A stretch of DNA of 64,000 nucleotides, from assembly GCF_023702125.1 (NCBI RefSeq), contig NZ_CP098415.1, forward strand, positions 2,232,001 through 2,296,000, given 5' to 3'. Both the position numbers and the translations under genes were made by a program. Origin of the DNA: Halorubrum hochsteinianum. Lineage in GTDB: Archaea > Halobacteriota > Halobacteria > Halobacteriales > Haloferacaceae. Below, piece by piece: positions 1 to 64,000 of this stretch (positions within the stretch are counted from its first letter, which is position 1; the number at the start of each line of letters is the position of its first letter). The notes beneath the pieces are model-generated. The model saw nothing but the letters and a program-made list of their open reading frames with translations, was not told where the DNA came from and did not search any database.

Positions 1-357
1 CCGCGTCAGGTGTCGGCAGAGCCAGTCGTGGGTCCTGATGCTCCCGAGGACGAACCCGCCGCCGTGGAAGAAGACGACGGTCGGGAACGGCGGGTCGCCC
101 GCGGGCAGATAGAGGCGGGCGTCAAGGTCGTCTGGCGACCCCCGACCGCCCGTGGCGCGCCGGCTCTCGTCGCCGGGACCGGGCACGGTCACCGACTCGG
201 TCGCGCCGACGCTCGGCGGGTTTCGGTTCTGAAGCCGCGTCAGCGGTCGAGTCAGGAGTCGGAGCAGTTTCAGCCGGTAGCGTCCGTGGGGGAGCGGAAT
301 CCGCGACTGGCGGGCCGCGGCCCGCTTCGCTTGGGGGTCGATCTGGTCGGCGCTCAC
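1..357 (-). CDS. Alpha/beta hydrolase (HSL/esterase type), 3-prime end outside window
   Basis: This is the N-terminal 119 residues of a hydrolase that runs off the left edge. A GTG start gives a protein opening MSADQIDPQAKRAA. The frame then reaches LDARLYLPAGDPPFPTVVFFHGGGFVLGS, whose HGGG is the oxyanion-hole motif of hormone-sensitive-lipase-like carboxylesterases. The catalytic Ser, Asp and His lie outside the window. The long stretch before the beta-strand leading to HGGG is the usual cap region of the family. The HGGG segment resembles that of the complete hydrolase at 59193, so the two may be distant paralogues. The substrate cannot be inferred; a short-chain ester is the family expectation. 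The start is chosen because no ATG lies in frame nearby. Confidence 0.82.
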   Translation of the reverse strand, partial: MSADQIDPQAKRAAARQSRIPLPHGRYRLKLLRLLTRPLTRLQNRNPPSVGATESVTVPGPGDESRRATGGRGSPDDLDARLYLPAGDPPFPTVVFFHGGGFVLGSIRTHDWLCRHLTR

Positions 358-430
358 GCCGGGGGAGTCGTCGCCCCGCCGACAAGACGGTTGCGGCGGC
401 TGCCGTCGGTTCCGGAGGTGACCGCCCCGC

Positions 431-1360
431 TCATCCGGTCACGCCGGCGGCCCGCAGCTCCTCGCGGATCGCGTCGCGTTTCACCAGCCCGAAGCCGACG
501 CAGATGATGAGGAAGCCGGCGACCGTCGCGGGGGTGATCCCCTCGCCGAGGACGAGCCAGCCGGCGGCGGCCGCGAACACGGGCGCGACGTAGGAGACGA
601 GGTTGATCTCGATCGGGCCGAGCCGGTCGAGGAGGTCGAAGTAGATGAGGAAGCCGATCCCGCTGGCGACGACCGAGAGGTAGCCCAAGGCGAGCAGCGA
701 CTCCGTCGTCCAGGCCGCGTCGGCGACGGACTCGCCGAGTCCGAAAGCGAGCAGGTGCGTGAGGCCGGCCCCGAGGAGCATCGACCACGCCTCCATCGTC
801 TCGATGGCGATGTCGGCGTCGGAGGCCCGGGAGAGGACGGAGCCGAGCGCGAACGAGGCGGCCGCGGCCAACACGAGCAGCTTCGAGACGGTGCCGCCGC
901 CGGTCAGGTTCGCGGGGTCGGGGTTCGCGAGGACCACCGCCCCGACGAGCCCGATCCCGAGCCCGAGCGCGCCGACCGCGGTCAGCCGCTCCGCGGGGAG
1001 GAAGGCGCGCGCGAAGACGGTGGTCAAAAGCGGCGAGAGGCTGACGATGACGGCCGCGACGGCGCTCGTCACGGCGGGGTCGCTCTCGCCGACGAACAGG
1101 AACGCGTGGTAGGCGGCGATGATGAACACGGCCCCGGAGACGACCTCCAGCCACCCGTCCCGGCCGCGCGGGACCGGGTCGTCGACCGCGTACGCCGCGT
1201 AGGCCAGCATCACGACGCCCGCCACGTCGAACCGGAACGCGGCGAACAGCACGGGCGGGAAGTACGCCAGCCCCGCGTTGATCGCGACGAACGCGGACCC
1301 CCACGCGGCGGCGAGAAGCAAGAACAGCGCGAGGTTTCTGAGACGGCTCACGTCCGCCAT
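431..1360 (-). CDS. EamA/DMT-family transporter
   Basis: A 309-residue membrane protein of the drug/metabolite transporter superfamily, predicted to export a small metabolite across the cytoplasmic membrane. About ten hydrophobic helices are visible, in the typical two five-helix EamA repeats. The first repeat begins ALFLLLAAAWGSAFVAINAGL and contains the family-like FRFDVAGVVML; the second has PIEINLVSYVAPVFAAAAGWLVLGEGI near its end, the conserved C-terminal half signature. The ATG is chosen because the following MADVSRLRNLALFLLL places the first helix at the N-terminus; the longer upstream frame is Pro/Arg-rich and not membrane-like. Length fits the family (about 300). Substrate unknown. 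Confidence 0.9.
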   Translation of the reverse strand: MADVSRLRNLALFLLLAAAWGSAFVAINAGLAYFPPVLFAAFRFDVAGVVMLAYAAYAVDDPVPRGRDGWLEVVSGAVFIIAAYHAFLFVGESDPAVTSAVAAVIVSLSPLLTTVFARAFLPAERLTAVGALGLGIGLVGAVVLANPDPANLTGGGTVSKLLVLAAAASFALGSVLSRASDADIAIETMEAWSMLLGAGLTHLLAFGLGESVADAAWTTESLLALGYLSVVASGIGFLIYFDLLDRLGPIEINLVSYVAPVFAAAAGWLVLGEGITPATVAGFLIICVGFGLVKRDAIREELRAAGVTG

Positions 1361-1469
1361 CTCCCGGCGGCCGGCCAAAAGGTTCCGGAAACGGTCAGGT
1401 TCGCTGGGGCCGCTCGGGCACGGGCGCGGGAGGGAGGCCGCGACCGGTCTCGGCGGGGGCGACCGGCAG

Positions 1470-2129
1470 TCAGCGCACCTGATACCCGTCCGCGTCGCGG
1501 GCGACGACGCCAACGTCTGAGAGCCGCCGGAGGGCGTCGGCGACCGTCGACTCCCGCGCGCCGACCTCGTCGGCGACCGCCGCGGGCGTGCCGTCGGTCT
1601 CGATCACCGCGGCGATGACCGTCGCGAAGAAGCGGCTGTCGGCCTGCCCGCCTAGCCGCTCGTCGATCTCGGCGAGGGCGTCCTCGACGCGGCCCTGAAC
1701 CCACCGCTGCGCGAGCGAGAGCTCGCGGTCGAGGTCCTGTAAGCGCGCGAACTCCTCCGCGAGTTCGGCGAGGTCGCCGGTCGTCCCGGAGCCGTCCGGG
1801 GCCTCGATCGAGAGGTGCGGGCACCGACCCGACATGTCGAGGCTGTTCTTCGCCGGGTACGCGCTCTTCGCCCCGAAGCCGTACGGCGAGACGCTCACCT
1901 CCAGCCGGAGGCTGCGCGCGATCCGGAAGTACTTGCGTCGCTGGTCGTCCGTCGTCGACTCGACGAGACCGGCCTCCTCCAGCTTCCGCAGGTGGTCGAT
2001 CACCGCCTTCGGGCTCACGTCGAGGTACTCCGAGATCTCCGTGACGTAACAGGGCTTGGTGGCGAGAAGCCGGAGGATGCGCCGCCGGTTCTCGTTGCCT
2101 AAGAGATCGAGCAGTACCGCGGAGTCCAT
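1470..2129 (-). CDS. Winged-helix transcriptional regulator with two HTH domains
   Basis: A 219-residue DNA-binding protein. Residues about 10-70 form an ArsR-like winged helix (GNENRRRILRLLATKPCYVTEISEYLDVSPKAVIDHLRKLEEAGLV). A middle segment carries a conserved-looking YGFGAKSAYPAKNSLDMSGRCPH patch, then a helical, probably coiled-coil stretch near 110-150. The C-terminal 55 residues look like a second HTH (TPAAVADEVGARESTVADALRRLSDVGVV). Such two-HTH regulators recur in haloarchaea. The effector is not evident. A TATA-like GTAAAAC on the minus strand lies about 27 bases ahead of the ATG, consistent with a leaderless transcript. It faces away from the EamA gene's start, so the two could be co-transcribed. 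Confidence 0.82.
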   Translation of the reverse strand: MDSAVLLDLLGNENRRRILRLLATKPCYVTEISEYLDVSPKAVIDHLRKLEEAGLVESTTDDQRRKYFRIARSLRLEVSVSPYGFGAKSAYPAKNSLDMSGRCPHLSIEAPDGSGTTGDLAELAEEFARLQDLDRELSLAQRWVQGRVEDALAEIDERLGGQADSRFFATVIAAVIETDGTPAAVADEVGARESTVADALRRLSDVGVVARDADGYQVR

Positions 2130-2218
2130 TAACGTGTGGTTAGCGTCGGAAACGTAAAACGGTGACTTCCCCGGTCGCCCTCGTCACCCGCCGTCCCGCC
2201 GCCGTCCCGGAACTTCGC

Positions 2219-3018
2219 TCACGGCTCGCCGGCGAGGTCGTCGTACCCGTCGAGCCAGCCGGAGACCGCCTTCTGGAGCGCGCCGGCCGTGCTGCCGAGG
2301 TTGAGGATCCGGTAGCCGTCGGCCGCCTTCGCCGCGGCGTCGTCGGTGTCGAACGCGAGCCCGCCGACCGGCACGCCGGCCTCGACCGCCTTCGAGCGGA
2401 CCGTCTCGACCGCCTCCTCGACCTCGGGGTGGTCGATCTCCCCGGGGTGCCCGAGCGAGACTGACAGGTCGAAGGGACCGATGAACACGAAGCCGAGCTC
2501 CGGTACGTCGAGGATCGCGTCGAGGTTCTCGACGGCGGCCGCGGTCTCGATCGTCGTCCCGACCATCGTCTCGGCGTCCTCGGTCGCCACGTAGTCGTCG
2601 GCCAGCCCCCAGCGCCGCGCTCGCGGCGCGGCGAGGCCGCGGTCGCCGGGGCCGTCGTCGTACCGGAACCGGGCGGAGGCGACCGCCTCCCGGACCTCGG
2701 CCGCGTCCTCCACGCGCGGGAGGAACACGTTCCTGACGCCCAGATCGAGCGCTTTCCGCACGAGCGCGGGGTCGGAGTCCGGGAGCCTCACGAGGAGTTC
2801 GACGCCCGTCCGCTCGGCGGCCCGGAGCAGGTTCTCGACCGTCCCCGCGTCCCACGGGTCCGGCCCGCCGTGTTCGAAGTCGAGCCAGACGAAGTCGACG
2901 CCGAGCTCGCCGTACAGCTCCACGAGCGTCGGGCTGTACGCGTTGTCGAGCACGCCGAGCGCGACCCCGTCGTCCGCCAGCGTCGCCGCGACCCCGTCGT
3001 CCGCGAGTGGTCTGCCAT
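2219..3018 (-). CDS. HpcH/HpaI-family aldolase, probable frameshift at codon 4
   Basis: A class II pyruvate-type aldolase/citrate-lyase-beta-like protein of about 265 residues. The frame shows ALGVLDNAYSPTLVELYGELGVDFVWLDFEHGG, then TTIET (metal-binding Glu) and FVFIGPFDLSVSLG (metal-binding Asp), all characteristic of the HpaI/HpcH fold. Its function would be reversible aldol cleavage of a 2-keto-3-deoxy acid releasing pyruvate, or a related reaction. The C-terminus (stop at 2219) is clear, but no ATG, GTG or TTG exists in the coding frame near the N-terminus. The expected ATG at 3016-3018 (MAD...) is one frame off, and adding one base at about 3008 would give MAD-x-LADDGVAAT. The N-terminus also contains a perfect 18-bp direct repeat (2960-2977 and 2987-3004), giving a 9-residue duplication. 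Either a sequencing indel or a real lesion; if real, the gene is damaged. Confidence 0.72.
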
Positions 3019-3075
3019 GTCGCCTCGCCGTTCGGTCCCCGCGGGCATACCCTTGTGGGGGGCTGGACGGTGGGG

Positions 3076-3180
3076 GAGGCGGAAGGGGCGGCGACGGGGG
3101 AGGCGGAGGGGGCGGCGACGAGAGAGGCGGAAGTGGCGGCGACGGGAGAGGCGGAAGTGGCGGCGACGGGAGAGGCGGCG
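3076..3180. repeat. 24-bp G-rich tandem repeat, about 4.4 units
   Basis: Between the divergent aldolase and gpmI genes a 24-bp unit is repeated head to tail: units at 3076-3099, 3100-3123, 3124-3147, 3148-3171 and a partial one after 3172. Units 3 and 4 are identical (start GAGGCGGAAGTGG); units 1 and 2 differ at a few positions. The plus strand is strongly purine-rich with several runs of three to five G, so it could form G-quadruplex or triplex structures. In one minus-strand frame it would encode a Pro/Ser/Leu-rich tract, which I do not regard as translated. Confidence 0.85.
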
Positions 3181-3256
3181 GAAACGCCCGCCGCGATTCC
3201 GGGAACGGCGCGCAGCGAGCCGAAGGGTAGTTACCGAGCGCGGAGAGACGGGGGGT

Positions 3257-4831
<1,575 letters not shown>

Positions 4832-4894
4832 ACTCGGGATCGATTCCCGCCCGTTCCACGGCCTTTTATGTTCGGCAGCGTCGTGTGATCGACC

Positions 4895-6037
4895 ATGACA
4901 GACGACACGACGCCGGTGATCGCGGCCGCCTACCGAACCCCGCAGGGACGCGAGGGCGGCGTCTACGAGGACGTTCGCAGCGAGGACCTCTCGACGAGGC
5001 TCATCGACCACGCGCTGGCGGAGACGGGGCTGACGAGCGACCACGTCGACGACCTGATGTGGGGCGTCGCCCAGCAGCGCACCGAGCAGGACAACAACGT
5101 CGCGCGCGTCATCGCGCTGCTGTCCGAGCTGGGCGAGTCGGTGCCCGCGACCTCGATCAACCGCTGGTGCGCCTCCTCGATGCAGGCGGTCATCTCGGCG
5201 TCGGACGCGATCGCGGCGGGCAACCGCGACTGTATCATCGCGGGCGGCGTCGAGAACATGAGCCGCGTCCCGATGGACGGCGACTCCTACGAACACCTCC
5301 ACCCGGAGCTGTCGGAGCGGTACAACATCTTCCAGCTCCAGATGGGGATGACCGCGGAGAAGGTCGCCGAGGAGTACGACGTGAGCCGCGAGGCCCAAGA
5401 CGAGTACGCCGCCCGGAGCCATCAGCGCGCCGCCGAGGCGACCGAGTCCGGCCGGTTCGACGACGAGATCGTTCCCGTCGAGACCGACGACGGCCTCATT
5501 GAGGAGGACGAGGGGATCCGCCCGGACACGACCGCCGAGAAGCTCGCCGGCCTCTCGCCCGCGTTCACGGGCGACGGCAGCGTCACGGCCGGGAACTCCT
5601 CGCAGATCTCCGACGGCGCGTCGCTGACGGTCGTCACGAGCAAGGCGTTCGCCGAGGAGCACGGCCTCGACGTGCTCGCCGAGGTCGGCACGAACAACGT
5701 CGCCGGCGTCGACCCCACCGTCATGGGGATCGGGCCGGTGCCCGCGACCCGCGGCCTGCTCGACCGCGCCGGCACCGACATCGACGACTACGACTTGGTC
5801 GAACTCAACGAGGCGTTCGCATCCCAGTGCGAGTACGCCCGCCGCGAACTCGGCATCGACGAGGAGGTCTACAACGTCAACGGCGGAGCCATCGCGATCG
5901 GCCACCCGCTCGGCGCGTCCGGCGCGCGCCTCCCCGTCACGCTCCTCCACGAGATGCAAAAACAGGACGCCGAGCGCGGCCTCGCGACGCTCTGCGTCGG
6001 CTTCGGGCAGGGCGCAGCGATCGAGTTCATCCGGTAA
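4895..6037 (+). CDS. Thiolase (acetyl-CoA C-acyltransferase)
   Basis: A 380-residue thiolase that either cleaves 3-ketoacyl-CoA in beta-oxidation or condenses two acetyl-CoA; direction cannot be told from sequence. The acyl-accepting cysteine is Cys92 in [12 protein letters not shown]. The C-terminal catalytic motifs [19 protein letters not shown] (His) and CVGFGQGAA (second Cys, general base) are both intact, as is the NEAFA motif at about 310. Length matches the roughly 390 residues of degradative thiolases. It follows gpmI by 63 bases in the same direction but has no metabolic link to it. The stop is followed by an oligo-T run that probably ends transcription. Confidence 0.95.
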
Positions 6038-6050
6038 CGAACTGACAGAC

Positions 6051-6056
6051 TTTTTT
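6051..6056 (+). terminator. Oligo-T tract after the thiolase gene
   Basis: Six consecutive T residues 14 bases downstream of the thiolase stop, in an otherwise GC-rich context. Archaeal RNA polymerase terminates at such T-runs. A second six-T run occurs at about 6361-6366 just beyond the hairpin repeat. Confidence 0.55.
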
Positions 6057-6062
6057 CGTCCA

Positions 6063-6325
6063 CGGTGGCGCGTGCCTGCGAGCGCCCGAAGGGCGCGAGT
6101 CAGCACGCGCGAGGGAGTCGGCGGTCCGAAGCGAAGCGGAGGACCGCCGACGAGGCTGGGGAGGCGTGAGGTGCTGTCGCTGTGCGGGGCGGGAATCGAA
6201 GGGGCAGTCGTGAGGCGGGCGCAGGCGACGGCAGCACCGCAACGAGGGAGCGAAGCGACTGAGTGAGGAGCGCCCCGAGCGTGCGCCCGCCTCACGACTG
6301 GGGCTTCGAAGGTGTTCGCGTCGAT
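6063..6325 (+). repeat. Dispersed hairpin element, copy 1 (full length)
   Basis: Non-coding element shared with 14357, 21511 and 57454. In order: a GCGCGTGCCTGCGAG lead; hairpin 1 (GCGCCC 6082-6087 with GGGCGC 6091-6096); hairpin 2 (11-bp perfect stem, 6117-6127 with 6141-6151); the invariant core GAGGCTGGGGAGGCGTGAGG at 6152-6171; a conserved GTCGCTGTGCGGGGCGGGA-type linker; hairpin 3 with a perfect 18-bp stem (6206-6223 with 6282-6299) closing a 58-base loop; and a GGGGCTTCG tail. Stem sequences differ from those of the other copies but remain paired. This copy lies downstream of the thiolase and upstream of the small membrane protein gene. I do not recognise it as a known IS or RNA family. 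Possible identities are a structured RNA, a 3-prime processing or termination element, or a non-autonomous mobile element. Confidence 0.85.
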
Positions 6326-6433
6326 CTGTCCGTAACCGAGAAGAGAATCTGTCGGCCCGCTTTTTTAGGCCCAAATGTTCCGAACTGGCGACCACCACCT
6401 GAGCTTGATAGAAACTACCCGACTTTTTCAAGT

Positions 6434-6448
6434 GTGCTACGGTAGCAC
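6434..6448. promoter_or_regulatory. 7-bp inverted repeat just ahead of a start codon
   Basis: GTGCTAC at 6434-6440 and GTAGCAC at 6442-6448 are perfect inverted copies around one base. They end five bases before the GTG start of the membrane protein gene, where a regulator would block a leaderless promoter. A T-rich CTTTTT at 6423-6428 is the likely TATA-box position. Function is inferred from position only. Confidence 0.4.
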
Positions 6449-6452
6449 GAAC

Positions 6453-6782
6453 GTGAGCAACCAGGGGCTGCGCCTCGACCGCACGAGTGTGGGGCTCACC
6501 GTCGTGGGACTCCTCGGAGGGATCGTCGTCTACGGCTTCGATTGGCCCGCCGCGTACCCCCTCGGCAGTCTCATCTCGTTGGTCGGCGTCGCCGGCGTGT
6601 GCCTGATCGCCCGGCGGCTGCGAGCGTACTCGCTCGTCATGCTACTCGTCGGCGTCCTCGCGCTCGCGTTCGCCGTTCTCAGCGCGCTAAATTGGGGTCT
6701 CGGACAACTGGTCGCCCTCCACCTGTTCCTCGCGTTTCTCGGCCTCGTTCGCGGCGGACAGGCGTATCGAGCGACGAACTGA
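6453..6782 (+). CDS. Small four-helix membrane protein, unknown function
   Basis: A 109-residue hydrophobic protein with about four transmembrane helices: VGLTVVGLLGGIVVYGF, LGSLISLVGVAGVCLIA, SLVMLLVGVLALAFAVLSAL and LVALHLFLAFLGLV. A GTG start is chosen because it follows the AT-rich promoter-like stretch and gives a short cytoplasmic N-terminus (MSNQGLRLDRTS); an upstream extension to 6375 would add residues that look like the promoter region. It is flanked by the hairpin repeat on one side and the thiL 3-prime end on the other, so it is a single-gene unit. No family recognised. Confidence 0.65.
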   Translation: MSNQGLRLDRTSVGLTVVGLLGGIVVYGFDWPAAYPLGSLISLVGVAGVCLIARRLRAYSLVMLLVGVLALAFAVLSALNWGLGQLVALHLFLAFLGLVRGGQAYRATN

Positions 6783-6801
6783 CGCCGGCGAGACTCACCT
6801 C

Positions 6802-7728
6802 CTATCCGTCGCCGTGCGTGTAGCCGCGGTCGGGCAACGGCTCGTCGTCGGCCGTGACGCGCGCTTCGACCTCGCTCCCACTTTCCTCGACCACCGTCCC
6901 GATCCGCGTCAGGCCGGCCGGACACGCCTCTCGAACCGCGTCCACCTCGGGCTCCGGAACCGCACACAGCAGTTCGAAGTCCTCGCCGAAGTGCGCCGCC
7001 AGCTCGAACCGCTCCGCCGAGTCCTCGGCCACCTCCTCGACCGCGGGGTGGACCGGGACCGCCCCCCGGTCCAGTTCGATCCCGACGCCGCTCGCCTCGG
7101 CCAACTGGTGACACGACCGGGCGAGCCCGTCCGAGGAGTCCATCATCGCGGTCGCGGACCCCGCGAGCGCCAGCCCGTCGGCCACGCGCGGCGTGAACCG
7201 GAACAGCTCGTTGGCGCGCTCGACCGCCTCGTCGTCGTCCGTCGCGTTCCCGCGTTCGAACAGCCGCAGCGCCGCGGCGGATCGGCCCCACTCGCCGGTG
7301 ACGCAGAGCGCGTCGCCGGGGGCAGCGCCGTCGCGGGTGACGCTGCCGTCCTCAGTCACGTCCCCGATCGCGGTGGTCGCGGTCGTGAACTCCACGTGTT
7401 CGTCGAGGTCGCCGCCGACGTACTCGGCGTCGACCGCCTCGCAGACGTCGACCGCGCCGGCGACGAACCGCTCCAGCTCCTCGCGGTCGAACGCCTCGTC
7501 GGCGTAGACGGCGACGGCGGCGCTCGCCGCGGCCCCCGTCGCGGCCACGTCCGACAGCGACGCGCCGACCGCGCGCCAGCCCGCGGTGTACCGCGTCGTC
7601 CCCGGCGGGAAGTCGGTCCGCTCGTGGAGCATGTCCGTCGTGATGACCGTCCCGTCGACGACCGCGGCGTCGTCGCCCGCGTGCGGGAGGTCGGCCGCCA
7701 GCGCCCGGAGGGCGTCGCGCTCGTTCAC
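6802..7728 (-). CDS. thiL: Thiamine-monophosphate kinase
   Basis: A 308-residue cytoplasmic kinase that phosphorylates thiamine monophosphate to thiamine pyrophosphate, the last step of cofactor synthesis. The PurM/AIRS-like fold is visible: GDDAAVVDGTVITTDMLHERTDF near the N-terminus (Mg/ATP binding), WRAVGASLSDVAATGA, a GGD at about 115, MDSSDGLARS (substrate and ATP-binding) and HFGEDFELLCAV close to the C-terminus. The GTG start (NERDALRALAADLPHAGDD) fits the family's N-terminus, and a TATA-like CTTATTGG on the minus strand at 7757-7764 lies about 30 bases before it. The longer frame would need a TTG start inside the promoter. It is convergent with the small membrane protein gene. Confidence 0.93.
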   Translation of the reverse strand: MNERDALRALAADLPHAGDDAAVVDGTVITTDMLHERTDFPPGTTRYTAGWRAVGASLSDVAATGAAASAAVAVYADEAFDREELERFVAGAVDVCEAVDAEYVGGDLDEHVEFTTATTAIGDVTEDGSVTRDGAAPGDALCVTGEWGRSAAALRLFERGNATDDDEAVERANELFRFTPRVADGLALAGSATAMMDSSDGLARSCHQLAEASGVGIELDRGAVPVHPAVEEVAEDSAERFELAAHFGEDFELLCAVPEPEVDAVREACPAGLTRIGTVVEESGSEVEARVTADDEPLPDRGYTHGDG

Positions 7729-7870
7729 TGTTCCACGCTCCGCGCGTGGGGCCAATAAGCGATCGGTCCCGGGCTACCCTCGCCGCGGTGATCGAGACCG
7801 ACGGTCACGCCGAACCTCGCGCTGCCGTGCTGCGTGTTGTCATGGAACATTTAATCGAGTAAAACAACAT

Positions 7871-7932
7871 AATGAATATTATCATTATCAATCATTATGT
7901 TTATTACTATCCTCCGAATCGTACCAGTCGCA
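7871..7932 (+). promoter_or_regulatory. AT-rich promoter and palindromic site ahead of the aceA leader ORFs
   Basis: A strikingly AT-rich stretch (7840-7915) in GC-rich surroundings. A TATA-like TTTATTA at 7900-7906 lies about 30 bases before the ATG at 7933, which is ideal for a leaderless haloarchaeal transcript. Upstream, AATGA (7871-7875) and TCATT (7882-7886) form an interrupted palindrome, and ATCATTAT occurs twice (from 7881 and from 7891). These are operator candidates for carbon-source control of isocitrate lyase, by position only. Confidence 0.6.
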
Positions 7933-8037
7933 ATGGCAGTATCCGCATCCGTACGCGACCACGCAGAGGCCCGACGCACAGACCGTACCACCGAACGACC
8001 GCCGCAGCCGCCCACACGACCCGATGACGACACCTAA
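7933..8037 (+). CDS. 34-residue leader ORF 1 upstream of aceA
   Basis: A short ORF (MAVSASVRDHAEARRT...) whose ATG sits at the expected transcription start of the AT-rich promoter, so it would be translated from a leaderless mRNA. The peptide is Arg/Thr/Pro-rich with no hydrophobic segment. Its stop lies 13 bases inside the next ORF, which is in a different frame. It belongs to no family I know. It could be a leader peptide controlling downstream translation, or spurious. Confidence 0.35.
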   Translation: MAVSASVRDHAEARRTDRTTERPPQPPTRPDDDT

Positions 8038-8401
8038 CGACACGCCCGACGACGCGACCCGACGCACCGACGACACGACCACCCGATCGACGGACTCGAC
8101 GACGACTACCACGACCGACGCCGCCACCGCGACCGATCCCACCACTTCTCCGCGGACGGTCCCCGGCCGCACCCCGCTGACCGAAGAGGCGGGCGCGCCG
8201 CTGGTCCCGACGATCACAACCCGCCGAGCGACGACCGCGCGGTCGTCCGGCTCGCCGACGGGGACCGACGGCGAACGCGACGCGACGCGGACCGAGACCC
8301 GCACGTCCACCCGCCCGCCGACCGACGGCGAACGCGACGCGCCGCTCGTCCCCGACCTGCGCCCCGCCTCGCGGACGCGGACGGACGGGGGCTCGCGATG
8401 A
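8024..8401 (+). CDS. Thr-rich low-complexity ORF 2 upstream of aceA
   Basis: A 125-residue ORF dominated by Thr, Asp, Arg and Pro, including six consecutive Thr near residue 26. It carries an internal near-duplication: TDGERDA occurs twice and APLVP occurs twice. Nearly every codon ends in G or C, as in genuine genes here, which argues weakly for coding. It starts inside ORF 1 and ends by an ATGA overlap with ORF 3. It would be disordered. The composition could equally reflect GC-rich filler, so the call is tentative. Confidence 0.35.
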   Translation: MTTPNDTPDDATRRTDDTTTRSTDSTTTTTTDAATATDPTTSPRTVPGRTPLTEEAGAPLVPTITTRRATTARSSGSPTGTDGERDATRTETRTSTRPPTDGERDAPLVPDLRPASRTRTDGGSR

Positions 8402-8610
8402 GCGCCGACCCCGTCCGCGACCGGACGCGAGCGACCCGCTCGACTCCGGGGCCGATCCCGATGACGGGGACCGGCGACGGCCCCCGGCCTGACCCCACGA
8501 CACTCGCGCTCGCGACCCGGTCTGATGACGAGGGACGCACTACGACGCGGACCGACGACACTCGCCGCCTGCCGACGAACCGACCCGGCGACCACGCCAC
8601 CACGCAGTAA
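8398..8610 (+). CDS. Low-complexity ORF 3 immediately upstream of aceA
   Basis: A 70-residue Thr/Arg/Asp/Pro-rich ORF that begins with an ATGA overlap on ORF 2 and ends four bases before the aceA start codon. These spacings are typical of translational coupling in haloarchaeal operons. No domain or membrane segment is visible and no family is recognised. If ORFs 1-3 are not translated, the stretch is a 680-base 5-prime leader of aceA. Confidence 0.3.
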
Positions 8611-8614
8611 TCCG

Positions 8615-9655
8615 ATGAACCCCAACGAACTCGACGACGACGTCTTCGACAGAGATATCGACAACCCGGCCGGCCGAAAGCTCCGCGAGCTGTTCGAGGA
8701 GCAGGACTACACGTTCGCGCCCGGGATATACCACGCCCTCGACGCCCGCCTCGCGGAGATGGCGGGCCTGGACGCGGCCTACATGAGCGGCTACTCCACC
8801 GTCCTCGGCCAGTTCGGCTTCCCCGACCTGGAGATGGTCACGATGACCGAGATGGTCGAGAACGCCAAGCGCATGGTCGAGGCGACGAACCTCCCCGTCA
8901 TCGCCGACTGCGACACCGGCTACGGCGGGATCCACAACGTCCGGCGCGCGGTCCGCGAGTACGAGAAGGCCGGCGTCGCCGCCGTCCACATCGAGGACCA
9001 GACCTCGCCGAAGCGCTGCGGCCACATCGCCGGCAAGCAGATCGTCTCCCGCGAACAGGCCCGGTCGCGCTTCGAGGCCGCGGTCGACGCCAAGCAGAGC
9101 GAGGACACCGTCATCATCGCCCGCACCGACGCCTACGGCTCCGCCAACGGCGACTGGGAGGAGCACCTCGAACGCGGGCGGATCTACGCCGACGCCGGCG
9201 TCGACCTCGTCTGGCCGGAGATGCCCGACCCGTCGCGCGAGGACGCGGTCGAGTACGCCGAGACGATCCACGAGACCCACCCCGACCTGGACCTCGCCTT
9301 CAACTACTCCTCGTCGTTCGAGTGGGGCGCGGAGGAGGACCCGCTCACCTTCGAGGAGCTGGGCGACCTGGGCTACCAGTACATCTTCATCACGCTGTAC
9401 GGGCTCCACTCGGGCGCGCACGCCGTCTACGAGGACCTCTCGAACATCGCCGAGAACGACGAGCAGGCGCAGTTCGACCTCGAAGAGCGCTACATCGGCC
9501 ACGAGACGGAGAGCCACCACGAACTCTCCTTCGTCCCGCGGTATCAGGACATCGAGGCCGAGTTCGACCCCGAGGCGCGCAAGCGACAGGAGGAGTCCGC
9601 CGGCTTCACCGAAGACGAGAGCGACCCGATCACGGCCTCCGAGGACGACGACTGA
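8615..9655 (+). CDS. aceA: Isocitrate lyase
   Basis: A 346-residue enzyme of the isocitrate lyase/PEP mutase superfamily that splits isocitrate into glyoxylate and succinate, allowing growth on acetate or fatty acids via the glyoxylate bypass. It shows [55 protein letters not shown] (catalytic Cys135) and NYSSSFEW. The KRCGH motif identifies isocitrate lyase rather than PEP mutase or methylisocitrate lyase. The C-terminal 30 residues are acidic and probably disordered. The ATG is chosen because [26 protein letters not shown] is family-like and the extension is low complexity. Malate synthase is not adjacent. Expression is probably driven from the promoter near 7903. Confidence 0.93.
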
Positions 9656-9698
9656 GACGTACACTTGGGGGCACGACCCGTCTCCCGCGCCGATCCAT

Positions 9699-9719
9699 CT
9701 TTTTGACAAACAAGTTTTT
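9699..9719 (+). terminator. T-rich terminator after aceA
   Basis: Two T5 runs (about 9700-9704 and 9715-9719) follow the aceA stop by 45-65 bases in otherwise GC-rich DNA, matching archaeal intrinsic termination. The second run overlaps the TATA region of the next gene. Confidence 0.5.
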
Positions 9720-9732
9720 AATTAGTTACTAA
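9713..9732 (+). promoter_or_regulatory. Promoter with palindrome TTAGTTACTAA
   Basis: The T-rich TTTTTAATTAG centred near 9717 lies about 28 bases before the ATG at 9745, fitting a leaderless promoter. TTAGT (9722-9726) and ACTAA (9728-9732) are perfect inverted copies around one T, directly downstream of the TATA position, where a repressor could sit. Confidence 0.5.
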
Positions 9733-9744
9733 TATGCCAAATAT

Positions 9745-10218
9745 ATGGAATACGACGGAGCTGTCGGAAGATATATTCAGACGCTTGCGGGTCGGCTCAG
9801 CGAGTTCGAACGAACGTCGACGACGGTGAACGACCAGCGGGTGACGGTATTTCACGATCGCTCGCTTGAGATATCCAAGTTCGGGCTCGTCGATACCGTG
9901 TTCGTGGTCGGCACCGCGGACACGCCCGCTGAAGCAGCGTCGTTCAGTAAGGCTGCTTTCGAGTACGGACTCTCCGTGAAATCGAAATTCCCGCGGGGGT
10001 TGGGCGGCAACCTTGTCGTCTATCCGGTCGTGGTCACCGACACCGATCTGACCGAGTGGATCTCGGAGTACGCCCCTAAACACTGGTCAGCTTTCGAATT
10101 TCCTGTCGTCGTCTATCCTAGCGAGGGTACTGTCGATTATCAGCACTCGACGCCAATGTGGGGCCGCATTTATTATAAAGGCTTCAGAGAGACAGCCAAC
10201 ACAACGCTACATCCGTAG
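9745..10218 (+). CDS. Hypothetical protein in an AT-richer island
   Basis: A 157-residue soluble protein (MEYDGAVGRYIQTLAGRLSEFERTST...) with alternating beta-like segments (VTVFHD, VDTVFVVGTAD, NLVVYPVVVTD, FPVVVYP) suggesting a small alpha/beta domain. It has no signal peptide, membrane helix or recognisable catalytic motif. It is less acidic, lower in GC and looser in codon third positions than its neighbours, which points to recent transfer. It ends in a 1-kb stretch that also holds a decayed HAD gene. I cannot assign a function. Confidence 0.7.
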   Translation: MEYDGAVGRYIQTLAGRLSEFERTSTTVNDQRVTVFHDRSLEISKFGLVDTVFVVGTADTPAEAASFSKAAFEYGLSVKSKFPRGLGGNLVVYPVVVTDTDLTEWISEYAPKHWSAFEFPVVVYPSEGTVDYQHSTPMWGRIYYKGFRETANTTLHP

Positions 10219-10339
10219 CACGATCACCACGCACCGCTTAGATTCGGGAATTTTCACTACTCCCAGTGTTCGATGATCCAGTTAATCAGAACCATAAATT
10301 TACTAAACTATTTCGCCCGAAACAAGTGTATTCTTGTAT

Positions 10340-10598
10340 GTGGCTACCACGGTCTATTTCGAAGTCGACGGGACGCTACTGAACTACAGTACTTCCTTCG
10401 CTGAGCCCTTCGCACAGACACTTCCAATCGAGGCTACTACTGAGATGTCCGAGACGTATTCCGAACAGGTACTCAGCAGTATCCAAAACGGTCTATGTCG
10501 GCGAAAAGGACCAGCTGAACGCACCGGTGGCTGCTAGCACAACGGAAGAAATCCCGGAGCTACCGCTTCCACTACTCTTGAACGGCTCAGCAAAGTAG
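10340..10598 (+). pseudogene. Remnant of a HAD-superfamily hydrolase
   Basis: The frame reads VATTVYFEVDGTLLNYSTSFAEPFAQTLPIEATTEM, which matches the start of haloarchaeal HAD phosphatases (normally FDxDGTLLDYS). The nucleophile Asp is replaced by Glu (FEVDGT). The frame breaks near 10497 into a second short frame ending with a TAG at 10596. An intact family member has more than 200 residues, so most of the protein is lost. Composition is AT-rich like the preceding gene. From here to 10660 I see no other coding signal. Confidence 0.55.
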
Positions 10599-10660
10599 CC
10601 ACTTTGTGTTGAGCGAATGCGGTAGAAAACCAGCAACCGGTGCGAATTTCAACAGTCCCG

Positions 10661-11899
10661 CTACTCCGAAATCGCGCCGCTATCCCGGAGTTCGTCGATG
10701 TCGCGGTCGCCGTAGCCGTACTCGCGCAACACCGACTCCGTGTGCTCGCCCAGCGCGGGCGGGTGACGGCGGACGGTCGTCGGCGTCCGCGAGAAGTACA
10801 TCGGCGACCCGGGGAACTCCACGGTGCCGGCGGTCGGGTGCTCCGCCTCGGCGAGCATGCCGCGGGCCTCGATCTGCGGGTCGTCGAACACCTCGCCCAC
10901 GTCGCGGACGCGGCTGGCGGGCACGTCGTGCGCTTCCAGCCGTTCGGCCGCCTCCGCGGTCGTCAGCGACGCGAACGTCTCCGCCAGCTCGGCCTCGAGC
11001 TCGTCGCGGTTCCGGACGCGCCCCTCGTTCGTCTCGAACCGCTCGTCGGCGAGGAGGTCCGGGCGGTCGATCGCCTCGCACAGCGGCGGCCAGAACCGGT
11101 CCGACGAGCAGGCGACGACGACGTAGTCGTCGGCCGTCTCGAACGCCCGGTACGGGACGATGTTCGGGTGCTTGCTCCCCATCCGGCCGGGGGGCTCGCC
11201 GCTGGCGAAGTAGTTCGTCGCCATGTAGCTGGTCCAGGCGGCCTGCCCGTCGAGGAGGCTCACGTCGACCTTCTGGCCGCGGCCGTCGCCGAGTTCGCGT
11301 TCGAGCAGCGCCGCGAGGATCGCCTGCGTCGCGTACATCCCCGCGCCGACGTCGGCGAGCGCGACGCCGATCCGGACCGGCGGCCCGTCCTCGACGCCGG
11401 TGAACGACATGAAGCCGCCGCGGGCCTGCATCATGATGTCGTAGGCGGGCTTGTCGCGGTCCGGTCCCCACTCGCCGTAGCCGGAGATGGCGCAGTAGAC
11501 GAGGCCGGGGTTCTCGTCGACGAGGTCGCCGTAGTCGAGGTCCCACTCCGCGGTCTTGCCGACGCGGAAGTTCTCGACGAGCACGTCCGCCTCGCGGGCG
11601 AGGTCGCGGACGACCGCCCGGCCGGCCTCGGTCGTGAGATCCAGCTGGATCGACCGCTTGTTGCGGTTGACGCTGACGTAGTAGGCGCTCTCTTCTCCCT
11701 CGCCCTCGCCGAACGCCGGCGGGACCCACGTCCGGGTCTGGTCGCCCGATCCGGGGCGCTCGACTTTGATCACCTCCGCGCCGAGGTCGCCGAGCTGCAT
11801 CGTGCAGAACGGGCCGACGAGGACGCGCGAGAGGTCCAGTACCGTGAGTCCGTCGAGCGGGCCGGTGTCGCTCTCGGGGTCACGCGCCTCACCGACCAC
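10661..11899 (-). CDS. Class III (CaiB/BaiF) CoA-transferase
   Basis: A 412-residue family III CoA-transferase, moving CoA between carboxylic acids through an aspartyl-CoA thioester. Family motifs are LDLSRVLVGPFCTMQLGDLGAEVIKVERPGSGD at the N-terminus, KRSIQLDL, VLVENFRVG and YCAISGYGEWGP. The likely catalytic Asp is Asp154 in PAYDIMMQARGG. Length is typical. Specificity is uncertain: haloarchaeal relatives include succinyl-CoA:mesaconate CoA-transferase, but no other methylaspartate-cycle gene is seen here, and the window has isocitrate lyase instead. The start is a GTG. It stands alone between the AT-rich island and a convergently oriented region. Confidence 0.88.
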   Translation of the reverse strand: MVGEARDPESDTGPLDGLTVLDLSRVLVGPFCTMQLGDLGAEVIKVERPGSGDQTRTWVPPAFGEGEGEESAYYVSVNRNKRSIQLDLTTEAGRAVVRDLAREADVLVENFRVGKTAEWDLDYGDLVDENPGLVYCAISGYGEWGPDRDKPAYDIMMQARGGFMSFTGVEDGPPVRIGVALADVGAGMYATQAILAALLERELGDGRGQKVDVSLLDGQAAWTSYMATNYFASGEPPGRMGSKHPNIVPYRAFETADDYVVVACSSDRFWPPLCEAIDRPDLLADERFETNEGRVRNRDELEAELAETFASLTTAEAAERLEAHDVPASRVRDVGEVFDDPQIEARGMLAEAEHPTAGTVEFPGSPMYFSRTPTTVRRHPPALGEHTESVLREYGYGDRDIDELRDSGAISE

Positions 11900-12016
11900 G
11901 CGGGATCGCCTCCGCGGACCGCCGCCGTGTCCGGTTCATGCGATCCGGCTCAGCCGCCGGGCTACTGAGTGTTGCGGCGTCGCCGCGAGGACGGAAAAAT
12001 GGTGCCGGCGGCCGAC

Positions 12017-12181
12017 TCAGGCCGGCAGCGTGTCGATCCCGTCGATCTCGACGTAGCCGTAGCCGCAGTCGGGGCAGCGCCACTTCGTCTTCTCGCCGAG
12101 GTGGAGCGTCATCGCCGCGGTCCGGTAGAACGAACGGGTCTCGTCGCACGCGGGACAGTCCACGTCCTTTTCGAGCGCCAT
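12017..12181 (-). CDS. Small zinc-ribbon protein
   Basis: A 54-residue protein with two Cys pairs, CPACDE near residue 9 and CPDCGYGY near residue 36, spaced as in a zinc beta-ribbon (MALEKDVDCPAC...WRCPDCGYGYVEIDG). Such single-domain zinc ribbons are common in haloarchaea and may bind nucleic acid or protein, but this one has no assigned role. It is co-oriented with the gene on its right (gap of 107 bases) and with the CoA-transferase on its left. The short length and the tight Cys pattern make it a convincing gene. Confidence 0.8.
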   Translation of the reverse strand: MALEKDVDCPACDETRSFYRTAAMTLHLGEKTKWRCPDCGYGYVEIDGIDTLPA

Positions 12182-12288
12182 GTCTGGCGATCGGTCGGGG
12201 GCGGTGTTGAACCTACTGATTCGAGCGACGCGGGCCGCGGCCGGTCGCCCCGAACGCCTGCCTCCCACGCCGGTCTCACCGGTCGGCC

Positions 12289-13272
12289 TCACCACACCGG
12301 CGCGAGCAGCAGCGCGACCGTCGCGGCAATGAAGACCAGCTTCAGCGCGGTGTTGACGACGATCACCTTCGTCCCGAACGACGCGCCCCAGATCCCGTAC
12401 TGGAACGGGATCGACCGGCGGAACGTGGAGACGGCGAACGAGAGGATGCTCCCGATGAGCAGCGACGCGACCGCGGTGCGCGTGGTGAAGATGCCCGCCT
12501 CCGTCTCGGCGAGCGTCACCGCCCCCGCGGTCGTGTCGAGCGTGAACACCGCGATGACGGGGACGGCGGCCCCCGGCAGCCCCAACACGCCCGTGATCGG
12601 CTCCGCGACGGCCGTCAGCGCAGCCACGTCGTACGTGGAGACGAGCCAGATCACGACGGTGTACACGACCGCGAGCCGCGGGACGATCCGCCGGAGCGTG
12701 CCCCACGACTTCCCGGCGGCGTCGCGGACGCGCTCGCGGGGGTCGCGGTCGTCGGCCTCGGGGCCGGTCGCGTCGACGTCGGCGAGCGCGGACCGGTCGA
12801 CGTTCGACTCGGAGAGGAGCAGGCCGCCCGCGAGGACGCCGGTGACGCTGATGAGCAGCGCGATGCCGGCGCGCGCGCCGACGTAAACGGCACCGGTGGT
12901 GACCCCGAGGATCGGGATCAACACCGGGACGTAGTAGGTGAACACGTGCTGGACGAACCCGAAGAACGTGTTCATCACCACGGCGACGAGCGTCGCCCGG
13001 TCGTCGAGGAGTCCGGACTCGCGGTACTCCGCGAGGGTGGCGTAGCCCGCGGTCGTCGACGCCGCGGTCGTGAGGATCGCCGTCCCGACCTCGTCCGGGA
13101 GGTTCGCCGGGCGCGTGAGCCATCCTGCGATCCCGGCGACGTACCGGACCAGCCCGAACGCGACGGCGACGTTGGCGGCGAAGACGCCGCCCGCGATGAA
13201 CGCCGTTATCCGGGCGAGCCGGGGGACCACGTCCGCGAGCAGCGTCGCGAGGTCGGCGGCGACCGATTGCAC
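12289..13272 (-). CDS. Nucleoside-recognition (GATE) domain membrane protein
   Basis: A 327-residue integral membrane protein with about eight helices. It carries two GATE-like segments: ITAFIAGGVFAANVAVAFGLV...AGWLTRPANLPDEVGTAILTTAASTTAGYATL, and STYDVAALTAVAEPITGVLGLPGAAVPVIAVFTLDTTAGAVTLAE. The GATE family includes nucleoside transporters and spore-maturation proteins; the substrate here is unknown. A charged cytoplasmic loop (VDATGPEADDRDPRERVRDAAGKSW) separates the halves. I take the GTG at 13272 as start; the frame extends to a TTG at 13299, which is less likely. It is divergent from the beta-propeller gene. Confidence 0.82.
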   Translation of the reverse strand: MQSVAADLATLLADVVPRLARITAFIAGGVFAANVAVAFGLVRYVAGIAGWLTRPANLPDEVGTAILTTAASTTAGYATLAEYRESGLLDDRATLVAVVMNTFFGFVQHVFTYYVPVLIPILGVTTGAVYVGARAGIALLISVTGVLAGGLLLSESNVDRSALADVDATGPEADDRDPRERVRDAAGKSWGTLRRIVPRLAVVYTVVIWLVSTYDVAALTAVAEPITGVLGLPGAAVPVIAVFTLDTTAGAVTLAETEAGIFTTRTAVASLLIGSILSFAVSTFRRSIPFQYGIWGASFGTKVIVVNTALKLVFIAATVALLLAPVW

Positions 13273-13356
13273 GCGCGGTGATAGACCGGGGGCGCTCAAA
13301 TGGCCGTCGGAACGGGCGCGCGGGGCTTATGCCCCCCGGCGGTGAATCACCGCCCG

Positions 13357-14253
13357 ATGGCACCCGCCGAGGACGACATCTCGATCGACGAAAAGCGCGT
13401 GTACGCGGGCAGCGCCGGCCGCACCGACGCCTACGTCGCGACCGGGACCGGGATCGTCCGCGTCTCGCTGTCGGCCGACAAGGTCGGCGCGTTCGACATG
13501 GTCGACCGCGACGCGGCCCGCGACGTCGCCGTCCTCGCACGCGGCGGGCCGACGGACCTCATCGCCGCGGCCACGCCCGACGGGCTCTCCGTCGCCGCGG
13601 TCGGCGAGGAGCCGGAGTTCTCGTCGGTCGACGACGAGCCCGCGGTCGCGGTCGGGGCCGCCGGCGGTCGTGACGGCTCCCGCGGCGGCTCGCTGCTCGT
13701 CGCGCGCGAGGGGGGCGCGATCGAGCACGTCGCGTTCGCGGAGGGCGGGGCGGCGGTCGCGTCGACGACGCGGCTCGGCTCCGTCGCGGACCCGCGGGCG
13801 GTCGACGGCGCGCTCGTCGCGGCCGGAGACGGCGTGTTCCGCGTCGGGGGCGACGGACTCACGGATGTCGGCCTCGACGACGCGCGCGACGTGGCCGGGG
13901 CCGGGATGCCGCTGGCGGCGACCGGCGAGGGGCTCTACTGGCTCGGCAACGGCTGGATGGCGGCCCGAGAGGAGGCCGCGGACGCGGTCGCGGCCGACGG
14001 CGACGGCCACGCGATGGCGGTCGTCGAGGGGGAGTTGTTCGTCCACGCCGGCGGGGACGAGTGGGCCGAGGAGACGTGGGAGCCGACCGACCTGCCTGTC
14101 GACGAGGCGGCGGTCGCGCTCGGCTACGGGCCGGGCGTCTCGGTCGCGGTCACCGCGGCGGGGACGCTCTGCGTGGACGCGGGCGACGGCTGGCGACACC
14201 AGGTGGTCGGCGTCCGGGACGTGAACGGCGTGGCGCTCGCCGCCGTGGAGTGA
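13357..14253 (+). CDS. Haloarchaeal beta-propeller-like protein (HVO_0234-like)
   Basis: A 298-residue acidic, Gly/Ala/Val-rich protein made of short repeated beta-strand units such as AYVATGTGIVRVS, DLIAAATPDGLSVAA, GSLLVAREGGAIEHVA and GALVAAGDGVFRVGGDGL, the pattern of a beta-propeller. The N-terminus DISIDEKRVYAGSAGRTDAYVATGTGIVRVS is what I associate with the HVO_0234 family known only from haloarchaea. There is no signal peptide, so it is probably cytoplasmic. No catalytic role is apparent. The ATG at 13357 begins directly before the conserved segment and has a GCTTATG box about 30 bases upstream; the longer frame to 13300 would overlap that promoter. Confidence 0.75.
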   Translation: MAPAEDDISIDEKRVYAGSAGRTDAYVATGTGIVRVSLSADKVGAFDMVDRDAARDVAVLARGGPTDLIAAATPDGLSVAAVGEEPEFSSVDDEPAVAVGAAGGRDGSRGGSLLVAREGGAIEHVAFAEGGAAVASTTRLGSVADPRAVDGALVAAGDGVFRVGGDGLTDVGLDDARDVAGAGMPLAATGEGLYWLGNGWMAAREEAADAVAADGDGHAMAVVEGELFVHAGGDEWAEETWEPTDLPVDEAAVALGYGPGVSVAVTAAGTLCVDAGDGWRHQVVGVRDVNGVALAAVE

Positions 14254-14356
14254 GTCGATGGCGCTCGGGGAGAACTGGTCGAAAGTCCCGCCGAAGCCCC
14301 AGTCGCTCGGCTGTACGTGGGTGCCGGTTATAAACCGCTAATCGATACGAACACGT

Positions 14357-14550
14357 CCGAAGCCCCAGTCGCGAGGCGGCCTCGCCGCCGGCGACTGCCC
14401 CTCCGAATCCCGCCCGCACAGCGACCGCACCTCACGCCTCCCCAGCCTCGTCGCTGGCGGCCGTCGCTTCGTTCCGCCCGCCAGCGACTCCCTCGCGCGT
14501 GCTGTTCGGCCGCGGGGCGGCCTCACAGGCACGCGCCACCGCGTTTCCGC
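14357..14550 (-). repeat. Dispersed hairpin element, copy 2
   Basis: Same element as at 6063 but on the minus strand and between convergent genes. The core (minus-strand GAGGCTGGGGAGGCGTGAGG) is at 14430-14449. Hairpin 2 has a perfect 11-bp stem (14450-14460 with 14478-14488) whose sequence, GTCGCTGGCGG, differs from GTCGGCGGTCC of copy 1 while pairing is retained. Hairpin 3 is short here (AGTCGC 14367-14372 with GCGACT 14391-14396, plus an inner GGCGG/CCGCC stem) and lacks the long loop. The GGGGCTTCGG tail continues into a GTGTTCG-type segment also present in copy 1. A second isolated copy of CCGAAGCCCCAGTCG occurs 66 bases to the left at 14291. The 14254-14587 gap holds nothing else. Confidence 0.85.
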
Positions 14551-14587
14551 TTTTCAGTGACCGATCCCGTTCTCGAATTCCGCCCGC

Positions 14588-15538
14588 TTACGCGCTCGGC
14601 AGTTCGATCTCGTCACCGTCGGCGTAGACGGTGGGGTTCCGGATGATCCCGTCGAGGTGGAGCGGCGCGTCGGTCTCGCCGCCGATCCCGGCGTCGTCGC
14701 CGATCGCGATGTGGACGGTCCCGCCGGCCTTCTCGTCGAGGAGGACCGAGCCGACCAGTTCGTCGACGCCCACGTTCGTCCCGATGCCGAGTTCCGCGAG
14801 GTTGTACGCGGCGTCGCCGACCTCCGCGGCGGCCGCCTCCACGTCGGCGCGGATATCGTCGTCCGAGATGGACGTGACGAGCCCGTCCTCGACCTCGAAG
14901 GCGAGTTCTTGGCCCTCGTCGAGGAGTCCGTGGGGCATCATCGTCCCGTCGACGACGTAGGTCCCGGTCGCGGTCTCGGGCGCGACGAACACCTCGCCCG
15001 CGGGGAGGTTCGAGAAGTCGCCCGGGTCGCGGACCATCCCGGTGTCGGCGAGCCACTCCCGGTCGCCGATCCCGAAGGTGATGTCGGTGCCGGCGGGCGC
15101 GGTGACGCGGATCTCGTCGGCGTCGCCGATCTGGCCGAGCACGTCGTCGCAGGCGGCCTCGATGGCGGCGTAGTCGGCGTCGAGGCCAGTGGTGAACACG
15201 TCCTCGGTGATCCCCGGGAGCGTCGCGCCGCGCGCGCCGGCGTCGCAGGCGGCCCCCCGAGCGCGGGTGTGGCTCAGGCTCTTCGTCGTCGGCGCGAGGA
15301 AGACGTCCGCCTCGGCCATCGCGGCCGCGACCGGGGCCGGCGGCTCCGCCCCGTGTTGGTCGGCCGGCGGGTACCGCAGGACCGTCGCGTCGTCCGTGAC
15401 GGCGCTCGCGGCCGCGTAGAGCGCCTCGCCGATCGGCTCGCGCTCGTCGTCGGTGACGACGACGACGGACTCGTCGGCGGCGACGTTCAGGCACTGTTCG
15501 ATCGCGGTCGACGCCCCCTCGGAGAGGTCGGCTGTCAT
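14588..15538 (-). CDS. Aminopeptidase-like (M29/leucyl aminopeptidase-type) protein
   Basis: A 316-residue soluble protein that I place in the thermophilic-aminopeptidase/M29-like group found in archaea. Supporting segments are AIEQCLNVAADESVVVVTDDER, the mid-region PAGTDITFGIGDREWLADTGMVRDPGDFSNLPAGEVFVAPE (with the family FSNLPAGEV signature), and the C-terminal ELGIGTNVGVDELVGSVLLDEKAGGTVHIAIGDDAGIGG followed by PLHLDGII. Metal ligands would be Glu/His/Asp residues in these. The ATG is preceded by a strong GGAGGAGG Shine-Dalgarno-like tract, which decides the start over the longer frame. It is divergent from gap. Confidence 0.78.
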   Translation of the reverse strand: MTADLSEGASTAIEQCLNVAADESVVVVTDDEREPIGEALYAAASAVTDDATVLRYPPADQHGAEPPAPVAAAMAEADVFLAPTTKSLSHTRARGAACDAGARGATLPGITEDVFTTGLDADYAAIEAACDDVLGQIGDADEIRVTAPAGTDITFGIGDREWLADTGMVRDPGDFSNLPAGEVFVAPETATGTYVVDGTMMPHGLLDEGQELAFEVEDGLVTSISDDDIRADVEAAAAEVGDAAYNLAELGIGTNVGVDELVGSVLLDEKAGGTVHIAIGDDAGIGGETDAPLHLDGIIRNPTVYADGDEIELPSA

Positions 15539-15596
15539 ACCTCCTCCTCCGAACGGCCGGGCGTTAGGCCTTGTCATCGACGATTGTACTCTTTTC

Positions 15597-15722
15597 CGTA
15601 ATTGAATTATTTACGTCCGGTGGCGATCGTCGTCGAATTAACGGACTGCTTACTCGTGGGGTAGTTAATTTCATTTTGCTACTCTCGAAAACATTATGTC
15701 GGTCCCCGAGTGACGGACGGAC
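15597..15722 (+). promoter_or_regulatory. Promoter region of gap with two inverted repeats
   Basis: A 145-base AT-rich region between the divergent aminopeptidase-like gene and gap. CGTAA (15597-15601) is inverted as TTACG (15611-15615). AATTAAC (15636-15642) is inverted as GTTAATT (15664-15670) around TACTCGTGGGGTA. A TATA-like CATTATG lies at about 15692-15698, 27 bases before the gap ATG. Carbon-source regulators are known to control type II gap in other haloarchaea; that these repeats serve one is inference. Confidence 0.55.
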
Positions 15723-16790
15723 ATGACACGCGTGGGCGTCAACGGCTACGGCACGATCGGGAAACGGGTCGCGGACGCCGTGGCGGCCCAGCCCGACATG
15801 GAACTCGTCGGCGTGACGAAGGCGTCGCCCGACTACGGCGTCGAGGCCGCGGCCCGCCGCGGCTACGACCTGTACGCGGCGGTCGACGACCGCGCCGACG
15901 AATTCGCGGCCGCCGGCGTCGATCTGACCGGAACGCTGGGCGACCTGCTCGACGCCGTCGACGTGATCGTCGACTGCGCGCCCTCGGGCGTCGGCGAGCG
16001 CAACGCCCCCGTCTACGAGGCCCACGACACGCCCGCGATCTTCCAGGGCGGCGAGGACGCGGCCGTCGCCGAGGCCTCCTTCAACGCTCGCGGCTGCTTC
16101 GAGGCCGCCCGCGACGCCGACGCGGTCCGGGTCGTCTCCTGTAACACGACCGCGCTCTCGCGGCTGCTCGCCCCGCTCGACGAGGCGTACGGGGTCGAGA
16201 AGGCGCGCGTCACCCTCGTGCGCCGCGGCGGCGACCCGAGCGAGACCGACCGCGGCCCGATAAACGACATCGTTCCCGACCCGGCGACCGTCCCCTCCCA
16301 CCACGGCCCCGACGTGAACGAGATCCTCCCCGACCTCGCGGTCGACACCGCGGCGCTGAAGGCTCCGGTGACGGGGATGCACACCCACAGCGTCAATGTC
16401 ACGCTGGAGACGGAACCGGACGAGAGCGGCGTCCGCGACCTGCTCGGCGACGAGGACCGGATCTTCCTCGTCCCCGAGGGCGCGGGCATCGACGGGGCCG
16501 GCGCGCTGAAGGAGTACGCGGCCGACGCGGGACGCCCCCGGAGCGACCTCTGGGAGAACTGCGTCTGGGAGGAGTCGATAAGCGTCACGGGCCGGGACCT
16601 CTACCTCTTCCAGAACGTCCACCAGGAGGCCGACGTCGTCCCCGAGAACGTAGACGCGATCCGCGCGATGACGACCGACGTCGACGCGCCGGAGTCGATG
16701 GCGCGCACGAACGAGACGCTCGGTGTCGGCCTCCGCAGCCGGCTCGGGAACGACGAACTCGGGCGCGCGGAACTCGCGGCCGACGACTAA
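15723..16790 (+). CDS. gap: Type II glyceraldehyde-3-phosphate dehydrogenase
   Basis: A 355-residue archaeal-type GAPDH, a tetrameric cytoplasmic enzyme that interconverts glyceraldehyde 3-phosphate and 1,3-bisphosphoglycerate, mainly gluconeogenic in haloarchaea. The dinucleotide-binding motif is [17 protein letters not shown] at the N-terminus. The catalytic Cys140 lies in [13 protein letters not shown], and the type-II signature [14 protein letters not shown] follows at about 220. [22 protein letters not shown] is the conserved C-terminal strand region. Length is slightly above the usual 335-345 because of a short tail. It stands alone with its own regulated-looking promoter. Confidence 0.96.
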
Positions 16791-16836
16791 CGGTCGGGAT
16801 CGGTCCGCTTCGCCTGTTGCCGCGCGGACCCGCCGG

Positions 16837-17013
16837 TCACTCGGTCGGTCGGGTCACGAGGAACGTCCGCCCGCCGCGGCGTTCGAGGTGGACCTCGCTG
16901 CCGTCGACGCGGTTCGCCCGAACCCGGTCCGGGAGGCGGTCGGTTCGACACTCGGTGACGTCCACGCGCGTCGGCGTCGCGTATCGCGGTCGGTCGGCGG
17001 TGACTGCGCTCAT
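16837..17013 (-). CDS. 58-residue hypothetical protein
   Basis: A small basic-acidic mixed protein (MSAVTADRPRYATPTRVDVTECRTDRLPDRVRANRVDGSEVHLERRGGRTFLVTRPTE). A GGGAGG Shine-Dalgarno-like sequence one base before the ATG decides the start. It looks like a single compact beta-rich domain; one Cys only, so not a zinc ribbon. It ends 46 bases from the convergent gap gene. No family recognised, but the RBS and clean codon use make translation likely. Confidence 0.6.
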   Translation of the reverse strand: MSAVTADRPRYATPTRVDVTECRTDRLPDRVRANRVDGSEVHLERRGGRTFLVTRPTE

Positions 17014-17137
17014 ACCTCCCGATCGGTCCGGAACGCCCCTATAATCGAGCCGTCCGCGGAGTGAAAGTGAAAGTGGACGGCTCGGCGTCGGCACCGCCGA
17101 TTTCGGGATCGAGCGCGGCCGAACTCGGTCCGGTCTC

Positions 17138-17437
17138 CTACCGGCGGAGCCCGGTCGCCTCGTCGCCCTCGACGAACCGTACCGTGAAGTAGTCGTATCC
17201 GCCGTAGGCGGCGTCGAGCGCGCCCATCCACCAGTTCCACCGCTCGATCAGCGAGGATCCGTCGGGGGCGTCCTCCAGGTGTCCGATCACCCCGGTCACC
17301 GTCAGTCCGTGGCCGCGGTCCTCGGAGGGCCGCCCGGAGTCGACGAGGTCGCGGGCCGCTCGCGAGACGGCGCGCCGCTCCGCCTCGGTCCCGCCGAACT
17401 CGTCTTCGAGCGCGCGTTCCAGACGCTGTCTGTCCAT
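17138..17437 (-). CDS. 99-residue hypothetical protein
   Basis: A small soluble protein with a helical N-terminal half (MDRQRLERALEDEFGGTEAERRAVSRAARDLVDSG) and an aromatic C-terminal half (IERWNWWMGALDAAYGGYDYFTVRFVEG). The conserved-looking WNWWMGALDAAYGGYDYF is distinctive but matches no domain I can name. It is co-oriented with the membrane protein gene at 17507, 69 bases apart, so the two could share a transcript. Confidence 0.65.
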   Translation of the reverse strand: MDRQRLERALEDEFGGTEAERRAVSRAARDLVDSGRPSEDRGHGLTVTGVIGHLEDAPDGSSLIERWNWWMGALDAAYGGYDYFTVRFVEGDEATGLRR

Positions 17438-17506
17438 GTTCGGGCTACGGGACGCGGGTATATGAGTCGCGTGGTAGGGGGTCGCACGTCCGGTGTCGCA
17501 GCCGGT

Positions 17507-18496
17507 TCACAGCCGCGCGGCGAGCGCGAGGAACAGCAGCGAGAACGGGGCGGTGAGAAGCGCCAGCGCCACTCCGCCCGCGCCCTCGCCGCCCGCGATC
17601 GCCATCAGGATCCCGACGACGAGCGAGAACGATCCCAGCGCCGCGAGGGTGAGCCGCTCGGGGACGCTCGCCCGGTCCGGCCCGTCGCTCTCGGCCAGCA
17701 CCGCGTCGAGCGCGGACTCGACCTCGTCCGCCTTCTCGGACGGAACGAACAGCCACGGCGTCGACCGGTACCACGCGTTGCCCCGGTACGCGAGCAGGAA
17801 CACCGTCGTCCAGGGGAGGTCGATCCGACGCGTCCGGACCACCGACCCGAGGTCGTCGGTCCGGGAGTGGTCCCGGTTTATATACGTCCGTTCGACGGTC
17901 GCCGCCGCGGGGGCGAGCCGCACGGTCGTTCCGGCGGACTGCGCGACGGCCGGCAGCGCCCACACCACCCAGAACAGCGGCCAGACGGCGGACAGGAAGT
18001 TCTCCGGAAGCGCGAGGGCCGTCCCGAGGACGGCCGCGAGTCCGCCGAGCGTCCACCCGGGTCGGAGGGTCCCGGCCGCGTCGCGGAGCCGAGCGAGCGA
18101 CCACTCGCCCGCCTCGGTCTCGGAGTACCACACGTACAGGTACGGCAGCGTGGTCACGCCGAGCGCGACCAGGAGGCCGACGCCGGCGACGACTCCCGCG
18201 GGACCGACGGTCGAAATCGAAATCCCACCGGTCGCGGCCTCCGAGAGCATCGCGGCGGCGACGCCGACGACCGCGACGAGCAGGACGCCTGTAACGCCGA
18301 TCGACCCTCCGGTCACGAGCGACCGGAGACGGTCGTGCCGGACCGGTCCCCACTCGATCGGGTCGCGGTCGGCCGCCGTCTCGGAGCCGATCCCGTCGGC
18401 CTCGTCTCGCTCGTCGGGCGCGACCGCCTCGGCGGACTCGACGCGTTCGGCGTCGACCGCGTCGGCCGCGACCGCGGGTCCGCTCTCGGAGGGCAT
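17507..18496 (-). CDS. Six-helix membrane protein with PH-like loop, unknown function
   Basis: A 329-residue protein. After an acidic, disordered N-terminus of about 45 residues, hydrophobic helices are visible at VTGVLLVAVVGVAAAML, VVAGVGLLVALGVTTLPYLYVW, LGGLAAVLGTALALP, AVWPLFWVVWALPAV and, at the C-terminus, LAALGSFSLVVGILMAIAG plus ALALLTAPFSLLFLALAARL. A central soluble part (VERTYINRDHSRTDDLGSVVRTRRIDLPWTTVFLLAYRG...WLFVPSEKADEVESALDAVL) has the strand pattern of bacterial PH-like domains with a terminal helix. This kind of protein is frequent and uncharacterised in haloarchaea. It is next to the metal ATPase gene but no functional link is evident. Confidence 0.72.
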   Translation of the reverse strand: MPSESGPAVAADAVDAERVESAEAVAPDERDEADGIGSETAADRDPIEWGPVRHDRLRSLVTGGSIGVTGVLLVAVVGVAAAMLSEAATGGISISTVGPAGVVAGVGLLVALGVTTLPYLYVWYSETEAGEWSLARLRDAAGTLRPGWTLGGLAAVLGTALALPENFLSAVWPLFWVVWALPAVAQSAGTTVRLAPAAATVERTYINRDHSRTDDLGSVVRTRRIDLPWTTVFLLAYRGNAWYRSTPWLFVPSEKADEVESALDAVLAESDGPDRASVPERLTLAALGSFSLVVGILMAIAGGEGAGGVALALLTAPFSLLFLALAARL

Positions 18497-18568
18497 ACGA
18501 GCCGTGTTACCGCCGATTCGGTAAAAAGAGTGAGGCCGTTCAGCGCGGAAACCGGCCGGGACCGGAGG

Positions 18569-20992
18569 TTACGCGTCCGCTTCGACCGCCTGCGAGTCGT
18601 CCGGCGGCTCGGCGGGCTCGACGTTGCCGAGCCGGAGCGCGTTCCCGGTGACCCCGAGGCTCATCCCCATGTCGCCGACGACCACGGCCATCGCCACGCT
18701 CACGTAGCCGAGGGGCGCACCGGCGGCGAGCACAGCCTTCACGGCGAGCGAGGCACCGATGTTCCGGCGGATCGTGTCGCTCGCCCGCGCCGAGAGGTCG
18801 ATCACGTACGGGAGCCGGGTCAGGTCGTCGGCCATCAGCGCCACGTCGGCGGTCTCGATGGCGGTGTCGGTGCCGGCGGCCCCCATCGCGATCCCCACGT
18901 CGGCGGCCGCGAGCGCCGGCGCGTCGTTGATCCCGTCGCCGACCATCGCCACGCCGCCCTCCGTCTCGGCGGCCATCTCGCGCACCGCCGCGACCTTCTC
19001 GTCCGGAAGCAGCTCCGCCCGCACCTCGTCGACGCCGACCCGGTCGCCGATCGCCCGCGCGGTCCGCTCGTTGTCGCCGGTGAGCATCGCGACGCGCTCG
19101 ATGCCGAGGTCGTGGAGCCGGTCGACGACCCACGCCGCCTCCGGGCGGACGGTGTCCGCGACCGCGATGACGCCCTCCAGTTCCTCCTCGGTCCCCACGA
19201 GGACGACCGTCTTCCCCTCGGCCTGGAGCCGCGGGATCGTCTCGCTCGCGAGGTCGAGGTACTGCCCGTGGTCGCAGGGTTCGGGCTCGGTCGTCGCCGC
19301 CGTGTCCTCGGCGGATTCGGGTCGCTCCGCGTCCCGGACCACGCCGCCGTCCGACCGGACGTGCGCGTGGCTCAGGTCGAAGCCGAGGTCCGCGAACAGC
19401 GAGGGCTTGCCCGCGTAGTGGGTCTCGCCGTCGAGGTCGGCGCGGACGCCCTCGCCGGTCAGCGCCTCGAAGCCGGTGACATCGGTGGTGCCGGTCTCGT
19501 CGCCGGCCGCCGCGTCGACTCCCGCCCCCTCGCCCCGGCTCACGATCGCCTCCGCGACCGGGTGTTCGCTCCGGCGTTCGATGGCGGTCGCGCACGCGAG
19601 CACGTCGGCGGCGTCGCGGCCGCCGAGCGGGACGACGTCGGTCACCGACAGCTCGCCCCGGGTGAGCGTCCCGGTCTTGTCGAGCGCGACGGCGTCGACG
19701 TCGCCCGCGGCCTCCAAGTGCTCGCCGCCCTTGATCAGGACGCCGTTGCGGGCGGCCGCGGTCACGCCGGAGACGACGCTGACGGGCGTCGAGATGACGA
19801 ACGCGCACGGACACGCGACCACGAGCAGGGTGAGCCCGCGGACGAACCACGTCTCCGCGCCGCCGCCGACGAGGACCGGCCCGAGCGCCGCGGTGGCGAT
19901 CGCGCCGACCACGACGATGGGCGTGTAGACGCTCGCGAACCGGTCGACGAACCGCTCGGCGCGGGTCTCCTCGCCGTTGGCCGCCTCGACGAGTTCGACG
20001 ACCCGCGCGATGGTCGACTCGCTCGCGGGCGCGGTGGCCTCGATCTCGAGGTAGCCCGCCTCGTTGATCGAGCCGGCGTACACCTCGTCGCCCGGGGCCT
20101 TCTCCGCGGGGACGGACTCGCCGGTGATCGGCGACTCGTCGACCGCGCCCGAGCCCTCGCGGACGACGCCGTCGAGGGGGACGCGCTCCCCGGGGCGCAC
20201 CGCGAGCCGCTCGCCCGTGGCGACGGTCTCGGCGGGCACCGTCTCCTCTGCGCCGTCGCGGATAACGACCGCCTCGTCGGGCGACAGCTCCATCAGCTCG
20301 CGCAGCGAGGTCCGCGCGCGGTCGATGGAGTACCGTTCCAGGAGTTCTGCGACCGAGAACAGCACCGCCAGCGTCGCCGCCTCGAACGGGAGGTCGACGA
20401 GCAGCGCCGCGACGACGCCCACGCTCATCAGCAGGTCGATGTCGAGGCTCAGGCCCCGCAGCGAGTAGAACCCGTTCCGTAAGATTGGCGGCCCGGCGAC
20501 CGCGACCGCCAGCAGGTACGCGACCGACGCGCCGGTGACGGCGTACGGGCCGAGGAAGCCGACCCCGCCCAGCGTCACCAGCGTCGGGTCGAGGCCGGGG
20601 AGCAGCCACTCCAAGACGAGGCCGACCGCGAGGAAGACGCCGCCGACCGCGGTGGCGACCGCTCGGGGACTGGTGAACAGGTCGTCGGCGACGCCGTCCG
20701 ACTCCGCCTCGGCGACCGCGTAGCCGGCCCCCTCCACGGCCGCCGCCAGCGCCTCGACGTCCGTCAGGTCCGGGTCGTACGTGAGGACGACGACGCCCGT
20801 GGTCGGGCGCGTGTCCACCGAGAGGACGCCGTCGCGGTCGAGCGCGCCCTCGACCTTCCCCGCGCACGACGAGCAGTCCATGTCCGGCACCGAGAGCCGG
20901 AGCTCCGTCCCGTCGGGGGTGTCGGGCGATCCCCCGGCGGGCCGACCGTCGGGCCCGCCGTCGGAACCGGCCGATTCGTGTGAGTCGCTCAT
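18569..20992 (-). CDS. P1B-type heavy-metal ATPase, probably Zn2+/Cd2+ exporting
   Basis: An 807-residue membrane pump that expels metal ions at the cost of ATP. An acidic tail is followed by one HMA domain with CSSC at residues 40-43. The phosphatase motif TGES is at 290-293, the membrane metal site CPC at 394-396, the phosphorylated Asp in DKTGT at 438, the P1B-specific HP at 477-478 and the hinge GDGINDAP at 685-692. GIAMGAAGTDTAIETADVALMADDL is the form I associate with Zn/Cd/Pb pumps rather than Cu pumps, so I favour that specificity. A nucleotide-domain insertion around 535-580 is rich in acidic residues and contains CDHG. It is divergent from the DUF5518-like gene; no ArsR-type regulator is adjacent. 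Confidence 0.93.
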   Translation of the reverse strand: MSDSHESAGSDGGPDGRPAGGSPDTPDGTELRLSVPDMDCSSCAGKVEGALDRDGVLSVDTRPTTGVVVLTYDPDLTDVEALAAAVEGAGYAVAEAESDGVADDLFTSPRAVATAVGGVFLAVGLVLEWLLPGLDPTLVTLGGVGFLGPYAVTGASVAYLLAVAVAGPPILRNGFYSLRGLSLDIDLLMSVGVVAALLVDLPFEAATLAVLFSVAELLERYSIDRARTSLRELMELSPDEAVVIRDGAEETVPAETVATGERLAVRPGERVPLDGVVREGSGAVDESPITGESVPAEKAPGDEVYAGSINEAGYLEIEATAPASESTIARVVELVEAANGEETRAERFVDRFASVYTPIVVVGAIATAALGPVLVGGGAETWFVRGLTLLVVACPCAFVISTPVSVVSGVTAAARNGVLIKGGEHLEAAGDVDAVALDKTGTLTRGELSVTDVVPLGGRDAADVLACATAIERRSEHPVAEAIVSRGEGAGVDAAAGDETGTTDVTGFEALTGEGVRADLDGETHYAGKPSLFADLGFDLSHAHVRSDGGVVRDAERPESAEDTAATTEPEPCDHGQYLDLASETIPRLQAEGKTVVLVGTEEELEGVIAVADTVRPEAAWVVDRLHDLGIERVAMLTGDNERTARAIGDRVGVDEVRAELLPDEKVAAVREMAAETEGGVAMVGDGINDAPALAAADVGIAMGAAGTDTAIETADVALMADDLTRLPYVIDLSARASDTIRRNIGASLAVKAVLAAGAPLGYVSVAMAVVVGDMGMSLGVTGNALRLGNVEPAEPPDDSQAVEADA

Positions 20993-21129
20993 TAGTCGCC
21001 CGTACCCGCCGCAGCGTTATTAATCCGACTACCATTCTCGGGCGTTGCTTTATAAGAAATTATTAAAAACAGATTCAGACATAACAAAATGTCCGCGAGT
21101 ATTTATCGCTGAGGCGGCTACCTCGGCGC
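20993..21129. promoter_or_regulatory. Divergent AT-rich promoter region
   Basis: About 137 bases between the divergent ATPase and membrane-protein genes. It contains GTTATTAAT (about 21016-21024) on the ATPase side, a central TTTATAAGAAATTATTAAAAAC block (about 21050-21071) and GTATTTATCG near 21099-21108, 25-30 bases before the ATG at 21130. The central block could serve either gene. Confidence 0.5.
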
Positions 21130-21492
21130 ATGACAGACTGGCGCGCCGTCGGGTACGGGTTCGTCGTGATGCTCGTCGCCGGGCTGCTGGCGACGGTCGC
21201 TCCGGGGCTCGGTCACGCGGCCGCCGGACTGATCGGCAGGTTCGTCGCCGGCTATCTGGCCGGCGGCGGCCTGCTCTCCGGCTTCTGGCACGGGCTGCTC
21301 GCCGGCTCCGTGAGCGGTATCGTCGTCACCCTGCTGCTCGCGGCCTTCGGGAGCCTGCTTGGGCTGTTGGGCGGACCGATCGGGAGCCTGTTCGGCGGCG
21401 CGGGCGTGTTCGTCGTCGGCCTGTTCCTGACGCTGTTGTTCGCGATCGATTCGGCGCTCGCGGGCGCGATCGGCGGGGTTCTCGGCGACTAA
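21130..21492 (+). CDS. DUF5518-like small membrane protein
   Basis: A 120-residue Gly-rich membrane protein with four helices: GYGFVVMLVAGLLATVAPGLG, AAGLIGRFVAGYLAGGG, LLAGSVSGIVVTLLLAAFG and AGVFVVGLFLTLLFAIDSALAGAIGG. The segment IGRFVAGYLAGGGLLSGFWHGLLAGS is what I recognise from DUF5518, a family of uncharacterised archaeal membrane proteins. It has its own AT-rich promoter and is followed by a copy of the hairpin repeat, with a convergent peroxiredoxin beyond. Confidence 0.8.
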   Translation: MTDWRAVGYGFVVMLVAGLLATVAPGLGHAAAGLIGRFVAGYLAGGGLLSGFWHGLLAGSVSGIVVTLLLAAFGSLLGLLGGPIGSLFGGAGVFVVGLFLTLLFAIDSALAGAIGGVLGD

Positions 21493-21510
21493 GCGGAGCG
21501 CTTTCTGGTC

Positions 21511-21622
21511 GGCGCGTGCCTGCGAGCGGCGCGAAGCGCCGCGAGGCTGGGGAGGCGTGAGGTTGCGGTGCTGTCGCTGTGCCGGCGGGACTCGAAGAGG
21601 CGGACGCGAGGCGGTCGTGTCG
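21511..21622 (+). repeat. Dispersed hairpin element, copy 3 (truncated)
   Basis: The lead GGCGCGTGCCTGCGAG is followed by hairpin 1 (GCGGCG 21526-21531 with CGCCGC 21537-21542), then directly by the invariant core at 21543-21562 and the GTGCTGTCGCTGTGC linker. Hairpin 2 is absent, and hairpin 3 and the GGGGCTTCG tail are degenerate or missing. The hairpin 1 stem differs from copies 1 and 4 (GCGCCC/GGGCGC) but pairs perfectly. It lies between convergent genes. Beyond it, up to 21696, I see nothing. Confidence 0.75.
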
Positions 21623-21696
21623 CTCGGGAATTTACAAAAATCAGAGGACCGAGGACCGCGAACTCGCCGGATCGAGAACCGTCTTCTACCTTCGTT

Positions 21697-22170
21697 TTAC
21701 GCGCTCTCGACCGCGTCGAGCACCGCCTCGTAGTCCGGCTCGTTCGTGGGGTCGTCGGCGACCCAGTCGTAGACGACCTGGCCGTCGTCGTCGATCACGA
21801 ACACGGCGCGGTTGGCGATCCCGTGGAGGCCGAGGTCCGCGATGTCGATCTCGAGGTCGTACGCCCGGATGGCGTCGCCGGCCATGTCGCTCACGAGGTC
21901 GAACTCGATCCCGTGTTCCTCCCGGAACGCGCCCTGCGAGAACGGCGAGTCGGCGCTGATCCCGAACAGCGTCGCGCCGGCGTCCGCGAACGCGTCGGCG
22001 CGCTCCTGGAAGGCGATCATCTCGTTCGTACACGGCGGCGTGAACGCGCCGGGGAAGAAGGCCAAGACGATCGGGCCGTCGCCGACCTCCTCGTCGAGGT
22101 CGAACGGTTCGTGGTCGCTCGTGCCGACCGTCGCGGTGAACGTGGGTGCGGCGTCGCCTGTAGATACCAT
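21697..22170 (-). CDS. Peroxiredoxin (AhpC/TSA family), one-Cys
   Basis: A 157-residue thioredoxin-fold peroxidase that reduces hydrogen peroxide or organic peroxides. The peroxidatic Cys47 is in FPGAFTPPCTNEM; the family's Thr (position 44) and downstream SxxxxFSQGAFREEHGIEFDLVSD motifs are present. Cys47 is the only cysteine, so the enzyme must be resolved by an external thiol. Length fits the AhpE/BCP-like group. The ATG at 22170 (MVSTGDAAPTF) is chosen over an upstream start because the N-terminal VSTGDAAPTFTA is family-like. Confidence 0.92.
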   Translation of the reverse strand: MVSTGDAAPTFTATVGTSDHEPFDLDEEVGDGPIVLAFFPGAFTPPCTNEMIAFQERADAFADAGATLFGISADSPFSQGAFREEHGIEFDLVSDMAGDAIRAYDLEIDIADLGLHGIANRAVFVIDDDGQVVYDWVADDPTNEPDYEAVLDAVESA

Positions 22171-22261
22171 CGCCCGTTCGTACGGGCGATTCGGGCAAAA
22201 GGCTTGTCTCACCCGCGCTCGGTTCCGGTGTCGGTTGCGGGGCGCGGTCGGTTATTTCGGG

Positions 22262-22765
22262 CTACTCCCGGTCGAGGTACTCCTGCTGAATGGCGACGAT
22301 TTCCGACGAATCCCCGCAGTCGGCGTACCGCCGGAGCGGCTCGGCGTTGAGTTCGAGGAACGTCCCGCCCCACGTGAACTTCGATAAGATTCGCTCCGCG
22401 TGGTCGCGCTCGCCGAGGATGATGAGCGCGGCCGCGAACGCCTCGACGGTCGTGAGCCGCATCGGCCGCCCGAAGTTCACGGGGTTGGCGGCGACGAGGT
22501 ACGGCAGCGCGCGGTGTTCCCCGGGGAGCGAGAACATCTTCTCGCCGGCCGACTCCCACGAGCAGTCGAGCGCGACGAGGGCGTTCTCGTCGGCGCGCTC
22601 GGCGTCCGCGGGCGAGAGCGCCCGCTCCGCGTGGGGGTTGAGGACGATCCCGTACGGCGTGGCGCGGTCCGAGCGGTGGAGCTCGGCGAGGTCGAAGCGC
22701 GAGAGCTTCCGGGCCGTGCACTTGTCGGGGTCGTCGTCGCCCTCGTACCGAACGTGGAGGTCCAC
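22262..22765 (-). CDS. tsr3: Tsr3-like 16S rRNA aminocarboxypropyltransferase
   Basis: A 167-residue protein of the former DUF367 family, now known as Tsr3, which transfers the 3-amino-3-carboxypropyl group of S-adenosylmethionine to a modified uridine in small-subunit rRNA during ribosome assembly. Motifs seen are [73 protein letters not shown] and the C-terminal [15 protein letters not shown]. Full length for the archaeal form. The start codon is GTG. A TTATAAG box on the minus strand lies about 27-30 bases upstream (near 22790), consistent with a leaderless transcript. Confidence 0.9.
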
Positions 22766-22846
22766 GGTTCGTCATCGGCCGAGTCGGTTATAAGATGTGC
22801 GAACGGAGCCGGCGAAAAAGCGGATGGAGCGGCCGTCCGCGCCCGA

Positions 22847-23005
22847 TCACGGGGCGCGCGTCCGCGTCACGATCGGGTCGTGCTCGTCGTCTTCCGATGG
22901 GGCGCGCGTCCGCGTCACGATCGGGTCGTGCTCGTCGTCTTCCGACGGGACGCGCGTCCGCGTTCCGATCGGATCCGATTCGCCTTCAGTCGGTGGTTCG
23001 CTCAT
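22847..23005 (-). CDS. 52-residue protein made of 16-residue repeats
   Basis: A small acidic protein consisting almost entirely of three tandem 16-residue units: a diverged PPTEGESDPIGTRTRV, then two copies of PSEDDEHDPIVTRTRA. The alternating acidic DDEHDP and TRTR segments give a periodic charge pattern. The DNA unit is 48 bp. Reading frame, ATG and AT-rich upstream sequence support expression, but no family is recognised and it may be disordered. It lies between tsr3 and cofE, pointing the same way as tsr3. Confidence 0.5.
   Translation of the reverse strand: MSEPPTEGESDPIGTRTRVPSEDDEHDPIVTRTRAPSEDDEHDPIVTRTRAP
22851..22985. repeat. 48-bp tandem repeat, about 2.8 units
   Basis: Two near-identical units at 22851-22898 and 22899-22946 (each beginning GGGGCGCGCGTCCGCGTCAC) and a diverged third from 22947. 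The period is 48, a multiple of three, which keeps the minus-strand frame open as the repeated protein. No CRISPR-type spacers separate the units. Confidence 0.85.
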
Positions 23006-23033
23006 CGCGAGCGTCGGTCGGTCGTCGCCGCGG

Positions 23034-23061
23034 ATAACCGTTGGGCTAAAACAATGGTTAT
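23034..23061. promoter_or_regulatory. 10-bp inverted repeat upstream of the repeat protein gene
   Basis: ATAACCGTTG (23034-23043) and CAATGGTTAT (23052-23061) are inverted copies with one mismatch, separated by eight bases. They lie 29-56 bases upstream of the ATG at 23005 on the minus strand, covering the likely TATA/BRE position. A regulator-binding site is the simplest reading; an RNA hairpin is possible if transcription starts further upstream. The rest of 23062-23255 shows AT-rich stretches but no gene. Confidence 0.45.
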
Positions 23062-23255
23062 TCGACGGATATCCTAATATTGTGGCAACGCATTTCGAAT
23101 AACTCCGCCGAACGCACACCGAAATCCGAATATTATCGCTCGACCCGACAGTCAGCGGAGGTCCGTTCGTCCGGAGGGGGCTCCGTCGTTCTCCGATACC
23201 GTCAAGCCAGCCCGGTACCGGCGGGGTTTTTCCTCGTCCCGGCGCAGGGGTTCGT

Positions 23256-24011
23256 ATGGAGCTGTTCGCGGTTCCGGACCTCCCGGAGATCCGGGAGGGA
23301 GACGACCTCGCGGCCATGATCGACGAGCGCGTCGACCTCCGGGAGGACGACGTCGTCGTCGTCGCCAGCACGGTCGTCTCGAAGGCCGAGGGGCGCGTCT
23401 TCGACCTCGACGACTTTCCGACGAGCGAGCGCGCGGAGGCGGTCGCCGACCGGCTCGCCGAGATTTCGGGCGAGGAGAAAGACCCTCGCTTCGCGCAGGC
23501 CGTCATCGAGGAGTCGACGGAGCTGATCATGGAAGCCCCGTTCCTCCTCACGGCCACGCGGTTCGGCCACATCGGCGTCAACGCCGGGATCGACCGGTCG
23601 AACGTCCCCGACGGCGACCTCCTCCTGCTCCCGGAGCGCCCCTCGAAGAGCGCCGCCCGGATCCGGGAGGGACTCGCCGCCGACCGCGTCGTCGTCAGCG
23701 ACACCTGCGGGCGGCCCTTCCGACACGGCCAGCGCGGGGTCGCGATCGGGTGGGCCGGCCTGCCGGCGGCCCGCGACTGGCGCGGCGAGCGCGACCGCGA
23801 CGGCCGCGAGATGGGCGTCACCGTCCAGAACGTGATCGACGAACTGGCGGCCGCGGCGAACCTCGTCGCGGGCGAGGGCGACGGGGGCACCCCGGTCGTC
23901 GTCGTCCGCGACTGGGCGTTCGGCGACCACGAGGGCTCCGACAGCCACTTCCGCGAGGTCGACGGCGACTTCGTCCGGCAGGCCCTCCGCGAGTGGACCT
24001 TCGAGGAGTAA
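23256..24011 (+). CDS. cofE: Coenzyme F420-0:L-glutamate ligase
   Basis: A 251-residue GTP-dependent ligase that adds L-glutamates to F420-0, making the gamma-linked tail of coenzyme F420. Recognised from MELFAVPDLPEIREGDDLAAMI, VVVASTVVSKAEGRV, EIMEAPF-like LIMEAPFLLTATRFGHIGVNAGIDRSNV, LLPERPSKSAARIREGL and VVVSDTCGRPFRHGQRGVAIGWAG, which together cover the CofE fold and its metal/GTP site. Length matches archaeal CofE (about 250). A GTTTTTCC box 27-30 bases upstream suggests a leaderless start. Nine bases separate it from an F420-dependent oxidoreductase gene, a metabolically sensible pair. Confidence 0.95.
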   Translation: MELFAVPDLPEIREGDDLAAMIDERVDLREDDVVVVASTVVSKAEGRVFDLDDFPTSERAEAVADRLAEISGEEKDPRFAQAVIEESTELIMEAPFLLTATRFGHIGVNAGIDRSNVPDGDLLLLPERPSKSAARIREGLAADRVVVSDTCGRPFRHGQRGVAIGWAGLPAARDWRGERDRDGREMGVTVQNVIDELAAAANLVAGEGDGGTPVVVVRDWAFGDHEGSDSHFREVDGDFVRQALREWTFEE

Positions 24012-24020
24012 CAACCAACC

Positions 24021-25004
24021 ATGCTCGGCATCGAACTCACCCCAGAACACGAGCTGCACCGCCTCGTCGACCTCGGCGTCCGCGCCGAGGAGGCCGGCTA
24101 CGACGCCGTCTACTCGACGTGTCACTACAACAACCGCGACCCGTGGGCGTTCCTCTCGCGGCTCGCGGCCGCCACGGACTCGGTCCGGCTCGGCCCGGGC
24201 GTCGCCAACCCCTACGAGACGCATCCCGTGACCCTCGCCTCGAAGGTCGCGACCCTCGACGAGGCCTCGGGCGGGCGGGCCGTCTTCGGGCTCGGTCCGG
24301 GCGACCCGTCGACGCTCGCGAACCTCGGGCTCGAAGACGATCGGGGCCTCCGTCCCGTGCTGGAGGCGTTCAAGACCGCCCAGAAGCTCTGGGCCGGCGA
24401 GCGCGTCGACCACGAGGGGACCTTCGACGCCGCCGACGCGGGGCTCAACTACGAGCCGCCGCAGGGCGCTGCGATTCCGGTCCACGTCGGCGGCGAGGGG
24501 CCGCACATGTGCCGGATGGCCGCGAAGCACGCCGACGGACTCCTCTACAACGGCTCGCATCCGAAGGACCTCGCGTGGGCCCGCGAACAGGTCGACGACG
24601 GGCTGGAGGACCGTCCCGACGAACGGGGCGAGTTCGACCTGATCGCCTACGCCGCGGTGTCGGTCGCCGAGGACGAGGCCGCCGCCCGCGAGGCCGCCCG
24701 CCCCCCGGTCGCGTTCATCGCCGCGGGCGCGGCACCGCCCGTCCTGAAGCGGCACGGGATCGACCCGGACGCGGCGAGCGCGATCGGCGAGTCGGTCTCC
24801 GCGGGGGAGTTCTCCGCGGCGTTCGAGCGCGTGACGCCCGCGATGATCGACGCGTTCTGTATGGCGGGCACGCCCGAGACCGTCGGCGAGCGCGCCGCCG
24901 CGGTCGCCGACCACGCCGACGGCCTCGTCGTCGGCTCGCCGCTCGGCCCCGATCTCGAGGCCGCCGTCGACCTCGCGGCCGAGGCGGTCGGCGATCACTT
25001 CTGA
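24021..25004 (+). CDS. F420-dependent luciferase-like oxidoreductase (Mer-like)
   Basis: A 327-residue TIM-barrel enzyme of the bacterial-luciferase-like superfamily, closest in appearance to 5,10-methylenetetrahydromethanopterin reductase (Mer). Segments include LGVRAEEAGYDAVYSTCHYNNRDPWAFLSRLAAATDSVRLGPGVANPYETHPV, GRAVFGLGPGDPSTL, VHVGGEGPHMCRMAAKHADGLLYNG and, near the end, FCMAGTPETVGERAAAV. The Mer-like GPGVANPYxTHP and GxGPGDP motifs bind F420. Haloarchaea lack methanogenesis, so the physiological substrate is probably a folate- or other C1-carrier. It is operonic with cofE. Confidence 0.88.
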   Translation: MLGIELTPEHELHRLVDLGVRAEEAGYDAVYSTCHYNNRDPWAFLSRLAAATDSVRLGPGVANPYETHPVTLASKVATLDEASGGRAVFGLGPGDPSTLANLGLEDDRGLRPVLEAFKTAQKLWAGERVDHEGTFDAADAGLNYEPPQGAAIPVHVGGEGPHMCRMAAKHADGLLYNGSHPKDLAWAREQVDDGLEDRPDERGEFDLIAYAAVSVAEDEAAAREAARPPVAFIAAGAAPPVLKRHGIDPDAASAIGESVSAGEFSAAFERVTPAMIDAFCMAGTPETVGERAAAVADHADGLVVGSPLGPDLEAAVDLAAEAVGDHF

Positions 25005-25108
25005 ACGCGACCGTCCCACCCGAGCGGATTCCCGACCGGTGAGAATCGAGAATCGCTCGTGATAACGCCGCCGGGAGGTTCATAACCCGGTCCCGTCGAG
25101 ACCCGAAC

Positions 25109-26839
25109 ATGTCCACGACACGACAGCGCCGCCCGGGGATCCGCGGGCGGTACGAGGCCCTCCTCTGGCGGACGATGGACGGTCTCGGCGTCACTGAGTC
25201 CATAGAGCGGAAGGTCGTCGCGGCCGTCGGGATCCAGTTTCTCGTCACCGTCGGCATCTTCCTCACGCAGTTCGTTCTCGCCGGGACGGCCGCGTACGCG
25301 GTCTCCGGCGTCCTGTTCGTCGGGGCGGTCGTCGCCATCTACAACACCCTGCTCGTCGTCCGGCGCGACTTCGCCGGACCGATCCGGGCGTTAGAGCGCG
25401 AGGCGGAGGCGATCGCCGCCGGCGACCTCGACGGGGCCGGCGGGACCGACGACGCGGCGCTCGACCCGACGCAACCCGACGAGATCGGGAGCCTCGTCGG
25501 CGCGTTCGACGAGGTCCGGGGGTACCTCACGACCGTCGACGCGCAGGCGGAGGCGATCGCGGCACAGGAGTTCGACGACGCCGCGCTCGACGAGGCGGTC
25601 CCCGGCTCCTTCGGCGAGTCGCTCGACGAGATGGCCGACAACCTCGCCGCGTACACCACCGAGACGGAGGCGCTCGTCGACGCGTTCGGCGACGCCGCGG
25701 AGCGCGCGCAGGCCGGCGACCTGACCGCGACGATCGATGGGGAGGCGCTGGCGACCGACGAAGACCGGTACGCGGAGCTCGTCGACAACTACAACCGGCT
25801 CGTCGCGACGTTGGGCGAGACCCTCGGCGACGTTGGCGCGTTCACGGCGGACGTGGCCGGCACCGCGGACGACGTGCGCGGGAGCATGGACGAGGTCGAC
25901 GACGCGAGCGGCGACGTCGCCGGCTCGGTTCAGGAGATATCCGACGGCGCGGCCGAGCAGACCGAGGAGCTGGAGGCGATCGCCGGCGAGATGAACACGC
26001 TGTCGGCGACGGTCGAGGAGATCGCGGCGAGCGCAGACGACGCGGCCGAGACGGCCCGCGACGCGGCGGAGCGCGGCCGCTCGGGCCGCGAGGAGGCCGC
26101 CGAGGCGATCGCAGAGCTGGAGACGCTGGAGGCGCGGATCGGCGAGACGGCCGCCGCGGTCACCGATCTGGCGGAACGGGTCGGCGAGATCGACGAGATC
26201 GCGGCCGTGATCGACGAGATCGCCGAGGAGACCAACCTGCTCGCGCTGAACGCCTCGATCGAGGCCGCCCGGGCCGACGGCTCCGGCGACGGGTTCGCGG
26301 TCGTCGCCGACGAGGTGAAGTCGCTCGCGGAGGAGACCCGCGAGTCCGCCGCGGAGATCTCCGGGCGCATCGAGGCGGTCCAGGAGGCGTCCGCCGAGAC
26401 CGCCGCCGACGCCGAGGCGATGGAGGCGCAGGTCGCGGAGGGGGTCGAGACGATCGAGTCCACGCTGCGGGAGTTCGAGGGGGTCGTCGAGGACGTGACG
26501 ACCGTCGACGAGACCGTCCAGGAGATAAGCGACGCGACGGACGACCAGGCGCGCACGACGCAGGAGGTCGTCGACATGGTCGACGGGGTCGCCTCCGTGA
26601 GCAAGCAGACCGCCACCGAGGCCGAGACCGTCGCGGCCGCGGCCGAGGAACAGACCGCGACCGTCTCCGAGGTGACGGAACGTGTCCACACCCTCTCGGA
26701 CCAGTCCGACGAGCTACTGGCGCGGCTGAACGAGTTCGAGGTCCCGGGCGACGCGGACGGGATCGGGACCGCGGCCGGCGGGCCGGGAGCGTCGGGAGAC
26801 GCCGGCGCGCGCTCGGCGACGCCCGGCGATGACGACTGA
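25109..26839 (+). CDS. Methyl-accepting chemotaxis transducer (Htr) without external domain
   Basis: A 576-residue signalling protein. Two hydrophobic helices at about 35-57 and 60-83 are separated by only a few residues, so there is no extracellular ligand domain. A HAMP-like region ([19 protein letters not shown], about 90-140) and a second HAMP-like repeat lead into the long helical MCP domain. The hairpin tip that binds CheA/CheW is at about 370-410 ([41 protein letters not shown]). Methylation-site-rich Glu/Gln helices flank it. It probably senses a cytoplasmic or membrane signal or partners with a separate receptor. No che genes are nearby. Confidence 0.92.
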
Positions 26840-26853
26840 GGAAGAAAGCGCCG

Positions 26854-27093
26854 CTATTCCGAGCGACCGCGACCGCCGAGCGCCGGGAGGTCGACGCCGA
26901 TCTCGCCGAGGAGCGCGCCGACCGCGGCGTAGCCCAGCACGGCCACCGCACTGATCAGCAGGACCTGTCCGACGACGACGAGGAGCGCCGACAGCGGGTC
27001 GCCGGCACCGAGGATCAGGTCGTTCAGGAAGATGTCGACGAACCGGCCGACGTCCCCGACCAGCCGCGAGACGAAGTCGATGAGCGCCATCAT
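26854..27093 (-). CDS. 79-residue small membrane protein
   Basis: A short protein with an amphipathic N-terminus (MMALIDFVSRLVGDVGRFVDIFLNDLILG) and one long hydrophobic helix or helix pair (PLSALLVVVGQVLLISAVAVLGYAAVGALLGEIGV), ending in a Gly/Arg tail. Two adjacent Met codons could serve as start. It lies between the convergent transducer and the co-oriented DoxX-like gene. No function recognised. Confidence 0.65.
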   Translation of the reverse strand: MMALIDFVSRLVGDVGRFVDIFLNDLILGAGDPLSALLVVVGQVLLISAVAVLGYAAVGALLGEIGVDLPALGGRGRSE

Positions 27094-27156
27094 GGGCCAC
27101 GGTTGTACCGGGGGGTACTTGGGTGTTGAGTTCCCGGCGGCGTCTCGCTCGCCCGG

Positions 27157-27657
27157 CTACGTGTCGGACGACGCCGATCCCGTCGGCGCTGAGTCCCCCG
27201 CCGACGTCGACTCCGCCGGGCGCGCGTACCGCAGCGCCCAGCCGATCAGGACCGCCTGAAACGGCAGCCGGACCCACGCCGCCAGCCGCGCGACGCCCGC
27301 GAACCGCTCCGGGACGAGGTCGTTCAGGGTGTCGCTCCGAGCGAGGTGGACGTTCGCCGGGAACACGGCGACGAGGAGGGCGGCGATCCCCCACGCCGAC
27401 GGGCGTCGCGTCCGCCGCAGCGCGACCCCGGGCCCGAGGACGACCTCGGCGACCCCGGAGAGGTACACGAGCGCGACCGGTTTGGGAAACGACGGCGGGA
27501 TCGCCGCCGCGAAGCGCTTCGGCGCGAGGAAGTGAGCGATTCCGGCGGCGACGTACGTCGCGCCCATCAGCGGCGCGAGCGACCGCCCGGAGTCGCCGGG
27601 GTCGCCGGAGTCGGCGGAGTCGGTCTCGTCGTCGAACTCGATTTCGCCGTCGGTCAT
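27157..27657 (-). CDS. DoxX-like membrane protein
   Basis: A 166-residue protein with an acidic N-terminus followed by four helices typical of DoxX/DoxD-like proteins: LMGATYVAAGIAHFLAPKRFAAAIPP, PVALVYLSGVAEVVLGPGVAL, WGIAALLVAVFPANVHLA and LPFQAVLIGWALRYA. AGIAHFLAP and LSGVAEVVLGxGV are the usual signature positions. The ATG (MTDGEIEFDDE) is preceded by a GGCGAGG Shine-Dalgarno-like sequence. Role unknown; relatives are linked to quinol or redox processes. Divergent from the site-2 protease gene. Confidence 0.82.
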   Translation of the reverse strand: MTDGEIEFDDETDSADSGDPGDSGRSLAPLMGATYVAAGIAHFLAPKRFAAAIPPSFPKPVALVYLSGVAEVVLGPGVALRRTRRPSAWGIAALLVAVFPANVHLARSDTLNDLVPERFAGVARLAAWVRLPFQAVLIGWALRYARPAESTSAGDSAPTGSASSDT

Positions 27658-27770
27658 ACCTCGCCACACGAGCGGGAGAGATATCAGTCCTCGGCGTGGG
27701 TCTCCGGAACCCTCGCTGCGGGTTCCGGGAACCGAACCCCTTAGGGACGGTCGAACCCAACACGTCGGTA

Positions 27771-29672
27771 ATGAACACGTTGTTCTGGGTGCTCACCGGG
27801 GTCCTCGCGTACTCCGCGGTCGCGATGTGGCTGCGGAACAGGGGGAGCCTCCCGGACGCGGTCCGCGTCTCCGGCCCGGTGTTGACCCTCCGGACCCTCC
27901 GCGGGCGCGCCTTCCTCGGCCGGCTCGCGACGCCGAAGCGGCTCTGGCGCGCGGTCGCCAACCTCGGGCTGGGCGGGGCGCTGGTGGCGATGGTGGCGTC
28001 GTTCGCGCTCATCCTCTCGTCGGCGATGTCGGCGTTCTCGAACGCGCAGCCCTCGGCGATCCAGCAGCCGCAGAACTTCCTCATCATCCCGGGCGTCAAC
28101 GACTTCCTCCCGCTGTCGGTCGCGCCCGAGATCGTCGCCGGCCTCGCGGTGGCAATGGTGATCCACGAGGGGGCCCACGGCCTCGTCTGTCGGGTCGAGG
28201 ACATCGACATCGACTCGATGGGGCTCGTCTTCTTCGCGCTGCTCCCCGTCGGCGCGTTCGTCGAACCCGACGAGGAGGCGACCCAGGAGGCCTCCCGCGG
28301 TGCCCGCGCCCGGATGTTCGCGGCGGGCGTCACCGCGAACACGGTGCTGACGGTCGTCGTCTTCGCGCTGCTGTTCGGTCCCGTCGTCGGGGCCATCTCG
28401 CCCGCGGCGGGGTACGCGGTCGGCGAGGTGAACCCCGATTCCCCGGCGGCCGCGGCGGACATCTCGCAGGGCGACCGGATCGTCGAGGTCGCCGGGACCC
28501 CGATCGAGACGAGCGGCGAGTTCGAGTCGGCGGTCGCCGACGCCGGCGACTCGGTCGCGCTCACCGTCGACGACGGCGATAGTCGGGAGACGCTGACGGT
28601 CGACCGCGAGCTACAGGTCGTCGGCTCCGCCGGCGGCAACCCCCTCGGCGTGACGATCGAGGGCTCGCCCGTGACGGTCGCGGCCGTGAACGGCGAACCC
28701 GTCGCGACCGAGTCGGACTTCTTCGCCGCGGTCGGCGACGACGAGCGCGCGACGCTCACGGTGACCGGCAACGCGAGCGTCCTCGACCCAGTCCGCGACG
28801 CGCCCGGGGCCGAGGACGCGCCCGGCGTCGAGACGGCAGACGACGAGGCCGCCGTCACCGTCCCCGACGTGTCGATCGGCGCGTACGTCGTCGGCGTTCA
28901 GGAGGGCGGCCCGATCCACGACGCGGGCGCGGCCCTCGGCGAGCCGCTGACGGTCGTCTCCATCGACGGCGAGCGCGTCGTCGACGAGGAGGGGCTCTCA
29001 GCGGTGCTCGGCGAGCGCGAGCCGGGCGAGACCGTCCCCGTCACGGCCTACGACGCCGACGGCGAGCGCACCACCTACGACGTGGAACTCGACCCGCACC
29101 CGAACCGCGACGGCGGCTTCATCGGGGTCAGCGTCTTCCCCGGCACGAGCGGGCTCGCGCTCGACGACGTGGGGGTCACCGAGTACCCCGCGGGCGCGTA
29201 CCTCGAACTGCTCGGCGGCGACGGCGGCCAGGGCGCGGGCGACGGGCTCGCGCTCGGCGGCGTCACCGACTCGCCGCTCGGGCTGGTGTTCGTCGCGCTC
29301 ATCCTCCCGCTCGGCAGCCTGTTCGGGCTCCCGTTCAACTTCGCGGGGTTCACCGGCGACCTGACCAACTTCTTCGTCGTCGAGGGGCCGCTCGCGGCGC
29401 TCGGCGGCGGCGTCTTCCTGCTGGCGAACCTCCTCTTCTGGTCCGGGTGGATCAACATCCAGCTGGCGCTGTTCAACTGCCTCCCGGCGTTCCCGCTCGA
29501 CGGCGGGCGCATCCTCCGGATGGTCGCCGAGGCGGTGATCAGCCGCGTCCCGATTGGCGATCGGCACGCCGCAGTACGGACGATCACGGTCTCGTCCGGG
29601 CTCGTCATGCTGGCCGGGCTGATCGCGATGATCTTCGGCAACCAGATCCTCACCGCGCTCGGGCTGAGCTGA
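27771..29672 (+). CDS. Site-2 protease (M50 family) with PDZ domains
   Basis: A 633-residue intramembrane metalloprotease of the S2P/RseP group. Zn-binding HEGAH is at residues 132-136 in MVIHEGAHGL, within a helix. The third ligand is in the C-terminal NCLPAFPLDGGRIL (LDG motif). Two PDZ-like domains lie between them, around 215-290 (DISQGDRIVEVAGTPIETSGEF) and 360-450 (GPIHDAGAALGEPLTVVSIDG). Around six to eight transmembrane helices are visible. It would cleave membrane-anchored substrates, possibly regulators. The ATG starts directly at the first helix (MNTLFWVLTGVLAYSAVAMW) after a promoter with a CTTAGGG-type stretch; the upstream frame is Arg/Pro-rich and not coding. Confidence 0.92.
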   Translation: MNTLFWVLTGVLAYSAVAMWLRNRGSLPDAVRVSGPVLTLRTLRGRAFLGRLATPKRLWRAVANLGLGGALVAMVASFALILSSAMSAFSNAQPSAIQQPQNFLIIPGVNDFLPLSVAPEIVAGLAVAMVIHEGAHGLVCRVEDIDIDSMGLVFFALLPVGAFVEPDEEATQEASRGARARMFAAGVTANTVLTVVVFALLFGPVVGAISPAAGYAVGEVNPDSPAAAADISQGDRIVEVAGTPIETSGEFESAVADAGDSVALTVDDGDSRETLTVDRELQVVGSAGGNPLGVTIEGSPVTVAAVNGEPVATESDFFAAVGDDERATLTVTGNASVLDPVRDAPGAEDAPGVETADDEAAVTVPDVSIGAYVVGVQEGGPIHDAGAALGEPLTVVSIDGERVVDEEGLSAVLGEREPGETVPVTAYDADGERTTYDVELDPHPNRDGGFIGVSVFPGTSGLALDDVGVTEYPAGAYLELLGGDGGQGAGDGLALGGVTDSPLGLVFVALILPLGSLFGLPFNFAGFTGDLTNFFVVEGPLAALGGGVFLLANLLFWSGWINIQLALFNCLPAFPLDGGRILRMVAEAVISRVPIGDRHAAVRTITVSSGLVMLAGLIAMIFGNQILTALGLS

Positions 29673-29766
29673 TCCGCGACCGGACCTCACCGAGCGCGTC
29701 CCCTCGCCCGGATCTCCGCCCGCATCCGAGGGAAACGCGTTTCCCCGGCGGGCGCGACGCCCTCGT

Positions 29767-31011
29767 ATGACCCGCTCGCGGACCGTCGAACTCGAGGGGC
29801 ACATCATCGACAGCGGCACGATGCAGCGCTGCTTCGGCGCGGTGATGGATCTGGGCGGCTCGTTCGACGTCGAGCAGTTCGACGTGGGGAAACACGAGAC
29901 GGAAGAGTCGTACTGTCGGCTGACCGTCTCCGCGGACGACGCCGAGACGCTCCGGGCGATCCTCCACGAGCTCCACCAGAACGGGGCGGTACTGGAGGAC
30001 CCCTCGGCGGTCGACCTCGTCGCCGCGCCCGCGGACAAGGTGGTCCCGCCGGACTTCTACTCCACCACGAACCACCCGACCGAGGTGCTGTACGACGGCG
30101 AGTGGATCGACGTCGAGCGGATCGAGATGGACTGCGCGCTGGTGGTTGACCCCGACGGTAGCGAAGACGGATCCGCCCGCGCCTACACTAAGACGCTCAA
30201 CGCGGTCGAGGAGGGGGACCTCGTCGCGACCGACGAGTCCGGGATCCGAGTGAATCCCCCGGAACGCCCGCGGAGCGGCGGCGGCGCGTTCGGCTTCATG
30301 CAGGGCGGCGTCTCCGCCGAGCGCCCCTCGGAATCGACGATCCGCGAGGTCGCCGCTGAGCTTCGCGCGGTGAAGGAGGACGGCGGGAACGTGATGGTCG
30401 TCGCCGGCCCGGCGGTGATCCACTCGGGGGCGGGCGACGCGCTCGCCGACCTCGTCGCCGCGGGCTACGTCGACGCGCTCTCTGCGGGCAACGGGTTCGC
30501 CACCCACGACCTCGAACGCTCCATCTACGGCACGTCGCTCGGGATGAACGTGGAGACGCTCGAACACCCGCGGAAGGGCCACAAACACCACATCTGGACC
30601 ATCTCGGAGATCATCCGGGCCGGCGGAATCGAGGCGGCCGTCGAGGACGGGATCGTCTCGGAGGGCGTGATGTACGAGTGCGTCCGAAACGACGTGGACA
30701 CCGTCCTCGCGGGGTCGATCCGCGACGACGGGCCGCTCCCGGACACGATTACCGACGCGGTGGAGGCGCAGGACGCGATCCGCGGGCAGGCCCACGAGGC
30801 CGACCTCGTGATCATGCTCGCCACGCTGCTCCACTCGGTCGCGGTGGGGAACTGCCTCCCCTCGACGACGAAGACCGTGTGCGTCGACATCAACCCCGCC
30901 ACGGTCACCCAACTGCTCGACCGCGGCTCCGCGCAGGCGATCGGGATGGTCACCGACATCGGGACGTTCGTGCCGACGCTCGCGGAGTTCGTGCTGGAGG
31001 GAGACGAATGA
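29767..31011 (+). CDS. LOR/SDH-family ornithine cyclodeaminase-type protein
   Basis: A 414-residue protein of the archaeal LOR/SDH bifunctional-enzyme family (TIGR00300 type). The N-terminal half (TVELEGHIIDSGTMQRCFGAVMDLGGSFDVEQFDVGKHETEESYCRLTV, about 1-100) is the conserved LOR-type regulatory part. The C-terminal half (about 200-410) carries VMVVAGPAVIHSGAGDALADLVAAGYVDALSAGNGFATHDLERS and ATLLHSVAVGNCLPSTTKTVCVDINPATVTQLLDRG, including a nucleotide-binding region. A methanogen relative acts as an ornithine cyclodeaminase making proline; I infer that for this one. It overlaps the next gene by ATGA and so is coupled to it. Confidence 0.87.
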   Translation: MTRSRTVELEGHIIDSGTMQRCFGAVMDLGGSFDVEQFDVGKHETEESYCRLTVSADDAETLRAILHELHQNGAVLEDPSAVDLVAAPADKVVPPDFYSTTNHPTEVLYDGEWIDVERIEMDCALVVDPDGSEDGSARAYTKTLNAVEEGDLVATDESGIRVNPPERPRSGGGAFGFMQGGVSAERPSESTIREVAAELRAVKEDGGNVMVVAGPAVIHSGAGDALADLVAAGYVDALSAGNGFATHDLERSIYGTSLGMNVETLEHPRKGHKHHIWTISEIIRAGGIEAAVEDGIVSEGVMYECVRNDVDTVLAGSIRDDGPLPDTITDAVEAQDAIRGQAHEADLVIMLATLLHSVAVGNCLPSTTKTVCVDINPATVTQLLDRGSAQAIGMVTDIGTFVPTLAEFVLEGDE

Positions 31012-31520
31012 CGCTCGAAATCCGCCCCTACGACCGCGAGCGCGACGCCGACGGGCTGTACGAGTCGAAGGTCGCCTTCGAGCGCGGCCTCGGTGAGAAC
31101 ACCGGCGGCGACGGGAAGGCGGCCGCCTACGAGGGCAAACTCACGGACGCCTACCGCGAGCGGTGGCTCGACTGGGTCGACCGCTGTGTCGGCGACGACC
31201 CCCGGTGCGTGACCGTCGCGGTCGACTCCCGGACCGAATCGGTGGTCGGCTACGTCTTCGTCCTCCCCGAGCGACTGGCGATGATATGGGACGCGGCGGT
31301 CCTCAACGAGCTGTACGTCGCGCCCGACCACCGCGGGACCGGCGTCGCCGACGACCTGATGGACGCGGCGGTCGCGCTGGCGGCCGACCAGGACCTCCCG
31401 CTCGACCGGCTCGTCCTCGACGTCGACCCCGCCAACGACCGCGCGAAGGGGTTCTACGACCGACACGGGTTCGAGTCGTGGGGCGAGATGGTCGCGCGGC
31501 CGTTGGGCGGCGACGGCTGA
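31008..31520 (+). CDS. GNAT-family N-acetyltransferase
   Basis: A 170-residue acetyl-CoA-dependent transferase. The central strands and the acetyl-CoA loop are visible: SVVGYVFVLPE, NELYVAPDHRGTGVADDLMDAAVALA (motif A, R/Q-x-x-G-x-G/A) and LVLDVDPANDRAKGFYDRHGFE (motif B). The N-terminus MTLEIRPYDRERDADGLYESK is typical of RimI-like proteins. ATGA overlap with the ornithine cyclodeaminase-type gene implies translational coupling; whether it acetylates a related amino acid or is a protein acetylase is unknown. Confidence 0.9.
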   Translation: MTLEIRPYDRERDADGLYESKVAFERGLGENTGGDGKAAAYEGKLTDAYRERWLDWVDRCVGDDPRCVTVAVDSRTESVVGYVFVLPERLAMIWDAAVLNELYVAPDHRGTGVADDLMDAAVALAADQDLPLDRLVLDVDPANDRAKGFYDRHGFESWGEMVARPLGGDG

Positions 31521-31581
31521 CGTCGAGCCGTCTCGTTCCGGGTTCCGAAGCTACAAGCGCGTCCGCCCGCTTTCGACGGGC

Positions 31582-32568
31582 GTGATCCAGATCGGGATCG
31601 TCGGCTGCGGCGTGATCGGGAACCGCCTCGCCGACGCGATAGCCGACCACGAACGGTACGAACTGGCGGCCGCCTGCGACCTCGACGCCGAGCGCGCCGA
31701 GGCGCTCGCGGCCGACCACGGCACCGACCGCACGGCGACGACGACCGACCACGAGGCGCTCGTCGAGACCGACGGGCTCGACGCGGTCTACGTCGGCGTC
31801 CCGCCGCTCGCGCACCGCGAGGTGGTCGCCGACGCGCTCGCGGCCGGCAAACACGTGATCTGCGAGAAGCCGATCGCGGCCGACGCGGCGACGGGCCGCG
31901 AACTGGCGGCGCTCGAAGCGGAGACGGACCGCGTCACCGCGGTGAACCTCCCGTTCCGGTACACGCCCGGGTTCGTCCGGCTGCGGGAGGCGGTCGCCGC
32001 GGGCGAGGTCGGCGACCCGCGCCGCGTCGAACTCCGCTTCCGGTTCCCGCAGTGGCCCCGCGAGTGGCAGGACGTGGCGTGGCTGGAGTCGCGCGAGCAG
32101 GGCGGCCCGCTGCGCGAGGTCGGGACGCACTTCCTGTTCGGGGTCCAGGAGCTGTTCGGCCCGATCGAGACCGTCTCCGCGGACGTGGGGTACTCGGGGC
32201 CGGACGCGTACGAGGACGACGTAGTCGGGAGCTTCCGCGCGGACGGCGTCCGCGGGACGGTCGACCTGCTCTGCGACCACGAGGGCGACGAGGAGAACGC
32301 GATCACCGTCGTCGGCGACGACGCGTCGCTGTCGCTGACGGAGTGGTACCGACTGATCCGGGACCGCGGGCGCGAGGGCGAGACGACGCTCGTCGACGAG
32401 CGCGGCGACACCGTGACGGCCCTCCTCACCGAGTTCGCGGGCGCGGTCGACGGCGACGGCGGCGACCTCGTCTCGTTCGCGGAGGCGACCCGCGTTCAGG
32501 AAGTGCTCGACGCGGTCCACGCCTCCGAGGGCGACCGCGTTCGGCCGGGAGTCGACGGCCGGGAGTGA
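31582..32568 (+). CDS. Gfo/Idh/MocA-family oxidoreductase
   Basis: A 328-residue NAD(P)-dependent dehydrogenase. The Rossmann motif GIVGCGVIGNRLADAI lies at the N-terminus, and the catalytic Lys is in the conserved CEKPIAADAATG at about 95-106. The C-terminal sheet domain includes EVGTHFLFGVQELFGPIETVSADV with the family His. Start codon is GTG. These enzymes act on sugars, inositol or sugar acids; the substrate here is not evident. Sixty-two bases separate it from the acetyltransferase gene, so it may be a separate unit. Confidence 0.9.
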   Translation: MIQIGIVGCGVIGNRLADAIADHERYELAAACDLDAERAEALAADHGTDRTATTTDHEALVETDGLDAVYVGVPPLAHREVVADALAAGKHVICEKPIAADAATGRELAALEAETDRVTAVNLPFRYTPGFVRLREAVAAGEVGDPRRVELRFRFPQWPREWQDVAWLESREQGGPLREVGTHFLFGVQELFGPIETVSADVGYSGPDAYEDDVVGSFRADGVRGTVDLLCDHEGDEENAITVVGDDASLSLTEWYRLIRDRGREGETTLVDERGDTVTALLTEFAGAVDGDGGDLVSFAEATRVQEVLDAVHASEGDRVRPGVDGRE

Positions 32569-32637
32569 GTCACCCGCGGAGTCGCGGGCCGGGAACGGCC
32601 GGCAGGAATTGTGTGTTCCTCGGACCCACCTCCGCGT

Positions 32638-33063
32638 ATGAGCTACCTCGTTGCGACCGACGGGTCGACGGAGAGCGACGAAGCCGTCCGGTACGCGGCG
32701 CGGCAGGCGGTCGCGTTCTACGAGACGCTCGAAATCGCCCACGTCCTGACGCCGGACTCGGAGCTGGTCGACGGGACGATCATCCTCCCGGGCGAGGAGG
32801 CCGCGGTCGAGGCGGGACAGGGCGTCTTGGAGAACGCCCGCGACATCGCCGAAGCGGCGGTCGGCGACGAGTCGATCGACGTGGAGACCCAGCTCCTCAC
32901 CGGCCGCCCCGCCGACGCGATCACCGAGTACGCGGCCGACGGGGCCGTCGACGCGATCTACGTCGGTCACCGCGGCCTCTCGGAGGAGCGCGAACAGGTT
33001 GTCGGCAGCGTCGCGAAGAGCGTCGTCGACAAGGCCGACGTGCCGGTGACGGTGATCCGATAG
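32638..33063 (+). CDS. Universal stress protein (UspA family)
   Basis: A 141-residue single-domain UspA protein (MSYLVATDGSTESDEAVRYAARQAV...) with the ATP-binding loop near its end, VGHRGLSEEREQVVGSVAKSVVDKADVPVTVIR, where GS(V)AKSVV is the phosphate-binding part. A middle insertion (ELVDGTIILPGEEAAVEAG) is usual for haloarchaeal members. The start is the ATG beginning the first beta strand. One of four UspA genes in the window, none adjacent to each other. Usually stress-related nucleotide-binding proteins. Confidence 0.92.
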   Translation: MSYLVATDGSTESDEAVRYAARQAVAFYETLEIAHVLTPDSELVDGTIILPGEEAAVEAGQGVLENARDIAEAAVGDESIDVETQLLTGRPADAITEYAADGAVDAIYVGHRGLSEEREQVVGSVAKSVVDKADVPVTVIR

Positions 33064-33180
33064 CGCCGGCCGGCGGACGCCGCGGCGAGGGCCGTCGCGG
33101 GTCGCGGGTGCGTCAGAGACGCTGGCAAGGACCTCCGTTATCCGGTCTTCAAAAGTAGTTGGGCACGTAACCTGTACTCG

Positions 33181-34053
33181 ATGCCAGAAGACGTACTCGT
33201 CACGGCGGACTGGGTGGAAGACCACCTGGACGACTTCCAGAGCGACGACTCGGACTTCCGACTCGTCGAGATCAACAACCCGACCGTCACCGACGAGTCG
33301 GAGTACACCCCCTACGAGGAGGGTCACATCCCCGGTGCCCTGAACTTCGAGTGGGACGAGGTCTTCACCGACGAGACGGAGCGCGACATCGTCTCGAAGG
33401 AGGCCTTCGCGGAGCGAAACGGCGTTGGCGGCATCGACGCCGACACGACGGTCGTCGTGTACGGCGGCGGCCGCGTCCCCAACTGGTTCGCGCTGTTCGG
33501 CTACTGGATCTACAAGTACTACGGTCACGACGACATCCGCGTGATCGACGGCGGGAAGGGCTACTGGGTCGCGAACGACTACCCGCTCTCGACCGAGGAG
33601 CCGGACTTCACGCCGCGCGAGTACGAGGCCCGCGGTCCCTTCGAGAGCGTCCGCGCCTACAAGGACGACATCGACAAGGCGATCGAGGAGGGGATCCCGA
33701 TGGTCGACGTCCGCTCGCCCGAGGAGTTCTCCGGCGAGGTCATCGCGCCCGAGGGGCTCAACGAGACCGCCCAGCGCGGCGGCCACATCCCCGGCGCGAG
33801 CAACGTCCCGATCGGGACCACGCTGAACGAGGACGGCACGTTCAAGAGCGCCGACGAGCTCCGCGAGCTGTACGGCGACGCCGGCGTCGACGGCGACGAG
33901 TCGACGATCACCTACTGCCGCGTCGGCGAGCGCTCGTCGATCGAGTGGTTCCTCCTACACGAGCTGCTCGGCTACGACGACGTCCGCAACTACGACGGCT
34001 CGTGGACCGAGTGGGGCAACCTCGTCGGCGCGCCGATCGAGACGGGCGAGTAG
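33181..34053 (+). CDS. Two-domain rhodanese-type sulfurtransferase
   Basis: A 290-residue tandem rhodanese, cytoplasmic, that transfers sulfane sulfur from thiosulfate or 3-mercaptopyruvate to thiophilic acceptors. The first domain (about 1-140) is inactive: at the loop position it has VVYGGGRVPNWF with no Cys. The second domain (about 150-290) carries the catalytic Cys246 in TYCRVGERSSIEWFLL. CRVGER is typical of archaeal thiosulfate sulfurtransferases. The DVRSPEEFSGEV and GHIPGASNVP motifs are present. Own promoter; followed by a bidirectional T-rich terminator. Confidence 0.95.
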   Translation: MPEDVLVTADWVEDHLDDFQSDDSDFRLVEINNPTVTDESEYTPYEEGHIPGALNFEWDEVFTDETERDIVSKEAFAERNGVGGIDADTTVVVYGGGRVPNWFALFGYWIYKYYGHDDIRVIDGGKGYWVANDYPLSTEEPDFTPREYEARGPFESVRAYKDDIDKAIEEGIPMVDVRSPEEFSGEVIAPEGLNETAQRGGHIPGASNVPIGTTLNEDGTFKSADELRELYGDAGVDGDESTITYCRVGERSSIEWFLLHELLGYDDVRNYDGSWTEWGNLVGAPIETGE

Positions 34054-34102
34054 GGACCCGGCGAGCGAACGAGGCCGCGCGACGGCGGGCGTAACGCTCG
34101 CC

Positions 34103-34138
34103 AAAAAACGTGAAAACGCCGCTTTTTTGTTATTTTCT
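34103..34138. terminator. Bidirectional A/T-rich terminator between convergent genes
   Basis: Six A (34103-34108), AAAA, six T (34123-34128) and TTTT (34132-34135) runs lie between the rhodanese (plus) and histidine kinase (minus) 3-prime ends. Each strand therefore carries T-runs just past its gene. AAAAAACG/CGCC-TTTTTT also allow a short hairpin. Confidence 0.6.
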
Positions 34139-34172
34139 GACGGCAGGGGGTTTGAGACGCGGGACTGGGAAG

Positions 34173-36935
34173 CTATTCGACCGGCTCGAACCCCGTGACC
34201 TCGAAGCGCGTCCCGCCGCTCTCGCTCCGCGTCACACGAACGTCGCAGCCGTGCGCGTCGGCGACCTCCTCGACGATCGCGAGCCCGAAGCCGGTTCCGT
34301 CGTCGCGCGTCGAGTAACCGGAGTCGAAGACCCGCTCGCGCTCGTCCGCCGGGATGCCGGGCCCGTCGTCCGCGACGTAGAACCCGGTCTCCAAGTCGCC
34401 GACGGTGACCGTCACGTCGCCGCCGTGCTCGACGGCGTTCCGAATGAGGTTCTCGAACAGCTGCGCGAGCCGGCTCCGGTCCGCCCGGACCGCGGACTCG
34501 ACGTCGACGTCGACGGTCGCCCCGCCGGTGTCGACGTTCTCCCAACAGTCGCCGACGAGACCGGCCAGCTCGACCGGTTCCCACTCGGTCTCCGCCGCGC
34601 CCTCGCGCGCCAGCTGTAGGAGGTCGTCGACGAGCGCCCCGATCCGGTCGTGCGCTCTCGCAATCGCCGCGAGGTGTTCGTCGTCCCGCTCTGCTCGCGA
34701 CAGTTCGAGGTGCCCCTCCGCCACGTTCAACGGGTTTCGCAGGTCGTGCGAGACGATGCTGGCGAACTCCTCTAACCGCTCGTTCTGCCGTTCGAGCTCC
34801 CGTTCGCGTTCGATGCGGTCGAGCGCCGTCGTCGTGTGCGCCGCGACGGTCTCCGCGAGCGACACGTCGACGTCGTCGAACGCGTCGGTCTCGGGCGACC
34901 CGATCAGGAGGACGCCGTGGTCGTCGAGCGGGAGGACGATCTCGCTGCGGACCGGCGTGTCCGGGTTGAACCGCTCCGGGACCGTCGAGAGGTCGTCGTA
35001 GGTGAACGACTCGCCCGCCTCGTACGCCCGGCCCGCGAGCCCCTCGCCGGACGCGAACGTCGGCGGCACGCCGACGATCTCCTCGGTCCTGTCCGTCCAC
35101 GCCGCCGGCACCAGTTCGTCGGCCGCGGGGTCGTGGAGGTGGACGGCGCTCGCCGGCATGTCGAGCACGTCGTGAACGGTTTCGACGGCTATCTCGGCCG
35201 CCCGCTCGGCCGTCTCGGCCCGCATTATCGACCGGACGATCTCGTGGAGGGCGTCGATGACCCGCCCGTGGCGTTCGCGGTCGGTGACGTCCGTCACGAA
35301 CCCCTCAAGCGCCGACACGTCCCCGTCGTCGGCGTACGTCGCCCGGCCCCGCTCCCAGACCCACTTCACCTCCCCCTCCTTCGTGCGGATCCGATAGGTT
35401 ATCTCGAACGGCTCTCGCCGCTCGATCGCCACCTGTATCGACTCCCACACGCCCTCCCGGTCCTCGGGGTGGATGACGCGCTCGCCGTACACCCTCGCCT
35501 GACTCTCCAGGTCGGCGGGGCGATACCCCGTCAGCTCTGTCACCTCTCCCCTGACGTCCTCCATCGGCCACCCGGGCTCGTTCGCGCACCGATACACCAT
35601 TCCCGGCAGGTTGTCGACGAGCCGTGAGAGCCGTCGCTCGCGCCGTTTGCGCTCCGTGAGGTCTCGGGCGATTCCGATGAGCCCGATCAGCTCGCCGTCG
35701 CGGTCCGTGAGGCTCGACCCGGCGAACTCGTAGGGGACGCGCTCGCCGTCCGCCGTCAGCACCTCGGACTCGACGGCCGCCTCGCCGGTGGCGAGCGCCT
35801 CCTGCATCGCGGCGCGGATCCGCTCTCGCTCGTCTTCGGGGAACAGCTCCGTCGCGCGCATGCCCTCGATCGCTTCGTCGGTGTAGCCGACGGCCTCGAC
35901 GAGGTGATCGTTCCACCGCCGGAACGTCCCGTCGGTGTCGATCACGTAGAAGACGTCGGTGAGCGAGTCGAGCGCCTGGTCGATGAAGTCGCGCTCCTCG
36001 CGGAGGTTCTCGCGGACCTCGAACGAGTGGACGACGTGAGCGACGTCGTCCCCGACCTCGGCGAGGAGCTCGCGTTCGGTCGCGTCGAAGGCGTTCGGGC
36101 GGTCGGCGTACACCGCGAGCGCGCCGTACAGCGTGTCCCGATACTCGAGCGGGAGGGCGGCCACCGACCGGAACCCACGTTCGACCGCCGCGGACCGCCA
36201 CGGTTCGAAGTCGTCGTCCTCCGTGACGTCCTGCGAGACGGCGACCCGGCGCTCGCGTATCGCCGTCCCGGCGGGGCCCAGTCCGGTGGGACTCTCGTCG
36301 GTCGTGATCGTGATCCCGTCGAGGTAGCCGCCTTCGACGCCCGCGGACACTTTCGGTTCGATCCGGCCCGTCTCGGCGTCGACCTCGCCGATCCACGCGA
36401 ACCGGTAGGGGTCGGCGTCGCTGACGATCTCGCAGACCCGGCGCTCGACCGCGCCCCGCGAGTCGGCGCGCACGATCGCCTTGTTGATCTCGCTGGCGAG
36501 CGTGCGGATCCGGTCGAGTTCGGCGGCGCGCTGGCCCGTCCGGTACTGCTCGACTGCGTTCGCGATCCGGTTCGCGAGGACGGCGTACTGCCCGGTCCCG
36601 CGCTCCTTCTGGAGGTAGTCCGTGACGCCGGACGCGATCGCGTCGCTCGCGACCTCCTCGCTGCCCTTGCCCGTGTAGAGGATGAAGGGGAGATCCGGTC
36701 GCTCCTCGCGGACGGCCTCGAGGAACTCGATCCCGCTTTTCCCGGGCATGTCGTAGTCGGAGACAACGCAGTCGAACCCCCCCTCGGACACCCGGTCGAG
36801 CCCCTCGGCCGCGTCCGTCGCGGTCTCGATGTCGAGCCGGTCGTCCTCGCGTTCGAGGTGGATCGCCGCCAGCTCCGCCAGGTCCGGATCGTCGTCGACG
36901 TGGAGGACGCGAATCGCGTCTGAGTGTGCGCTCAT
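34173..36935 (-). CDS. Hybrid sensor histidine kinase REC-GAF-PAS-PAS-GAF-HisKA-HATPase
   Basis: A 920-residue soluble signalling protein with no membrane segment. It opens with a receiver domain (about 8-125; acidic HVDDDP and phospho-acceptor Asp60 in VVSDYDMPGKSG, TGKG Lys). Then come a GAF-type domain (about 150-320, GYLDGITITTDESPTGLGPAGTAIRER), two PAS domains (about 335-455 and 465-590, ending TERKRRERRLSR and TDRERHGRV), a second GAF (about 605-740), the HisKA dimerisation helix with the phosphorylated His in SIVSHDLRNPLNVAEGHL, and the HATPase with FENLIRNAVEHGG, DDGPGIP and GTGFGLAIVEEVADAHG. It probably integrates cytoplasmic signals such as light, redox or small molecules. No response regulator with DNA-binding output is adjacent. 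The ATG precedes the receiver; the longer upstream frame is not coding. Confidence 0.95.
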   Translation of the reverse strand: MSAHSDAIRVLHVDDDPDLAELAAIHLEREDDRLDIETATDAAEGLDRVSEGGFDCVVSDYDMPGKSGIEFLEAVREERPDLPFILYTGKGSEEVASDAIASGVTDYLQKERGTGQYAVLANRIANAVEQYRTGQRAAELDRIRTLASEINKAIVRADSRGAVERRVCEIVSDADPYRFAWIGEVDAETGRIEPKVSAGVEGGYLDGITITTDESPTGLGPAGTAIRERRVAVSQDVTEDDDFEPWRSAAVERGFRSVAALPLEYRDTLYGALAVYADRPNAFDATERELLAEVGDDVAHVVHSFEVRENLREERDFIDQALDSLTDVFYVIDTDGTFRRWNDHLVEAVGYTDEAIEGMRATELFPEDERERIRAAMQEALATGEAAVESEVLTADGERVPYEFAGSSLTDRDGELIGLIGIARDLTERKRRERRLSRLVDNLPGMVYRCANEPGWPMEDVRGEVTELTGYRPADLESQARVYGERVIHPEDREGVWESIQVAIERREPFEITYRIRTKEGEVKWVWERGRATYADDGDVSALEGFVTDVTDRERHGRVIDALHEIVRSIMRAETAERAAEIAVETVHDVLDMPASAVHLHDPAADELVPAAWTDRTEEIVGVPPTFASGEGLAGRAYEAGESFTYDDLSTVPERFNPDTPVRSEIVLPLDDHGVLLIGSPETDAFDDVDVSLAETVAAHTTTALDRIERERELERQNERLEEFASIVSHDLRNPLNVAEGHLELSRAERDDEHLAAIARAHDRIGALVDDLLQLAREGAAETEWEPVELAGLVGDCWENVDTGGATVDVDVESAVRADRSRLAQLFENLIRNAVEHGGDVTVTVGDLETGFYVADDGPGIPADERERVFDSGYSTRDDGTGFGLAIVEEVADAHGCDVRVTRSESGGTRFEVTGFEPVE

Positions 36936-37116
36936 GTGCCGCGTGTTACCGGAAAACGGAAGCCACGGTACATAAGATGGGGGGCCGGCCGGCGGTTCGC
37001 GGCACGCGACGGCCGCGCCGGATCCGGCGTCGCCCGCGGACGACTCTCTCTCCGGGGAACCTTCTTCTCCGACCCCGGGCAGAAAACCGATTACCGCCCC
37101 GAACCCGAGTACTGAC
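36936..37116. promoter_or_regulatory. Divergent promoter region
   Basis: About 180 bases between the histidine kinase (minus) and a 70-residue membrane protein gene (plus). A TATA-like CTTATGTACC on the minus strand (about 36967-36976) lies roughly 30-40 bases ahead of the kinase ATG. An AAAACCGATTACC stretch near 37083-37095 is the best candidate on the other side. No gene is seen in it. Confidence 0.4.
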
Positions 37117-37329
37117 GTGTATCTCGGTCTCGCCCTCCTCCTGCTCGCGGTCGGGATCCCGCACGCCGTCTGGCCGTACGAGATCGGGCGGTTCGGGGAA
37201 CGGCTCGATTCCATCGGGAGCAAGCGGGCGTGGTCGGAAGTCGAACCCGCTGAGTGGAACGTCAAGCTTACGCGCGCTGTCGGGATCGGGACGGTGGTTC
37301 TAGGCCTGATCGAACTCCTCACCGGTTGA
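37117..37329 (+). CDS. 70-residue two-helix membrane protein
   Basis: A small protein with a GTG start: helix YLGLALLLLAVGIPHAVWPYEI, a polar loop (GRFGERLDSIGSKRAWSEVEPAEWNVKLTRAV) and helix GIGTVVLGLIELLTG. The pattern resembles small DUF6199-like proteins, which I mention only as a possibility. It converges on the S9 peptidase gene with 18 bases between stops. Confidence 0.6.
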   Translation: MYLGLALLLLAVGIPHAVWPYEIGRFGERLDSIGSKRAWSEVEPAEWNVKLTRAVGIGTVVLGLIELLTG

Positions 37330-37347
37330 GGTGTCCGAACCGCCCCG

Positions 37348-39249
37348 TCAGTCGTCCAGCGAGGCGACGGCGGTCCGCTCCGCGCCGATCCGGCGGTCGA
37401 GGAAGTCGTCGATGAGTTCCAGCGACCGGATCTTCTGGTCGATGTCGCCGGAGCCGTGCCCCTCCTCGCCGAGCTCCTCGTACTCGTAGTCGCCGCCCTC
37501 CGCGAAGCCGGCGTCGTCGAGCGCGTCGCGGAGGATCCGCGCCTGCGAGACCGGAACGCGCGGGTCGTTGACGCCGTGGACGATCAGGAGCGGGGCGTCG
37601 ATGTTCTCGACGTGGGTCACCGGACTCCGCTCGCGGTAGATCGCCTCGTTCTCGTCCGGCTCGCCGAGGTTCTTCACCATGAGCTCCGTCCGGAAGTGCG
37701 GCATCGTGTTCTCGTACATGTCGAACAGGTCGCTCACGCCGACCCACGTTATCCCGGCCGCGTACAGGTCGGGGTACTGGACCAGCTGCCAGTTCGCGGA
37801 GTAGCCGCCGTAGGAGCCGCCGTAGACGGCGACTCGGTCCTCGTCGAGCCAGTCGTACTCGTCGAGGACGTGCTCGGCACCGGTCGCCACGTCGCCCTGC
37901 TCGGCACCGCCCCAGTCGTCGTACAGTTCCTCGACGAACTCGCGGCCGCGGCCCGACGAGCCGCGGTAGTTCACCTGGAGGACGGAGTAGCCGCGCGAGA
38001 GCAGGAACTGGACGCGGTAGTTGAACCGCTGGAGGTCGAGCGCGCGCGGCCCGCCGTGCGGGTTCACGACCAGCGGCGAGGGGCGGCGGCCGGAGTCGAA
38101 CAGCAGTCCCTCGATCTCGAACGTCTCGTAGGGGGCGTGTTCGACCGCCCGCGCGGGCGTCTCGGGGACGCCGTCGGAGGCGAAGGTCACGACCTCCGGC
38201 TCGACGAAGTCGTCGGGGTCGAAGGGGCCGTACTCGGCCTCGAAGACCCGTTCGAACTCGTCCGCGTCGAGGTCGTACGCGACGAGCCCCGGTCGGCGGC
38301 TCGACGTCGTGTGCTGCGTCAGGAGCCGCCCGTCGGCGAGCGGCCGGTGGACGAAGGGCTGAGCGACACCGTCCGGCAGCGAGAGCCGCCGCGACTCGCC
38401 GGTCTCGGTGTCGTGGACCACCGGGACGACGGTGGTCCCATCGACCCGGTTCCCGACGAATCGGTCACCGTCCGGAAGGAACCCGCTCACCGACTCGTCG
38501 TGTTCCTCGCTCCCGAACCATGTCACCGAGGCGTCGCCGACGCCGTCGGAGAGGTCGACGACTCCGCCGCGGTTCAGGTCGGTCGTGTTGTCGCTGACGA
38601 GGAGCCGCTCTCCGTCGGGGTTCCAGTCGATCGGCCGGGACTCGGCCCCCACGTCGCCGAGGTCGAGGTTCCGCGGGTTCGACCCGTCGGCGTCGGCGAC
38701 GTACACGTCGTCGTTCTCGTAGACGTCCGTCTCGTTCGTCGCGTACGCGATCCGGTCCCCGTCCGGCGACAGTTCGCCGGCGGAGACGGCGCGCTCGTAG
38801 TCGGTGAGCTTCGTCGTCTCGCCGCTCGGGAGGTCGTGCCGGTAGAGGTTCATCTGCCCGTCGCGACTGGAGCCGAGCAGGAGCGTCTCGCCGTCCTCGC
38901 TCACGTCGTGGAGGTGGACCTGTCCGTCCATCTCGACGACGGGCTCACTCTCCCCGTCGAGCGACATCGCCCACACGTCGTGCTGCTCGTCGCCCCCCTC
39001 GTCCCGGTGGTAGAACAGCCGGGAGCCGTCGGGGTCCCACCTGAAGCCGGCGCGGACCGACCGGGGAACGTCGCCGTCGCTCAGCTGCGTCAGCGAGCCG
39101 TCCTCGGGGTCGAACAGGTGGAGCTCGTTGCGACCGGTCACGTCGTAGTAGAGCGCGACCGTCTCGCCGTCCGGGGACACGCGGGGACCGGAGAACGTCG
39201 GTAGCTCAGCGAGTTCGCGGAGTACGTCGGCGTCTGCGGTGTCGGACAT
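37348..39249 (-). CDS. S9-family prolyl oligopeptidase-type serine peptidase
   Basis: A 633-residue cytoplasmic peptidase. The N-terminal about 370 residues form a beta-propeller, with TolB-like repeats such as SPDGETVALYYD, DPDGSRLFYHRD, SPDGDRIAYATN and NPDGERLLVSDN. The C-terminal alpha/beta-hydrolase domain carries the catalytic triad: Ser479 in AVYGGSYGGYSA, Asp562 in VHGVNDPRVPV and His598 in EEGHGS. This organisation is that of S9C acylaminoacyl- or dipeptidyl-type peptidases, which act on short peptides. The ATG starts just before the propeller (MSDTADADVLRELAELP). No signal peptide. Confidence 0.93.
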   Translation of the reverse strand: MSDTADADVLRELAELPTFSGPRVSPDGETVALYYDVTGRNELHLFDPEDGSLTQLSDGDVPRSVRAGFRWDPDGSRLFYHRDEGGDEQHDVWAMSLDGESEPVVEMDGQVHLHDVSEDGETLLLGSSRDGQMNLYRHDLPSGETTKLTDYERAVSAGELSPDGDRIAYATNETDVYENDDVYVADADGSNPRNLDLGDVGAESRPIDWNPDGERLLVSDNTTDLNRGGVVDLSDGVGDASVTWFGSEEHDESVSGFLPDGDRFVGNRVDGTTVVPVVHDTETGESRRLSLPDGVAQPFVHRPLADGRLLTQHTTSSRRPGLVAYDLDADEFERVFEAEYGPFDPDDFVEPEVVTFASDGVPETPARAVEHAPYETFEIEGLLFDSGRRPSPLVVNPHGGPRALDLQRFNYRVQFLLSRGYSVLQVNYRGSSGRGREFVEELYDDWGGAEQGDVATGAEHVLDEYDWLDEDRVAVYGGSYGGYSANWQLVQYPDLYAAGITWVGVSDLFDMYENTMPHFRTELMVKNLGEPDENEAIYRERSPVTHVENIDAPLLIVHGVNDPRVPVSQARILRDALDDAGFAEGGDYEYEELGEEGHGSGDIDQKIRSLELIDDFLDRRIGAERTAVASLDD

Positions 39250-39331
39250 CCAACTATACCGGGCGTCGGAACCGTCTTGAACGTTTCCCGGAGATCCGTC
39301 GGTTCCCGGCGGGGCGGGTGACGAGTGGGCC

Positions 39332-39688
39332 TTAGTCGGGCGACGACTCGGACCGGTAATTAAAATCGGCGACGGTGAGCGCCATTCCGAACAGCATGAG
39401 GCCGAACGCCGCGGTCGCGGCCGGTAGGGAGATCTGTACGAAGACGCTCGTGGTTCCCCCTGCGACACCGCCGCCCACGGCCCCCAAGAGCCGTTGCTTC
39501 CGGTCCGGGTTGGTGCCAAATTGCTTTCGCCACGTCCCCCAGTGGGCGACGACGAGCGACGTCGTGGCCGTGTAGATGAGGAAGACCGACGGGAACAGCA
39601 AGTGTTCTCCATTGCCGAAGTACACGACGAGACCGGTGACCGACAGTCCGACAGTCAGCGCGATACCGTAGCGGAGGGCTCGGTTCAC
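39332..39688 (-). CDS. Small four-helix membrane protein
   Basis: A 118-residue protein with a GTG start (NRALRYGIALTVGLSV...). Helices are visible at IALTVGLSVTGLVVYFG, LFPSVFLIYTATTSLVVAHWG, LLGAVGGGVAGGTTSVFVQI and AAFGLMLFGMALTVADFNY. Just upstream on the minus strand lies an AT-rich stretch (39690-39725) suited to a leaderless promoter. It resembles in style the membrane protein at 62813 but I see no clear homology. Function unknown. Confidence 0.65.
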   Translation of the reverse strand: MNRALRYGIALTVGLSVTGLVVYFGNGEHLLFPSVFLIYTATTSLVVAHWGTWRKQFGTNPDRKQRLLGAVGGGVAGGTTSVFVQISLPAATAAFGLMLFGMALTVADFNYRSESSPD

Positions 39689-39793
39689 AGATATTTCTTG
39701 TTGGAAAACCAGAAATGAATTTTGGTCGGCTACCGGCGGGGGGCCCGACCCGCCGACAGACCCTTTGTCGGACGTGTCAAAGTCGGTAGCAGG

Positions 39794-41389
39794 ATGGGAT
39801 CGCCGGACGACGCTCCGCTCCCGACCGCGCCCGAGCGGGAAGGAGTCCGGGACGCGACCGAGACGGAGCCGACGGGGATCGTCGTCTGGCACCGGAAGGA
39901 CCTGCGGATCGCGGACAACCCGGCGGTCGCGGCGGCCGCGGCGCAGTCCGACCGAGTCCTCCCGCTCTTCGTCTTCGACCCGGGCTTCTACGACGAGCGC
40001 GGGGCCGCCTGCGATGCCCGGATCGAGTTCCTCCACGACTGCCTGCGCGACCTCGACCGCCAGTACCGCGACGTCGGCGGCGCGGGGCTGACGTACGCCC
40101 ACGGCGACCCGCTCGACGTGCTCCGTCGGTTCGTCGACGCCGGGTGGGGGGTCGTCGCGGCCGCGAGCGCGACCGGTCGGTACGGGCGACGGCGGGACGA
40201 GCGCGCCCGCGACGAGCTCGGCGTCGAGTTCGCCGCGGGCGACGGCCTCGTCCGAGACGCGGACCGCCCCCGAGACGGGTGGAGCGACCGCGTCGAGTCG
40301 TGGCTCGCCGAGGAGCCGTACGACTGGGACCCTCGGTCGGTCGCGGTCGCGGGAATCGACACCGGGATCGACCCCGAGCGCGTTCGCGACGCGTACGGCA
40401 TCGACTCGACGAAGACGCGCGTTCCGACCGGCGGGCGCGGGCCGGCGCGGAAGAAACTCCGCGCGTTCACCGAGCGGATCGCCGACTACCCGGGGTCCAT
40501 CTCCTCGCCGGTCGACGCCCGCGAGGGGACGAGCGGCCTCTCGCCGTACCTGCGGTTCGGCTGCCTCTCGGTCCGCGAGGTCCACCGGCACGTCGACGAG
40601 CGCGCCCCGGACGGCCGCGGGAAGTCGATGTTCGTCTCCCGGCTGTTCTGGAACCGCCACTACACCCAGAAGCTGCTCGACTGGCCGGGGTGGCTCGACG
40701 AGGCCGTCAACCCCGTCTACCGCGGATTCAACCGCGACCGGCACGACCCCGACCTCGTCGCGGCGTGGAAGGAGGGGCGGACCGGGTTTCCGATGGTCGA
40801 CGCCAGCATGCGCTGCCTGCGCGAGACGGGGTGGCTCAACTTCCGGATGCGGGCGCTGTGCGCGAGCGTCTACTTCCACGTCCTCCAGCAGCCGTGGCGG
40901 ATCGGCGCGGACCACTTCTACCGCCACCTGATCGACGGCGACCCCGCGATCAACTACACCCAGTGGCAGTCGCAGTGCGGGCTGGTCGGCCGCCCGGGTC
41001 TGCGGCTGTACGACCCCCGCAAGCAGGTGCGCGATCAGGATCCCGACGGCGAGTTCGTCACGCGGTGGGTCCCGGAACTCGACCCGCTCCCCGCTGCGCA
41101 CCTCGACGCGCCCGAGAAGACCCCCCTCTCCGTCCAGCGCGAGGTCGGCGTCGAGATCGGCGAGACGTACCCGTACCCCGTCGTCGACTACGAGGCGGCC
41201 CGCAGCGAGTTCCGCGACCGGTACGGGGCCGTCCACGGCGCGGCCGCGGCCCGCCTCGCTGACGAGTCGGTCGCGCGCCGGGCGTCGCTGTCGGGCGGGC
41301 TGGGGGCCGCTCGCTCGATCGCGGCCGACCACGGCGACGCGGACGGGGACGGCGGAGCGACGCAGACGGGGCTGGGCGACTTCGATTGA
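39794..41389 (+). CDS. phr: Deoxyribodipyrimidine photolyase
   Basis: A 531-residue light-driven DNA repair enzyme that reverses UV pyrimidine dimers using FAD and an antenna chromophore. The N-terminal alpha/beta domain begins TGIVVWHRKDLRIADNPAVAAAA. FAD-binding helices follow: SGLSPYLRFGCLSVREVHRHV, RLFWNRHYTQKLLDWPGW, WKEGRTGFPMVDASMRCLRETGWLNFRMRALCASVYFHVLQQPWRIGADHFYRHLIDGDPAINYTQWQSQCG, and YDPRKQVRDQDPDGEFVTRWVPEL. These are class I photolyase/cryptochrome motifs. The C-terminal 60 residues are Ala/Gly-rich and probably disordered, ending TGLGDFD. A partial duplicate of that terminal sequence lies just past the stop. Confidence 0.94.
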   Translation: MGSPDDAPLPTAPEREGVRDATETEPTGIVVWHRKDLRIADNPAVAAAAAQSDRVLPLFVFDPGFYDERGAACDARIEFLHDCLRDLDRQYRDVGGAGLTYAHGDPLDVLRRFVDAGWGVVAAASATGRYGRRRDERARDELGVEFAAGDGLVRDADRPRDGWSDRVESWLAEEPYDWDPRSVAVAGIDTGIDPERVRDAYGIDSTKTRVPTGGRGPARKKLRAFTERIADYPGSISSPVDAREGTSGLSPYLRFGCLSVREVHRHVDERAPDGRGKSMFVSRLFWNRHYTQKLLDWPGWLDEAVNPVYRGFNRDRHDPDLVAAWKEGRTGFPMVDASMRCLRETGWLNFRMRALCASVYFHVLQQPWRIGADHFYRHLIDGDPAINYTQWQSQCGLVGRPGLRLYDPRKQVRDQDPDGEFVTRWVPELDPLPAAHLDAPEKTPLSVQREVGVEIGETYPYPVVDYEAARSEFRDRYGAVHGAAAARLADESVARRASLSGGLGAARSIAADHGDADGDGGATQTGLGDFD

Positions 41390-41506
41390 CGCGGACGGGG
41401 CTCGGCGACTTCGGCCGACGTTTCCCGTCGTCGCCGGAGACCGGAAAGAGCCGGCGCGTGCCTCGGTCGACGGCAGTCTCAAGTGTTCGGAATGCCTCCC
41501 TTTCAC

Positions 41507-41584
41507 ATGGACTGTAACGACCCGAGCCGACGGCCTTCCGCGACGGACCGACCGGGCGATCCGACCGGGGTGACGGGCGCGTGA
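41507..41584 (+). CDS. 25-residue upstream ORF overlapping the GlpA-like gene start
   Basis: A short ATG-started frame (MDCNDPSRRPSATDRPGD...) whose TGA overlaps the GTG start of the downstream FAD oxidoreductase as GTGA. If translated it would couple initiation at the GTG. There is no visible domain, and the region 41390-41506 has no convincing promoter motif, so its reality is uncertain. Confidence 0.2.
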   Translation: MDCNDPSRRPSATDRPGDPTGVTGA

Positions 41585-42813
41585 GCGACGATCCGACGGT
41601 CCTCGTGATCGGCGGGGGCGCGACCGGAACGGGGATCGCGAGGGACCTCGCGCTCCGCGGGGTCGACGTCGCGCTCGTCGACCGCGGCGGGCTCGGAAGC
41701 GGCACCTCGGGGCGCTCGCACGGCCTCCTCCACAGCGGGGCCCGGTACGCCGAGGCGGACGCCGAGGGCGCTCGCGAGTGTATCGAGGAGAGCCGCACGC
41801 TCCGCGAGATCGCCGAGGGCTGCGTCCGCGACACCGGCGGGCTGTTCGTCCGGCTTGAGGGCGACGACCCCGACTACTTCGCGGAGAAGCTCGCGGCCTG
41901 CGAGGAGGTCGGGATCGAGACGGAGCGGCTCGACGAGGCGGCGGTGCGCGAGCGCGTTCCGGGGCTCGCGGACGAGGTCGCGGCGGCGTTCTCCGTTCCC
42001 GACGGCGTCATCTACCCGTCGCGGCTGGTCGCCGCCAACGCCGCCGACGCCGAGCGGCACGGGGCGGCGGTCCACCCGCACGCGCCCGTCGAGGACGTGA
42101 CCGTCGCCGACGGCGCGGTCGAGACCGTGCGCGTCGGCGGCGCGGTGGACGCGACGCTGACCCCGGAGGTCGTCGTCAACGCCACCGGGGCGTGGGCGGA
42201 CGCGATCGCCGAGATGGCCGGCGTGGAGGTCGGGATGGCACCGAGCCGGGGCGTGATGGTCTCCGTCGAGTACGACGGGCTCGGTCCGGTGTTGAACCGG
42301 TGCCGCGACCCCGACGACGGCGACATCGTCGTGCCCCACGACGGCGAGGTCGTGCTCGGGACGACGAGCGTCCCCGTCACCGACCCCGACGACTACGAGA
42401 CCGCCGACTGGGAGGTCGAGCGGTCGGTCGCGGAGTGCGCCGCGATGCTGCCCGCGGTCGCCGACGCGGCCGAGGTCCGGCGGTGGTGGGGGGTTCGCCC
42501 CCTGTACGCGCCGGACGAGGCGGGAGAGAACCGCCGGGGGATCTCCCGCGGCTTCACGCTGCTCGACCACGAGCGCGACGGCGCGACCGGGCTCTACAGC
42601 GTCGTCGGGGGGAAGCTGACGACCTACCGCCGGATGGCCGAAACGACCGCCGACGAGGTCTGCGAGCGACTGGGGGTCGAGGCCGCCTGCGAGACCGCGG
42701 ACGAGCCGCTCGCGCACGCCGACGACCCCGAGCGGCTGGACGAACTTGTCGCCGAGTACGGCGGCGCGAACCCGACCGACAGCGACGTGGTCGACGCGCC
42801 CGCCGGCGACTGA
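41581..42813 (+). CDS. GlpA-like FAD-dependent glycerol-3-phosphate dehydrogenase-type oxidoreductase
   Basis: A 410-residue FAD enzyme of the DAO/GlpA-GlpD group. The N-terminal FAD motif is VLVIGGGATGTGIARDLALRGVDVALVDRGGLGSGTSGRSHGLLHSGARYA, diagnostic for the glycerol-3-phosphate dehydrogenase family. Later motifs include PSRLVAANAADAERHGA, VNATGAWADAIAEMAGV and GLYSVVGGKLTTYRRMAETTADEVCERLG. Anaerobic GlpA is usually 530-580 residues with a C-terminal iron-sulfur (BFD-like) domain; this protein stops short of it and no glpB, glpC or glpK is adjacent. It may be a second, truncated paralogue or act on another 2-hydroxy substrate. GTG start; only a short uORF precedes it. Confidence 0.82.
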   Translation: MSDDPTVLVIGGGATGTGIARDLALRGVDVALVDRGGLGSGTSGRSHGLLHSGARYAEADAEGARECIEESRTLREIAEGCVRDTGGLFVRLEGDDPDYFAEKLAACEEVGIETERLDEAAVRERVPGLADEVAAAFSVPDGVIYPSRLVAANAADAERHGAAVHPHAPVEDVTVADGAVETVRVGGAVDATLTPEVVVNATGAWADAIAEMAGVEVGMAPSRGVMVSVEYDGLGPVLNRCRDPDDGDIVVPHDGEVVLGTTSVPVTDPDDYETADWEVERSVAECAAMLPAVADAAEVRRWWGVRPLYAPDEAGENRRGISRGFTLLDHERDGATGLYSVVGGKLTTYRRMAETTADEVCERLGVEAACETADEPLAHADDPERLDELVAEYGGANPTDSDVVDAPAGD

Positions 42814-42931
42814 GGCGAACAGTCGCACCCGGGCAGTTCGCGCCGCCGATCGAGGGGCCGTCGGACTGGAACGGGCCCGAGCCCCGAGGCGCACACCCAC
42901 ACTCAAGTCCCTCGCTCGTGACGGGCGAGCC

Positions 42932-43605
42932 ATGGACACCGCGAACTTCCTCTTCGTCTCGGCCGACGCGGCGCTGATCACGGACCTCGCCTGGCAGGTC
43001 CACCGCGAGGGCCACGCCGTGAAGTACCACATCGAGAGCGAGAGCGACCGCGAGATCGGCGACGGATTCGTCCCCAAGACGGACGACTGGCGGGCGGAGG
43101 TCGACTGGGCCGACGTGATCGTCTTCGACGACATCTGGGTCGGCGACGACGTCGGCACCGGCGCGCTCGCGCGGGAGCTCCGCGAGGAGGGCCACGCCGT
43201 CGTCGGCGGGACGCCGAACACCGACCGGCTCGAAGAGGACCGCGGCTACGCGATGGAGGTCCTCGAAGACCACGGCGTCAACACCGTCGAGCACCACGTG
43301 TTCCGCGAGTTCGAGGCCGGGATCCGGCACGTCCAAGAGAACCCCGCCCCGTACGTGATCAAGCCGCTCGGCGAGGTCCAGAACGTCAAGCGGCTGCTGT
43401 ACGTCGGCAACGAGGACGACGGCAGCGACGTGGTCGACGTCCTGAAGGCGTACGAGAAGGCGTGGGGCCACCGGATGAAGGGGTTCCAGCTCCAGCGGAA
43501 GGTAGAGGGCGTCGAGGTCGCGATCTGCGGCTTCTTCGACGGGAACGAGTTCGTCGACCGGGTCAACTTCAACTTCGAGCATAAGAAGCTGTTCCCGGGG
43601 AACAT
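42932..43605 (+). pseudogene. PurD-like ATP-grasp gene, 5-prime part (disrupted by IS)
   Basis: The first 224 codons of a phosphoribosylamine-glycine-ligase-like ATP-grasp protein (MDTANFLFVSADAALITDLAWQVHREGHAVKYHIESESDR...). The central ATP-grasp strands are visible: NPAPYVIKPLGEVQNVKRLLYVG and GFQLQRKVEGVEVAICGFFDGNEFVDRVNFNFEHKKLFPGN. The frame then runs into the insertion sequence, adds a few IS-encoded residues and stops at 43619. Joining it to the 3-prime part with one copy of the 8-bp target gives a continuous 436-codon gene, so the insertion is the only defect. The product resembles, but is not the canonical, PurD. Confidence 0.85.
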
Positions 43606-44303
43606 GGCGGTGTTCAGATAAGGTTTGAAAGGTGAGGCGGTGCGTTTTCAAAGTGATCTATGCCCGAAAACGACCGCCTCAGCGGCTGTTTAGACGAGAT
43701 CAACTTAGAGTTTGTGGAGCGAGAGGCAACACCGAAACTGTTGATGAAGCTCAGTATTCAGCTCCATTTGTCTGGACTGTCGCTTTCGAATACTGTTTCA
43801 TTTCTTGAGGTATTCGGTGTTGATCGAGTTCGATCCACCGTTCATAACTGGGTACACAAAGCCGATCTACAGCCGGAAGCTGGTCGGAGCCCGAATCACG
43901 TTGCGGTTGACGAGACTGTGATTCAGCTCGATGATGAACAATACTGGCTGTACGCTGCTGTCGATCCTCAGTCAAACGATTTGCTACATACAAAGCTTGA
44001 GCCAACAAGAACGAACGTGATCGCAGATCAGTTCTTCACGGAACTCCGCGACAAACACGACGTAGATGACGCGATCTTTCTCGTTGATGGTGCGGTTCCA
44101 CTCCACCGAGCTTGTGACAAACACGGCCTCGATTTCAGATACGAACGACATGGAAATCGAAACAGCGTCGAACGTGTTTTTCGTGAGATAAAACGCAGAA
44201 CTACCAGTTTCTCAAACTGTTTTAGCAACGCCAAAGCAGGAACAGCAAACGAGTGGCTCAGATCGTTCGCCTTCGCATGGAATCAGCTTATCTGAACACT
44301 GCC
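43606..44303 (+). mobile_element. IS6-type insertion sequence (698 bp) with 8-bp target duplication
   Basis: The element begins GGCGGTGTTCAGATAAG and ends with the inverted form CTTATCTGAACACTGCC, a 17-bp terminal inverted repeat with one mismatch. GGGAACAT is directly repeated at 43598-43605 and 44304-44311, a perfect 8-bp target-site duplication. GC is clearly below the flanks. Length, 8-bp duplication and the single DDE transposase of about 210 residues all fit the IS6 family, well known in haloarchaea. Perfect duplication and intact transposase point to a recent, still-capable insertion. Confidence 0.93.
43660..44295 (+). CDS. IS6-family DDE transposase
   Basis: A 211-residue transposase. 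The DDE triad is in place: Asp in VAVDETVIQLDDEQYWLYAAVD, Asp in AIFLVDGAVPL, and Glu in SVERVFREIKRRT, spaced as in IS6-type enzymes. The N-terminal helix-turn-helix region is around SLSNTVSFLEVFGVDRVRSTVHNWVHK, for terminal-repeat binding. Codon use is AT-rich relative to neighbours. Its stop codon lies within the right terminal repeat. Intact frame, so probably functional. Confidence 0.94.
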   Translation: MPENDRLSGCLDEINLEFVEREATPKLLMKLSIQLHLSGLSLSNTVSFLEVFGVDRVRSTVHNWVHKADLQPEAGRSPNHVAVDETVIQLDDEQYWLYAAVDPQSNDLLHTKLEPTRTNVIADQFFTELRDKHDVDDAIFLVDGAVPLHRACDKHGLDFRYERHGNRNSVERVFREIKRRTTSFSNCFSNAKAGTANEWLRSFAFAWNQLI

Positions 44304-44311
44304 GGGAACAT

Positions 44312-44948
44312 CGGTCCCTCGACCGGCGAGATGGGCACCTCGATGTTCTGGGCCGGACGGAACCGGCTGTTCGAGGAGACGTTCGGGAAGATCGAGGGGT
44401 GGCTCGCAGAGGAGGGGTACGTCGGCAGCATCGACATCAACTGTATCGTCAACGAGACGGGGATCTACCCGCTGGAGTTCACGCCCCGGTTCGGCTACCC
44501 GACGATCGCGCTCCAAGAGGAGTCGATCGAGTCGTCGACGGCCGAGTTCTTCCACGACCTCGCGCACGGGAACGCCCCCGAGCCGGAGGTCCACGGCGGC
44601 TACCAGATCGCCGTCAGGGTCGTCCTCCCGCCGTTCCCGTTCGACGACGAGGAGACGTACGACGAGAACTCGCGGAACGCGGCGGTCGTGTTCGAAACGG
44701 AGAGCCGGGAGGGGATCCACCTCGAAGACACGAAGCGGGTCGACGGTCAGTGGCGCGTCGCGGGCGAGAGCGGGATGCCAATCGTCGTGACCGGGAAGGG
44801 AGAGACGATGCGCGCCGCCCGCGAGCGGGCGTACGACCGCCTCGACGACATCGTGATGCCGAACATGTACTACCGCGACGACATCGGCGAGCGCTGGGTC
44901 GACGGCGACGGCGACCGGCTTCAGGCGTGGGGGTACCTCGGCCCCTGA
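44312..44948 (+). pseudogene. PurD-like ATP-grasp gene, 3-prime part (disrupted by IS)
   Basis: The remaining 212 codons: GPSTGEMGTSMFWAGRNRLFEETFGKIEGWLAEEGYVGSIDINCIVNETGIYPLEFTPRFGYPTIALQEES, holding the ATP-grasp metal-binding acidic residues (DINCIVN and LEFTPRFGYP), then a GARS-C-like domain VHGGYQIAVRVVLPPFPF...VVTGKGETMRAARERAYDRLDDI. A frame open from inside the IS (44253) could yield a C-terminal fragment, but this would lack the nucleotide-binding half. Native reading is restored if the IS and one target copy are removed. Confidence 0.85.
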
Positions 44949-45044
44949 CGCCGCGGTCGGATCGCGCGCCGCGGCCGGGGCGACGCCGCGTCGCCGGTCG
45001 TACACCTCCACGGCTTTTTAACGGCCCGGCCCTCTACTCGGGGT

Positions 45045-45608
45045 ATGCCGAAGTACTCGACGGGCGGCGGCGGCGGCGGCGACGACGGCGACGCGTGCGA
45101 GCTCTGCGGCCGCGAGACCACGGACCTCAGGAAGGCGACGGTCGCCGGCGCGAAGCTGCTCGTGTGCTCGAACTGCCGGCCCCACGACGACGCCGGGAAC
45201 GCCCCGAGCGGGGTCGACTCCCGCGGCGGGAACGCGGGCGGTAGCCCCGGCGGGAGCTCGGGCGGGGCCGGGTCCGGCTCCGGGGCAACCGAGAGCCGGA
45301 ACAAGGAGCTCGCCCGGAAGCAGGCGAAGATGTACGACTCCGCGACGGGCGACTCGAAGCGCTGGGAGGAGGAGGGGACGAGCTACGAGTCCGACCGCCT
45401 CCCGTACCTCGTCTCCGGCTACGGCGACCTCGTCACCGAGGCGCGCCAGGACGCCGGGCTGACCGTCGAGGAGGTCGCCGCGGAACTGGAGGTCGACGAG
45501 GACGACCTCCTCGCGGTGGAGGACGGCCGCGCCGCGACCGCGAACGTCGGCGGGTCGGTCGTGCGCGCGCTCGAAGAGCGGTTCGGGATCGACGTCGTCG
45601 ACGAGTGA
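45045..45608 (+). CDS. Multiprotein bridging factor MBF1
   Basis: A 187-residue archaeal MBF1-type transcription co-factor that links regulators with TBP or interacts with the ribosome. An N-terminal zinc ribbon (CELCGRETTDLRKATVAGAKLLVCSNCRPH, about 18-47) is followed by a Gly/Ser-rich linker (about 48-85). The C-terminal Cro/C1-like HTH is at GYGDLVTEARQDAGLTVEEVAAELEVDEDDLLAVEDGRA...VRALEERFGIDVVDE. This two-domain layout is characteristic of archaeal MBF1. The long Gly-rich linker and acidic N-terminal Gly run are longer than usual. It is separated by nine bases from the cupredoxin gene and may be co-transcribed. Confidence 0.92.
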   Translation: MPKYSTGGGGGGDDGDACELCGRETTDLRKATVAGAKLLVCSNCRPHDDAGNAPSGVDSRGGNAGGSPGGSSGGAGSGSGATESRNKELARKQAKMYDSATGDSKRWEEEGTSYESDRLPYLVSGYGDLVTEARQDAGLTVEEVAAELEVDEDDLLAVEDGRAATANVGGSVVRALEERFGIDVVDE

Positions 45609-45617
45609 TCGCGGCCG

Positions 45618-46574
45618 ATGTCACGAACGCCCTCCCCCTCCCGTCGCCGCGCGCTGGCGTTGGCGGCGGGCGGAGCGCTCGGCGCGCTCGCCGGCTGCCT
45701 CGGCTCGCTCGATCCGACCGGCGGCGGGAGCGACGGCTCCGATGACGGGTTCACCGACACGACCGACGTGCCGGAACCGGAGTACGGCCACTGGTTCGAC
45801 GGCGGGACCGGTTACGCCGGGACGGCCGACCGCCGGGGAGAAGACGAGGTCGTCATCCCGGTCGGCGACGCCGACGGGTTCCGGTTCGATCCCGCGGCGG
45901 TGTGGGTCGACTACGACACGACGGTCCGCTGGGAGTGGACCGGTGAGAGGGGCGTCCACGACGTGGTGACGTACGACGGTCCCGCGGCGATCGAATCGGG
46001 ACTCACCGACGAGGCCGGCCACGAGTACGCCGTCACCCTCACCGAGGCCGACGAGGGGATCACCCGGTACTCCTGTCGGCCGCATCAGTCGGTCGGCGAG
46101 CAGGGCGCGATCGTCGTCGGCCCGGATATCGAGTCGTACGTCACGGAGTACGACACGACCCCGGTCGACTACGGCGACTGGTTCGCTCCGACGCCGAACG
46201 TCTCGGGGACCGAGAACCCGCTCCGACGGGACGCGGTCACCGTCCGCGTCGGCGGCCCCGGCGGGTACGACCCGGAGGCCGAGGCGTGGAACACCGCGCC
46301 CGTCTACGCCATCCCCGCGCTCCGCGTGACGCCGGGCACGACCGTCAGGTGGCGCTGGGTCCCCGGCGTGGGCGAACACAGCGTCGTCGCCCAGGACGGC
46401 TCCTTCGAGAGCGACCTCGTCGCCGTCGAGGCCGCCGACACCCCGGAAGACCAGGAGGACGAACACGTCTTCGAACGCGTCTTCGAGGAGCCGGGGATCC
46501 ACGAGTACGCCTGCGAACGCCATCGCGACGACGGAATGCGCGGCGCGGTCGTCGTCGCGGAGTCCCGGCACTGA
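45618..46574 (+). CDS. Two-domain halocyanin-like cupredoxin lipoprotein
   Basis: A 318-residue exported blue-copper-type protein. The N-terminus SRRRALALAAGGALGALAGC combines a twin-arginine (Tat) signal with a lipobox; Cys27 would be lipidated and anchor it outside the membrane. A low-complexity spacer (29-50) precedes two plastocyanin-like domains. Domain 2 has a complete set: His254, Cys299, His302, Met307 (CERHRDDGM). Domain 1 has His114, Cys153 and His156 but EQG where Met is expected, so Gln162 may be the axial ligand as in stellacyanins. Halocyanins carry electrons between membrane complexes. Starts nine bases after MBF1. Confidence 0.88.
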   Translation: MSRTPSPSRRRALALAAGGALGALAGCLGSLDPTGGGSDGSDDGFTDTTDVPEPEYGHWFDGGTGYAGTADRRGEDEVVIPVGDADGFRFDPAAVWVDYDTTVRWEWTGERGVHDVVTYDGPAAIESGLTDEAGHEYAVTLTEADEGITRYSCRPHQSVGEQGAIVVGPDIESYVTEYDTTPVDYGDWFAPTPNVSGTENPLRRDAVTVRVGGPGGYDPEAEAWNTAPVYAIPALRVTPGTTVRWRWVPGVGEHSVVAQDGSFESDLVAVEAADTPEDQEDEHVFERVFEEPGIHEYACERHRDDGMRGAVVVAESRH

Positions 46575-46646
46575 CCGCGCCGATCGGATCGAGCGCCCGA
46601 TCGCCGAGCCGAAACGACCAATTCCCCCGCGGGCGATCTGACGACA

Positions 46647-47858
46647 ATGAAGGCCATCAAGGACAGCGTCCACGGCCACGTCCGGCTCGGTGACGTCGCC
46701 GCCGAGCTGGTCGACACGCCGGCGTTCCAGCGGCTGCGACACATCAAACAGCTGTCCACGGTCCGGCTCGTCTACCCCTCCGCGAACCACACCCGGTTCG
46801 AGCACAGCCTCGGCGTCTACCACCTCGCGGGCCGCGCTGTCGAGGGGCTCGGCGTCGACGACGACACCGCCGCGCACGTCCGGGCCGCGGCGATGCTCCA
46901 CGACGTCGGTCACGGTCCCTACGGCCACCAGACCGAGGGGATCATCCGCCGCGCGACCGGGCGCGACCACGACGACGTGCGGTGGCTGCTCACCGACGCG
47001 GACCGCGAGGTGTGTCAGGTCCTCGAACGCAACGGGCTCGACCCGGAGCGCGTCGCCGCCCTGATCGACGGCGAGGGCGCGCTCGGCCCGCTCGTCTCTG
47101 GCGAACTGGACGTGGACCGCATGGACTACCTCGTGCGCGACGCCCACCACACCGGCGTCCCGTACGGCACGGTCGACACCGGCCGGCTCGTCACCGAACT
47201 CCGGTTGGTTGGCGGGGACGCCTCGGCGGAGCCCCAGAGCGACGCCGACCTCGTCTTGGACGAGGGGAACGTCGCCACCGCGGAGAGCCTCCTCGTCGCG
47301 CGCTCGCTGATGAACGCCGTCGTCTACCGGCACCACGTCTCCCGCGTGGCCGGCGCGATGCTGGAGCGCGCCTGCGAGCGATATCTCGACCGGACGGACA
47401 CGGACGTCGAGGCGTTCCGCCGGATGGCGGACCACGACCTCCTCGTCGAACTCCGCGACCGCGTCCCCGCGCTCGGCGAGCGAATCGAGCGACGCGACCT
47501 GTACAAGCGCGCCGTCTGGGCCGAACTCGACGAGGTCCCCGCGGGCACGGTCGACGCCGGCCGCGCCGAGGAGCGGGCGGCCGAGCGGGAGGTCGCCGAC
47601 ATCGTCGGGATCGACCGGGACGCGGTCGTCGTCGACATCCCCTCCCGGCCGGCGCTCAAGGAGTCCGGCTCCGCGGTCGTCGTCGACGGCGTCCCCCAGC
47701 GGCTGGAGGACGCCTCGGAGCTGGTCGCCGGCCTCCGCGCCGCCGAGCGACGCCGCTGGACGCTCGGGGTCTACTGCCCGGCCGAGCACGTCGACGCGGT
47801 GGCGGCCGCCGCGCGGGACGTGCTGGGACTGCGCGCGGCGAGCCGCCCCTCGGCCTGA
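46647..47858 (+). CDS. HD-domain phosphohydrolase (COG1078-like), paralogue A
   Basis: A 403-residue HD-superfamily phosphohydrolase. It opens MKAIKDSVHGHVRLGDVAAELVDTPAFQRLRHIKQLSTVRLVYPSANHTRFEHSLGVYHLA, the start typical of dNTPase-like HD proteins. Metal-binding residues are His53 (FEHS), His85-Asp86 (MLHDVGHGPYGH) and the Asp in SGELDVDRMDYLVRDAHHTGVPYG. A C-terminal half containing RRDLYKRAVWAELDEVPAG is shared with the second copy at 48419. Likely substrates are nucleotides or related phosphomonoesters; no biochemical assignment can be made here. An ACAATG start after a GGGCGATCTG stretch. Confidence 0.9.
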   Translation: MKAIKDSVHGHVRLGDVAAELVDTPAFQRLRHIKQLSTVRLVYPSANHTRFEHSLGVYHLAGRAVEGLGVDDDTAAHVRAAAMLHDVGHGPYGHQTEGIIRRATGRDHDDVRWLLTDADREVCQVLERNGLDPERVAALIDGEGALGPLVSGELDVDRMDYLVRDAHHTGVPYGTVDTGRLVTELRLVGGDASAEPQSDADLVLDEGNVATAESLLVARSLMNAVVYRHHVSRVAGAMLERACERYLDRTDTDVEAFRRMADHDLLVELRDRVPALGERIERRDLYKRAVWAELDEVPAGTVDAGRAEERAAEREVADIVGIDRDAVVVDIPSRPALKESGSAVVVDGVPQRLEDASELVAGLRAAERRRWTLGVYCPAEHVDAVAAAARDVLGLRAASRPSA

Positions 47859-47898
47859 CCGGTCACCCCACGCTTCGCCTCACGCGCGGTTCTTCCGT

Positions 47899-48303
47899 CT
47901 ACTCGCGGTCCGGTCCGGGAACCGCCAGCACGGGACGGTCCGCGTTCAGCACGAGCGCCTGCGTCGTGCTTCCGAACACCGCCTTCCCGGTCGGGCTGCG
48001 CTTCCGGCCCGACACGCAGATCGCGTCGGCGTCGACGTCGGCGGCCGCGGCGATGAGCTCGTCCACGGGGTCGCCGCTGGCCTCGTAGTGGACGCAGGTC
48101 ACGCCGGCGTCCTCCAACACCTCGCGGGCGCGTCGGACCGTTCCGAGCTGGTGGACCGACGCGCCCTCCGGGTTGTCTCGGAACACGTGACAGAGGTGCG
48201 CGGTCACCTGCTCGGACGCGGTCGGGAGATCGGCGACCGCCTCGGCCTGTGCGACCGCTCGCGGCTCGTCGTCGAGCCCGACTCCGACTACCACGTCGTA
48301 CAT
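47899..48303 (-). CDS. UspA-like nucleotide-binding protein
   Basis: A 134-residue Usp-fold protein (MYDVVVGVGLDDEPRAVAQAEAVADLP...). The C-terminal part DADAICVSGRKRSPTGKAVFGSTTQALVLNADRPVLAVPGP has the ATP-loop G-x-x-x-GS pattern of the family. It is on the opposite strand between the two HD paralogues, convergent with the first (40 bases between stops) and divergent from the second. It diverges from the usual start motif (VxxDGS replaced by VGLDDE), so it belongs to a separate Usp subgroup. Confidence 0.85.
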   Translation of the reverse strand: MYDVVVGVGLDDEPRAVAQAEAVADLPTASEQVTAHLCHVFRDNPEGASVHQLGTVRRAREVLEDAGVTCVHYEASGDPVDELIAAAADVDADAICVSGRKRSPTGKAVFGSTTQALVLNADRPVLAVPGPDRE

Positions 48304-48418
48304 ACCCGGAGATTCGCGGAGTAGGGATATAAATCACGCCGCCGGTTCGCGGCCGGTGGAACCGTCTCGCGGCGTTCGACACTCACACCTTTTATCGCGT
48401 GCCGCCGAAGGCGGACGC

Positions 48419-49678
48419 ATGATCACGGTCAAGGACACCGTCCACGACCACATCGAGATCGACGGCGTCGCCGCCGACCTCGTCGACACCCCCGCCGTCC
48501 AGCGCCTCCGCCACGTGAAACAGCTCGGGACGGTCCAGCTCGTCTACCCCTCCGCGAACCACACGCGGTTCGAACACAGCCTCGGCGTCTACCACCTCGC
48601 GAGCCGCGCGCTCGACCACCTCGGGATCGAGGGGAAACGCGCCGACCGCATCGAGGCCGCGGCGATGCTCCACGACGTCGGCCACGGCCCGTTCAGCCAC
48701 AACCTCGAATCGCTCACTCACCGGCGGACCGGGAAGTACCACGACGACGTCGGCGGGCTGCTCGCGACCGGCGCGGTCGGCGAGGTCCTGCGCGAGCACG
48801 ACCTCGACCCGGACCGGATCGCGGCGATCGTCGCCGGCGAGGGCCCGTACGCCGGCCTCGTCTCGGGCGAACTGGACGTGGACCGCATGGATTACCTCGT
48901 GCGCGACGCCTACCACACCGGCGTCCCGTACGGCACCATCGACACCGAGCGGTTCGTCCGCGAGCTGACGTTCGTCGAGCGCGGCGACATTCCGGACGGC
49001 GACGAGTCGGACCGCGAGGGCCCCCAACTCGTCTTGGACGAGGGGAACGTCCAGACCGCGGAGAGCCTGCTCTTGGCCCGGGCGCTGATGAACCCGGTCG
49101 TCTACACCCACCACGTCGCGCGGATCTCGAAGGCGATGCTGCGCCGGGCCGCGAGCGACCTCCTCGACGCGACCGCGACGACGCCGGCCGAGCTCCGGCG
49201 GATGGACGACCACGACTTCCTCGCGGCGATCCGCGACTGCCGGGAGACCGCCGAGCTCTCGCGGCGGTACGACGAGCGCGACCTGTACAAGCTGGCGGTG
49301 TGGGCCGAGTACGACGACGTTCCCGACCGGGTCCACGAGGCGGACCACGCCGCCGAGACGGCGCTCGAACGCGAGATCGCCGAGGAGGCGGGCGTCGCGC
49401 GCGACAACGTGATTCTGGACGTGCCGCCCGAGCCGACGATGCGGGAGTCGACCGCGCGCGTCACCGTCAACGGCGAGATCCGGCGCTTGGAGCGGCAGTC
49501 GCCGCTGGTGTCGGCGCTCCGGACCGCACAGCGGAACCAGTGGCGACTCGGCGTGTACGCCCCCGAACCGGCGACCGACCGCGTCGGCCGGGCGGCCGGC
49601 GACGTCCTCGGCCTCGACCCCGACGCGCTGGTGACCGAGGTGCGCGGCGCGACGCCGACGACGCTCGACGAGTTCTGA
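48419..49678 (+). CDS. HD-domain phosphohydrolase (COG1078-like), paralogue B
   Basis: A 419-residue relative of the protein at 46647. Identical or nearly identical segments include RLVYPSANHTRFEHSLGVYHLA, AAAMLHDVGHGP, SGELDVDRMDYLVRDAYHTGVPYGT, LVLDEGNVxTAESLLxARxLMN and RDLYKLAVWAEYDDVP, with all metal ligands kept. The C-terminus is longer (EVRGATPTTLDEF). The ATG starts the MITVKDTVHDH segment that aligns with MKAIKDSVHGH of paralogue A; the upstream frame to 48356 is rejected. Divergence is enough to suggest an old duplication with different substrates or regulation. Confidence 0.9.
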   Translation: MITVKDTVHDHIEIDGVAADLVDTPAVQRLRHVKQLGTVQLVYPSANHTRFEHSLGVYHLASRALDHLGIEGKRADRIEAAAMLHDVGHGPFSHNLESLTHRRTGKYHDDVGGLLATGAVGEVLREHDLDPDRIAAIVAGEGPYAGLVSGELDVDRMDYLVRDAYHTGVPYGTIDTERFVRELTFVERGDIPDGDESDREGPQLVLDEGNVQTAESLLLARALMNPVVYTHHVARISKAMLRRAASDLLDATATTPAELRRMDDHDFLAAIRDCRETAELSRRYDERDLYKLAVWAEYDDVPDRVHEADHAAETALEREIAEEAGVARDNVILDVPPEPTMRESTARVTVNGEIRRLERQSPLVSALRTAQRNQWRLGVYAPEPATDRVGRAAGDVLGLDPDALVTEVRGATPTTLDEF

Positions 49679-49729
49679 GCGGGCGGGGCGTTCCCGTGAG
49701 GTTTTACACTCGGCCGGCGAGCCTCCGGT

Positions 49730-50794
49730 ATGTATCTCGAAGGGATCATCCTGGTCGGTCCCGACTTCGAGCCGGTCGAGGGCCGGGTCGTCGTCGCGGA
49801 CGGCGAGATCGTCGGGCTGGAGGAGCGCGACACCGACAGCGACGATTTGATCCTCCCGGCGTTCGTCAACGCCCACACCCACATCGGCGACTCAATCGCC
49901 AAGGAGGCGGGCGAGGGCCTCTCGCTCGACGAACTCGTCGCCCCGCCGGACGGCCTGAAACACCGCCTCCTCCGCGCGGCCGGCCGCGAGGAGAAGGTGG
50001 CCGCGATGGCCCGCACCCTGCGGTACATGGAGGCGACCGGGACCGGCACGTTCCTGGAGTTCCGCGAGGGGGGCGTCGACGGCGTCGGCGCGCTCCGCGA
50101 CGCGCTCGCCGGCGAGGGGGTCGCGTTCGGCGAGCGCGCGGTCGAGTCGGTCGTCTTCGGCCGCGACGACCCGGACGTGCTCTCCGTCGCGGACGGGTAC
50201 GGGGCCTCCGGAGCCCGCGACGCCGACTTCGACGCGGTCCGCACGGAGACCCGCGACGCCGGCAAGCTGTTCGGAATCCACGCCGGCGAGCGCGACGCGG
50301 ACGACATCAACCCCGCGATGGATCTGGACCCGGACTTCCTCGTCCACATGGTCCACGCGGAGGGGATCCACCTCGAACGGCTCGAAGACCGGGGGACCCC
50401 CGTCGTGGTCTGCCCGCGGTCGAACCTCGTGACGAACGTCGGCGTCCCGCCGATCCGCGAGCTGGCCGAGCGGACGACCGTCGCGCTCGGGACGGACAAC
50501 GTGATGACCGACTCGCCGTCGATGTTCCGCGAGATGGAGTTCGCGGCGAAGCTCTCCGATCTCCCGGCGCGGGAGATCCTGCGGATGGCGACGCGCAACG
50601 GGGCCGAGATCGCCGGCCTGAACCGCGGCGTGGTGCGGGAGGGGGCCGACGCCGATCTGCTCGTCCTCGACGGCGACTCCGACAACCTCGCCGGCACGCG
50701 CGACCTCGTCCGGGCGATCGTCAGGCGGGCCGGGCAGGCCGACGTCTCGCGGGTCGTGATCGGCGGCGAGACCGTCGTCCCCCGCGACGACTGA
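49730..50794 (+). CDS. Amidohydrolase-family protein
   Basis: A 354-residue metal-dependent amidohydrolase. LPAFVNAHTHIGDS is the HxH metal motif after a beta-strand; later His residues are in GKLFGIHAGERDADD and FLVHMVHAEGI, and the conserved Asp in VALGTDNVMTDSPSMF. ILRMATRNGAEIAGLNRGVVREGADADLLVLDGDS is the usual C-terminal part. Relatives deaminate or hydrolyse nucleobase- or cyanuric-type compounds (chlorohydrolase/guanine-deaminase-like), but its substrate is not identifiable. It follows HD paralogue B by 51 bases. Confidence 0.88.
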   Translation: MYLEGIILVGPDFEPVEGRVVVADGEIVGLEERDTDSDDLILPAFVNAHTHIGDSIAKEAGEGLSLDELVAPPDGLKHRLLRAAGREEKVAAMARTLRYMEATGTGTFLEFREGGVDGVGALRDALAGEGVAFGERAVESVVFGRDDPDVLSVADGYGASGARDADFDAVRTETRDAGKLFGIHAGERDADDINPAMDLDPDFLVHMVHAEGIHLERLEDRGTPVVVCPRSNLVTNVGVPPIRELAERTTVALGTDNVMTDSPSMFREMEFAAKLSDLPAREILRMATRNGAEIAGLNRGVVREGADADLLVLDGDSDNLAGTRDLVRAIVRRAGQADVSRVVIGGETVVPRDD

Positions 50795-50863
50795 AGCGCC
50801 GCCGACCGTTGCCGTCTTCCTCCGCCGACGGAGTGAAACCGCTTCCGCCCGTGTGATCTCGCA

Positions 50864-51319
50864 ATGACGACGCTCTCGCTGCTCGCCGGTCTCGCGCTCG
50901 GCCCGGTCGTCGGACTGGTCGCGACGCTCGCGATGGACGTGGTGATGGCTCGGCTCCCGGAGGGAACGACGGCACCGAAGGTCGCCGCTGGCGTGCTCAC
51001 CGACACCCCGGTCGACGACGCGCCGGAGCGGCTTGCGACGTGGGTCCACTACGTCGCCGGCGGGGGCTCGGGGCTGCTGTTCGTCGGGCTCGTCGCCGCG
51101 ACCGGATCGCTGCTCGGCCTCGGTCCCCTCGCGGCCGTCGCGGTCGCCGGCGTCGTGCAGCTCGCGCTGATGGTCGGCTTCTTCGCGCTCGTCCCGCTCC
51201 CTCGCGCGTCCGGGCTGCCGCGGCAGCGGCTCGGTCCGATCCGGCGCGACTGGGCGGTCTCCGCCGCGACGTACGTCGTCGTCGCGGCCGCCGTCGTCGC
51301 GGTCGCGACCGGCGTCTAG
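50864..51319 (+). CDS. Four-helix membrane protein, unknown function
   Basis: A 151-residue protein with helices at LLAGLALGPVVGLVATLAMDVVMA, YVAGGGSGLLFVGLVAATGSLLG, LAAVAVAGVVQLALMVGFFALVPL and WAVSAATYVVVAAAVVAVATGV. The segment VMARLPEGTTAPKVAAGVLTDTPVDDAPERLATWVHYVAGGGSG recurs in haloarchaeal membrane proteins as far as I recall, but no function is attached. It sits 70 bases after the amidohydrolase gene and 57 before thymidine kinase. Confidence 0.75.
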   Translation: MTTLSLLAGLALGPVVGLVATLAMDVVMARLPEGTTAPKVAAGVLTDTPVDDAPERLATWVHYVAGGGSGLLFVGLVAATGSLLGLGPLAAVAVAGVVQLALMVGFFALVPLPRASGLPRQRLGPIRRDWAVSAATYVVVAAAVVAVATGV

Positions 51320-51376
51320 CCCGTCGCCCGCGCCCGGAGAGAAACGGTTTAGTCGCTGGCTCCGGCCCGATCGGGT

Positions 51377-52018
51377 ATGCACGCCATCACTCGATCCGGC
51401 TGGATCGAGGTCATCTCGGGGTCGATGTTCTCGGGCAAGACGGAGGAGCTGCTCCGCCGGCTCCGGCGCTCCGAGATCGCCGGCCAGTCGGTCGCCGTCT
51501 ACACGCCCGCGATCGACGACCGCTACGGCGAGGCGACGATCGGCAGCCACACGGGCCGGCAGTGGGAGGCGACCGTCGTCGACAACGAGGGCGACGGCCC
51601 GCTCGACATCCTCGACGACGACCCCGCGGAGGTCGTCGCGATCGACGAGGCGAACTTCTTCTCGAACGCGCTCATCGAGGTCTGTAACGCCCTCGCGGAC
51701 CGCGGGAGCCGGGTGATCGTCTCGGGCACCGACCAGACGTTCCGCGGCGAGCCGTTCGAGCCGCTCCCGCAGCTGATGGCCACCGCCGAGTACGTCGACA
51801 AGCTACAGGCGATCTGCTCGGTCTGCGGGGAGCCGGCCTCCCGGAACCAGCGGCTCATCGAGGGCGAGCCGGCCCACGTCGACGACCCGACGATCCTCGT
51901 CGGCGCGGAGGAGTCCTACGAGGCGCGGTGTCGCGACTGCCACGTCCTGTTGACCGGAGAGCGTCCCGAAGAAGAGCGACCGTTCGAGGGGGCCGAGGCG
52001 GACCCCGCGAACGACTGA
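51377..52018 (+). CDS. tdk: Thymidine kinase
   Basis: A 213-residue type II thymidine kinase of the salvage pathway, phosphorylating thymidine to dTMP. The P-loop GSMFSGKT is at residues 15-22. VVAIDEANFFS carries the Walker B Asp and catalytic Glu, ISxSGTDQTFRGEPF-type VIVSGTDQTFRGEPF follows, and the zinc-binding pair CSVCGEPASRNQRL and CRDCHVL near the C-terminus complete the lasso domain. Full-length. Its presence means the cell can incorporate thymidine analogues. Confidence 0.95.
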   Translation: MHAITRSGWIEVISGSMFSGKTEELLRRLRRSEIAGQSVAVYTPAIDDRYGEATIGSHTGRQWEATVVDNEGDGPLDILDDDPAEVVAIDEANFFSNALIEVCNALADRGSRVIVSGTDQTFRGEPFEPLPQLMATAEYVDKLQAICSVCGEPASRNQRLIEGEPAHVDDPTILVGAEESYEARCRDCHVLLTGERPEEERPFEGAEADPAND

Positions 52019-52028
52019 GCGTCCAGCG

Positions 52029-52307
52029 TTACCGGGTCGCGTCGACGTCAGCGTCGGCTTCGATCCCCGTCTCGTCCGACTCCTCCGTTTCCCCGTCGTC
52101 GGCGGTCGCGAGCCGGAACAGCCCGACGAGCGCGCCCGCCGCGACCAGCGCGCCCTCGGCCTTCGCGGCCGCGTACACCCACTCCCGCGGCTCCGCCTCG
52201 CCCGCGTTCCGGTAGCACGCGCGCGTCCAGACCGCGACGGCGCGACGCGGCGCGACGGCTTCGAGCAGTCCGCCGACTCCGGCCACCAACAGCAGTAGCG
52301 CTTTCAT
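52029..52307 (-). CDS. 92-residue membrane-associated protein
   Basis: Small protein with an N-terminal helix (KALLLLVAGVGGLLEAVAPRRAVAVW), a polar segment with one Cys (TRACYRNAGEAEPREWVY) and a second helix (AAAKAEGALVAAGALVGLFRLA), then an acidic tail (DDGETEESDETGIEADADVD). Convergent with thymidine kinase, 10 bases between stops. No family recognised. Confidence 0.65.
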   Translation of the reverse strand: MKALLLLVAGVGGLLEAVAPRRAVAVWTRACYRNAGEAEPREWVYAAAKAEGALVAAGALVGLFRLATADDGETEESDETGIEADADVDATR

Positions 52308-52376
52308 ACGCCCCGTTCGACGGCGACCCTCAAAAGCGGTCGGGGGAGCGCCGCGGTTCGCCCGGACGGGACTCGC

Positions 52377-52943
52377 TCACCCCTCGGTCACTGGCTCGGC
52401 CGTGTCGAGGTAGCGCCGGCAGGTCGCGGCCGCCCACTCGCGGACCGCGGGCGCATCGGTCCACAGCAGCGCCGAGAGCCCGTCGGCGTCGACCAGTCCG
52501 ACCGCGGCGCGGTCGTCCGCGAGGACCACCGCGACCGGCGACTCGCCGTCGTGCCGGTACGCGTCGACGCCGCGCTCGGCCAGCGCGCGCCGGACGACGG
52601 GACCGGTCGCCCCGCCGAGGCGGTCGCTCGCCGCGTCCGTGAACACCACCCGAACCTCCCCCGGGACGCCCTCTGACGACGACAGCGAGGCGTTCAGCCG
52701 GCGGGCGAGGTCGGCGTCGAACCGCGGGACCACGGCGACGACGCTGTCGGCCGCGTCGACGAGTTCCGCGAGCCGTTCCGCCGGGGCCGCGGCGTCGTCG
52801 CCCGCCTCGGTCGCTCCGGTCTCCCGCTCGACGACCTCGGTCCGGTCGCCGAGCGTCTCGGGATCGGTCCCGACCGCGTTCGCGACGAGCGCGCGGAGGG
52901 CCGCCGCGGGCGACGCGGACGACGCCGAAGCCTCGTCGCTCAC
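52377..52943 (-). CDS. Hypothetical protein resembling haloarchaeal regulator C-terminal domains
   Basis: A 188-residue soluble protein with a GTG start that overlaps the upstream methyltransferase stop as GTGA, indicating translational coupling. The segment VDAADSVVAVVPRFDADLARRLNASL, then GEVRVVFTDAASDRL and VAVVLADDRAAVGLVDADGLSALLWTDAPAVREWAAATCRRYLDTAEPV, has the strand-helix pattern I associate with the C-terminal sensing domains of TrmB-like or related haloarchaeal regulators. A DNA-binding HTH is not visible, so it may be a partner protein rather than a regulator. Function uncertain. Confidence 0.65.
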   Translation of the reverse strand: MSDEASASSASPAAALRALVANAVGTDPETLGDRTEVVERETGATEAGDDAAAPAERLAELVDAADSVVAVVPRFDADLARRLNASLSSSEGVPGEVRVVFTDAASDRLGGATGPVVRRALAERGVDAYRHDGESPVAVVLADDRAAVGLVDADGLSALLWTDAPAVREWAAATCRRYLDTAEPVTEG

Positions 52944-53602
52944 GGGTCTCGCTCGTCGGAGCCGGCGTCGTCGTCCGGCCACCGCTCCGGGGTTTCCGGA
53001 CGCGGCGGGTACGACTGCCGGCCGCCGGTCGACTTCTGCGCGAGCAGCCGGGCCGTGGCGCGCTCGGAGCCGTCCGGCCGCTCCGTCGTCGTCTCGTCGT
53101 AGTAGCGCACGCTCAGCCCCAGCCCCGCGCGGAGCAGTTCGTTCGCCGCGTAGCGGTACCGGTCGCCGCTCGGTCCCGACCGCGCGGGCGGTTCCGACCG
53201 CAGGTGCCCCTCCACGAAGAGGAACCCGTCCGGCGCGAGCGACTCGATCAGGTCGGCGAACCGGTCGAGCGCATGGAAGTAACTCATCGCGATCACGTCG
53301 TAGGTCTCCGCGGGGAACGCGTACGTCGTCGCGTCGGCCTGAATCGTCTCAATCCGGTCGCCGATCCCGCGTTCCGCGGCGCGCTCGCGGACGATTTCGA
53401 GTCCCTCCTTCGAGGCGTCGAGCGCGTCGACCTTGTGGCCGCGGTCCGCGAGGAACACCGCGTTGCGGCCGGTTCCGGCGGCGACGTCGAGCGCGCGGCC
53501 GTCGGGGAACGACGGCTCGTAGGCGCGAAGCACGGGGGACGGGTCCGGCGCGCGGGAGTACTCGCCCGACGCGAAGCGCTCGTCCCAGTCGGTGTCGGTC
53601 AC
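52940..53602 (-). CDS. Class I SAM-dependent methyltransferase
   Basis: A 220-residue methyltransferase. TDTDWDERFASGEYSRAPDPSPVLRAY is a start typical of tellurite-resistance-like/TehB-like methyltransferases. The SAM-binding motif I is ALDVAAGTGRNAVFLADRGHKVDALDAS; motif II-like IQADATTYAFPAETYDVIAMSYFHAL and the following LAPDGFLFVEGHL complete the Rossmann fold. The GTG at 53602 is chosen because it starts the family segment. Its stop overlaps the next gene by GTGA. The substrate is unknown. Confidence 0.9.
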   Translation of the reverse strand: MTDTDWDERFASGEYSRAPDPSPVLRAYEPSFPDGRALDVAAGTGRNAVFLADRGHKVDALDASKEGLEIVRERAAERGIGDRIETIQADATTYAFPAETYDVIAMSYFHALDRFADLIESLAPDGFLFVEGHLRSEPPARSGPSGDRYRYAANELLRAGLGLSVRYYDETTTERPDGSERATARLLAQKSTGGRQSYPPRPETPERWPDDDAGSDERDP

Positions 53603-53662
53603 GATCGGCCTTTGGCGCGCCGCGGCGTAAACCTCAGGGGCGCGCCGCCCGGAGCGGGGGGC

Positions 53663-54184
53663 ATGGCAGACGCGACGGACCCAGCGGAGCGCCTGAACGC
53701 GCTCCTCGCCGACCGCGACGAGACGCTCGCGACCGCGGAGTCGCTCACCGGCGGGCTCGTCGGGTCGCGGGTGACGGACGCGCCGGGCGCGAGCGCATAC
53801 TTCGACCGCGGGTTCGTGACGTACACCTACGACGCGAAGCGCGAACTGCTCGGCGTCTCCCGCGAGTCGCTCGACGCCCACGGCGCGGTCAGCGACCCGG
53901 TCGTCCGCGAGATGGCGGCCGGCGCGCGCGACCGGGCGAGCGCGGACTGGGCCGTCGCGACGACCGGGATCGCCGGGCCGACGGGCGGGACCGACGAGAA
54001 GCCCGTCGGCCTCGTTTACTTCGGCGTCGCGCACGCCGCGCCGTGGGGCACCGAGGAGTCGTTCGTCCGGACCGAACGGGCCGTGATCGACGGCGACCGG
54101 GACGCGGTGAAGCGCGGCGCGGCCGAGACCGCGCTCGACGCCCTCGTCCGAGCGATCGAGGACGTCGCCGACCCGGGGGAGTGA
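53663..54184 (+). CDS. CinA C-terminal-domain protein (nicotinamide-nucleotide amidase-like)
   Basis: A 173-residue single-domain CinA-C protein. ETLATAESLTGGLVGSRVTDAPGASAYFDRGFVTYTYDAKRELLGVS and VATTGIAGPTGGTDEKPVGLVYFGVA are the family hallmarks, including the catalytic Ser (AESLTGG) and Lys. CinA-C enzymes deamidate nicotinamide mononucleotide in NAD recycling; the N-terminal MoCF-type domain of full CinA is absent, as in many stand-alone archaeal members. The ATG is chosen before the family start; the long upstream frame to 53204 overlaps the methyltransferase antisense. Confidence 0.9.
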   Translation: MADATDPAERLNALLADRDETLATAESLTGGLVGSRVTDAPGASAYFDRGFVTYTYDAKRELLGVSRESLDAHGAVSDPVVREMAAGARDRASADWAVATTGIAGPTGGTDEKPVGLVYFGVAHAAPWGTEESFVRTERAVIDGDRDAVKRGAAETALDALVRAIEDVADPGE

Positions 54185-54253
54185 GCGGCGGTCGACCGGG
54201 CGCTCCGGTCGATGTGTGCGAGTGTTTATCACCCGACCGCGCGTAACGCCGCC

Positions 54254-54673
54254 ATGATCGAACGCGTCTTGGTGGCGATGGACGGCTCGGATCTCGCCGA
54301 GCGGGCGCTCCGGTACGCGCTGGAGGCGCACGGAGACGCGGAAATAACCGTGCTACACGTCGTCGGGGGTGCCTCGCCGATGATGGGGGAAGCGACCGGG
54401 ATCGCCCTGTCCGACGACGAGGACGGCGGGATGCGCGAGGCCGCCGAGCCCGTCTTCGAGCGGGCCCGCGAGATAGCCGCCGAGTACGACGCGACGGTCG
54501 AGACGATGGTCGCCGCCGGTCGGCCCGCTCGGACCATCGTCGACCGGGCCGAGGAGTTCGACACGGTCGTCTTGGGCACGCACAGCAGTTCGCTCGCGGA
54601 CCGCCTGCTCGTCGGTAACGTCGCGAAGACGGTGTTCCAGAAGTCGCCCGTCCCGGTCACGGTCGTGCGGTGA
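54254..54673 (+). CDS. Universal stress protein (UspA family)
   Basis: A 139-residue Usp (MIERVLVAMDGSDLAERALRYALEAHGDAEITVLHVVG...), with canonical VAMDGS at the start and the ATP loop VLGTHSSSLADRLLVGNVAKTVFQKSPVPVTVVR at the end (GxxxxxxxxG-N-x-x). A middle MGEATGIALSDDEDGGMREAAEP loop is variable in the family. The ATG at 54254 gives the canonical start; the frame to 54212 is not used. Follows the CinA-like gene by 69 bases. Confidence 0.93.
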   Translation: MIERVLVAMDGSDLAERALRYALEAHGDAEITVLHVVGGASPMMGEATGIALSDDEDGGMREAAEPVFERAREIAAEYDATVETMVAAGRPARTIVDRAEEFDTVVLGTHSSSLADRLLVGNVAKTVFQKSPVPVTVVR

Positions 54674-54703
54674 GCGGCGGCCGACGGCCGCGCTCGTCCG
54701 TCC

Positions 54704-54907
54704 CTACTCGATGTACGCGTTCCCGACGACCGCGACGACGAGCGCGGCGATCACGATCCACGTGAGCGGTTCGACCGCGAGGAGCCGGATCGGACGGGCC
54801 GCCGACTCGTCGAAGCCGAAGAGGTAGCCGCCGGCGAAGCCGACCGCGAGCACGAGCGCGCCGACGATTCCGGCCACGCCGAGCAGCGCGCGGTCCGACG
54901 AGTCCAT
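54704..54907 (-). CDS. 67-residue two-helix membrane protein
   Basis: Small hydrophobic protein (MDSSDRALLGVAGIVGALVLAVGFAGGYLFGFDESAARPIRLLAVEPLTWIVIAALVVAVVGNAYIE). Two helices joined by a short acidic loop. It is convergent with the Usp gene and lies next to the tRNA gene; the start ATG is chosen because the upstream frame runs through the tRNA. Function unknown. Confidence 0.7.
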   Translation of the reverse strand: MDSSDRALLGVAGIVGALVLAVGFAGGYLFGFDESAARPIRLLAVEPLTWIVIAALVVAVVGNAYIE

Positions 54908-54969
54908 ACCCGTCGTTGGGCGTCGCGGATACTTAAGAAACGCCCGTGGGAGCGGGCGGAGCGACTCCA

Positions 54970-55043
54970 AGCCAGGGCAGGGATTTGAACCCCGGAAGTC
55001 TCGATTACAAGTCGAGTGCATGAACCGCCCATGCTCCCCTGGC
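54970..55043 (-). tRNA. tRNA-Thr (anticodon UGU)
   Basis: A 74-nucleotide cloverleaf on the minus strand. Acceptor stem GCCAGGG pairs with CCCTGGC; D-arm stem GCAT/ATGC; anticodon stem CTCGA/TCGAG around loop CTTGTAA, anticodon TGT (UGU), which reads threonine ACA/ACG codons; five-base variable loop; T-arm CGGGG-TTCAAAT-CCCTG. The discriminator base is U, and no CCA is encoded. No intron. The five-prime end lies at 55043 on the plus-strand numbering. Confidence 0.95.
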
Positions 55044-55104
55044 GCGTGCGGCCGTACTCGGTCCTCGTATGAGTGCGTGTCGCTTTCCGCGAACCCGGCC
55101 GGGG

Positions 55105-55665
55105 TCAGTCGCTTTCGTCGGTGAGGTCGTCTCCGCTCCGACTCGCGTCGTCACCGCCTTCGCCTTCGTCGCCCAGCGGCTTCGTCAGTTCGACGCGGTG
55201 GGGGTCGTAGCCCCGCGCCGCGTAGAACGACCGGGCGCGGTCGTTGTCGGCGAGCGCCTCCAGCGCCACGCGGTCGGCCCCCTGCTCGCGGAGCGCGCGC
55301 TCGGCCTCGTCGAGCAGCGCCGTCCCGACCCCCTCACCGCGCCGCTCCGGCACGACGAAGAGGTTGCTGACGGTGCCGCGAGTGGCGTCGCGCTCGTAGT
55401 CGCCGCGTTCGAGCGAGAAGCCGACGAAGCCGACGAGGTCGGTCCCGTCCTCGGAGTCCGCCGCTGCCTCCGGGTCGCGGGCGACGAGCAGGTCGCCCGT
55501 GACGACCGACTGCGCGACCCACTCGCGGACCGTCGCCCGGTTCGCCTCGGCGCGGAGCGTGGCCCCGTACTCCCGCTGGCCCGTCGCGAGCGCCACCCAC
55601 ATGTCGGTGACGGCGTCGACGTCGTCGGCGGTCGCCTCTTCGACGCGGGGGCCGGTCTCGGCCAT
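55105..55665 (-). CDS. GNAT-family N-acetyltransferase
   Basis: A 186-residue acetyltransferase, distinct from the one at 31008. N-terminal VEEATADDVDAVTDMWVALATGQREYG, the acetyl-CoA motif NLFVVPERRGEGVGTALLDEAERALREQGADRVALEALADNDRARSFYAARGYDPHRVEL, and the strand LVGFVGFSLERGDY are all in family order. The C-terminal 25 residues are acidic and disordered. Substrate unknown. It lies 62 bases from the tRNA gene. Confidence 0.9.
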   Translation of the reverse strand: MAETGPRVEEATADDVDAVTDMWVALATGQREYGATLRAEANRATVREWVAQSVVTGDLLVARDPEAAADSEDGTDLVGFVGFSLERGDYERDATRGTVSNLFVVPERRGEGVGTALLDEAERALREQGADRVALEALADNDRARSFYAARGYDPHRVELTKPLGDEGEGGDDASRSGDDLTDESD

Positions 55666-55757
55666 GTGCCCGGCTTCGGCTCGCGGCGTGTTGAGGCTGC
55701 CGGCCGGGGAGCCCGCGGCGTCGCGGTCCGGCGCGGCGCGATTCCGGGGCGGCCGGC

Positions 55758-56480
55758 TCAGACCTCGCGGCAGTTCGGGCAGACCGCCTGCCCGTTGGCG
55801 GTGACGAGGTCGGGCACCAGCGCGCCGCAGTTCTCGCAGACGCCCTGCGTCGACGACCCGCTCGGCGTCCCCGCGGGCCGCGAGGCGTTCCCGCCGTCGC
55901 CGGCCGCGTCCGGCGAGGCGGCCGCCACTCGGTCCGCCGACTCCGGGTCGATCGTCGCTCCGGTCCCGCGCTCCGCGTCGGAGTCCGCCGTCGCGGCCGC
56001 CGAGACCACCGTCCCCTCGCGTCGCGGGTCGCCGGTCGCCGCTCCGTCGCCGAACCCGTCGGCCCCCGACCGCGGCGCGCCCGCGGCGAGCACGTCGCCG
56101 TCCGTCACGACGCCGACCGCCTCCCCCTCGTCGACGGCGACGACCCGGTCGACCCCGTCCGCGACGAGGCGCTCCTCGACCGCCGTCAGGGAGTCGTCCG
56201 GGGACATCGTCGGCAGCGGCGGTCCCATCGCGTCGCCGACGGTGTGGTCGCCGATACCCTCCTCAGAGTCGGCTTCCGCGTCGCCTCCGGTCGCGTCCAG
56301 CAGCGCGTCGAGCGCGTCGCGGGCCTCCAGCCGCCCGACCGCTTCGCCGCCCCGCATGACGACCACGCAGTTCGTCTCCTCCTCGACCAGCAGCGCGGCC
56401 GCGTCCGAGAGCGAGTCCGACTCGCTGACGCCGAGGAACTCGCGGTGCATCACGTCGCGGACCGTGGTGTCTGTTCGCAT
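55758..56480 (-). CDS. CBS-domain protein with C-terminal zinc ribbon
   Basis: A 240-residue protein with a CBS pair at the N-terminus (TTVRDVMHREFLGVSESDSLSDAAALLVEEETNCVVVMRGGEAVGRLEARDALDALL and TVGDAMGPPLPTMSPDDSLTAVEERLVADGVDRVVAVDEGEAVGVVTDGDVL, about 5-135). An Ala/Gly/Asp-rich linker (135-205) leads to a zinc ribbon CENCGALVPDLVTANGQAVCPNC (about 213-236). CBS domains bind adenine nucleotides; the ribbon could contact nucleic acid or protein, so this is a possible energy-sensing regulator. Such fusions occur in haloarchaea; target unknown. ATG start. Confidence 0.88.
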   Translation of the reverse strand: MRTDTTVRDVMHREFLGVSESDSLSDAAALLVEEETNCVVVMRGGEAVGRLEARDALDALLDATGGDAEADSEEGIGDHTVGDAMGPPLPTMSPDDSLTAVEERLVADGVDRVVAVDEGEAVGVVTDGDVLAAGAPRSGADGFGDGAATGDPRREGTVVSAAATADSDAERGTGATIDPESADRVAAASPDAAGDGGNASRPAGTPSGSSTQGVCENCGALVPDLVTANGQAVCPNCREV

Positions 56481-56657
56481 ACGTTTCGGATTCGCTCCGA
56501 TCGGCTAAAAGCTGCCCCCGATACCGTTATAGCGGCACCGTGCGTACGCTTGCGATCGGTTGCCATACAGGGCGGGGAGAGACTGTGCGGGGCGCGTACG
56601 GATCGCGCGCGGCGACGAAAAGGGAGCGTTCAAACCCTCCGGCGTTCGAACGGCGGT

Positions 56658-57356
56658 ATGGCCATTCCCTCGTTCGTGATCGGGATCGCGGGCGGGACGG
56701 GCGCTGGGAAGACGACGGTCTCCCGGCTCGTCACCCGCGATCTCGGCGACAGCGTCACCCGGATCCCGCTCGACAACTACTACGAGGACCTCTCGCACCT
56801 TGACTTCGAGGAGCGCGAGGAGGTCAACTACGACCACCCCTCGGCGTTCGAGTGGGAGCTGCTCCGAGATCATCTGGAGGCGCTGCTGGAGGGCCAGTCC
56901 GTCGAGATGCCCCAGTACGACTTCGAGATCCACAACCGGAAAGACGAGCGCATCACCGTCGAGCCGACCGACGTCATCGTGCTGGAGGGAATCCTCGCGC
57001 TGTACGACGAGGAGATAAACGACATGATGGACCTCCGGCTGTTCGTCGAGACGGACGCCGACGTGCGCATCCTGCGGCGGATCCGGCGCGACGTGATCGA
57101 CCGCGGCCGCGACCTAGAGGGCGTCATCGACCAGTACCTCTCGACGGTGAAGCCGATGCACGAGCAGTTCATCGAGCCGTCGAAGAAACACGCCGACGTG
57201 ATCATCCCGGAGGGCGCGAACAGCGTCGCGGTGAACCTCCTCGAAGAGAAGCTCCGCGCCGAGGTCGAGGGCGACGCGGTCCGCAGCTGGGAGCGCGGGA
57301 GCCTCGAACAGGAGCTCGGCGAGAAGCGCTCGCTCGACGTCGATGGGGACGATTAG
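56658..57356 (+). CDS. udk: Uridine kinase
   Basis: A 232-residue pyrimidine-nucleoside salvage kinase, phosphorylating uridine and cytidine. P-loop GIAGGTGAGKTT at residues 9-20. LDNYYEDLSHLDFEEREEVNYDHPSAFEWELL is the uridine-kinase signature (NYDHP), followed by YDFEIHNRK, VIVLEGILAL and LFVETDADVRILRRIRRDVIDRGRDLEGVIDQYLSTVKPMHEQFIEPSKKHADVIIPEGAN. Length slightly above the usual 210 owing to an acidic tail. Together with tdk it forms the pyrimidine-salvage content of the window. It is followed by hairpin repeat copy 4. Confidence 0.95.
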   Translation: MAIPSFVIGIAGGTGAGKTTVSRLVTRDLGDSVTRIPLDNYYEDLSHLDFEEREEVNYDHPSAFEWELLRDHLEALLEGQSVEMPQYDFEIHNRKDERITVEPTDVIVLEGILALYDEEINDMMDLRLFVETDADVRILRRIRRDVIDRGRDLEGVIDQYLSTVKPMHEQFIEPSKKHADVIIPEGANSVAVNLLEEKLRAEVEGDAVRSWERGSLEQELGEKRSLDVDGDD

Positions 57357-57453
57357 GTTACTTCCGGAGCTTCGGCGTCGTCCCCGATCACAGACGACAC
57401 TGCCGAAGCCCCAGTCGATCGCTACGATCTGGTCGCTGTTGATAACACAGCTA

Positions 57454-57690
57454 TCGAAGCCCCAGCCGGGAGGCGGGCGCACGCTCGTTGCGCTCCTCGT
57501 CGCTCACTCCGTTCGCTCCTGCGGTGCTTACGTCGCCTGCGCCCGCCTCCCGGCTGCCCCTTCGAGTCCCGCCCCGCACGGCAACCGCACCTCACGCCTC
57601 CCCAGCCTCGCGGCTCCCTTCGGTCGCCGCGTCCCTCGCACGCGCTCCTCGCGCCCCACGGGCGCTCGGAGGCGCGCGCCACCGCAGCCG
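57454..57690 (-). repeat. Dispersed hairpin element, copy 4 (full length)
   Basis: Minus-strand copy between the convergent udk and helicase genes. Core at 57590-57609. Hairpin 1: GCGCCC 57651-57656 with GGGCGC 57660-57665. Hairpin 2: CGCGGC 57609-57614 with GCCGCG 57626-57631. Hairpin 3: perfect 18-bp stem, 57464-57481 with 57538-57555. Its arm AGCCGGGAGGCGGGCGCA differs at two positions from AGTCGTGAGGCGGGCGCA of copy 1, and both changes are matched in the opposite arm. An extra isolated CCGAAGCCCCAGTCG lies 51 bases to the left at 57403, as in copy 2. The rest of the 57357-57760 gap is empty except for a short T-poor stretch. Confidence 0.85.
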
Positions 57691-57760
57691 ATCGCCGAAA
57701 ATATCACCGTCCCGTGGTCTGTGACCGTCTGAGAATCCGAAACTTCCCTCGACCGCGCTC

Positions 57761-59143
57761 CTATCGCCGCCGACTGGCCACCCGCTCCTCGGCGGTCTCG
57801 GCGCTGACGAGTTCGTAGAGGAGCGCCCGCCCGCCGTCGTCCTTCGGGCGGAGGACGCGGCCGAGCCTCTGGGTAAACTCGCGCTCGCTGCCCGACCCGG
57901 ACAGCACGACCGCGACGTTCGCGTCCGGCACGTCGACGCCCTCGTCGAGGACGTTGGCGGCGACGACCCGTCCGTAGGTGCCGTCGCGGAAGCGGTCGAG
58001 GATCTCGCGGCGCTCCCTCGCGCCCGTCTCGGCGGTGATCGCGGGCAACAGGAACCGCTCGGAGAGCCGGTAGACGAGGTCTGTGTGGGCCGTGAACACG
58101 ATCACGCGGTCGTCGCGGTGGCGGTCGAGGATCTCCGCGAGCCGGTCGACCTTGCGACTCGCGTTCATCATGATCTCGCGGGCGTCCTGTTTCGCCAGGA
58201 GCGCCTCGCGGGCGGCGGGGTCGTTGCCGGAGCGTTTGACCAGTTCCTGGTAGTCGCTTCCGCTCGAAAACGTGATTCCGGCGTCGCGGACGTACTCGAC
58301 GAACGTCCCCTGCTTCTCGTCGTAGCGCTCGCGTTCCGCGTCGGTCAACTCCACCTCGATCCGCCGGATGTCGTAGGGCGCGAGGTGGCCGCCGGCGAGG
58401 TCGTCGACGTCGAGCGCGTAGGCGCGGTCGCCGACCAGCTCCGCGACCGCCTCGTGAGCGCCGTCGGGGCGCTCGAAGGTGGCGGTGAGACCGAGGCGCG
58501 CGGGGGCCGCGAGCAGCCGCGCGGCGTCTCGGTACCCCTCGCCGCCGAGGTGGTGGACCTCGTCGAAGACGACGAACTCGAAGGCGTCGCCGACGCCGTC
58601 CGCCTTGAAGTACGCGGAGTCGTACGTCGACACCGTGATCGCCTCGCGGCGCTGCTCCCCGCCGCCGAACCGGCCGATGGGCACGTCGAACTCGCGGTCC
58701 AGTTCGCGCTGCCACTGGTCTAAGAGGTCGACTGTCGGGACGACGACGAGCGTCGGCACGCCGAGTTCGACCATCGCGCGGATCGCGATCACCGTCTTTC
58801 CCGCGCCGGTCGGCAGTTCGATCACGCCGCGGTCGCCGGCGTCACGCCACGCGTCGAGCGCGTCGCGCTGGTACTCGCGGAGGTCGTAGTCGGTGGCGAG
58901 CGCCTCCGGCAGCCCGGCCGCCTCGGCGGCGCGGTCGCTCGCGTCGAGGACCCGGTCGTCGACGCCGATCCCGGCCACCCGGAGCGCTCGCCGGAGTTCG
59001 GCGTAGCGGTGCGCGGGGGCGCGCGCCGTGCCCGTACGCGGGTCCGTCTCGACGCCGGGCAGCGGCGGGAGCGCGTCGGACGCGAGGTCGGCGTCCGCGT
59101 CGACCCGGATCGTGCCGTCCTCGTAGCGCAGCCGGACGTCCAT
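57761..59143 (-). CDS. XPB/Rad25-like superfamily 2 helicase
   Basis: A 460-residue DNA helicase/translocase. An N-terminal damage-recognition-like domain (about 1-85) precedes DYDLREYQRDALDAWRDAGDRGVIELPTGAGKTVIAIRAM (Q-motif and Walker A), VVFDEVHHLGG (DEVH), LGLTATFERPDG (motif III), and the second RecA-like domain with DRVIVFTAHTDLVYRLSERFLLPAITAETGARERREILDRFRDGTYGRVVAANVLDEGVDVPDANVAVVLSGSGSEREFTQRLGRVLRP (motifs IV-VI). Archaeal relatives of XPB act in DNA repair and transcription-coupled processes. Full-length; no nuclease partner (Bax1) is adjacent. ATG at 59143. Confidence 0.93.
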   Translation of the reverse strand: MDVRLRYEDGTIRVDADADLASDALPPLPGVETDPRTGTARAPAHRYAELRRALRVAGIGVDDRVLDASDRAAEAAGLPEALATDYDLREYQRDALDAWRDAGDRGVIELPTGAGKTVIAIRAMVELGVPTLVVVPTVDLLDQWQRELDREFDVPIGRFGGGEQRREAITVSTYDSAYFKADGVGDAFEFVVFDEVHHLGGEGYRDAARLLAAPARLGLTATFERPDGAHEAVAELVGDRAYALDVDDLAGGHLAPYDIRRIEVELTDAERERYDEKQGTFVEYVRDAGITFSSGSDYQELVKRSGNDPAAREALLAKQDAREIMMNASRKVDRLAEILDRHRDDRVIVFTAHTDLVYRLSERFLLPAITAETGARERREILDRFRDGTYGRVVAANVLDEGVDVPDANVAVVLSGSGSEREFTQRLGRVLRPKDDGGRALLYELVSAETAEERVASRRR

Positions 59144-59192
59144 CGCCCGGAGTTGCCGACCGACTTACAAAGGCTCACCGCCTCGGTCCGCC

Positions 59193-60167
59193 ATGCGCGC
59201 GGACGCACTCGACCCGGATCTGGCCGCGGCGATCGCCGAGATCGAGTCGCTGGGGCTGCTCTCGTGGAGCGACCTCTCCGTCGCGGCCGCCCGGGAACTC
59301 GAAGACGACCTGTTCTCCGGCCCGCCCGAGCCGCCCGTCGCCGACGTCCGCGACCTCGCGTTCGGCGGCCCCCACGGCGAGGTTCCTCTCAGGATCTATC
59401 GCCCCGAGAGCGCGGCGGCGACGACCGCCGCGACGAGCGACGCCGCCGGCGCGTCGGAAGCCCGCGCTCTCGTTCACCTCCACGGCGGCGGCTGGACGCT
59501 CGGCACGCTCGACTCGGTCGACGGGATCTGCCGCGAACTCGCGGTTCGGGGCGACGCGGTCGTGGTCTCCGTCGACTACCGGCTCGCCCCCAAACACCCG
59601 TTCCCGGTCGCCGTCGACGAGGCTGCCGCGGCGGTCGAGTGGGTCGTCGAGACGGCGGGGGCGCTCGGCGTCGACCCCGACCGGGTCGGCGTCTCGGGGA
59701 CCAGCGCCGGCGGCGCGCTCGCGGTCGCCGCGTCGCTCCGAGCCCGCGATATCGGCGACTCGCCGACGCCGGCCGGACAGTTCCTCCTCTATCCGATCGC
59801 CGGCCGCGACTTCGAGACGGACTCCTACCGGGAGAACGCGGACGGCCCCCTGCTCACCCGCGCGGACATGCGGTGGTTCTACGAGCGGTACCTGCGGAGC
59901 CCGGTCGACGCCGCGAACCCCTACGCGGTCCCGCTCCGGGCGGGAGACCTCGGCGACCTCCCGCCCGCGACGGTCGTCACCGCCGGGTTCGACCCCCTGC
60001 GCGACGACGGCGTCGCGCTCGCGGAGCGGTTCGAGCGCGAGGGGACCCCCGTCCGACACCGGCACTACCCGGCGATGGCGCACGGGTTCTGTAGCCTCGC
60101 GGACCGGGTGCCGACGGCGGAGACGGCGCTGTCGGCGGTCGCGGCTGACGTGCGGGAGCGTTTATAA
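59193..60167 (+). CDS. Alpha/beta hydrolase (HSL/esterase type)
   Basis: A 324-residue carboxylesterase-like hydrolase. Oxyanion motif HGGGW at about 96-100 (ALVHLHGGGWTLGTLDSVDGICRELAVRGDAVVVSVDYRLAPKHPFP), nucleophile Ser in VGVSGTSAGGALAVAASL, Asp in TVVTAGFDPLRDDGVALAERFE and His in YPAMAHGFCSLADRV. This is the hormone-sensitive-lipase family layout. It acts on an ester substrate that is not evident. Divergent from the helicase gene, with 49 bases between starts. Its N-terminus is longer than the minimal fold (cap domain). Resembles the truncated hydrolase at the left edge. Confidence 0.92.
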   Translation: MRADALDPDLAAAIAEIESLGLLSWSDLSVAAARELEDDLFSGPPEPPVADVRDLAFGGPHGEVPLRIYRPESAAATTAATSDAAGASEARALVHLHGGGWTLGTLDSVDGICRELAVRGDAVVVSVDYRLAPKHPFPVAVDEAAAAVEWVVETAGALGVDPDRVGVSGTSAGGALAVAASLRARDIGDSPTPAGQFLLYPIAGRDFETDSYRENADGPLLTRADMRWFYERYLRSPVDAANPYAVPLRAGDLGDLPPATVVTAGFDPLRDDGVALAERFEREGTPVRHRHYPAMAHGFCSLADRVPTAETALSAVAADVRERL

Positions 60168-60181
60168 ATCGACCGCGCGGC

Positions 60182-60631
60182 TCAGGCGTCGACGGTCGTC
60201 TTCACGATGCTCACCGGCGCGGTCGACTGCCGGGAGACGCGCTCGGTGACGGAGCCGAGCATCCGGCGGTAGTCGCCCGAGCGCGTCTTCGACCCCATCA
60301 CCGTGAGGTCGACGTCCTCCTCGTCGACGTACCGGAGGATCTCCTCGTGGGGCGCGCCGTACCGCATCGCGGTGACCGCCTCAACGCCGGCGTCGTTGGC
60401 GAGCGCGGCGACGGCCTCTATCGCCTCGCGCCCGGTCTCTTCGAGCGTCTCCTCCGCGCCCTCGGCCCCGTCGACGAACTCGTCGCCGGAGTAGGCGTTC
60501 ACCACGCCGCTGTCGACGACGTAGAGGACGTGAAGGGTCGCGTCGTAGCGGCCAGCGGCGTCGATCGCGTGGTCGATCGCGCGGTCGACGCCGACGCTGC
60601 CGTCGGTCGGGAGGAGTACGTTGTCGTACAT
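60182..60631 (-). CDS. Universal stress protein (UspA family)
   Basis: A 149-residue Usp (MYDNVLLPTDGSVGVDRAIDHAIDAAGRYDATLHVLYVVDSGVVNAYSGDEFVDG...) with the ATP loop LTVMGSKTRSGDYRRMLGSVTERVSRQSTAPVSIVKT at the C-terminus. It is convergent with the hydrolase gene (14 bases between stops) and divergent from the amidohydrolase on its right. The long frame on the same strand past 60631 is not coding. Fourth Usp in the window. Confidence 0.92.
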   Translation of the reverse strand: MYDNVLLPTDGSVGVDRAIDHAIDAAGRYDATLHVLYVVDSGVVNAYSGDEFVDGAEGAEETLEETGREAIEAVAALANDAGVEAVTAMRYGAPHEEILRYVDEEDVDLTVMGSKTRSGDYRRMLGSVTERVSRQSTAPVSIVKTTVDA

Positions 60632-60712
60632 ACGCGGCGGTTCGACGCCGGACCGAATAAATCGGTCGCCGTTTCCCGAACGGTTAACACGCTGTGTCTC
60701 CGCGGAATCCCC

Positions 60713-62311
60713 ATGACAGAGGCGGCGGACCGGATCTTCGTGAACGGGGAGGTACACACGCTCGCGGACCCCGAGGACGGCGGCGAAGCGGTCCACGAGG
60801 CCGTCGCGGTGCGCGACGGCGCGATCGTTCGGACCGGGCGCACGCACGACGTGGAACTGCTCGCGGGCGTCGACACCGACGTGGTCGACCTCGACGGACG
60901 CGTCCTCCTGCCCGGGTTCGTCGACGCGCACACCCACCTGACCACCGTCGGCCGCTACCTCGTCCACGCCGACCTCTCCGAGGCCGACTCGCCCGAGGCC
61001 GCCGTCGACCTGCTCGGCGAGCGCGCGGCGGAAGTGAAAGGCGAGGGGAGCGGGACTGAGAGCGCCGAGACCGACGACTGGGTGCTGGGCTACGGCTACG
61101 ACGAGTCGACGTGGGAGGAGTCGCGCTACCTCACCCGCGAGGACCTCGACCGCGTCTCCACGGAGCGCCCGGTCGCGGCGTTCCGCGAGGACATGCACGT
61201 CGCGGCGGTCAACGGCGTCGTCCTCGACCGGTTCGCGGACGCGCTCGCCGACGTCCCCGACGAGACGGTCCCCACCGACGGGGACGGCGAGCCGACGGGC
61301 GTCCTGCTCGAAGCCGCGATCGACCCGATCTACGAGGCGGTCGAACCCGATCGCGAGGAGACGCGCGAGGTCGTCGAGGCCGCGCTCGACGGCTGCGCCG
61401 CCCGCGGGATCACCGGCTTCCACGACATGGTCCGGAACTCCCACGCCCCGCGCGTCTACCGCGATCTCGACGCCGCCGGGGAGCTGACCGCCCGCGTCCG
61501 GATCAATTACTGGAGCGACCACCTCGACGCGCTCGACGAGGTCGGCCTCGCCACGAACGCCGGGAGCGGCCGGGTCGAGACCGGCGCGATCAAGTCGTAC
61601 ACGGACGGGAGCCTCGGCGGGCGGACCGCCCGCCTCTCGGAGCCGTACGCGGACGCCCCCGGGGAGACCGGACAGTGGGTCGTCGACCCCGAGGAGCTGC
61701 GCGAGACGGTAGCGGCCGCAACCGACGCGGGCTTCCAGTTCACCGCGCACGCCATCGGCGACGAGGCGATCGCGGCCGTGTTGGACGCCTACGAGGAAGC
61801 CTCGCGGACGGACCCGGGCGAGGCCCGCCACCGGATCGAACACGTCGAACTGGCCGACGACGACGCGATCGAGCGGCTCGCGGAGACCGGCGTCGTCGCC
61901 AGCGTCCAGCCGAACTTCCTGAAGTGGGCGGGCGAGGGCGGCCTCTACGAGGATCGACTCGGCCCGGAGCGCACCGCCGAGACGAACCGCTACCGCGAGA
62001 TGCTCGACGCCGGGGTTCGGCTCGCGTTCGGCTCCGACGGGATGCCGATGGACCCGCTCGTCGGCGTCCACCACGCGGTCAACGCGCCCGCCGAGGTCCA
62101 GCGGCTCACCGTCACCGAGGCGCTGCGCGCGTACGCGAGCGGTGCCGCCTACGCCGGCTTCGACGAGGACCGACTCGGGACGATCGAACCGGGCAAGCGG
62201 GCCGACCTCGTCGCGCTCGACGCGTCGCCGTGGGAGCGGTCCGACGCGATCGACGACATCGATGTCGCCCTGACGGTCGTCGACGGCGAGGCCGTGTTCG
62301 ACGACCGCTGA
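60713..62311 (+). CDS. Amidohydrolase 3 (YtcJ-type) family protein
   Basis: A 532-residue metal-dependent amidohydrolase. LDGRVLLPGFVDAHTHLTTVGRYL is the HxH entry motif of the YtcJ/N-isopropylammelide-type group; WVLGYGYDESTWEE, ALDGCAARGITGFHDM, AIKSYTDGSLGGRTARLSEPY, QFTAHAIGDEAIAAVLDAYEEA, RIEHVELADDDAIERLAETGVVASVQPNFLKWAGEG, and FGSDGMPMDPLVGVHHAVN are all typical and include the remaining metal ligands. Possible hydrolase of cyclic amides or amidines. ATG at 60713 matches the family start (DRIFVNGEVHTLA). Confidence 0.93.
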   Translation: MTEAADRIFVNGEVHTLADPEDGGEAVHEAVAVRDGAIVRTGRTHDVELLAGVDTDVVDLDGRVLLPGFVDAHTHLTTVGRYLVHADLSEADSPEAAVDLLGERAAEVKGEGSGTESAETDDWVLGYGYDESTWEESRYLTREDLDRVSTERPVAAFREDMHVAAVNGVVLDRFADALADVPDETVPTDGDGEPTGVLLEAAIDPIYEAVEPDREETREVVEAALDGCAARGITGFHDMVRNSHAPRVYRDLDAAGELTARVRINYWSDHLDALDEVGLATNAGSGRVETGAIKSYTDGSLGGRTARLSEPYADAPGETGQWVVDPEELRETVAAATDAGFQFTAHAIGDEAIAAVLDAYEEASRTDPGEARHRIEHVELADDDAIERLAETGVVASVQPNFLKWAGEGGLYEDRLGPERTAETNRYREMLDAGVRLAFGSDGMPMDPLVGVHHAVNAPAEVQRLTVTEALRAYASGAAYAGFDEDRLGTIEPGKRADLVALDASPWERSDAIDDIDVALTVVDGEAVFDDR

Positions 62312-62440
62312 GCGCGACTACTGGTGCGTTCTGCGGCCGGTGTGTTCGACGTTCGTCGATGTCTGTGTCGACCGTCATCGAATGACGCAATCGCTGCCAG
62401 AAAACAGTAGTTATTAATCGTGTAGGACTAACGTGGAGGT

Positions 62441-62692
62441 ATGACGGAGATTGCCATCGAGTACGCCGCGGGCGACCGGCTCCGATCGGAGGCGGAGACC
62501 GCTCGACGACTCATCGACGCGTATCTCGGCGACCGTCCCGACGTGGACCGGGTCACGCTCTCGCCCTCCAGCGAATCCGTCTTCTGCGTGAGCGTCGAAG
62601 GAGACCGGATCTGGTGTACCGACCCCCGGGAGTGGATCGACGCGATGGAGGCGGTGACCGCCGCGCGGCGACGGCTCTCCGAGTTGTCGTAG
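62441..62692 (+). CDS. 83-residue hypothetical protein
   Basis: A small soluble protein (MTEIAIEYAAGDRLRSEAETARRLIDAYLGDRPDVDRVTLSPSSESVFCVSVEGDRIWCTDPREWIDAMEAVTAARRRLSELS) with a helix-strand-strand-helix look. A CGTGGAGG Shine-Dalgarno-like run lies directly before the ATG, and a TTATTAATC box about 30 bases upstream supports a promoter. Two Cys are not in a metal-binding arrangement. I recognise no family; a small alpha/beta domain related to thioredoxin-like selenoprotein W folds is only a weak possibility. Confidence 0.65.
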   Translation: MTEIAIEYAAGDRLRSEAETARRLIDAYLGDRPDVDRVTLSPSSESVFCVSVEGDRIWCTDPREWIDAMEAVTAARRRLSELS

Positions 62693-62812
62693 CCGGATCG
62701 GTCGAGGCGTCACCGAACGGGTCGCGTGCGTGTGTGCGCCGCTTCGCAAGCGGTGACTCGCGTAGCCGGGACACGGGTCGCCACTACCACCGGGTCGTTA
62801 TCGATCGAGCGC

Positions 62813-63166
62813 TCACGTCGCCGCCCCCGACGCGTCGTTGTCGTCAGCCATCCAGTATCCGGTCGCCAGTCCGAACCCGGCTAACCCGAGGCCGAGCACG
62901 GCGGCGGCGAGATCGAAGTTCGCTTCCGTTCCTTGCGCGAGCATCAGCCCGCCGAACGTCGCTCCGCCCGCAAAGACGCCCGACGGCACCGACGGCGTCG
63001 CGTCTCCCCACACCAACACCGGATACCGTAGCACGATCCACGCCGTAACGGAATAGGTGCCGAAGATTCCGAACAAAAGCGTCGGGGAGCGGGATGTCAG
63101 CGCGACCATCCCGGTCACGCCGACTGCGATCAGCAACGCGACGACATAACCGAGGGAACGGTCCAT
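62813..63166 (-). CDS. 117-residue four-helix membrane protein
   Basis: A small membrane protein with helices LGYVVALLIAVGVTGMVALTS, LLFGIFGTYSVTAWIVLRYPVLVWG, SGVFAGGATFGGLMLAQG and LAAAVLGLGLAGFGLATGYW. The C-terminus is short and acidic. ATG start, with an AT-rich GGTCTTATAAG box on the minus strand (about 63187-63196) 25-30 bases ahead, consistent with a leaderless promoter. Unknown function; the small-protein style matches 39332. Confidence 0.7.
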   Translation of the reverse strand: MDRSLGYVVALLIAVGVTGMVALTSRSPTLLFGIFGTYSVTAWIVLRYPVLVWGDATPSVPSGVFAGGATFGGLMLAQGTEANFDLAAAVLGLGLAGFGLATGYWMADDNDASGAAT

Positions 63167-63322
63167 GGCCGTGTTACCCGCCCAACGGTCTTATAAGTTG
63201 AGCGTCAGATTCGCACCGCACGGGGCCGAGTGAACGTCCGTCTCGGGGGTCAATCCGTTTGCTGGTTCGGCCGGACCCGTCGAGAGCGGTCCGAAAGCGA
63301 CGTACCGTCCGCGGTCGACGGA

Positions 63323-64000
63323 TCAGCGTGTCGCAGCCGCGTGCGAGTACGCGAACTCCCGCAGCAGTTTCCCGGCCACCGCCGCCGCCTGCCCGTCGTC
63401 GCGGTCGTTCACCTCGACGACGTCGAACCCGTCCGCGCCGGGCGCGACCGCCCGGACGAGGTCGCGGACCTCCCGCGGTTCGAGTCCGAACGGCTCCATC
63501 GTTCCGGTTCCGGGGGCGTAGGCCGGGTCGAGGCCGTCGACGTCGACGGAGCAGTACACCGACTCGCCGGCGAACGCGTCGCCGTCGAGCGCGTCGATCC
63601 ACTCGCGGGCGTCCTCGGGCGCGACGACCTCCACGTCGGCGTCGGCGGCGCGGTCCCACTCGGCCTCGGAGCCGGTCCGCGCGCCGACGATCACGGCGCG
63701 GTCGACGCCGAGGTCGTCGAGACACCGGCGCGTGACGCAGGCGTGGTTCCACGGGTTCCCGTCGTAGTCGCTCCGGAGGTCGAGGTGAGCGTCACAGACG
63801 ACGAGGACGTCGGGGTCGACGGCGTCGGCGCCCGCGTAGCTGACGGTGTGCTCGCCGCCGACGAGCAGGGGGACGGCGTCGTCGTAGACGACGCTCCGCA
63901 GTTCGGCGGCGAGGTGGTCGAGGTACTCGCGCTGGTCGTCCCACGGGCGCACGTCGCCGGCGTCGTGGACGCCGAGCGCGGAGAAGCGGCTGTCGGTGCG
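63323..64000 (-). CDS. Agmatinase/arginase-family ureohydrolase, 5-prime end outside window
   Basis: The C-terminal 225 residues of a ureohydrolase continuing past the right edge. The Mn-binding motifs are visible: LLVGGEHTVSYAG (motif 1), VLVVCDAHLDLRSDYDGNPWNHACVTRR (motif 2, DAHxD) and VYCSVDVDGLDPAYAPGTGTMEPFGL (motif 3, SxDxDxxDP). The family includes agmatinase (polyamine synthesis) and arginase. The start lies outside the window, so specificity cannot be judged; haloarchaeal members are usually annotated as agmatinase. The bases 63167-63322 on its other side hold only a promoter-like stretch. Confidence 0.92.
   Translation of the reverse strand, partial: RTDSRFSALGVHDAGDVRPWDDQREYLDHLAAELRSVVYDDAVPLLVGGEHTVSYAGADAVDPDVLVVCDAHLDLRSDYDGNPWNHACVTRRCLDDLGVDRAVIVGARTGSEAEWDRAADADVEVVAPEDAREWIDALDGDAFAGESVYCSVDVDGLDPAYAPGTGTMEPFGLEPREVRDLVRAVAPGADGFDVVEVNDRDDGQAAAVAGKLLREFAYSHAAATR

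Follow-up and report, generated by a model that had tools for sequence, protein, structure and literature searches.

Conserved chain of short overlapping reading frames ahead of aceA in Halorubrum, and a candidate small-protein partner for haloarchaeal isocitrate lyase

In the aceBAK operon of E. coli, isocitrate lyase is encoded together with AceK, a kinase/phosphatase that acts on isocitrate dehydrogenase. Small proteins that bind metabolic enzymes include CP12 and the cyanobacterial GS inactivating factors. In amino-acid attenuators the mRNA of a metabolic gene has a short ORF close to its 5' end. A report on Methanosarcina mazei describes the small protein sP26 and its pairing with glutamine synthetase (PMC11957540). 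For Haloferax volcanii, two reports describe gene pairs linked by termination-reinitiation (PMC10666635, PMC6728339); according to the former, coupling requires that the genes overlap or lie a very short distance apart, ∼20 nt nearly abolishing it, and subunits of complexes are over-represented among overlapping pairs (PMC10666635). Leaderless transcripts, in which 0–5 nt precede the start codon, make up 72% of the protein-coding ones in the same organism (PMC4983044).

The window analysed here is a stretch of 64,000 nucleotides from Halorubrum hochsteinianum (contig NZ_CP098415.1). Within it, aceA (8615–9655, + strand), encoding a 346-residue isocitrate lyase of haloarchaeal type, is preceded by three short ORFs on the same strand. 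ORF1 (7933–8037) encodes 34 residues with a Pro-rich C-terminus (RPPQPPTRPDDDT) and is the probable leaderless first cistron; ORF2 (8024–8401) encodes 125 residues, is rich in Thr, Arg, Pro and Asp, and carries two APLVP motifs (GAPLVP and ERDAPLVPDLRP); ORF3 (8398–8610) encodes 70 residues and has its own Pro-containing motif in Halorubrum. An earlier note on this DNA had described three overlapping ORFs at this place, and they are present, joined as it said by ATGA between ORF2 and ORF3 and ending four bases (8611–8614) before aceA, although ORF1 and ORF2 share 14 nt rather than the 13 that it gave. A TATA-box-like TTTATT (7900–7905, + strand) stands 33 nt 5' of the ORF1 ATG, with the AT-rich element ATGAATATTATCATTATCAATCATTATG (7872–7899, + strand) directly 5' of it. 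Divergent from the chain is a thiL-like gene (6802–7755, − strand), which from its sequence looks like thiL and which marks the locus in Halorubrum.

The chain resembles the H. volcanii pairs in that its cistrons are co-directed and joined by ATGA overlaps or separated by a few bases, in the same archaeal class; every junction (−14, −4 and +4 nt) is an overlap or a very short gap, the geometry of termination-reinitiation. It differs from those pairs in that a single enzyme follows a row of three very short cistrons, that the first overlap is of 14 nt, and that the coupling is here a prediction from geometry. As in leaderless haloarchaeal transcripts (PMC4983044), its TATA-like box keeps a constant short spacing to the first start codon, but that codon opens a 34-codon ORF and not the enzyme. 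The proposed action, a small protein on a central enzyme, is that of sP26, yet in contrast to sP26, CP12 and the GS inactivating factors, ORF2 lies in the enzyme's own operon in an overlapping or abutting position, matches no family and no solved structure, and has a putative partner. Attenuator leader peptides are similar in being encoded by a short 5' ORF before a metabolic gene, but here we found no terminator or alternative hairpins, there is more than one ORF, and the conserved residues form a motif rather than a run of a single codon. As with aceK, a control function would be encoded alongside isocitrate lyase if our proposal for ORF2 is correct, but unlike AceK the ORF2 product is a small, predicted disordered protein without an enzyme domain. 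We found no description of these ORFs in the open-access literature; the paper by Serrano and Bonete (2001) that first reported the ace operon of H. volcanii lies outside this search and might mention an upstream ORF. Leaderless cistrons, coupling and small proteins acting on enzymes are known kinds; a conserved chain of them before isocitrate lyase, bearing a motif family of its own, is new as a variant within this search.

Forty of 52 Halorubrum genomes have aceA, and the three-ORF chain, that of the window included, precedes it in 39 of these 40 loci. In 38 of the 40 the leader is preceded by a gene similar to the thiL-like neighbour, and the most AT-rich stretch is found ∼500–725 nt 5' of aceA in 39, which bears out the single far-upstream promoter that the earlier note had proposed. 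ORF1 is found in all 39 loci that bear ORF2, overlapping it by 14 nt in 38 (53 nt in L038), and ORF2 meets ORF3 by ATGA in 38 (GTGA in L031); junctions fall between −15 and +6 nt in 37 of the 39, in agreement with the coupling suggested earlier. The length of ORF2 ranges from 93 to 133 residues with the frame always open, and in two loci (L003 and L016) ORF3 is split and its pieces are rejoined by ATGA. Disrupted frames in relatives, which the earlier note named as counting against its proposal, are absent, and the chain is conserved. In the lone Halorubrum locus without it (L039, genome G029) the lyase is 82% identical, there are no ORFs, and an AT-rich promoter lies ∼90 nt 5' of aceA. A public scan with ORF2 returned 31 loci, 29 of them from Halorubrum, one from Haloquadratum walsbyi J07HQW2 and one from Halobellus rarus; a search of phages with ORF2 gave no match. 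Locus L013 carries a duplicated aceA start upstream of the gene together with an undetermined residue, for which faulty assembly is the probable cause.

Taken singly, the sequence of the window is modest evidence for such a chain, since 3.5% of 200 dinucleotide shuffles of its leader also ran unbroken from the fixed first ATG to aceA. Across Halorubrum, an unbroken ATG-to-aceA chain occurs in 37 of 39 loci against a shuffle mean of 5.5%, a comparison in which the loci are related, so that the trials are not independent. The other two are chained as well if a GTG start (L031) or the 53-nt overlap (L038) is accepted.

TTTATT lies exactly 33 nt 5' of the ORF1 ATG in 38 of the 39 Halorubrum loci, with the intervening bases varying (L020 has TTTAAT), and in Haladaptatus a TATA-like box, counted by eye, is also 33 nt before the first ORF. 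This constant spacing points to a leaderless ORF1, which, given the leaderless majority in H. volcanii, is also its simplest reading; we regard ORF1 as probably the leaderless first cistron, with the transcription start placed by the TATA spacing. Of the 78 chain-positive loci, 62 have the AT-rich element TATTANCATTAN, as do 11 of the 21 chain-negative ones; in 42 of those 62 it lies 56 nt 5' of the first ATG. The distance from promoter element to aceA is 304–753 nt in the chain-positive loci (62 of 78) and 57–327 nt in the chain-negative ones (11 of 21). Perhaps the conserved AT-rich element 5' of aceA is a regulator site. The element GAATATTATCATTATNNATCAT, at 7872–7899 of the window, is common to chain-positive and chain-negative aceA loci across families.

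Selection on the ORFs was assessed by median pairwise dN/dS (Nei-Gojobori) in frame and in the other two frames, excluding L013, L031 and L038 from the tests of ORF1 and ORF3, L003 and L016 from that of ORF3, L038 from that of ORF2, and L040 from that of aceA. ORF2 gave 0.461 in frame against 1.255 and 2.175 out of frame (38 sequences), and ORF3 gave 0.602 against 1.056 and 1.622 (34 sequences). Both therefore show the frame-specific purifying selection of a small protein-coding gene, which is weaker in ORF1 (0.685 against 0.889 and 1.206; 36 sequences); the value for aceA is 0.118 (38 sequences). Synonymous sites of ORF1 are conserved too, with pS 0.175 as against 0.382 in ORF2. The earlier description of third positions as almost all G or C holds for ORF2 (genus average 0.84) and ORF3 (0.885) and fails for ORF1, where only 60% are.

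Invariant in 32 ORF2 sequences are APxVP, ERxAPxVPDxR, one isolated Pro and the start Met, and the bulk of both ORF2 and ORF3 is variable, low-complexity sequence. None of the three ORFs is covered by a Pfam or NCBIfam family. AlphaFold2, run on the 32-sequence alignment of ORF2, predicted no fold (pTM 0.17, one 4-residue helix), so that the product appears small and mostly disordered, with a short conserved motif; we read it as a small, putatively intrinsically disordered protein in which selection has kept a short linear motif, xAPLVPxL, present as a rule once or twice. The coding status and coupled geometry of the chain are well supported at the level of sequence comparison. Given protein-level selection on ORF2 and ORF3 and a motif in ORF2 that is conserved across haloarchaeal families, a small-protein operon describes the region better than the mere leader for which the ORFs had been taken; control of aceA by the upstream ORFs is something we infer.

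Beyond Halorubrum, we sampled 59 loci, the class as a whole having aceA in 103 of 242 genomes: 57 come from the 80 non-genus genomes with aceA, and two (G155 and G161) were chosen for matching the ORF2 profile and are hence biased. In 38 of the 59 (37 of 57 without the two chosen genomes), a short ORF that carries an xPxVP-type motif terminates between −60 and +40 of the aceA start. By family, the counts are 28 of 30 in f1, 5 of 6 in f2, 2 of 2 in f4, 1 of 4 in f8, 2 of 2 in f9, 0 of 13 in f3, and 0 of 1 in each of f10 and f11; one further motif ORF, in L075 (G155), ends 232 nt before aceA and is outside the 38 counted. None of 241 control ORFs on the reverse strand of the same stretches has the motif, and on this test the open reverse-strand frames were rejected. 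The motif stands in varying contexts around a constant core (ERDAPLVPDL, ETDAPLVPDLG, EENMDAPLVPFI, AQEAPLVPDLG, DIENTGAPAVPDL, DTDNTGVPIVPQL), and occurs in two copies in several genera. In 24 of the 38 loci the motif ORF overlaps aceA by 1 or 4 nt, and an upstream ORF overlaps or abuts the motif ORF in 33 of 39. In genera g5 and g16 the upstream ORF so picked is an extra, intermediate one (MTFxPNPxTD...), which in most cases is itself preceded by another short ORF.

The arrangement can be read on the Haladaptatus caseinilyticus plasmid NZ_CP111040.1, where a promoter is followed by a 29-aa ORF, ATGA, a 62-aa ORF (EEEAPIVPIV), ATGA, aceA and aceB; the 62-aa motif ORF is annotated as a 'hypothetical protein' (WP_266080981.1) and the 29-aa ORF is unannotated. 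The APLVP motif by itself is not diagnostic, since a DNA pattern for it has three matches in the window's genome, of which one is ORF2. A match of the loose motif expression to TPTTP, in a Thr-rich frame of L183, was judged false. In L081–L086 and L090, a conserved ORF of 29–42 aa, MTFxPNPxTDxDxIDxRELSLF-like, lies ∼165–310 nt before aceA, directly 5' of the motif ORF and with 4-nt overlaps.

Presence of the motif ORF requires 5 changes on a tree of 66 lyases, against a mean of 18.0 when shuffled (none of 500 as low), the tree being a quick build with 7 of the 40 genus loci, 22 weakly supported forks and a midpoint root. The motif ORF occurs on either side of that root, which fits an ancestral origin followed by losses, and the arrangement appears from its distribution to be ancestral in this way. 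ORF2 is absent from all 7 aceA-less Halorubrum genomes in the family sample. At the thiL neighbourhood of the 12 aceA-less Halorubrum genomes, 10 have no trace of the chain and in one (L172) the contig ends inside it. A relic remains beside thiL in L179 (G003), comprising the promoter, ORF1 and a fused ORF2–ORF3 remnant that keeps the ORF3 motif, with aceA and the APLVP motifs gone. Isocitrate lyase without the chain is found in 21 of 99 loci, including all 13 of family f3, and any partner encoded by the chain must therefore be dispensable.

Our preferred reading, to which we lean by a modest amount, is that the products of the ORFs would be small and disordered and would be made together with isocitrate lyase through termination-reinitiation, the ORF2 product being a candidate partner of the lyase. 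The region would then be the 5' part of the aceA operon rather than an untranslated leader. Transcription would begin at, or a few bases from, the ATG of ORF1, judging by the TATA spacing; ribosomes would load on the leaderless ORF1 and pass from there to ORF2, ORF3 and aceA by termination-reinitiation across the 14- and 4-nt overlaps and the 4-nt gap. The ORF2 product might dock on the lyase co-translationally through its motif, and as a dedicated partner could tune the activity, stability or assembly of the enzyme. Such a partner is the most likely role for the motif protein because, from family to family, it is present with the lyase, is lost with it and keeps its place beside it; we propose binding on the strength of this shared fate, the conservation of the motif and the facts of coupling in H. 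volcanii. Against binding speak the lyases of the 21 chain-negative loci and the growth of H. volcanii on acetate with aceA in trans, and selection on ORF1 is weak. No fusion of motif and lyase occurs among 98 lyase sequences. A comparison of 43 chain-positive with 21 chain-negative lyases for a docking surface gave none that was clear, only N-terminal and scattered differences that may simply follow the tree. A wider proposal, which we put forward tentatively and are rather more inclined to doubt than to accept, is that most haloarchaeal isocitrate lyases may have a dedicated, multivalent disordered partner, made by coupled synthesis just ahead of the enzyme and docking through APLVP; in the glyoxylate shunt it would be a candidate subunit for control or scaffolding, one that goes back to the ancestor of the class and was lost several times.

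The family itself is an unnamed one of small proteins, outside the Pfam and NCBIfam models, that in several haloarchaeal families goes with an enzyme of central metabolism. Should the ORF2 product bind isocitrate lyase, this would be a new archaeal control of the point where carbon assimilation branches from the citric acid cycle, and, if true, the arrangement would offer a clean natural example of co-translational pairing through leaderless and overlapping cistrons. The pairing of small protein and lyase is directly testable in Haloferax and Halorubrum.

Some of these observations would also suit a translational relay, in which the ORFs only pass on to aceA the ribosomes that load at the leaderless 5' end and fix how strongly it is expressed, the content of the peptides being irrelevant. 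The junctions are kept better than most residues, the split ORF3 being joined again by ATGA, and most of the ORF2 and ORF3 sequence is variable and of low complexity. We nevertheless consider a relay alone unlikely: APxVP and ERxAPxVPDxR are invariant in ORF2, the same motif recurs in distant families whose ORFs otherwise differ, and for ORF2 and ORF3 dN/dS falls below 1 solely in the frame that codes. It also leaves a chain of ∼680 nt unexplained, as chain-negative loci place the promoter nearer aceA. If the peptides do matter, they might instead act in trans on another target (a glyoxylate-handling enzyme, a transporter or a regulator) and be merely co-expressed with aceA, and other enzymes do share the operon in some genomes, namely aceB in Haladaptatus and a CitE-like lyase at 14 of the 40 Halorubrum loci. 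Isocitrate lyase is however the constant element; the motif ORF abuts aceA whatever gene comes next, and has been lost together with aceA, which makes another target, in our judgement, quite unlikely.

A role for ORF1 as a regulatory leader peptide, with pausing at its Pro-rich end controlling flow into ORF2 and aceA, would be compatible with a lyase partner encoded by ORF2, and the endings of ORF1 (RPPQPPTRP-type in Halorubrum; PPTPPT, PPTPPERPTP or PTRPPNPPT elsewhere) invite it. We think it improbable, as Pro is frequent in GC-rich low-complexity ORFs (18% in ORF1) and the PP pair is missing in L075, L095 and L098. Furthermore, scans for bacterial-type promoters and terminators were empty, the terminator scan over 7000–9200, which says little on an archaeal promoter, and folding of the leader RNA is not above that of shuffles (z = +0.63); with neither a terminator-like hairpin nor excess structure, a classical attenuator is disfavoured. 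The same folding result bears on a structured 5' UTR or riboswitch containing fortuitous ORFs, for which the length of the leader and the conservation of its promoter could be cited. Rfam gave no match up to E = 1 within 7500–9800, and riboswitch and attenuator alike were rejected for want of an Rfam match, excess folding or a terminator. The ORFs, moreover, stay open despite changes in length and are under selection in their reading frame, so that we give a structured UTR hardly any credence. That the ORFs arose by chance in GC-rich DNA is rejected on conservation and frame-specific selection, though the window alone, with its chained shuffles, would be insufficient for this.

The lyase that the putative partner would bind exceeds the cut-offs of two Pfam models, ICL (108 bits) and PEP_mutase (123 bits), and falls below cut-off in the NCBIfam models for both isocitrate lyase and methylisocitrate lyase. 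It is 81% identical to the annotated Haladaptatus aceA product and carries the motif KRCGH, where classical isocitrate lyases have KKCGH. Among solved structures it matches both methylisocitrate lyase-type and isocitrate lyase entries; the predicted model, built with 18 close sequences, is poor (mean pLDDT 57.3). PrpD occurs in 2 of 9 Halorubrum genomes tested. The importance of aceA for growth on acetate, assumed in the earlier note, holds for H. volcanii, where aceA supplied in trans restores such growth (PMC7746861); the cis arrangement is thus not essential in that species, if the chain exists there. For Halorubrum the matter is less clear, since AceB, the malate synthase of haloarchaea, was found in no more than 2 of 52 genomes and is absent from 50.

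The general malate synthase barrel was likewise found in none of the 9 Halorubrum genomes tested, and a CitE/malyl-CoA-lyase-like gene lies directly 3' of aceA in 14 of the 40 Halorubrum loci (for example L195, and L196 at 2201–3121); the window's genome has a 64% relative elsewhere (L198). From these gene contents, Halorubrum may use glyoxylate through a malyl-CoA lyase-type enzyme, a possible route that we offer as a lead rather than a result. After aceA in the window is a 157-aa ORF (9745–10218, + strand) with its own AT-rich upstream region and without a Pfam family over cut-off. Also within the window, 2276–2938 (− strand) matches the HpcH/HpaI (malyl-CoA lyase) family with 105.7 bits.
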